Part shown: positions 1-21,791 of the stretch, in pieces | Position numbering within the stretch: the stretch's first letter is position 1 | Layout of the letters: every line of letters starts with the position of its first letter | IMG/VR virus record: IMGVR_UViG_3300038441_001316 | Span: 1 to 21,791 of that record | DNA from: a virus | Reading direction: 5' to 3' (one strand) | DNA: 21,791 nt | Made by a program: the position numbers and the translations under genes | The notes under the pieces: model-generated | Told to the model about the DNA's origin: nothing | The model's input: only the letters and a program-made list of their open reading frames with translations | Database searches by the model: none

Positions 1-663
1 CGTGTCGTGCTGCGGCTGGACCGGGCTGCCTGGACCGTTCGGGCCGTCGTCAAGACGGGACCGCCCATCGTGTCGTGGGCGCCCGGCCTCACCCAAGACA
101 CCGGCGACACCGGCGTGTACGAGATCCCGCTCGCCACCGTGAGGGTTCCCCCCTCGGCGGGCAGCGTGACCGTGACGCGCGGCGAGCAGTACATCGGCAC
201 CCGCACCCGACCGTGCACCTCGACGACGCTGCCGCTCGCCCCGCAGCCGGGCGAGCATGCGTTCGAGACCGACACCGACACCCTGCGCGTGTGGACGGGT
301 AGCGAGTGGGCGATCGTCTATCAGGCATCCGGCGACGTCGCGCTCGGCGCCGGATATGACACGTGGACGGCGAACGGCTCAAGCGTCGGACGCATGCTGT
401 CCGGTGTGGTGACGCTGCGCATCGCGAAGAAGAGGATCGGCAGCGCGCTGAGTGTCACGGACGCCGACGGGTCCCTCGTCGCCACGGTCCCGACGGCCCT
501 GCGGCCGCTCACCCTCAACCACTTCTTTGGCGCGCAGTTCAGCGGGGGGCACGCGGCGCGTGTCGAGGTGCGGACCGACGGCGGCATATGGGTGCGAGCC
601 GTGTCCGAAACGGTACCCGTGAACAACTCCCTGTTTCTGACCATGACTTACATCAGGTGGTGA
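1..663 (+). CDS. Minor tail protein, C-terminal part (5' end outside window)
   Basis: The frame is open from the first base (codons begin at position 1) to a TGA at 661-663, so the true start probably lies upstream; the GTG at 7 is only the first possible start inside the window. The visible 220 residues are rich in beta-strand-forming sequence, including YEIPLATVRVPPSAG, a GEQYIGTR segment and a short LRVWTGSEW element of the kind found in phage tail and receptor-binding proteins. No enzymatic motif and no signal peptide are seen. It is followed after three bases by the tail-spike gene, which supports a role at the tail tip or baseplate. The family assignment rests on context and style more than on a diagnostic domain. 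Confidence 0.6.
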   Translation, partial: RVVLRLDRAAWTVRAVVKTGPPIVSWAPGLTQDTGDTGVYEIPLATVRVPPSAGSVTVTRGEQYIGTRTRPCTSTTLPLAPQPGEHAFETDTDTLRVWTGSEWAIVYQASGDVALGAGYDTWTANGSSVGRMLSGVVTLRIAKKRIGSALSVTDADGSLVATVPTALRPLTLNHFFGAQFSGGHAARVEVRTDGGIWVRAVSETVPVNNSLFLTMTYIRW

Positions 664-666
664 CGC

Positions 667-2184
667 GTGGCCCGGTACGAGTACGGCGCGGGAATCGGCG
701 ACTTCGTCGTGCAGCCGAACGACGGTGTGTGGGGCGTCTCGGCGTACGCCGTCGTCACGTTCTGGTCTGCGGCGTCCGGCGGCACGCAGTACACCGATCT
801 GCAGGATGCCGGCGCACAGCCGGTGACGCAGGTGACCGCCGACCAATACGGGGCGCTGCCGACGTTCTTCGGACCGGACGGCGTCACCGGCATGTGGGCC
901 GACGCCGGGGGGACGTCGCGAGCGTGGATGGAGGCGCACAGCGTCGTCGAGGGTGCCGTCGAGAGTGACTCGTCGGTGCGTGACTGGTTCAACATCCTCG
1001 ACTTCGGCGCCGTGGGCGACGGCGTCGCCGACGACACGTCCGCCGTGCAGCTCGCGGTCAACGCCGCGAGTGCGGCCGGCGGCGGCACGGTGTACGTCCC
1101 GCCGGGGCGCTATCTGCTGAGTTCCGCGATCACGTGGGCGAGCGGCGTGAACGCGCTCGGGGCGGGCGACCGCGTGTCGATCCTGCAGTCGACGAATCAG
1201 AACAACGACTGCATCACCGGAACCGACATCAGCGGCGTCACGCTGCAGGGACTGCAGTTGTCCGGGCCCGGCCGCGGGTTCGGCTCGGGCGTGAGGTTCA
1301 CGAGGTTCTCGGCGCCGGCGGCCGCGGGGATCACCCTGCGCGATCTGCTGATTCAGTCGTTCGGCGGCGACGGCGTGTTCTGTCACGAGCTGTCCGGCAG
1401 CGTGCTGCAGCGCGTTCGGGTACGCAACTGCGGCGGCATCGGGTTCCACCTGCGGGCGCCACAAGACACGGTCCTCGGCGGCGCGTCAACGACGCTGATC
1501 GGCTGCTCGGCCGAGGGCAACGTCACGGCCGGGTTCTGGCTCGACGCCATGTCGTACACAACCCTCGTCGGGTGCGCAGCGCAGGGTTCGCCGTCCGGGT
1601 ACCGGCTGGACACCTGCACGTCCGTCACCCTCACGAGCTGCGGCGCCGAGCAGTGCACGACCGGCCTGATCGTGTACGGCGGCAAGGGGATCACCGTCAA
1701 CGGGTTCGTCTCGGAGGCGTCCGACGGCACGTCGGTGTGGGTCACGAACTCGGCGACGGGCGTCGTCCTGGTCGGCGTCACCGAGGTGCTGCCCGTGGCC
1801 GCGGCGACCGCGTGCCTGCGCACCGACACGGGCACGATCGCGACCGTGCTCGGTCTGACCGCCGTCAAGGCGAACACACTGAACGGCACGGTCAACCGCC
1901 TCGACGCAGGCGACGGCGCCCTCGTCATCGCGGGCAAGACGGTCGTACCGAGCGGCGGCACCGCCGCGCGTATGGGAACCGCGGTCATGGCAGCCGGCAC
2001 GGTCACCGTGAACACGACGGCGATCGCCGCGAGCAGCGTCGTGCAGCTCACTATCCAGACGCCCGGCGGCACCGTCGGCTCGGTCTACGTCAACGCCCGC
2101 ACCGCGGGCACCTCGTTCGTGATCAAGTCCACTTCGGCTACCGACACGAGCACGGTCGGTTGGCGCATCCTCGACCCGTCCTAG
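667..2184 (+). CDS. Tail spike with pectin-lyase (right-handed beta-helix) fold
   Basis: 505 aa from a GTG three bases after the previous stop. Residues 1-110 form an N-terminal domain (RYEYGAGIGDFVVQPNDG) likely to attach to the tail. At about 112-165 the sequence FNILDFGAVGDGVADDTSA, followed by a GGTVYVPPGRYLL segment, is the classic opening of the Pectate_lyase_3 beta-helix family. The middle (about 165-400) has repeating short strands with V/I/L-x-G/N-C patterns typical of helix coils. The C-terminus (about 440-505, ending GWRILDPS) resembles the small beta domain that caps many actinophage fibres. The likely role is binding, and possibly cleaving, a host surface glycan. Catalytic residues cannot be assigned from sequence alone, so enzyme activity is unproven. 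Confidence 0.8.
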   Translation: MARYEYGAGIGDFVVQPNDGVWGVSAYAVVTFWSAASGGTQYTDLQDAGAQPVTQVTADQYGALPTFFGPDGVTGMWADAGGTSRAWMEAHSVVEGAVESDSSVRDWFNILDFGAVGDGVADDTSAVQLAVNAASAAGGGTVYVPPGRYLLSSAITWASGVNALGAGDRVSILQSTNQNNDCITGTDISGVTLQGLQLSGPGRGFGSGVRFTRFSAPAAAGITLRDLLIQSFGGDGVFCHELSGSVLQRVRVRNCGGIGFHLRAPQDTVLGGASTTLIGCSAEGNVTAGFWLDAMSYTTLVGCAAQGSPSGYRLDTCTSVTLTSCGAEQCTTGLIVYGGKGITVNGFVSEASDGTSVWVTNSATGVVLVGVTEVLPVAAATACLRTDTGTIATVLGLTAVKANTLNGTVNRLDAGDGALVIAGKTVVPSGGTAARMGTAVMAAGTVTVNTTAIAASSVVQLTIQTPGGTVGSVYVNARTAGTSFVIKSTSATDTSTVGWRILDPS

Positions 2185-2193
2185 GGAGGCTCC

Positions 2194-2991
2194 ATGGTCG
2201 CCGCGATCGCGCCGCAGACCTTGATCGAACTCGGCAAGCAAGAGGCCGCGATCAAGTACCAAGAGAACAGCGTCTCTGGCACGTGGACGAACATCAACAA
2301 GTACGCGGCCGAGACGCCCGGGATGGCTTCCTATCAGGGGCAGTCGTGGTGCGTGATCGGTCTGCTGTGGCTCGCGTACCGGGCTGGTGACATCACGATC
2401 ATGCCGCAGACCCCGGCCTGCGACGTCGCCGTCACGACCTATCAGTCGTGGTCGCGCTGGTCGTGGTATCCCGCCGTCGGCTCGCAGGTGATGATCGGCA
2501 CCTCGGGGCAGGATCACACCGGGCTCGTCTGGAAGTACGACGCCGCGAAGATCTGGACGATCGAGTTCAACAGCAACAACACCGGATCATCCGAGGGCGA
2601 CGGCGTATACCTGCGCGAGCGCAACCGGTCTGACGCCAACGTGTACGGCTACGGGTACCCGAAATACGCCTCGCCGATGGTCACGGCCGACCCCGGATGG
2701 GTCGACGACAGCAGCCTGATCAAGACCTCGTCGGGCACCGCCGCGGCGTACGCCCCGTACCCCGGACAGGACTGGTTCCGGGTCGGCCGCACGTCCCCGC
2801 TCGTGCTCGCCGCCGCGAACCGCCTCGTCGCAGTCGGCGCCGGCAGCTACACCCCGACCAACGACATCGGCTCGGCCGACCTCACGGCGTGGGGCGCGTG
2901 GCATACGACGCAGGGATCGCCGGGCGGCGCGTACGCCGGATACCCCAACGAAACGATCTGGCGCGCGCTGCAGATACCGCACAGCCACTGA
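2194..2991 (+). CDS. Lysin 1: cysteine peptidase/amidase-type domain plus peptidoglycan-binding domain
   Basis: 265 aa. The ATG at 2194 is preceded by GGGAGG overlapping the upstream stop. The N-terminal half is CHAP/NlpC-P60-like: a catalytic Cys candidate at C53 in QGQSWCVIG, a His at H108 in GQDHTG after a PAVGSQVMIG strand, and an acidic/amide candidate at E124 or N126 in IWTIEFNSN. The C-terminal ~70 residues (GQDWFRVGRTSPLV onward to WRALQIP) match the peptidoglycan-binding domain common at the end of Streptomyces phage endolysins. There is no signal peptide, so release would need the holin, or it may be virion-associated since it follows the tail spike directly. A hairpin follows the gene. 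Which of the two lysins is the main endolysin is not decided by sequence. Confidence 0.72.
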   Translation: MVAAIAPQTLIELGKQEAAIKYQENSVSGTWTNINKYAAETPGMASYQGQSWCVIGLLWLAYRAGDITIMPQTPACDVAVTTYQSWSRWSWYPAVGSQVMIGTSGQDHTGLVWKYDAAKIWTIEFNSNNTGSSEGDGVYLRERNRSDANVYGYGYPKYASPMVTADPGWVDDSSLIKTSSGTAAAYAPYPGQDWFRVGRTSPLVLAAANRLVAVGAGSYTPTNDIGSADLTAWGAWHTTQGSPGGAYAGYPNETIWRALQIPHSH

Positions 2992-3019
2992 TACGGGCAG
3001 TTCGACTGCCGCAACTCCC

Positions 3020-3050
3020 ACGCCCCGAGCCGACATGGCCGGGGCGTTCG
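3020..3050 (+). terminator. Hairpin after lysin 1
   Basis: ACGCCCCG (3020-3027) pairs with CGGGGCGT (3040-3047). A shorter inner GCC/GGC stem narrows the loop, and TTCGTC follows. It lies in the gap between lysin 1 and the next gene and fits a weak-tailed actinobacterial terminator. Confidence 0.5.
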
Positions 3051-3074
3051 TCATGCCCACAGAAAGGCTCACCC

Positions 3075-3329
3075 ATGGGTGACACGGAACGGCCGATCCC
3101 CGAGCGGCTCGGCGATCAGGAAGCTCAGGCGGCGCACCTCGTGCGCACGGGCAACGGCCCGACGGTCGACGGCGAGGCCGAGCTGCTCGCCGAGGTGCAT
3201 GGCCCGGCGGACATGGCCGGGTTCTACTCCGCCCCGGACGGCGCCGACGAGGCGGCCGAGCCCGCCGAGGACGTCGACCAGGACGCGGCCGCCGAGGGCG
3301 ACACCGCGAAGGGGGGCGCGTCCGCATGA
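3075..3329 (+). CDS. Small acidic protein between the two lysins, unknown function
   Basis: 84 aa from the ATG at 3075, with AGAAAGG 8 bases upstream. The longer open frame upstream runs back through lysin 1 and is not used. The protein is strongly acidic, especially the last third (EPAEDVDQDAAAEGDT), with no Cys, membrane segment or recognisable domain. Its stop overlaps the start of lysin 2 (ATGA at 3326-3329), so the two are probably translated together. Placement in the lysis block suggests a structural or lysis accessory role, but no function can be named. Confidence 0.7.
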   Translation: MGDTERPIPERLGDQEAQAAHLVRTGNGPTVDGEAELLAEVHGPADMAGFYSAPDGADEAAEPAEDVDQDAAAEGDTAKGGASA

Positions 3330-4246
3330 GCGTCGACAGCATGATCAAGGCGGTCGAGCGCTGGATCGGTACCGGCGAGCCGAACGCGATACAGGCGTGG
3401 TACCGCGAGCGCAACGGCGCCGCGTACGCCTACAACTTCCCCTGGTGCGACGCCACGATCACCCGCGCCGCCGTCGAGGCGGACGAGTACGAGGCGGTGT
3501 GCTTCGGTACTGACTACGCGTACACCGTGGCGCACGCGGCCCGCTTCAAGGCGGCGGGTCAGTGGCACGTCGGTGCGAAGGGGATCAAGCGTGGCGACAT
3601 CGTGTTCTTCGACTGGTCGGGCACGGACGAGATCGCCCGAATCGATCACGTCGGCATCGTGACCTCAGTCGCTGGCAGCCTCGTGTACACGATCGAGGGC
3701 AACACGGCGAACGTGTGCGCGCGCAGGGTGCGCGGCGAGGCGGAAATCGCGGGGTACGGCCGTCCCAAGTACAAGGCGGCGAGCAGCAGCTCAGGGTCGT
3801 CGACGACGTACACCGTCAAGGCCGGCGACACGCTCAGCGAGATCGCCGCCGCGCACGGGACGACCGTCAAGATCCTCGCCGACCTGAACGGGATCAAGGA
3901 CGTCAACAAGCTCACCGCGGGGAAGACGCTCAAGCTGCCCGCGGGCACGGCCGCGGCCGCGAAGGTCGTGAGCCTGTCCAAGCTGGTCAAGGCGTTCCGG
4001 GCCGACCCGCCCAAGAGCGGTACGCCGGTCTCGTACGCCGCCGTCGAGTTCGTCGAGGACGCCCTCGTGTCCGAGGGACTGCTCGCGAAGCGGTACGCCG
4101 ACGGGCACGCCGGGACGGCGACGCTCAGCGCGTACGCGCTGCTGCAGAAGCGCTACGGGTTCACCGGGGACGACGCCGACGGCATCCCCGGCGCGACGTC
4201 GCTCGGCCGACTCGCGCGGGCGCACGGGCTCACCGTCGTCGCCTGA
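3326..4246 (+). CDS. Lysin 2: CHAP domain, LysM, C-terminal peptidoglycan-binding domain
   Basis: 306 aa, start overlapping the previous stop as ATGA. Residues 1-150 form a CHAP-type amidase/endopeptidase: catalytic Cys candidate C41 in NFPWCDATI, the KRGDIVFFDW strand, H108 in IDHVGIV, and E124/N126 in YTIEGNT. A flexible Ser-rich linker (about 152-160) leads to a LysM domain (about 162-205, YTVKAGDTLSEIAAAHGTT), which binds GlcNAc polymers in peptidoglycan. Residues about 215-306 form a second wall-binding module seen in Streptomyces phage lysins (SLSKLVKAFRADPPKSGTPV to GIPGATSLGRL). This is the most complete endolysin candidate. There is no signal peptide; export is expected through the holin encoded just downstream. 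Confidence 0.87.
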   Translation: MSVDSMIKAVERWIGTGEPNAIQAWYRERNGAAYAYNFPWCDATITRAAVEADEYEAVCFGTDYAYTVAHAARFKAAGQWHVGAKGIKRGDIVFFDWSGTDEIARIDHVGIVTSVAGSLVYTIEGNTANVCARRVRGEAEIAGYGRPKYKAASSSSGSSTTYTVKAGDTLSEIAAAHGTTVKILADLNGIKDVNKLTAGKTLKLPAGTAAAAKVVSLSKLVKAFRADPPKSGTPVSYAAVEFVEDALVSEGLLAKRYADGHAGTATLSAYALLQKRYGFTGDDADGIPGATSLGRLARAHGLTVVA

Positions 4247-4271
4247 CCTCAACTCCCCGAAGTAGCACACA

Positions 4272-4313
4272 CAGTAACTGGATCGGGTGGAGCTCCACCC
4301 GATCCAGTTACTG
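4272..4313. repeat. 42-bp perfect palindrome between lysin 2 and holin
   Basis: Two 21-base arms are exact reverse complements with no spacer. The left arm begins CAGTAACTGGATCGGG and the centre is GGAGCTCC. The flanking bases (A at 4271, A at 4314) break the symmetry. As RNA it folds into a very stable hairpin lacking a U tract, so it could be a bidirectional terminator, a processing site that sets holin levels, or a protein-binding site. Confidence 0.9.
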
Positions 4314-4348
4314 ATAGTCAACATTCGATCGTCAGAAACGGATCCGCT

Positions 4349-4669
4349 ATGTCTACTGGTCTGTTCGTCTCGTTCATGAGAACCGCCGTGCCGTACCTCG
4401 TCGGGCTGCTGCTCGCCCTGGTCGCACGCGCCGGGTTCGACATCGACTCGACCACCGTCACGGCCGCCGTGACCGTCGCGGCCGGCATCGCGTACTACCT
4501 CGTGTTCAGGCTGCTCGAACTGCTCGGCGAGCGGCTGTCGGGCACGTTCCTGCAGAACCTCGCGGGTGTGTTCCTCGGATGGGCGCGGCCGCCGGCTTAT
4601 CCCAAGTTCGAGGCGCTCGAACCGGTCGACGGCGCGCGGTACCTCGGCGGCGACTCGACCAGCGGGTGA
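4349..4669 (+). CDS. Holin-like two-helix membrane protein
   Basis: 106 aa. The N-terminal half has two hydrophobic segments, about residues 12-27 (VPYLVGLLLALVARAG) and 36-57 (TVTAAVTVAAGIAYYLVFRLLE), separated by a short polar turn. The C-terminus is polar and ends with the WARPPAYPKFEAL-type tail common to small membrane proteins of Streptomyces phages and prophages. Size, topology and position right after the lysins support a holin that would release them across the membrane. The ribosome binding site is weak (AACGGA), which would suit a protein whose timing must be controlled. Holins share little sequence, so the call is by context. Confidence 0.72.
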   Translation: MSTGLFVSFMRTAVPYLVGLLLALVARAGFDIDSTTVTAAVTVAAGIAYYLVFRLLELLGERLSGTFLQNLAGVFLGWARPPAYPKFEALEPVDGARYLGGDSTSG

Positions 4670-4720
4670 TACCGGCCTTACGGCCGCGACCTCACCCCCA
4701 TGCACACCCGGAGGACTCGC

Positions 4721-5053
4721 GTGGACGCTGCGACGCTCGGCGCCGTCGGAACCATCGTCGTCGGGCTCGCAGCGGCTGCGGCTGCGATCGTCGGGCAGCG
4801 AGGCGCGAACCGTGCCTCGCAGTCCGGCGCCGTGCTCGGCGGGTACTCGACACTCGTCGACAACTTGCAGGAGGAGCGCGACAAGGTGCGGGCGCAGCTC
4901 GCCGAGAACGAGGTGCGCCTCGCCGCGGCGTACGCCGAACTCGCCAGTGAGCGAGCGGACAAGGCGGCGTTGCAGGGGCAGATCACGGCGCTCACGACTG
5001 AGAACAGCCGGCTGCGCGATCGGATCGTCGAACTCGGAGGACAGCCCACGTGA
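4721..5053 (+). CDS. Membrane-anchored coiled-coil protein of the lysis block
   Basis: 110 aa from the GTG at 4721, chosen because GGAGG lies 6 bases upstream at 4710-4714; an in-frame ATG at 4700 lacks such a site. Residues about 5-25 (TLGAVGTIVVGLAAAAAAIV) form one transmembrane segment. From about 40 to 105 the sequence is a heptad-patterned charged helix (NLQEERDKVRAQLAENEV, ENSRLRDRIVEL) predicted to be a coiled coil. Its stop overlaps the next gene. Anchored coiled coils next to holins occur in many actinophages; possible roles are holin regulation or an envelope-spanning lysis accessory. No enzymatic motif is present. Confidence 0.7.
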   Translation: MDAATLGAVGTIVVGLAAAAAAIVGQRGANRASQSGAVLGGYSTLVDNLQEERDKVRAQLAENEVRLAAAYAELASERADKAALQGQITALTTENSRLRDRIVELGGQPT

Positions 5054-5712
5054 TGCGCCGTCGACATGCTCAGCCGATCCTCGCGCAGCGGTGGCGGTCG
5101 CTCGCGGTCGCCGCCGTGCTGCTCGTACTGTCGGGGGCCGTCGTCCTCGTGTGGCTGCGGATCGACGCCGAGGCGCGCCGGGCCGACGCACTCGCCGACG
5201 AGGCGAACCTACGCGGCGACGCTGTCTCGGTCCTCGCCGGCGACGTCCGCGTACTGCGCGAGCAGATCAAGGCCGACGGCAAGACGCCGGCCGCGCCGGA
5301 TCCGTCGCGGGCCGTCGACGACTTGCCCGCGCGGGCCGAGGTGCCGGTACCGATACCCGGTCCGGCCGGTCCCCGCGGGCCGCAGGGCGAGGCGGGCAAG
5401 GACGCCCCCACGATCACGCCGTCGCCCGGACCGTCCGGTGCGCAGGGCGAGCCCGGCGCCACGGTGACCGGTCCGCCCGGACCGGTTGGCCCGACGGGCC
5501 CGGCCGGTCCGCCCGGAGCCGCAGGTACGGACGGCCGCAACGGAGCGGACGGCGCCGACGGGCAGACGTGCCCCGACGGGTACAGCCTGCAGGCGCCCGC
5601 GTGGGATCCCGACGCACTCGTCTGCCGGCGCGACGGCGCCCCGCAGCCGAGCGATCCGTCGCCGTCGTCGGCGCTGCTCGGGCTGCCCGCCGAGCGCCGC
5701 CGCATCGCATGA
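5050..5712 (+). CDS. Membrane-anchored collagen-like protein
   Basis: 220 aa. GTG at 5050 overlaps the previous stop, and an in-frame ATG follows at 5053. A basic N-terminus precedes a transmembrane helix (about 15-37, SLAVAAVLLVLSGAVVLVWL), then a short helical segment. From about residue 97 the sequence becomes a Gly-X-Y collagen-like repeat (GPAGPRGPQGEAG, an interruption at about 118-125, then GPPGPVGPTGPAGPPGAAG) with high proline. A small C-terminal unit has two cysteines (TCPDGYSLQ and LVCRR). The collagen repeat suggests a trimeric rod fixed in the membrane with the rod likely outside. Its place after the holin and coiled-coil genes ties it to lysis or surface modification; its precise function is unknown. 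Confidence 0.75.
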   Translation: MMRRRHAQPILAQRWRSLAVAAVLLVLSGAVVLVWLRIDAEARRADALADEANLRGDAVSVLAGDVRVLREQIKADGKTPAAPDPSRAVDDLPARAEVPVPIPGPAGPRGPQGEAGKDAPTITPSPGPSGAQGEPGATVTGPPGPVGPTGPAGPPGAAGTDGRNGADGADGQTCPDGYSLQAPAWDPDALVCRRDGAPQPSDPSPSSALLGLPAERRRIA

Positions 5713-5717
5713 ACACT

Positions 5718-5757
5718 GCGCCCCTGTCTGGCCTCACGGCCGGGCAGGGGCGCTTTC
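5718..5757 (+). terminator. Terminator after lysis block
   Basis: GCGCCCCTG (5718-5726) pairs with CAGGGGCGC (5745-5753). An inner GGCC-TCAC-GGCC stem lies within the loop and TTTCG follows. It begins a few bases after the stop of the collagen-like gene and would separate late genes from the XRE regulator. Confidence 0.75.
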
Positions 5758-5773
5758 GTCGTTCCTGGAGCCG

Positions 5774-5820
5774 TTGACTCCGCCCGTACTCTGGCCATAC
5801 GGCACCGGCTCGTGAAGGAG
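5774..5820 (+). promoter_or_regulatory. Candidate promoter and RBS for the XRE regulator
   Basis: TTGACT (5774-5779) followed after 16 bases by CATACG (5796-5801) is a sigma-70-like pair. AAGGAG at 5815-5820 is the ribosome binding site for the ATG at 5825. Its position directly after a terminator supports an independent unit; the -10 match is modest. Confidence 0.45.
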
Positions 5821-5824
5821 CGGC

Positions 5825-7072
5825 ATGGACCCGTCCGGCGAACTGTCACCAGGTGAACGCATCCGTATGCTGCGGGAATCCCGCGGTCTCAGCCGTGAGG
5901 CGCTCGCGCAGATGTGCGGCCGCGGCGTCGACTGGCTCAAGAAGATCGAACTCGGCGAGCGTGAACTGCGCTCTCACACACTGCTCGTGCGCCTCGGCGC
6001 GGCGCTGCAACTCTCCGATCTGTCCGCGATCACCGGGCTCACCGACGGCCCGGCGCAGCCGGTACCGACCGGTCGGCTCTCGCACCCCGGACTGCCGGAC
6101 GTGTGGGCAGCCGTGATGAACCGTCCGCTGTCACTCACCCTCACCGCGCCGACGGGCGGCCGGCCCGCCGACCCGGCCGTGCTGCAGGGGCGCGTCGATC
6201 AGTCGTGGGCACTGTGGCACACCTCGGAACACAACCGGTCCGAGGTCGGCGCGCTGCTGCCTGACTTGATCCGCGACGGCGAGGCCGCGGTGCGCTCCCT
6301 CGACGGCGAGCAGCGCCGCGCCGCCCTCGTCGCCCTGTCGGACGTCTACCGCCTCACCGGGCAGGCGACGGCGTACGTCGCCCCGGCCGAACTCGCATGG
6401 GTCGTCGCCGATCGCGCGCTCACCGCGGCGCAGGAAGCGGACCGGCCCGACGCGATCGCGGCCGCCGCGTGGAACCTCGGCAACATCCTGCGTGAGACGA
6501 GCTACCCCGAGGAAGCGCTGCGGGTCGTCGTCGAGGCGGCCGACCTGATTCGCCCGCACCTCGACGGCGCCCCGGACGACTGGCGGGGCGTGTACGGCGC
6601 GCTGCAGCTACACGCCGCGGTCACGGTCGCCCGCGACGGCCGCGAGGGCGACGCATGGCGGTACTGGGACAAGGGCGACCAGGTCGCGAAGAGCCTGCCT
6701 GCGAGCTACGTGCACCCGAGCACGGTGTTCGGCCGCGCCAATGTCGACTTTCACGCCGTGAGCGTGGCGACCGACTTGCGCAAGGCGCAGCGGGCGATCG
6801 GGCTCGCCGACGACATCGACCCCGACGTGATGCCGTCGCGCGAGCGCCGGGCCCGGCTGTGGGTCGAGGTCGCCCGCGGACACCTGCAGCGAGGCGACCG
6901 CACGGCAGCGCTGCACGTGATGCGCATGGCGTACGAGATCGGCGCCGAAACCGTCGCGTACACGCCGTCGGCGCGGTCGGTCGCCGCCGATCTGTGGCGG
7001 CACGCCCCGCGCGCGATGCGGGCCGACGCGAGCCGACTCGCCGAGGCGATCGGGGTTCCGACGGCGGTCTGA
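5825..7072 (+). CDS. XRE-family regulator with helical-repeat C-terminal domain
   Basis: 415 aa. Residues about 9-65 form an XRE/Cro helix-turn-helix: GERIRMLRESRGLSREALAQMCG, then VDWLKKIELGERELRSHTLL, where the recognition helix is the less usual DWLKKIE. The rest is a long alpha-helical region (about 115-400) with TPR-like features (AAWNLGNILRETSYPEEAL, ARGHLQRGDRTAALHVMRMA), as in the large Streptomyces XRE-TPR regulators that often respond to small signals or peptides. It has its own terminator-promoter arrangement and lies between lysis genes and attP, outside the main immunity switch. It may regulate the adjacent accessory genes; GGGACA repeats just downstream are possible target sites. 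Confidence 0.8.
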   Translation: MDPSGELSPGERIRMLRESRGLSREALAQMCGRGVDWLKKIELGERELRSHTLLVRLGAALQLSDLSAITGLTDGPAQPVPTGRLSHPGLPDVWAAVMNRPLSLTLTAPTGGRPADPAVLQGRVDQSWALWHTSEHNRSEVGALLPDLIRDGEAAVRSLDGEQRRAALVALSDVYRLTGQATAYVAPAELAWVVADRALTAAQEADRPDAIAAAAWNLGNILRETSYPEEALRVVVEAADLIRPHLDGAPDDWRGVYGALQLHAAVTVARDGREGDAWRYWDKGDQVAKSLPASYVHPSTVFGRANVDFHAVSVATDLRKAQRAIGLADDIDPDVMPSRERRARLWVEVARGHLQRGDRTAALHVMRMAYEIGAETVAYTPSARSVAADLWRHAPRAMRADASRLAEAIGVPTAV

Positions 7073-7077
7073 CCAGT

Positions 7078-7163
7078 GGGACAGGTTGGGACAGGGGGAC
7101 AATCTGTCCCCGTTACCGGTCGGTAGTCGGTCTACGGTACGTGACTCCGCGACTACCGACCGG
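7078..7163. promoter_or_regulatory. GGGACA repeat cluster and 14-bp inverted repeat upstream of accessory operon
   Basis: Three direct GGGACA copies (7078, 7088, 7096) and one inverted TGTCCC (7105-7110) lie in 33 bases; the last two form GGGGACA-ATC-TGTCCCC. Just downstream, CCGGTCGGTAGTCG (7116-7129) is repeated as its exact reverse complement at 7150-7163, 20 bases apart. This is the whole gap before the gene at 7172 and looks like an operator/promoter. Confidence 0.6.
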
Positions 7164-7171
7164 GGGTCCCG

Positions 7172-7399
7172 ATGTCATCCCGCTTACACGCATCCCTGCG
7201 CCGCGGCGTGCAGCCCATCTGCGACAGCCGCACGGGCGAGGTTCGCGTACCGCTCACCCTGTACGCCCTCGACGAGGTGCAGGATTACCCCGACCTCGTG
7301 CTGTCTCGCGGCGAGGTCGAGGCGCTGTTCGCGCACCTGCGCGTCGTCCTGGTGCCCGTCCCCGAACAGACGACAGCCCGCCCGGAGGCAGTCCGGTGA
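7172..7399 (+). CDS. Small conserved-type protein, unknown function
   Basis: 75 aa from the ATG at 7172, with only a weak GGGGGT ribosome site. It has a single Cys (QPICDSRTGEVRVPLTLY) and a short C-terminal helix (SRGEVEALFAHLRVV), with no membrane segment. It is the first of four genes joined by 4-base stop-start overlaps (GTGA), so it probably opens the accessory operon. Similar small proteins occur beside XRE regulators on Streptomyces chromosomes (recollection of gene neighbourhoods, not a search). No function can be assigned. Confidence 0.65.
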   Translation: MSSRLHASLRRGVQPICDSRTGEVRVPLTLYALDEVQDYPDLVLSRGEVEALFAHLRVVLVPVPEQTTARPEAVR

Positions 7400-7899
7400 C
7401 CGGCGAACCGCGCGACCGCATCGGCGCCGCTCGACTCGTGGCCAGCGGGTTCGACGGGTTCACCGCGCTCGACTGGCTCCGGAAGACCGACGCGAGCGTG
7501 ACAGGCGCCCTCGCGGCGTGGGATCAGGGCGAACTCGTCGAGGTGACCGTCGGCACGGCGTGGGACGTCGTCCGCCTGCCACGCGCACTCGGCTGGAAGA
7601 CCGTGCAGACCATGCGGCATGCAGGTACGCCCGTGGGGCCGGCCCAGCACACCCCCGACGGCGTCGAGGTGCTCGTGCCCGTCGGCTCGGCCGCCGAGTG
7701 GCACCTGCCCGACGCCGAGGTGCTCGCCGAGGGCGCCCTCGTCGCCGTGCCGCATCCCGCGACGGTCGCCCCGCGGACACAGCAAGGGCACTCGTGGATT
7801 GTCTCGCCGCAGGAAAACGGGCCGCTCACCGACGCCGATCTGCTGCACGAGGCGTACGCCGCGGCGCTCGCCGCCGCACACATGGACACCGCCCGGTGA
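7396..7899 (+). CDS. Hypothetical actinobacterial protein
   Basis: 167 aa; GTG at 7396 overlaps the preceding stop. The sequence is a soluble mixed alpha/beta protein. The middle has repeated strands (LVEVTVGTAWDVVRLP, VEVLVPVGSAAEWHLP), and the end, HSWIVSPQENGPLTDADLLHEAY, resembles a recurrent Streptomyces protein with the pattern W-x-V-P/S-P and GPLTD. No catalytic motif is recognised. Its overlap with both neighbours points to coordinated expression with the two downstream genes. Confidence 0.65.
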   Translation: MTGEPRDRIGAARLVASGFDGFTALDWLRKTDASVTGALAAWDQGELVEVTVGTAWDVVRLPRALGWKTVQTMRHAGTPVGPAQHTPDGVEVLVPVGSAAEWHLPDAEVLAEGALVAVPHPATVAPRTQQGHSWIVSPQENGPLTDADLLHEAYAAALAAAHMDTAR

Positions 7900-8231
7900 C
7901 CGCCGCCCCGCCTGCCGAGCAGCAGACCGACGACCCGATCCCGGCGCTGATCGAGGACGCGTTCGACGCCTCACGCGAGCAGCCCACGCCCGAGCGCCTC
8001 GTCGAGATCGACAAGCTGCTGCGGGAAGAGATCGACCGGCTGTCGGTGACCGCGGCCGCCATGGCAGAGAACCGCGAGGTGCGCTCGCGCGATTGGTACG
8101 CCCTCGTCAACGCGGTCGACAGAGCCGACGACGCCCGCGCGTTCCAGAACCGCAGCGGGCTCGCCGGGGCGCTGAACGTCGCCGAACTCGCCCGCACGGT
8201 GATCGAGCTGCGGAAGGTGACCGCACCGTGA
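7896..8231 (+). CDS. Small helical protein, possibly DUF6415-like
   Basis: 111 aa from a GTG overlapping the previous stop. The protein is almost entirely helical: RLVEIDKLLREEIDRL is followed by a second long helix around NVAELARTVIELRKV. That layout (paired helices around a basic/acidic stretch, ARxVxxL near the end) is reminiscent of the DUF6415 family of Streptomyces, but the match is from memory of its pattern and is tentative. No Cys, membrane segment or active-site motif is present. Confidence 0.6.
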   Translation: MTAAPPAEQQTDDPIPALIEDAFDASREQPTPERLVEIDKLLREEIDRLSVTAAAMAENREVRSRDWYALVNAVDRADDARAFQNRSGLAGALNVAELARTVIELRKVTAP

Positions 8232-8959
8232 ACTGCACCATCTGCGAGCAGCCGATCGAGGCCGGGCAGCCGGTCAAGCAGCTCGCGCGCCGCGACGACC
8301 TCGGCCGCAGGCTGCCACCGGCAGTCATGCACAAGAGCTGCCGACGACGCCCCTCGGCCGTGCCGTTCGTCGCGTCCTGGTCGAGCGAACTGATCGCCGA
8401 CCTTGTCGTCGTGCAGCGGCTGCTCGGCGGGATTGGCTACGTCGACGAGGTCGCCTCGGATCGCGACGATCGCGGGGTGCTGCGGCTGCGGCGCCTCGAC
8501 CGGCACGGCGTCGGCGAGCCGCGGCGCGGGCTCGTGCACCCCGGCCGGCAGTCCCTCGCTATGGCCGAGCTGCTGTGCCAGGTGTGCGGCGAGCCGAGCG
8601 ACGAGGACGACCGCGGCCGGCTGTGGCTGCTGGAAGACGCCCGGACCGATTGGGCAGGTTGGCCGAACGATCTCATGACGACTCACCCGCCGACGTGCCT
8701 GTCGTGCCTGCGCAAGGCGCGCGAGGAATGCCCGCACATGTGGCGAGGCAGCGTCGCCGTGCGGGTCGGCCGGTCCGAGCTGTGCGGGGTGTGGGGGCGC
8801 CGGTACACCGCGAGCCGGGTCGGGCCGATCCCGGTTGAGTCGGGCGTCGTGCCGTTCGAGTCGCCGCTGCTCGGCTGGACGGTCGCCGCGCAGTACGTCC
8901 GCGCGTTGAGCGACTGCAAGATCGTGAGCGTCGCCGAGGAACTCGCCGTTCACGCATGA
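8228..8959 (+). CDS. Cys-rich protein with several CxxC pairs, putative zinc-binding
   Basis: 243 aa, GTG overlapping the previous stop. The N-terminus carries one knuckle (NCTICEQPIEAGQ) with a later HKSC. A second unit begins near residue 115 (LLCQVCGEPSDEDDRGRLWLL), followed by PPTCLSCLRKAREECPH. The second part resembles a common Streptomyces protein built around CQVCG-x-P, DWAGWP and PPTCLSC, so this gene looks like a fusion of a short N-terminal finger with that family. The cysteine pairs would suit structural zinc. It is the last gene of the accessory operon and is followed by a strong inverted repeat. Biochemical role unknown. Confidence 0.68.
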   Translation: MNCTICEQPIEAGQPVKQLARRDDLGRRLPPAVMHKSCRRRPSAVPFVASWSSELIADLVVVQRLLGGIGYVDEVASDRDDRGVLRLRRLDRHGVGEPRRGLVHPGRQSLAMAELLCQVCGEPSDEDDRGRLWLLEDARTDWAGWPNDLMTTHPPTCLSCLRKAREECPHMWRGSVAVRVGRSELCGVWGRRYTASRVGPIPVESGVVPFESPLLGWTVAAQYVRALSDCKIVSVAEELAVHA

Positions 8960-9096
8960 GCCGGGTCGTCCGGCGGTTGACGCTTCCCCCGTGCGTCCCG
9001 CCGGGCGACCCTCCCGATCACCCGAATGCGGGTTCGAATATGCTCAGTGTTTGGCATATGCACCCATCGGGGGATCACCCCCACGCCCCGGTTACC

Positions 9097-9110
9097 GGCG
9101 GTTAACCGCC
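9097..9110. promoter_or_regulatory. 14-bp perfect palindrome, operator-like
   Basis: GGCGGTTAACCGCC is exactly self-complementary. It is AT-centred in otherwise GC-rich intergenic DNA, as expected for a protein-binding site; the binding protein is unknown. Confidence 0.4.
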
Positions 9111-9183
9111 CCGAGGCGGGTGCGACAGGTCGACCTCACGCGCGAGGCTTCCGTTCCGTCCAGAGCACGGAGTCGCACCCCGA

Positions 9184-9220
9184 CCGCCCCGGCTGCCCCG
9201 TAGAGTGGCGGCCGGGGCGG
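9184..9220 (+). terminator. Hairpin ending the accessory operon
   Basis: CCGCCCCGGC (9184-9193) is the exact reverse complement of GCCGGGGCGG (9211-9220), separated by 17 bases. There is no U tract. It lies about 225 bases after the last accessory gene and before the att site. Confidence 0.5.
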
Positions 9221-9341
9221 GCTCATGCCGGGGCGGGATCGCGTCAAAGTTCCAAGAATCTCAGACCAAGCGCCTGCGCTTAGTCTGGTCTGACGCGACC
9301 TGCAAAAACGCAGGTGAGCACATCGCTTATCCCCCGCACAC

Positions 9342-9383
9342 CTTCTAAGCGCTTGGCCGCAGGTTCGAGTCCTGCCGGGGGCG
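9342..9383 (+). other. attP core: 3' half of a tRNA-Arg(TCT)-like gene
   Basis: The segment has an anticodon loop CTTCTAA (9342-9348, anticodon TCT), a T arm GCAGG-TTCGAGT-CCTGC (9359-9375), the acceptor 3' strand CGGGGGC (9376-9382) and discriminator G. No D arm or 5' acceptor strand is found upstream at the right distance, so it is not a complete tRNA. Phages that integrate into tRNA genes carry exactly such a 3' half to restore the gene. It lies 110-150 bases upstream of the tyrosine integrase, the usual arrangement for attP. The amino-acid identity is inferred only from the loop. Confidence 0.75.
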
Positions 9384-9395
9384 CAAACACCCTCT

Positions 9396-9424
9396 GACCA
9401 GCGAAAACGCTGGTCTTCTTCTTT
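9396..9424 (+). terminator. Intrinsic terminator after the tRNA half
   Basis: GACCAGCG-AAAA-CGCTGGTC is a perfect 8-bp stem with a tetraloop, followed by TTCTTCTTT. After integration it would end transcription of the restored tRNA gene and shield int. Confidence 0.85.
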
Positions 9425-9466
9425 GTCCCCGCCTATGCACATCGCTATCAGGCCAAGCGCCTTGAC

Positions 9467-9484
9467 TGTCCACGATCGTGGGCA
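9467..9484 (+). promoter_or_regulatory. Operator O1 upstream of int
   Basis: TGTCCACGATCGTGGGCA, identical to the sites at 11474-11491 (inverted) and 11520-11537. It overlaps a TTGACT box (9462-9467) and lies 12 bases before the int start, so a bound repressor would silence int. A second possible promoter is TTGTCC (9423) with TATCAG (9446), 17 bases apart. Confidence 0.75.
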
Positions 9485-9496
9485 TCATGGTGGAGC

Positions 9497-10471
9497 ATGG
9501 CAGATGAGCGGTACAACATCGCGCCCATGGCTGCGTCATGGCTGCGCTCCCTCAAGTCCGAGAACAAGAGCGACAACACGCTACGTATCTACGGAAACGC
9601 GGTCCGACAGTTCGGCCGGTTCCTGCTAGACCAGGACGACGGGTATCGGCCGGTTGCCGACGAGGAAGGCACCCCCGGCCGGCCCGCCCCGACCGACCTC
9701 GACGAGGTGCACCGCGAGCACGTGCAGGCGTACATCGCGCACACGATCAAGCGAACGTCCCCGGCGAACGCACATCAACACTTCCGGGCGCTGCGTACCT
9801 TCTTCCGCTGGTTGGAGGACGAGGAAGAGATCGACCGCACCCCCATGCGGACCATGAAAGCGCCGACGGTCCCCGAGAAAGAGGTGCCCGTCATTCCCGA
9901 CGACGCCCTCGTGCGGTTGCTGAAGACGTGCAAGGGGCGGACGTACGCCGACCGCCGCGACACCGCGATCATTCTGCTGTTCATCGACACGGGCCTGCGT
10001 CTCAGCGAACTGACCGACCGTAGGGTCGACGACCTCGACCTCGACCTGAAGGTGCTGCGGGTCATCGGCAAGGCAGGGATTCCGCGCAGCGTGCCGTTCG
10101 GAGCGAAGTGCGCGACTGCTCTCGACCGGTATCTGCGGGCTGCCGCGAAGCACAAGGGGAAGGCACTCGACGAGGGCATGTGGCTGTGGTGGGGCGACCG
10201 CGGGCAGAAGGGGCACCGGCTGACGATCTGGGGCGTGGGAACGATGATCGAGCGCCGTTGCCAAGAGGCCGAGATCGCTCACGTCCATCCGCATCAGTTC
10301 CGGCACACCTTCGCGCATCAGTGGCGGCTCGACGACGGGAACGAGGACGACCTGATGCGCATCACGGGTTGGCGGTCGCGGCAGATGCTGTCCCGGTACG
10401 GCGCGTCGGCCGGCGCCGAGCGCGCCCGGAAGGCTCACGCGCGCATCAGTCCAGCCGACCGGCTCGGGTAG
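9497..10471 (+). CDS. int: Tyrosine site-specific recombinase (integrase)
   Basis: 324 aa; ATG with GGTGGAG upstream. Residues about 8-110 form the SAM-like core-binding domain (NTLRIYGNAVRQFGRFLL, HQHFRALRTFFRWL). From about 130 the catalytic domain shows the full set: R168 in DTGLRLSEL, K192 in VIGKAGIPRSVP, H266 and R269 in HPHQFRHTF, W292 in GWRS (in the usual second His position, as in several actinobacterial members) and the nucleophile Y301 in LSRYG. There is no long N-terminal arm-binding domain, so it is of the compact XerC/D-like type. It would integrate the phage at the tRNA gene represented by the attP core upstream. Expression is probably controlled by the operator overlapping its promoter region. 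Confidence 0.95.
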   Translation: MADERYNIAPMAASWLRSLKSENKSDNTLRIYGNAVRQFGRFLLDQDDGYRPVADEEGTPGRPAPTDLDEVHREHVQAYIAHTIKRTSPANAHQHFRALRTFFRWLEDEEEIDRTPMRTMKAPTVPEKEVPVIPDDALVRLLKTCKGRTYADRRDTAIILLFIDTGLRLSELTDRRVDDLDLDLKVLRVIGKAGIPRSVPFGAKCATALDRYLRAAAKHKGKALDEGMWLWWGDRGQKGHRLTIWGVGTMIERRCQEAEIAHVHPHQFRHTFAHQWRLDDGNEDDLMRITGWRSRQMLSRYGASAGAERARKAHARISPADRLG

Positions 10472-10485
10472 GTGGACAGAACTGC

Positions 10486-10525
10486 GCCCCGGTGCCCGGC
10501 TCGTCGGCGAGCCGGATGCCGGGGC
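10486..10525 (+). terminator. Nested hairpin after int
   Basis: GCCCCGG (10486-10492) pairs with CCGGGGC (10519-10525), enclosing CCGGCTCG-TCGG-CGAGCCGG (10496-10515). It lies 15 bases after the int stop, between int and the convergent small gene. It lacks a U tract. Confidence 0.7.
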
Positions 10526-10551
10526 ATTGCAGTGCGGTGGGTGGGGGGTTC

Positions 10552-10734
10552 CTAGTCTCGCCGCACTTCGAGATTGCCGACGAGCTGCGGGATACGAAGG
10601 CACAGAAGCGCGAGCGCCGCAGCCTCGTCGATCTGCTGGGGATCATGAGCAAGCCTGACGTACTTCCCAAAGTCGCGGTACACCATCGGCGTACCGTGAT
10701 CGAGTTCGGCCTGCTCGACTCGCACATCTGTCAA
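10552..10734 (-). CDS. Small leftward protein between int and repressor, unknown
   Basis: 60 aa. The start is taken as the TTG at 10734-10732 because AGGGGG lies 6 bases upstream on the minus strand; an ATG farther upstream (10776) has no comparable site. The sequence (LTDVRVEQAELDHGTPMVYR, then an Ala/Leu-rich helix DEAAALALLCLRIPQLVGNL) is soluble and has no known domain. The start lies inside the 12-base palindrome GTCAACGTTGAC (10730-10741). Its orientation with the repressor, opposite to int and the early genes, suggests expression in the lysogen. The coding call is moderate. Confidence 0.5.
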   Translation of the reverse strand: MTDVRVEQAELDHGTPMVYRDFGKYVRLAHDPQQIDEAAALALLCLRIPQLVGNLEVRRD

Positions 10735-10740
10735 CGTTGA

Positions 10741-10932
10741 CCCCCTGTTCCCGCCGTTCGAATGTGCGCAGCACAAATCGAACCGGCGTTCGACACGCGC
10801 GAGGCTCGATCACTCTACGACGAGCGAGGCTGTAAACACAGGGCGTATCAGCAGCAACAGCGGGTCATCTCGTGACCCTGATCAGCAAGGTTAAACGGGG
10901 CCTCACGGAAGATCACCCGTTCGAGTGACCGC
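10741..10932. other. Intergenic region with hairpins between the two leftward genes
   Basis: No gene is seen. CGCCGTTCGA (10752-10761) is nearly repeated in reverse as TCGAACCGGCG (10778-10788) with one bulge, upstream of the small leftward gene and operator-like. GGGTCA-TCTCG-TGACCC (10862-10878) is a small hairpin on the 3' side of the repressor gene and may help terminate it. Confidence 0.45.
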
Positions 10933-11307
10933 TTACTGCTCGGCGTCCCACCGGTCTGCTACGGCCTGCGCCTTATCGGTGGGTTCGCCCTCGGATCCGA
11001 CGAGCCGGATCATCTGCGCCGGCGCACCCTTGGTCAGCTCGGCGGCGGTATACCCGATCACCTGCAGGTGTGCAGCGGCCGCGACGATCTCGCGGTCGAG
11101 ACCGAGACCGATAGCGATCGCGCCGACGAGCTGCGGCGTGACGTCGTACCCTTGGTCACCGATGATCTTGGCGACGAGGCTCTTACTGGGCGACCATTCG
11201 GTGTCCGGGTCCACAGCGACAGCGGAGAACTCACGCGTCGACATACGTCGCCCCCGACCGACGTGCGCCTTCACGAGTTCCGTGAGCGCGTCTCGCTGCT
11301 GTGGCAT
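10933..11307 (-). CDS. Repressor-like HTH protein (candidate immunity repressor)
   Basis: 124 aa on the minus strand. Residues about 22-85 form an XRE-like DNA-binding domain: STREFSAVAVDPDTEWSPSKSLVAKIIGDQ, then VTPQLVGAIAIGLGLDREIVAAAAHLQVIGY, a pattern seen in small actinophage repressors. The C-terminus (KGAPAQMIRLVGSEGEP) is short, with no peptidase domain, so no RecA-dependent self-cleavage is expected. The ATG at 11307 has GAGAGG about 7 bases upstream; an alternative ATG at 11244 has CGGGGG before it and would give 103 aa. It is transcribed away from the rightward HTH gene, and the shared 248-base gap holds repeated operators: a C1/Cro-type switch. Whether this protein or its rival maintains lysogeny is inferred from orientation. 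Confidence 0.72.
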   Translation of the reverse strand: MPQQRDALTELVKAHVGRGRRMSTREFSAVAVDPDTEWSPSKSLVAKIIGDQGYDVTPQLVGAIAIGLGLDREIVAAAAHLQVIGYTAAELTKGAPAQMIRLVGSEGEPTDKAQAVADRWDAEQ

Positions 11308-11330
11308 CCCTCCGCCTCTCTAGGCTCATC

Positions 11331-11358
11331 TGTCCACGCCCAAACTCGGGCGTATGCA
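11331..11358 (+). promoter_or_regulatory. Operator-like half-site with inverted repeat in repressor leader
   Basis: TGTCCACG (11331-11338) matches the operator half-site. It merges with ACGCCC-AAACTC-GGGCGT, so the other half is displaced, as in the palindrome at 11787-11812. It lies in the 5' leader of the leftward repressor gene. Confidence 0.4.
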
Positions 11359-11404
11359 CGAAATTGCAGTTCAGGGCGTACAACCTTTTTTGCCTGCGAG
11401 ACAT

Positions 11405-11422
11405 TGTCCACGATCAGGGGCA
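11405..11422 (+). promoter_or_regulatory. Operator O2 (degenerate)
   Basis: TGTCCACGATCAGGGGCA keeps the left half of the 18-bp operator exactly and differs at two positions in the right half, so weaker binding is expected. Confidence 0.6.
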
Positions 11423-11473
11423 GTCGTGGGGCACCGGGGGCAGGGTCGGCCGATTCTTAACCTCCCCATAAGC

Positions 11474-11491
11474 TGCCCACGATCGTGGACA
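11474..11491 (-). promoter_or_regulatory. Operator O3 (exact, inverted)
   Basis: TGCCCACGATCGTGGACA is the exact reverse complement of O1 and O4. Its last six bases supply the candidate -35 box of the rightward promoter. Confidence 0.8.
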
Positions 11492-11519
11492 CCGCTCTAG
11501 CGATGTGCTCTACTGGAGC

Positions 11520-11537
11520 TGTCCACGATCGTGGGCA
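11520..11537 (+). promoter_or_regulatory. Operator O4 (exact)
   Basis: TGTCCACGATCGTGGGCA, identical to O1. It lies between the candidate -10 box and the ribosome binding site of the rightward HTH gene. Confidence 0.8.
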
Positions 11538-11555
11538 GCAAACGGAGGCGCATTC

Positions 11556-11933
11556 ATGGACCCTGCCCGGCTCTATCTGACCAGCGGTGACATGCTGCGC
11601 GGACTGATGACCTGGGCGCCGGGTGGCGGATCGTTCGACATCCGGAAGCTAGCCGGAGCCGTGGGCGTCTCGAAGAGCAAGATCGGCGCACTGCTGTCGG
11701 GTGAGCGACCTTCGGTCACGGAGGACGTTGCCGACCGCATATGCGAGGTGCTCGACGTACGACGAGACGCTCTTTTTTACGACCGACTGCCCACGCCCAT
11801 GGGCGTGGGCAGCGATCCTCAGGGAGGGACACACCGTGAACACGAGCGAGCGGTCACTGCAGATGAGGTTCGCGGCTCATGTGAGCTGGGCGAACACGAC
11901 CGACCGGTCGAGCCGTACCGCCGCAGCGCGTAA
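11556..11933 (+). CDS. Cro-like HTH protein opening the early operon
   Basis: 125 aa from the ATG at 11556 (GGAGG 7 bases upstream). Residues about 25-75 form a helix-turn-helix: FDIRKLAGAVGVSKSKIGAL, LSGERPSVTEDVADRIC, then the EVLDVRRDALFYDR ending seen in small Streptomyces XRE proteins. The last ~32 residues overlap the next gene by 98 bases in another frame, and over that stretch third-position G/C bias favours the downstream gene. The C-terminal tail is therefore probably a by-product of overlap and not a conserved domain. A 26-bp palindrome related to the operators lies inside the gene. It is likely to oppose the leftward repressor at the shared operators. Confidence 0.75.
   Translation: MDPARLYLTSGDMLRGLMTWAPGGGSFDIRKLAGAVGVSKSKIGALLSGERPSVTEDVADRICEVLDVRRDALFYDRLPTPMGVGSDPQGGTHREHERAVTADEVRGSCELGEHDRPVEPYRRSA
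11787..11812. promoter_or_regulatory. 26-bp palindrome with widened operator half-sites
   Basis: A perfect 13+13 palindrome centred on CCCATGGG contains TGCCCACG and CGTGGGCA, the two operator half-sites. Here they are separated by 8 bases, not the 2 seen in O1, O3 and O4. It lies inside the HTH gene, 24 bases before the next start codon. It may be an operator, an attenuating hairpin, or both. Confidence 0.6.
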
Positions 11934-12162
11934 GGCGTCGCATCACACGCGGTTCGTCGACATGGCGCGCGAGCAGCACCCCGACGCGACCGAGCAGCAG
12001 ATCGAGCAGATCGCCGAGTCGCTGCGCAAGGCGCACTACACCGCGCTCGCCCTCAAGTCGGCCGCCGCCCGCCGCGCAAAGCGCGAGATCGCCGAGGCGG
12101 CGAGGAAGCGCGAGGCGCAGCGGCAGATCGAGCAGTACCGCCCCGGCTCGGCCGCCGCCTGA
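11836..12162 (+). CDS. Small basic helical protein common in actinomycete mobile DNA
   Basis: 108 aa from the GTG at 11836, with a strong GGGAGGG 7 bases upstream. The longer frame lacks such a site and would overlap the HTH gene further. The N-terminus RFAAHVSWANTTDRSSRTAAARKA and the middle of the sequence, followed by a long Ala/Arg/Lys-rich helix (LALKSAAARRAKREIAEAARKRE), resemble a widespread small Streptomyces protein (pattern A-x-S/R-WA then ARKA). Its function is not known; the basic C-terminal helix could bind nucleic acid. It lies after the Cro-like gene at the head of the early operon. Confidence 0.72.
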   Translation: MNTSERSLQMRFAAHVSWANTTDRSSRTAAARKASHHTRFVDMAREQHPDATEQQIEQIAESLRKAHYTALALKSAAARRAKREIAEAARKREAQRQIEQYRPGSAAA

Positions 12163-12259
12163 TCTTCCCCCGGACGCGAGTCGGGGCCGCCCCGGACCGG
12201 CATCCGGACGACCCCTGTCGGCTCGCTCCCCACTCAACACAGAAAGCGAGGCACGTGCC
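12163..12259 (+). other. 97-base leader before the main early operon
   Basis: Short GC-rich hairpins (CCCCG-GACGCGAGT-CGGGG, CCGG-ACCGGCAT-CCGG) are followed by a purine-rich stretch, AGAAAGCGAGG, that serves the TTG start at 12260. It could act as a weak attenuator; no clear promoter is seen. Confidence 0.35.
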
Positions 12260-12610
12260 TTGAGCGCACAGCCTATCCCCCTGCACCTCGTGAAGGCGCC
12301 GGCGCCCGACCCGCAGTTCGCGGTCGAGGCGGCGATCGACTACCTCGCGCTGCCGACCGCGCGGCCGCCGCTCACCCGCGAGGACGGCGTGCACGTCGTC
12401 GTCGCCGACAGCGAGCAGTTCGCCGCGTGGGTGTTCGCCCTCGGCGGCGACGTGCACCGCGCGCCCTCCCTCGACGGGGCGTCGCTGTGGACGCTGCGCA
12501 CCGAGACGCCGCAGCGCGCCGACGGCTCGACCGTCCGGATCCTCGTGCACGTCGCGCTCGTGCACGACGAGTTCGTGCCCGTCGAGTTCCGCGGGCCGGT
12601 GTCGGCATGA
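12260..12610 (+). CDS. Hypothetical early protein, paralogue-like to its neighbour
   Basis: 116 aa from a TTG, the only start near the GCGAGG ribosome site (12246-12251). The core (VHVVVADSEQFAAWVFALGGDVHRA, then TVRILVHVALVHDEFVP) has a beta-strand, an amphipathic helix with a W-x2-ALG element, then paired strands. The same layout occurs in the next protein (VTFVVHPQSLADWRQWTHALGV, then VRARLVGVGVPAMYG), suggesting a shared fold or old duplication. No catalytic motif is visible. The stop overlaps the next start (ATGA). Confidence 0.68.
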   Translation: MSAQPIPLHLVKAPAPDPQFAVEAAIDYLALPTARPPLTREDGVHVVVADSEQFAAWVFALGGDVHRAPSLDGASLWTLRTETPQRADGSTVRILVHVALVHDEFVPVEFRGPVSA

Positions 12611-13110
12611 CGAACTCACGCATCGAGCGGGCCGCCCGCATCATCGCCGGCGCGATCGTCCACGACACCTCGGCCGACCCCGCCCTCGCCGCCGCGCAGG
12701 CGCTCGACGACCTCGGGCTGCTCGCCCCGTCCGCCGGCTCGTTCGCGGCGCCCGGCAGGAACCGGCCCGAGCCGAGCCCGGCCGCACTCGCCGCCCTCGC
12801 CGAGTGCCGCAAGGCGAAGGATGCCGCCTACTCGGCGAGCGTCGAAACCGCGGGCATGCCGGGCGCCCCGTCCGTGACCGCGCTGCGCGGCGAGGTGACG
12901 TTCGTCGTTCACCCGCAGTCGCTCGCCGACTGGCGGCAGTGGACGCACGCGCTCGGCGTCGCCGACGCCCGCGGCAGCTCGACCGGCGGATCGATGGTCG
13001 TCCGCTGCACGTACGGCGGTGTCCGTGCCCGCCTCGTCGGGGTCGGCGTGCCCGCCATGTACGGCGACATGCACGCCCGCACCGGCCGCCGGACGGCGGT
13101 CCGTCCGTGA
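12607..13110 (+). CDS. Hypothetical early protein with N-terminal helices
   Basis: 167 aa, ATG overlapping the previous stop. Residues about 1-45 (RIERAARIIAGAIVHDTSADPALAAAQALDDLGLL) look like a short helical domain of a kind repeated in actinomycete phage proteins. A Pro/Ala linker follows, then the alpha/beta unit shared with the preceding gene. No Cys cluster or membrane segment is present. The stop overlaps the GTG of a tiny membrane ORF. Function unknown. Confidence 0.7.
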   Translation: MTNSRIERAARIIAGAIVHDTSADPALAAAQALDDLGLLAPSAGSFAAPGRNRPEPSPAALAALAECRKAKDAAYSASVETAGMPGAPSVTALRGEVTFVVHPQSLADWRQWTHALGVADARGSSTGGSMVVRCTYGGVRARLVGVGVPAMYGDMHARTGRRTAVRP

Positions 13111-13190
13111 TCGAGAACCTCGCCGTCGCCGCCGTTCTGCTGCTCGTCGCTGTCGTCCTGATCGCCGCCTCGTCTTCCGGGGGTTCCTGA
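13107..13190 (+). CDS. 27-residue single-pass membrane microprotein
   Basis: From GTG at 13107 to TGA at 13190 the product is almost one transmembrane helix: VIENLAVAAVLLLVAVVL, then IAASSSGGS. The start overlaps the previous stop (GTGA) and the stop overlaps the next start (TGATG), exactly as for proven-looking neighbours. This fills what would otherwise be an 80-base hole in a fully coupled operon and is the main reason to believe it. Its role is unknown; candidates are a superinfection or membrane-stress effector, or a pure coupling ORF. Too short for homology to be judged by eye. Confidence 0.6.
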   Translation: MIENLAVAAVLLLVAVVLIAASSSGGS

Positions 13191-13585
13191 TGACCAATCC
13201 CGCTGTGCCCGTTGACGGGCCGTACCGCATCACGACCGAGCCGATCCCGACCGGCGTGACCCTCGACGTCGAGCCGTTCGTGCAGCGCGTCGTGACCGAC
13301 GTCGTCGAGGCGCTGCTCACCGACCGGTTCCTCGACCGGTTCGACGGGCTCGTCGACATGCAGGCGCGTGACCCGCACCTGATCGAGCGGCCGGGCGATC
13401 TTCCGTTCGAGGGACTCGTCGACGACCTGGTCGCCGAGGTGCGCACCAAGCTGCCGGTGTACGGCCGGCAGTGCGCGCGCCTCGCCGAGCGTCTGCTCGT
13501 GCTCAGCCTCGCCGGACAGGTGCGGTCGCTCACCGACCGCCGTGCGGCCGCCGCGCAGCGCACCGAGGGAGGTGCGGCCGCGTGA
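13190..13585 (+). CDS. Hypothetical acidic helical early protein
   Basis: 131 aa, ATG in TGATG overlap with the microprotein. After a short N-terminal strand region (YRITTEPIPTGVTLDVEPF), the protein is helical (VVTDVVEALLTDRFLDRF, GLVDDLVAEVRTKLPVYG), ending in a basic Ala-rich tail. No known domain is recognised. It ends overlapping the Cys-rich protein (GTGA). Confidence 0.68.
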   Translation: MTNPAVPVDGPYRITTEPIPTGVTLDVEPFVQRVVTDVVEALLTDRFLDRFDGLVDMQARDPHLIERPGDLPFEGLVDDLVAEVRTKLPVYGRQCARLAERLLVLSLAGQVRSLTDRRAAAAQRTEGGAAA

Positions 13586-14061
13586 AGATCACACACCGCG
13601 ATGAGTGGCACGTGAAGGTCACTCTCAAGCCGCGCCGCCCCGCCGACATCGGGCTCACCGGTCTCGACGACCTCGCCGAGTTCGTCGCGTTCGGAGCGCC
13701 GATCACGGTTGCGGTTCTGCCGCGCCGCCTCGGCAAGCTCGCGGCCGGCATGGTCGTGAGCGACGGCATGGTGAGCCGGGACGTCGAGGGCGACTACCGC
13801 CGCCGCTGCGAGGAAATCGCGGCCGAGCTGCGCGGCCGCCCGCACGTCGCCGAGGTCGCCGTCGCCTGCACCGAGACGCATTTCTGCTCGCACTGCAACC
13901 TGCAGTGGGAAGCGCTGACCGCCGCCGAGGCGGCCGACCCGGCGTGCCGACAGGACGAGCGCAGCGTCGAGGGCGAGCCGGTGTGCTGCGTCGAGGCGAT
14001 CGCCGAGTTCCGTACCGAGCGGGGTATCCCGCAGCTCGTCGAGGCGGGTGAGGCGCGGTGA
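13582..14061 (+). CDS. Cys-rich early protein, possible zinc ribbon
   Basis: 159 aa from a GTG overlapping the previous stop and preceded by GAGGGAGG. The N-terminal 70 residues form strands (EWHVKVTLKPRRPADIG, APITVAVLPRRLG). The C-terminal half has C96, then HFCSHCNLQWE (H100, C102, C105) and GEPVCCVEA, consistent with a metal-binding knuckle. This pattern occurs in many Streptomyces phage early proteins without an assigned function. A nucleic-acid-binding role is possible because of the surrounding replication genes, but nothing in the sequence proves it. Confidence 0.68.
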   Translation: MKITHRDEWHVKVTLKPRRPADIGLTGLDDLAEFVAFGAPITVAVLPRRLGKLAAGMVVSDGMVSRDVEGDYRRRCEEIAAELRGRPHVAEVAVACTETHFCSHCNLQWEALTAAEAADPACRQDERSVEGEPVCCVEAIAEFRTERGIPQLVEAGEAR

Positions 14062-14336
14062 CCGCCCTCGACAACGCCCGGCGCGCGATCGCCGCGGGGC
14101 AGAGCGAGTACAACCTCGCCAAGCTGCCCGAGTGGCGCCTCGCGGACCCCGGCTATCTGGGGCCCGGCGAGCCGCAGTGCATCGCGCCCGCCTGCCCGCA
14201 TCCCGAGCACGAGCGGGGCGACGCCGGTATGTACTCGTGCTGCCCCGGACCCTTCGTCGACATCGGCGACCGCGTGCTCGCCGAGTACCTGGTCGCGCTG
14301 CTGAACGCCGACCGCGAGGCGGGTGAGTCGGCATGA
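14058..14336 (+). CDS. Small Cys/His-rich early protein
   Basis: 92 aa, GTG overlapping the previous stop. Cysteines and histidines cluster in the middle (QCIAPACPHPEHERGDAGMYSCC), followed by a helix (DRVLAEYLVALLNADREAG). The arrangement suggests one structural zinc site. The N-terminal half (ARRAIAAGQSEYNLAKLPEW) is amphipathic. Function unknown; its ATGA overlap with the next gene places it in the coupled early operon. Confidence 0.68.
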   Translation: MTALDNARRAIAAGQSEYNLAKLPEWRLADPGYLGPGEPQCIAPACPHPEHERGDAGMYSCCPGPFVDIGDRVLAEYLVALLNADREAGESA

Positions 14337-14965
14337 GCGCCCGACACGAGGCGCACGCCGCCCTCACGCGGGCCGGATACGGGGCACCCGGGGCCGACCG
14401 GCTGCTCGACCGGGTCGCCGCCGAGGCGGCCGAGGCAGCCCGCCGCGAGCTGCTCGGCGACGACCTCAACCCGTCCCGGCTCGCCCTCGACGCGCAGGCG
14501 TACCGGCAGCTCGCCGACGCCGTGCTCGCCACCATGGGCAACCCGGACCGGTGGGACCTCGACGGCGCCGAAGAGTGGGTGCTCGCGCAGTACGTGCAGC
14601 ACCTCGCGGCGCAGCTCGCCCTCGCGGTCGAGTTCCGCGTGCCGCTGCCGGACGGGCTCGGCAGCGGGTACGGCGAACTCGTCGTGCAGCGCGAAGCGTC
14701 CGACTCGGACCGGTGGGCCGTCACCGACGGCGCGGTGTCCGGGCTGCGGGCGTGGGTCGACCCGGTCGGGTGGCAGTACGTCGGGGAGGTCGGTCGCGCT
14801 CTGGCGTACCGGTACGGGCTCGACGAGGCGCTCGAACTTGCCGAGGACGTCGCCCGGATCGAGCAGGAACAGGACGACGCCCGGATCCGCGAGGCCAGTG
14901 AGAAGAGCAGCCGCGCAGCGGCCGATGCCACTCGCGAGCCGACGCAGGCGGGCGGCGACCAGTGA
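14333..14965 (+). CDS. Hypothetical helical early protein
   Basis: 210 aa. The N-terminal part is helical (ADRLLDRVAAEAAEAARRELLG, AYRQLADAVLATMG); the centre has WVLAQYVQHLAAQLALAVEFRVPLPDG and a few strands. The C-terminus is a charged helix (ELAEDVARIEQEQDDARIREA), likely coiled. No Cys, active-site motif or membrane segment is evident. Directly upstream of and overlapping the RecB-like exonuclease (GTGA), it may belong functionally with the recombination genes, but that is inference from position. Confidence 0.66.
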   Translation: MSARHEAHAALTRAGYGAPGADRLLDRVAAEAAEAARRELLGDDLNPSRLALDAQAYRQLADAVLATMGNPDRWDLDGAEEWVLAQYVQHLAAQLALAVEFRVPLPDGLGSGYGELVVQREASDSDRWAVTDGAVSGLRAWVDPVGWQYVGEVGRALAYRYGLDEALELAEDVARIEQEQDDARIREASEKSSRAAADATREPTQAGGDQ

Positions 14966-15789
14966 CCGACCCGAAATGGGCCGTCGCCACCGAGCGGGGT
15001 CGGTACTACACCGACCCCGCCGGGGGCCCGGACCTGATCAGCATCACGAACGCGCTCAGCAGCATCGCGAAACCGGCGCTCGTGCCGTGGGCGGCCGGGA
15101 TGACCGCCGACGCCGTGATCGCCGACCCGATCGTGACCGCTCGCCGGGCGCGCACCGAGCCGACGGCGCTGCGGCGCGAACTCGTCGCGGTGTCCCGCGG
15201 GTACACCGAGCGGGCGCAGAACCTCGGTACCCGCGTGCACCTGCGGGCCGTTGCGCTCGTGCTGAACACCCCGCACGCGTACGACGAGGAAGTCGAGCCG
15301 TACGCCGTCCAGTTGGCCGCATGGTTCCGGCTGTGGCGCGTTCGGTTCGACCAGGACGTCGAGGCTGTCGAGACGACCGTGATGCACCGCAAGCGCGGGT
15401 ACGCCGGTACCGGCGACCTGTGGGTGTGGCTGCCGACGGGCCCGTTCCGGCGGCGGCAGCTCTGGCTCGTCGACTACAAGACGAGCGCGAAGAAGCCGGC
15501 CGACACGGTGTACGACGAGCAGCCGCTGCAGCTCGCCGCCCTGCGCCACGCGCCCGAGTGGCTGCTGCCCGACGACAGCAGCGAGCCCGCCCCGCGCGTG
15601 CACCGCACCGCGCTGCTCAACCTGCGGCCGCGCTCGCACCGGTTCATCGAGGTGCCGTCGGGCCGCAAGCAGTTCCGTGCGTTCCTCGGCGCCCTCGAAA
15701 CCTCCCGCTACCTGCACAGCGCGCCGAGCGCATACCCGGCGGTCGTTCCGCCGTGGGCGCCGGGCGCATCCGACCGAAAGGCAGCGTGA
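14962..15789 (+). CDS. Cas4/RecB-like PD-(D/E)XK exonuclease
   Basis: 275 aa. The sequence carries the RecB-family nuclease set: H93 in NLGTRVHLRA, E137 in VEAVETTVMH, D152 in GYAGTGDLWVW, D171 and K173 in LWLVDYKTSA, and Q190 in QPLQLAALRHA. The N-terminus (LISITNALSSIAKPALVPWAA) matches the start of phage PD-(D/E)XK recombinases. No Fe-S cysteine cluster is present, unlike Cas4 proper. The expected role is a 5'-3' or dsDNA exonuclease producing single strands for phage recombination and replication. It lies immediately upstream of the Gp3-like protein, a pairing reminiscent of exonuclease plus annealing-protein modules. Stop at 15787-15789, two bases before the next ATG. Confidence 0.86.
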   Translation: MTDPKWAVATERGRYYTDPAGGPDLISITNALSSIAKPALVPWAAGMTADAVIADPIVTARRARTEPTALRRELVAVSRGYTERAQNLGTRVHLRAVALVLNTPHAYDEEVEPYAVQLAAWFRLWRVRFDQDVEAVETTVMHRKRGYAGTGDLWVWLPTGPFRRRQLWLVDYKTSAKKPADTVYDEQPLQLAALRHAPEWLLPDDSSEPAPRVHRTALLNLRPRSHRFIEVPSGRKQFRAFLGALETSRYLHSAPSAYPAVVPPWAPGASDRKAA

Positions 15790-15791
15790 CC

Positions 15792-16886
15792 ATGGGATCG
15801 CGCATCATGACCATGAAGCGGCAGGCGGCCGAACTCGGCCGCATCCGCACCGGCTACAGCCGGCCGAACCCGAAGCCGAACGGGCGGCCGATCCCGGTCA
15901 AGTCCAAGACGTTCATTCTCACCTCGCACTCGCGCGAGTACATCGCGGCGGCGGCCGAGCTGTACGGCGGCCGGGTCGAGGAGTGGACACCGCAGGGGCA
16001 GCCCGTCGCGCAGTGGCGGGTCGTCACCGAGGCGACCGAACTGCGGGCGATCCTGCCCGCCGGCGACCCGCTCGACCAGGCGAACGAGAAGTGGACGGCG
16101 GGCGGGTGCGAGCGGCGCTGTGACGGCGTCACCGAGAAGCTCTCGGGCCGTCCGTGCATCTGCCTCGCGCAGTACGGCGACGACTGGCACGAGCGCAAGC
16201 CCGAAGAGGTGTGCCGGCCGACGTCACGCGTCGGCGTGTTCCTGCCCGACCTGCCCGACCTCGGCGTGTGGCGGCTGGAAACGAAGTCGTACTACGCAGC
16301 CGACGCGCTCGCAGGCGGGCTCGACACCGTGCTGCAGGCGACCGGCGGTCGCGGGCTGCTGCCCGTGCGCATGTGGATCGAGCAGCGCAAGGCGGTGCGC
16401 GGCGGTAAGACCAAGCAGTTTCAGGTGATCGTCGTCGTGCCATCGCTGCCGAAGCTGCGCCACGCGCTCAGCGGCCCGATCAGCACGGCGGCGGCACTCG
16501 ACCCGGCGAGCCTCGACCGGCCCGCGATCGAGGCGGCGCCCGCCGAGCGGCCCGACTACCTCGCCGAGGCGCGCGGCTGCCGGACGGCCGACGACGTGAT
16601 CGGGGTGTGGCACAAGGCGCGTGCCGCCGGCCACGGATCCGACGAGCTGCGCGACGACCTCAAGGCGATCGCCGAGGACATCAGCAAGGGGATCGACCCG
16701 CGGACCGGTGAGGTCGGCGACCAGGACGACGACGGCGACGACGAACTCGGGCCGGACGACGAGGGCGTGTACGACGTCGAGGTGCTCGGCGAGGGCGACG
16801 AGCCCGCCCGCGAGGACGCACCGGCCGCGCAGCCGCGGGGCGAGTGGCCGGCGGCGGCACAGCCCGGGTCGGGGGCACGCCGATGA
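15792..16886 (+). CDS. phiC31 Gp3-like protein (recombination directionality factor family)
   Basis: 364 aa from the ATG at 15792. The N-terminus, MGSRIMTMKRQAAELGRIR, and the following GRPIPVKSKTFILTS stretch match the Gp3-like family named after the Streptomyces phage phiC31 directionality factor, which is shorter (about 244 aa). A central cysteine group (C106, C110, C122, C124 and C141, in GGCERRCDG and GRPCICLA) looks metal-binding. A conserved-type strand region follows (SRVGVFLPDLPDLGVWRLET, then a KTKQFQVIVVV segment). After about residue 285 the protein has an extra acidic tail (DQDDDGDDELGPDDEG) and a linker. In phiC31 this protein turns a serine integrase to excision; here the integrase is a tyrosine recombinase, so a replication or annealing role is at least as likely. 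Confidence 0.82.
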   Translation: MGSRIMTMKRQAAELGRIRTGYSRPNPKPNGRPIPVKSKTFILTSHSREYIAAAAELYGGRVEEWTPQGQPVAQWRVVTEATELRAILPAGDPLDQANEKWTAGGCERRCDGVTEKLSGRPCICLAQYGDDWHERKPEEVCRPTSRVGVFLPDLPDLGVWRLETKSYYAADALAGGLDTVLQATGGRGLLPVRMWIEQRKAVRGGKTKQFQVIVVVPSLPKLRHALSGPISTAAALDPASLDRPAIEAAPAERPDYLAEARGCRTADDVIGVWHKARAAGHGSDELRDDLKAIAEDISKGIDPRTGEVGDQDDDGDDELGPDDEGVYDVEVLGEGDEPAREDAPAAQPRGEWPAAAQPGSGARR

Positions 16887-17698
16887 CATGGCACCTCGGA
16901 CAACTGGCCGCGTTCGACCTTGAGACGACCGGCGTCGACGTCGAGACCGACCGGATCGTGACCGCCGCCGTGCACGCCCTCGGCGGCCGCGAGGGGGGCG
17001 AGTCGCACGAGTGGCTCGCCGACCCGCAGATCGAGATCCCGGCCGAGGCGACCGCCGTGCACGGGATCACGACCGAGCGGGCGCGCATGGACGGCGACCC
17101 GGCCGACATGGTCGCCGACCAGGTTGCGGCGTTCCTCGCCGTGCAGGTGCGCGCCGGGGTACCGGTCGTGGGGCACAACGCTCCGTTCGACCTCACGCTG
17201 CTGGACCGCGAGCTGCGGCGGCACAAGCTGCCGACGCTCGACGAGCGGCTCGGCGGCCGGCCGCTGTACGTGATCGACACGCGGGTGCTCGATCAGCATG
17301 CGATCCCGTACCGGAAGCGGCCGAGTGAGGAGCAAGGGGCGCGGCAGCTCGTCACCCTTGCGCAGGTCTACGAGCTGCAGTGGGACGCCGAGGCGGCGCA
17401 CGGCTGCTCGTACGACGCGCTCGTCGCCGCCCGGATCGCCTACCGGATCGGCGTGCTCGCCCACACCCGGCGGGCGGACTGGCCCGAGCACATCCGAGGC
17501 GAACGCCGCGTGCGCTTCGGCGCGTTCCGTGACCTCACCCTCGCCGAGCTGCACGAGCGGCAGATCGAACTCGCCGCCGAGCAGGCAGCCGGCCTGCAAA
17601 AGCACTTCCGCAAGACCGACCCGAACGCCGTCGTCGACGGCGCGTGGCCGCTGCGCCCGTGGGTCGACCCGACCGCCGCCGAGGGGGCAACAGCATGA
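16883..17698 (+). CDS. DnaQ-like 3'-5' exonuclease (DEDDh)
   Basis: 271 aa from the ATG at 16883 overlapping the previous stop; the longer frame is not needed. Exo I is D12 and E14 in AFDLETTG, Exo II is VVGHNAPFDLTLLDREL with D103, and Exo III is HGCSYDALVAAR with H173 and D178, the DEDDh arrangement. TAVHGITTERAR between them is also typical. The C-terminal ~75 residues (LTLAELHERQIELAAEQAAGL onward) form a helical extension seen in actinophage versions. The expected reaction is removal of nucleotides from 3' ends, as proofreading for a host or phage polymerase or as part of the recombination set with the RecB-like enzyme. Confidence 0.92.
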   Translation: MTWHLGQLAAFDLETTGVDVETDRIVTAAVHALGGREGGESHEWLADPQIEIPAEATAVHGITTERARMDGDPADMVADQVAAFLAVQVRAGVPVVGHNAPFDLTLLDRELRRHKLPTLDERLGGRPLYVIDTRVLDQHAIPYRKRPSEEQGARQLVTLAQVYELQWDAEAAHGCSYDALVAARIAYRIGVLAHTRRADWPEHIRGERRVRFGAFRDLTLAELHERQIELAAEQAAGLQKHFRKTDPNAVVDGAWPLRPWVDPTAAEGATA

Positions 17699-18156
17699 CC
17701 GAGCGACCCATGATCGGAATGGACGTCGGCGCCGACGGCGAGGCCGTGATCGTCGTCGTGCAGGCCGACGGCTCGTACCGCGTGCACGCCGACGGCGTGT
17801 GCAAGGCGATCGCCGCCGAGCTGCTGCGCGGGATCGCCGACCGGCTGCGCGCCGAACACGGCCCGTTCCCCTGCCGACCGCGCCCCACCGGACGGCAGCC
17901 GCGCGAGGACGAGGCAGCGGACCCGTACGCCGGCAGCCTCGACCGCGAGCGGAAGGTATGGCGCGACGGCCGCGGCGACTCGTGGGACCTGTCGCTGCGG
18001 TGGGCCGACCAGACCGACAGCGTGTGGGAGTGGCACGGCACGACCGGGCAGTTCGGCGAGCCGATCCTGCGCTGCGAGGACGGCGAGACACAGCCGCTCG
18101 GCACGCTGCGCGCCATGTACGGGCCGATCACCCCGCTGTCGGGCGGTGCGGCGTGA
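17695..18156 (+). CDS. phiSA1p31-like protein, unknown function
   Basis: 153 aa, ATGA overlap. The N-terminal part (MIGMDVGADGEAVIVVVQADGSYRVHADGV) has an actin/RNase-H-like look, but the catalytic acids are not established. The C-terminal ~65 residues (ERKVWRDGRGDSWDLSL, VWEWHGTTGQFGEPILRC, TLRAMYGPITPLSG) have the pattern of the 'phiSA1p31-related' proteins often annotated in Streptomyces genomes and phages. No activity is known for that family. It is embedded between DnaQ-like and RuvC-like genes. Confidence 0.68.
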   Translation: MTERPMIGMDVGADGEAVIVVVQADGSYRVHADGVCKAIAAELLRGIADRLRAEHGPFPCRPRPTGRQPREDEAADPYAGSLDRERKVWRDGRGDSWDLSLRWADQTDSVWEWHGTTGQFGEPILRCEDGETQPLGTLRAMYGPITPLSGGAA

Positions 18157-18767
18157 CGATCATCCCCGGACTGATCGCGCCCGGCGTGCTGTCGCCGGTC
18201 GAGGACGCCGTGACCAACCCGGCCGGACTGCGCGTGATCGGACTCGACCTGTCACTGACGTCGACGGGCGTCGCGCTGCCGGACGGCACGACGTACCGGA
18301 TCAAGACGCGCGACAAGGACGGCGATCGCCGGCTGCTGCACATCCGCGACAGCATCCGCGACGACCTCGCCGACCACCGGCCGCACCTCGCGGTCGTCGA
18401 AGATCTGCCCAAGCACGCCATGTCGGCCGGGTTGACCGCGAAGGTGCACGGCATCGTCCTCGGTGAGCTGCTCGACGCCGGCGTGCCGTACGGGTACATC
18501 GTCCCGGCGACGCTCAAGGCGTACGCCTGCGACAACGGGCGCGCCGACAAGGCTGACATGGCGGCGGCCGCCTACCTCGTGGCAGGCGCTGAGTTCGCGC
18601 ACGACAGCGGCGGCGATCAATGCGACGCATGGTGGCTGCGCGCCGCGGGGCACGACTGGCTCGGGCTGCCGCTGTTCGACATGCCGCAGGCGCAGCGGGA
18701 CCGGCTGAGCAAGGGGAAGTGGCCGAACGCGTACGCGCAGCGGTACGTCATGGGCGCGGCCGCGTGA
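18153..18767 (+). CDS. RuvC-like Holliday-junction resolvase
   Basis: 204 aa from the GTG overlapping the previous stop. It has an RNase-H fold with the four acids in place: D32 in VIGLDLSLTSTGVA, E83 in LAVVEDLPKHA, and D155 with D158 in GGDQCDAWWLRAAGH. PATLKAYACDNGRADKADM is the usual basic segment before the last pair. The first ~25 residues are an extension (VTIIPGLIAPGVLSPVED) and the last ~30 a basic tail. The expected role is resolving branched recombination or replication intermediates before packaging. Adjacent nucleases support a recombination-replication cluster. The GTG of the methyltransferase overlaps its stop. Confidence 0.87.
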   Translation: MTIIPGLIAPGVLSPVEDAVTNPAGLRVIGLDLSLTSTGVALPDGTTYRIKTRDKDGDRRLLHIRDSIRDDLADHRPHLAVVEDLPKHAMSAGLTAKVHGIVLGELLDAGVPYGYIVPATLKAYACDNGRADKADMAAAAYLVAGAEFAHDSGGDQCDAWWLRAAGHDWLGLPLFDMPQAQRDRLSKGKWPNAYAQRYVMGAAA

Positions 18768-19909
18768 AGCGCCGCAGCGCCTCGCCCGGCGCGTCGACGA
18801 TCCCCGGAACGTCTGTCCCGCCGCCCCGGCCGACGCTCGACGACACCATTCGCGCGACCGCCCGCCCGGTTCCCCCGGTTCCGGGGCAGCAGCCGCTCGT
18901 CGTCGACGGGCCGCGCATCGCGTCGTTCTGCACCGGCTACGGCGGGCTGGACATGGCCGTGCAACGCGTGCTCGGCGGCTCCCTGATGTGGGTGTCGGAT
19001 ATCGACCCGAGCGCCTGCAAGATCCTCGCCCACCGATTCCCCGAGGTGCCGAACATCGGCGATCTGACAGTCGCCGACTGGCGGCGACTCGTCACTCTCT
19101 ACGGCCGCCCCGACCTCGTCTCGGGGGGCTATCCGTGCCAGCCGTTCAGCATTGGCGGCCGACAGAAAGGAACCGATGATGACCGGCACATCTGGCCCGA
19201 TATTGCCCGTGCCCTTCGCGTTCTACGACCCCGGATCGCAGTCTTTGAGAACGTCCGCAACCACCTTCGGATCGGATTCGACACCGTACTCGCAGACCTT
19301 GCCGGTATCGGGTTCGATGCGGAATGGGTCGTTGTACGCGCGTGCGACGTTCTCGGCTGTCACCTCCGCGAGCGGCTGTTCATCCTTGCCGTTGCTCAAG
19401 ACGCCGACGGCGAACCTTGGGTCGAATGGCGGCAGTCAGCATCCCGACAGGCGGATAGCGGGTGGGCACGGTCCGACGCTGGCCGACGAGGTCGAGTGGC
19501 TGCTGCCGACGCCGACGACCTCGCAGCACGACGACGGGAAGGATCCGGCGGTCTGGCGGGCGCGCCGGGAACGGCTGCGGGACAAGCACGGGCAGGGCGT
19601 CGGTACGCCTCCGCTGTCGGTACTGGCCCGGACACTTGGGGACGGTTCGCCCCCGCCGTCGCGCGGTGGTCGGAAGCGTTCGGCGTCGAGCCACCCCGGC
19701 CAACTGACGATCGAGGCCGGCTGAACACCGAACTCGAAGAGTGGATGCAGGGGCTGCCCCCTGGCCACGTGACGCAGGTACCCGACCTCGGCCGGCAGGG
19801 GCAGCTCAAGGCACTCGGGAACGGGGTGTTCCCGCGGCAGGCCGAGGCTGCGCTGCACGTGATGTTCGACCGCCTCGACCAGGACGCTATCCGGCGCGCG
19901 GCGGCATGA
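18764..19909 (+). CDS. C5-cytosine DNA methyltransferase (orphan, host of a nested gene)
   Basis: 381 aa from GTG at 18764. Motif I is FCTGYGGLD (55-63), the catalytic Cys is C125 in GGYPCQPFSIGG (motif IV), ENV is at 162-164 (motif VI), motif VIII is HLRERLF (200-206), a motif IX-like region is LNTELEEWMQGLP, and motif X is GNGVFPRQA (352-360). It would methylate C5 of cytosine in a specific site using AdoMet. No restriction gene is near, so protection of phage DNA from host restriction is the likely role. Between motifs VIII and IX, where the target-recognition domain should be, the sequence is low-complexity (RRGRVAAADADDLAARRREG), with about half its codons ending in A or T. A second gene is encoded there in the +1 frame. 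Confidence 0.9.
   Translation: MKRRSASPGASTIPGTSVPPPRPTLDDTIRATARPVPPVPGQQPLVVDGPRIASFCTGYGGLDMAVQRVLGGSLMWVSDIDPSACKILAHRFPEVPNIGDLTVADWRRLVTLYGRPDLVSGGYPCQPFSIGGRQKGTDDDRHIWPDIARALRVLRPRIAVFENVRNHLRIGFDTVLADLAGIGFDAEWVVVRACDVLGCHLRERLFILAVAQDADGEPWVEWRQSASRQADSGWARSDAGRRGRVAAADADDLAARRREGSGGLAGAPGTAAGQARAGRRYASAVGTGPDTWGRFAPAVARWSEAFGVEPPRPTDDRGRLNTELEEWMQGLPPGHVTQVPDLGRQGQLKALGNGVFPRQAEAALHVMFDRLDQDAIRRAAA
19166..19172 (+). promoter_or_regulatory. Internal ribosome binding site for the nested gene
   Basis: AAAGGAA lies within the methyltransferase coding sequence just after motif IV. It is 3 bases before one in-frame ATG (19176) and 6 bases before the second (19179), so the second may be the preferred start. 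Confidence 0.6.
19176..19724 (+). CDS. Gene nested in the methyltransferase, +1 frame (LPTP-motif protein)
   Basis: 182 aa from ATG 19176 (181 from ATG 19179), covering methyltransferase codons about 138-320. FAFYDPGSQSLRTS (14-27), then SQTLPVSGSMRNGSLYA (39-55), SLPLLKTPTA (70-79) and WLLPTPTTS (108-116) match a protein type I recall beside cytosine methyltransferases in actinomycetes and their phages, with LLPTP repeats. In 26 codons from 19473 only 1 ends in A/T in this frame, against 13 in the methyltransferase frame; in the 26 from 19176 it is 6 against 11. Just upstream the methyltransferase alone has 1 in 26. This is the expected signature of two expressed frames. It could supply the missing target-recognition part; M.EcoHK31I is a known methyltransferase with a second subunit encoded in an alternative frame of the first. 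Confidence 0.8.
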   Translation: MMTGTSGPILPVPFAFYDPGSQSLRTSATTFGSDSTPYSQTLPVSGSMRNGSLYARATFSAVTSASGCSSLPLLKTPTANLGSNGGSQHPDRRIAGGHGPTLADEVEWLLPTPTTSQHDDGKDPAVWRARRERLRDKHGQGVGTPPLSVLARTLGDGSPPPSRGGRKRSASSHPGQLTIEAG

Positions 19910-20181
19910 CCGGGATCGGGCCGACGATCGGCAACCCGCATCCCGGCTACGGGCTGCGGGTGCGCCTCGACAGCAACAAGGCGAAGACCCTCGCCGCCGG
20001 CGACTACTCGTGCCCCTGCGGGCGCGCCGAGGACGCCGTCGGATACGCCGAGGTCGAGGCGCTCGTGATCCGGTACGGCCGCCACCAGCGCGACGACTGC
20101 CCGATCCCCGAGATACGAGCAGCGGCCGCCCGTCACTACGCGGCGCTGCAGCAGTCCCTCAAGAAACGACGGAGGAAGTAG
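19906..20181 (+). CDS. Small Cys/His protein after the methyltransferase
   Basis: 91 aa from an ATG overlapping the methyltransferase stop (ATGA). It contains SCPCGRAEDAVGYAEVEALV, then RHQRDDCPI: a C-x-C pair, a helix and an H-x4-C pair, which fits a small zinc finger. The C-terminus is strongly basic (QSLKKRRRK), suiting nucleic-acid contact. Similar finger proteins occur in Streptomyces genomes. The exact role is unknown. Confidence 0.7.
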   Translation: MTGIGPTIGNPHPGYGLRVRLDSNKAKTLAAGDYSCPCGRAEDAVGYAEVEALVIRYGRHQRDDCPIPEIRAAAARHYAALQQSLKKRRRK

Positions 20182-20183
20182 AC

Positions 20184-20636
20184 ATGCCGAAGCTGGACGA
20201 CGACGCCGAGGTCGAGGTGAAGCTCGACGGCGCGGCCGCGATGCTGCAACAGGCGATCCCGGCGATCCTGCGCCGCGGACTGTTCGAGGCGCCCGGCGCC
20301 CGGATCGTCGCGGTCGTCGAGTTCGCGAGCACGATGTACACCGGACACGCCCGCGACGAAGACAAAGACCCGCAGGTGAAACTCAGGATCAAGCTCGCCG
20401 AGGTCGCGGCCGACGGCGACCGGATCCGGCTGCTGCGCGAGGTCATGCGCGCCATGTACCGCGAGCGCAAGATGAACGGCACCCTCGACGAGATCGGGCC
20501 CGGCTCGCAGGACGTCGAGGCGACCGTCGCCGAGCTGCTCGCCGCGCACCCGACCGAGATCGAGTTCGAGGCGCACGAGGAACGCAAGCGGGCCGAGCAG
20601 CAGTCGCGGCGCGGCAGCCGGGTCGAGCAGTACTGA
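20184..20636 (+). CDS. Hypothetical early protein
   Basis: 150 aa. The ATG at 20184 has GGAGG 8 bases upstream, the clearest ribosome site in this part of the operon. The upstream extension of the frame overlaps the previous gene and is not used. The protein has an N-terminal helix (DGAAAMLQQAIPAILRRGLF), a strand region (ARIVAVVEFASTMYTGHA, then QVKLRIKLAEVAADGD) and a charged helical end (FEAHEERKRAEQQSRRG). Proteins of this look are frequent in Streptomyces phages next to replication genes. No active-site motif is seen. Confidence 0.7.
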   Translation: MPKLDDDAEVEVKLDGAAAMLQQAIPAILRRGLFEAPGARIVAVVEFASTMYTGHARDEDKDPQVKLRIKLAEVAADGDRIRLLREVMRAMYRERKMNGTLDEIGPGSQDVEATVAELLAAHPTEIEFEAHEERKRAEQQSRRGSRVEQY

Positions 20637-21010
20637 TGACCCGCCCGCCGAGCAGCAGCCACGGCGCACGCCGAGTGCGCTGTCGGTGCGGCCGAACCGT
20701 GCTGCGGCAGCTCGTCGGCAACCGGGCGGCGCTCGACGTGACCGCCGACGCCGACGAGTTGACCCCGGCAGCGGCCGCAGCGCTGCGCGAGCCGAACCGG
20801 CTCGACTGGTGCGTGCGCACCACGGCGGGCGGGCCCGATCTGCAGTGGGCCGACTGCCACCGACGCAGGGCGGAGTGCACCCGCCCGCACGTGATCGACC
20901 ACCAGTGCACGGCGCCCCCTGCCGCTAACGCCCACGCCCACGGGCGCGGGCGGCAGGGGCGCCGCCCCCGAACGACCTCGGTTCCCGAGGGTCAGCTCAC
21001 CCTCGGATAG
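20636..21010 (+). CDS. Cys-rich protein upstream of the initiator gene
   Basis: 124 aa, start in TGATG overlap with the previous stop. CRCGRTVLRQLVGN near the N-terminus and RRAECTRPHVIDHQC near residues 79-93 give two Cys/His groups, with LDWCV between, consistent with a zinc-stabilised fold common in actinophage early proteins. The C-terminus is basic and low in complexity (HAHGRGRQGRRPRTTS). It ends ten bases before the replication protein. Function unknown; nucleic-acid binding is a reasonable guess. Confidence 0.68.
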   Translation: MTRPPSSSHGARRVRCRCGRTVLRQLVGNRAALDVTADADELTPAAAAALREPNRLDWCVRTTAGGPDLQWADCHRRRAECTRPHVIDHQCTAPPAANAHAHGRGRQGRRPRTTSVPEGQLTLG

Positions 21011-21020
21011 GAGAATCCCG

Positions 21021-21791
21021 ATGCCATGGTTCGTCGTTGACGACAACGCCGACAGCCACCCGAAGTTCGTCGCCGCCGGGAACGCAGCGATCGGGCTGTG
21101 GGCGCGTACGGGCGCGTACGCGGCCCGGCACCTGACCGACGGCATCGTGCCCGGCAACATCGCCAAGATGTACGGCTCACGGCCGCAGATCACGAAGCTT
21201 GTCGCCGTCGGGCTGTGGCACACCGCGGGACACGACTGCACGCACCCGAAGTGCCTGCAGCCTGCCCCCGGTGACTTCGCGATTCACGATTACCTGATCT
21301 ACAACCCGTCACGCCGTGACGTCCTCGCGAAGCGCGAGCGGGCCGCGGAGAAGAAGCGGCGGCAGCGCGCGGTGCAAGACCCGCTGCCGGATCGCGAGGG
21401 ATACGGCGGCGATCCGGACGGGAATCGCGGACGATTCGACGACGATTCGTCGGCGGATCGCACGCCGGAAAGTGACGACTTTGCAGGTCGCGGCGCTGCG
21501 TCCCCTGGGGACGAATCGGGGACTCGCGCGCGCGCGTTCCCCTCCCCTCCCCTCCCCTCCCACAAGGGGGGTGCAGATAGGGAGTCGTCTGCAGGCAGCA
21601 GCGGGCGCGGGCGGGCGCCTCTCTCTCTGATCGCCGCCGACTGGCAGCCGAGCGACGAGGACGTCGCCGCCGCGCAGCTCGCCCGCGCCGACGCCGGCCG
21701 CGAGCAGCTCACCCCGCAGCAGCTCGACGCCGTCACTCGCAAGTTCGTCCGGCGCATGACCGACGACGGCGTGCAGGCGGCCGGGTTCGGC
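21021..21791 (+). CDS. Replication-initiator-like protein (3' end outside window)
   Basis: 257 codons are visible from the ATG at 21021 (GGAG about 8 bases upstream) and the frame runs off the right edge. The N-terminus MPWFVVDDNADSHPKF, then AIGLWARTGAYAARHLTDGIVPG and LVAVGLWHTAG, matches the winged-helix N-domain of actinophage replication initiators/replisome organisers. IHDYLIYNPSRRDVLAKRERA marks the domain end. A low-complexity polar linker (codons about 115-210) follows, then IAADWQPSDEDVAAAQL, which resembles the DnaT/primosome C-terminal type. The expected job is to open the origin and load the replicative helicase. The linker DNA contains iteron-like repeats and may hold the origin, as in lambda O. 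Confidence 0.75.
   Translation, partial: MPWFVVDDNADSHPKFVAAGNAAIGLWARTGAYAARHLTDGIVPGNIAKMYGSRPQITKLVAVGLWHTAGHDCTHPKCLQPAPGDFAIHDYLIYNPSRRDVLAKRERAAEKKRRQRAVQDPLPDREGYGGDPDGNRGRFDDDSSADRTPESDDFAGRGAASPGDESGTRARAFPSPPLPSHKGGADRESSAGSSGRGRAPLSLIAADWQPSDEDVAAAQLARADAGREQLTPQQLDAVTRKFVRRMTDDGVQAAGFG
21389..21571. other. Candidate replication origin within the initiator gene linker
   Basis: GACGATTCG repeats at 21430-21438 and 21441-21449, 11 bases apart. GGATCGC or GAATCGC cores occur at 21389, 21422 and 21455, and GACGAATC (21510-21517) is inverted to the second GATTCGTC. A (CG)6 run (21525-21536) and four CCCCT units plus CCC (21539-21561) follow; the latter gives five G-runs on the minus strand. 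The encoded protein here is only polar linker. Confidence 0.4.

Follow-up and report, generated by a model that had tools for sequence, protein, structure and literature searches.

The window analysed here, the whole 21,791-nucleotide stretch of the virus record IMGVR_UViG_3300038441_001316, belongs to a temperate actinophage, judging by an integrase gene and by its relatives. On its plus strand, positions 18,764 to 19,909 encode a C5-cytosine DNA methyltransferase, here called alpha, which was identified by PF00145 (2.5e-28, covering residues 52-217), by phrog_363 (9.9e-62) and by HhaI and HaeIII among PDB chains. The start codon of alpha is GTG and overlaps the stop codon of an upstream RuvC-like gene; a replication-initiation gene lies on the other side. 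We found motifs I, IV (PCQ; 19,130-19,150), VI (ENV; 19,247-19,255), VIII (19,364-19,384) and X (with GNG) in alpha, in which motifs I-VIII are followed by a long low-complexity stretch and then by IX and X. This stretch forms a spacer between VIII and IX (plus strand, approximately 19,410-19,640) whose alpha reading is not conserved. In single-chain C5-methyltransferases, the interval between VIII and IX is the position of the target-recognition domain (TRD). Downstream of the nested portion described below, the full-length alpha frame regains a variant of motif IX (RGRLNTELEEWMQGLPP; 19,712-19,762) and motif X (QLKALGNGVFP; 19,802-19,834, placed by the phrog profile match and the motif coordinates), both on the plus strand. 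Elsewhere in the window, the adjacent genes at 2,194-2,988 and 3,326-4,243 each have a match to endolysin families (phrog_9589) and look like a duplicated lysin.

A first-pass annotation had proposed that a complete second gene is overprinted within the methyltransferase gene, and that motifs IV, VI and VIII run across it. Both statements held, including the motif coordinates: the +1 frame of alpha is open from 19,176 to 19,724 on the plus strand and encodes a product of 182 residues, here called beta, which is recognized by phrog_1008 (1.4e-12), by the recoding test described below and by homologues in the +1 frame. The Shine-Dalgarno sequence AAAGGA (19,166-19,171, plus strand) precedes an ATGATG, as the annotation had said in crediting the gene with its own ribosome-binding site and start codon, and lies within the K-G codons of the alpha segment KGTDD. 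The second ATG (19,179) is a likelier start than 19,176 and is the one retained in a 93%-identical relative, L016. The family-type motifs listed in the annotation were all present in the nested product, as SLRTS, SMRNGSLY and LLxTP repeats. Its conserved N-domain of about 65 residues (PFAFYDPGSQSLRTS...SGSMRNGSLY; 19,212-19,394, plus strand) overprints motifs VI-VIII of alpha in a region constrained in both frames. The phrog_1008 profile, labelled 'DNA methyltransferase', matched the first 129 residues of beta, while a later part of the profile matched the C-terminus of alpha, which was the earliest sign that a single protein family is spread over two frames: phrog_1008 corresponds to the beta N-domain, the modules and IX-X, and phrog_363 corresponds to alpha. 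Beta had no match in Pfam, NCBIfam or PDB, and AlphaFold models of beta alone were of low confidence (pLDDT 62 for the window beta and 61 for one beta bearing motif IX).

The length of the open frame was rejected as evidence for the gene, since at 72% GC the probability that a 182-codon frame is open is about 0.5. We therefore employed a recoding test, in which the alpha protein was kept fixed, its codons were redrawn and beta profiles were used to score the +1 product of each redrawn sequence. The +1 product of the window scored 68.4 bits, while recoded sequences scored 18.3±7.1 bits and none of 3000 reached the observed value. With three null models and three profiles, z was between 5 and 8 in all nine combinations (0/3000 in each). 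Across 144 loci scored with profiles from other start-site classes, the four start classes had median z values of 6.3-7.1, and the median was 5.75 for 143 proteobacterial-type loci scored with an actinophage-trained profile. Stop codons in the +1 frame, whose frequent occurrence in homologous methyltransferases would have spoken against the nested gene, were absent from all 144 overlap loci and from the 143 more.

Substitution patterns gave a regional picture of this selection. Among 618 pairs of loci, which lack phylogenetic independence and were consistent in direction throughout, both frames were constrained over alpha motifs VI-VIII (identity 0.62 for beta and 0.67 for alpha), in keeping with the earlier claim that both frames appear functional. 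In the module region, beta was constrained and alpha was not (0.743 vs 0.486), so that alpha lacks the conserved same-chain TRD between VIII and IX; the methyltransferase frame there is unconstrained and also low-complexity, the latter as had been noted from the window alone. Over motif IX, alpha was the better preserved (0.71 vs 0.585 for beta). The proteobacterial set, which has IX in beta, gave 0.66 for beta vs 0.35 for alpha in the module region. The annotation had also argued for codon selection on the nested frame in the recognition region from 26 codons starting at 19,473; its count is exact (A/T-ending codons 1/26 in the nested frame vs 13/26 in the methyltransferase frame), though by itself it would not have proved the point. 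Comparison of the window with L016 supports the claim on other grounds, with 1, 3 and 16 changes at beta codon positions 1, 2 and 3, and identities over the recognition region of 78/81 for beta and 64/81 for alpha. Purifying selection on the nested frame is thus strong by both recoding and substitution patterns, and together these tests demonstrate, at the level of sequence, that the nested +1 gene is real and that dual coding is maintained by selection.

The signals for internal initiation of beta were also found to be selected. Three alternative internal start sites occur across the family, each with a Shine-Dalgarno sequence built from rare codons of conserved alpha residues: K-G (AAAGGA...ATG) at the first, V-V-I-E-N (GGTGGTGATCGAAAATG) at the second and E-N-V-R-G (GTGAGAGGActgctcaGTG) at the third. 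The classes were defined by the start codon and, for class 3, also by part of the Arg-Gly stretch, so that, of the following counts, only codon choices left free by the definition count as evidence. At the class-1 site, Lys was AAA in 21/28 loci against a background of 37/176, and Gly was GGA in 23/37 against 130/1277. Val was GTG in 39/42 class-2 loci, and Arg was AGA or AGG in 31/33 class-3 loci vs 25/421 elsewhere in the same genes (p 3e-30). These codon choices show that the initiation signals of beta are under selection.

Hundreds of phages and prophages of several bacterial phyla have the same arrangement, for the most part without annotation, as judged from homologous loci. A tblastn search with beta returned 114 phage records (Mycobacterium, Gordonia, Streptomyces, Arthrobacter, Propionibacterium, Actinomyces and Synechococcus), and in the first 12 relatives inspected the match always lay in the methyltransferase +1 frame, overlapping VI-VIII. 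The overlap was in the +1 frame in every locus found through beta (159 and 143 non-redundant loci). Loci found by alpha rather than by beta gave the same result, with beta in +1 in 78/78 and 79/79 (157/157), and among these 157 alpha-sampled loci no member of the alpha clade lacked beta. As a control, 14 other Streptomyces C5-methyltransferases and the SPBc2 (SPβ) enzyme that match the alpha profile had no beta, and the single control locus that did have one is a member of the frameshifted Streptomycetaceae subgroup described below. Collection scans and profiles sorted the non-redundant loci into 135 nested, in which alpha continues to IX-X, and 22 split, in which alpha ends after VIII and the +1 ORF has the LPTP region and IX-X; all were in +1, and beta carries IX-X in the 22 split loci. 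Split and proteobacterial relatives have the motif IX variant in the beta frame, and the window has it in the alpha frame. Of the proteobacterial-type loci (143 from IMG/VR and phages), at least 78 encode IX in beta and X in alpha. The overlap was further found in phages of Sulfitobacter, Pseudomonas, Acinetobacter, Bacteroides, Stenotrophomonas and Microcystis, in a Methanomethylovorans plasmid and a Leptospira plasmid, and in an E. coli prophage, where IX is in beta, X is in alpha and alpha alone is annotated. The confinement to actinophages implied by the annotation was not upheld, given these proteobacterial, cyanobacterial and Bacteroides phages, the Leptospira and archaeal plasmids and the E. 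coli prophages.

The N-domain of beta is followed by a chain of modules that begin with LLPTP, often have TL near their end and have a median length of 35 residues. Nearly all betas have 1-9 modules, and we distinguished 23 families with at least 5 members and 114 arrangements in 159 betas. The window beta consists of the N-domain and two modules, namely module 1 of family A (LKTPTANLGSNGGSQHPDRRIAGGHGPTLADEVEW; 19,395-19,499, plus strand) and module 2 of family O (LLPTPTTSQHDDGKDPAVWRARRERLRDKHGQGVGTPPLSVLARTL; 19,500-19,646, plus strand, with an approximate 3′ boundary). Family A occurs in 109/159 betas, a figure inflated by the search patterns used for collecting betas, which favour this family. 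The modules have a common LLPTP...L..AV frame and divergent middles, and they are gained, lost and reordered among betas. The chain sits exactly at the TRD position of single-chain C5-methyltransferases, where the alpha reading of the same DNA is unconstrained. Tandem exchangeable modules are present in beta, with a putative role in DNA recognition. The modules had no detectable relation to PDB chains, and no obvious sequence relation to the TRD region of the SPβ-type (SPBc2) methyltransferase when compared by eye. Very long betas with about 7-9 LPTP modules were observed in L003 (2,357-3,979) and L034 (2,968-4,131); in L034 the alpha frame is open through the module array of about 1.1 kb, so that the modules there must be open in two frames.

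Comparison of the loci established selection in both frames, relaxation of the alpha TRD region, shuffling of the modules and movement of IX, or of IX-X, between frames. From these features, we consider it quite likely that one stretch of DNA encodes a two-polypeptide C5-methyltransferase whose overprinted beta is a target-recognition subunit with exchangeable modules. Alpha would supply the core for SAM binding and catalysis (motifs I-VIII), to which the window phage adds IX-X. Beta would be translated as a separate polypeptide in the +1 frame from the internal ribosome-binding site, and its LPTP modules of about 35 residues, two in the window, would provide the target-recognition part that alpha lacks between VIII and IX. 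The two chains would then join as a heterodimer to form one enzyme. Each module, as a putative TRD, probably reads its own short target, and the window enzyme is probably multispecific; gain or exchange of modules may thus change the set of sites protected from host restriction, which would suit an anti-restriction role. That alpha and beta act together is indicated for about 100 relatives, because beta there contains the enzyme's own IX or IX-X, and movement of IX-X between frames is what would be expected if two chains assemble into one enzyme. The annotation had suggested that the recognition domain was replaced or handed to a second polypeptide, and the latter is still the best reading, backed by these relatives.

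In a Streptomycetaceae subgroup outside the window, alpha itself shifts by +1 at the catalytic motif, within TTC CCN TGY CAA A|GAC (PCQ|DVS), which includes the rare codon AGA. The site was found in 42/298 Streptomycetaceae genomes vs 1 with a reversed control pattern. In 35 of 38 distinct loci, I-IV, V-VIII and beta each occupy a frame of their own. Thirty of the 38 are intact as far as IX-X, and in 28 the downstream frame offers no start codon ahead of PCQ. These loci (L181, L189, L190, L191, L195, L197, L204, L207 and L209, and further L211, L214, L573 and L576-L605) come from Streptomyces, Kitasatospora and Streptacidiphilus genomes. The CAA_AGA site looks like a candidate for programmed +1 frameshifting; if this were true, a single locus would put all three of its frames to use.

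We weighed four other explanations. A nested ORF without a product, whose family resemblance is a by-product of a conserved alpha and high GC, draws support from the ease with which long +1 frames stay open at this composition; however, recoded sequences never attained the family similarity of the window product and hardly ever did so for relatives, beta is conserved where alpha is not in the module region, and other C5-methyltransferases are without such a frame. This explanation is already refuted at the sequence level, and we regard it as extremely improbable. It is also very unlikely that beta is an unrelated overprinted protein, such as a regulator or an anti-restriction protein, that merely shares the DNA. 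In favour of this, Pfam, NCBIfam and PDB do not recognize beta; against it, about 100 loci have a beta that contains motif IX or IX-X, and every sampled locus of the alpha clade had a beta.

The remaining two explanations accept beta as part of the enzyme. Beta might be made by ribosomal frameshifting as an alpha-beta fusion, the nested form requiring a double shift, and the conserved apparent +1 site in alpha of the Streptomycetaceae subgroup indicates that recoding may occur in the family. Against this stand the selected internal Shine-Dalgarno sequences with ATG or GTG at three different positions, the need for two shifts in the nested layout, and an unsystematic look at the frame junctions in which no common slippery site was noticed; we hold a fusion to be unlikely. 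A more serious alternative, which we nevertheless consider improbable, is that beta is an obligate partner whose LPTP modules act as structural repeats or bind DNA non-specifically, in an enzyme of single specificity. The LLPTP...L..AV frame common to all modules fits such repeats, as does the lack of detected homology to known TRDs among PDB chains and, by eye, SPBc2. In contrast, the position of the modules, their divergent middles, their many discrete families, and their gain, loss and reordering as in the TRDs of multispecific phage methyltransferases all favour exchangeable recognition modules.

The annotation had named M.EcoHK31I (YGGCCR) as a precedent, a two-polypeptide C5-methyltransferase whose smaller subunit is coded in an alternative frame inside the larger. 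The likeness extends to the coding, with a second gene in an alternative frame within alpha in the window and all relatives. In M.EcoHK31I, the large subunit has I-VIII and X and the small subunit has IX (PMC3404938). This layout, with IX in beta and X in alpha, is that of the 78 proteobacterial-type loci and the E. coli prophage copy, so the precedent stands for the distribution of motifs by frame in relatives; it fails for the window, where IX and X are both in alpha and beta has only the N-domain and two modules. The predicted TRD of M.EcoHK31I was reportedly placed in the larger subunit (PMC3404938), whereas the present loci point to beta for the TRD-equivalent. That assignment, itself a prediction, counts against a TRD in beta.

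M.AquI (CYCGRG) is a functional split near the variable region, with a small subunit that has the distal TRD and IX-X (PMC3404938). Split-topology relatives such as L002, L003, L005, L007, L009 and L021 resemble it; alpha ends after VIII in the 22 split relatives, unlike the window alpha, which runs to X. M.AquI is not known to have a module array or a long overprint across VI-VIII. Multispecific C5-methyltransferases of the Bacillus phages SPR, phi3T, rho11 and H2 have a series of exchangeable recognition modules of about 40 residues between VIII and IX (cited in PMC8936443); they are single chains in a single frame, unlike the present modules, which lie in a second, overprinted frame. More generally, natural and artificial C5-methyltransferases split between VIII and the TRD function in trans (PMC3404938, PMC5944983). 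The ShiLan element, an out-of-frame HNH endonuclease in a mycobacteriophage methylase gene (PMC11855218), is likewise an alternative-frame gene within a phage DNA methylase gene; it is a homing insertion with patchy occurrence, whereas beta belongs to the methyltransferase locus as an obligate component under selection. For overprinted or nested phage methyltransferase subunits, the open-licence literature yielded only the M.EcoHK31I and M.AquI precedents and the ShiLan HNH element, and nothing on how widespread the class is, on TRD-like arrays, on three start-site solutions or on IX-X hopping; the 'DNA methyltransferase' entries phrog_1008 and phrog_363 are silent on overlapping-frame coding of the pair. 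The layout is thus already known from M.EcoHK31I and the split from M.AquI, while the breadth, the module array and the frame-hopping of IX-X are apparently undescribed, which is not proof of absence.

Taken further, the data lean slightly towards a widespread class of C5-methyltransferases in which an HsdS-like exchangeable specificity subunit is fully overprinted and carries a combinatorial array of TRDs of about 35 residues, giving phages fast-evolving multispecific anti-restriction enzymes; since both chains make up a single enzyme, IX and X would hop from one frame to the other and function would be kept. What had been a curiosity of a single restriction-modification enzyme would then represent a large class that extends over phages of many phyla. 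Such a class predicts the methylation motif from the module set, which can be tested from methylomes, and it offers a natural set of two cooperating proteins on shared DNA in which regional selection can be read frame by frame. The second gene of such loci has often been left unannotated, cut short or labelled hypothetical, for example in the uncalled partner frame of phiBT1 gp9.1, and automated annotation or clone design that considers only alpha can be expected to yield enzymes that are inactive or mis-specified.

Several single loci showed further peculiarities. phiBT1 gp9.1 (L007; 2,206-2,706 and 2,324-3,256) is annotated 'DNA methylase may be inactive', and its missing C-terminal half is an unannotated +1 ORF with modules and IX-X. 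L153, L158, L192, L204, L220 and L290 each have, as single loci, an extra frame change in alpha or in the C-terminal part, which may reflect sequencing errors, decay or further splits. In five Streptomyces phages or prophages (L001, L024, L025, L026 and L028), the N-terminal part of alpha matches in two pieces of one ORF about 225 bases apart, and the gap is an apparent in-frame insertion in alpha before motif V.
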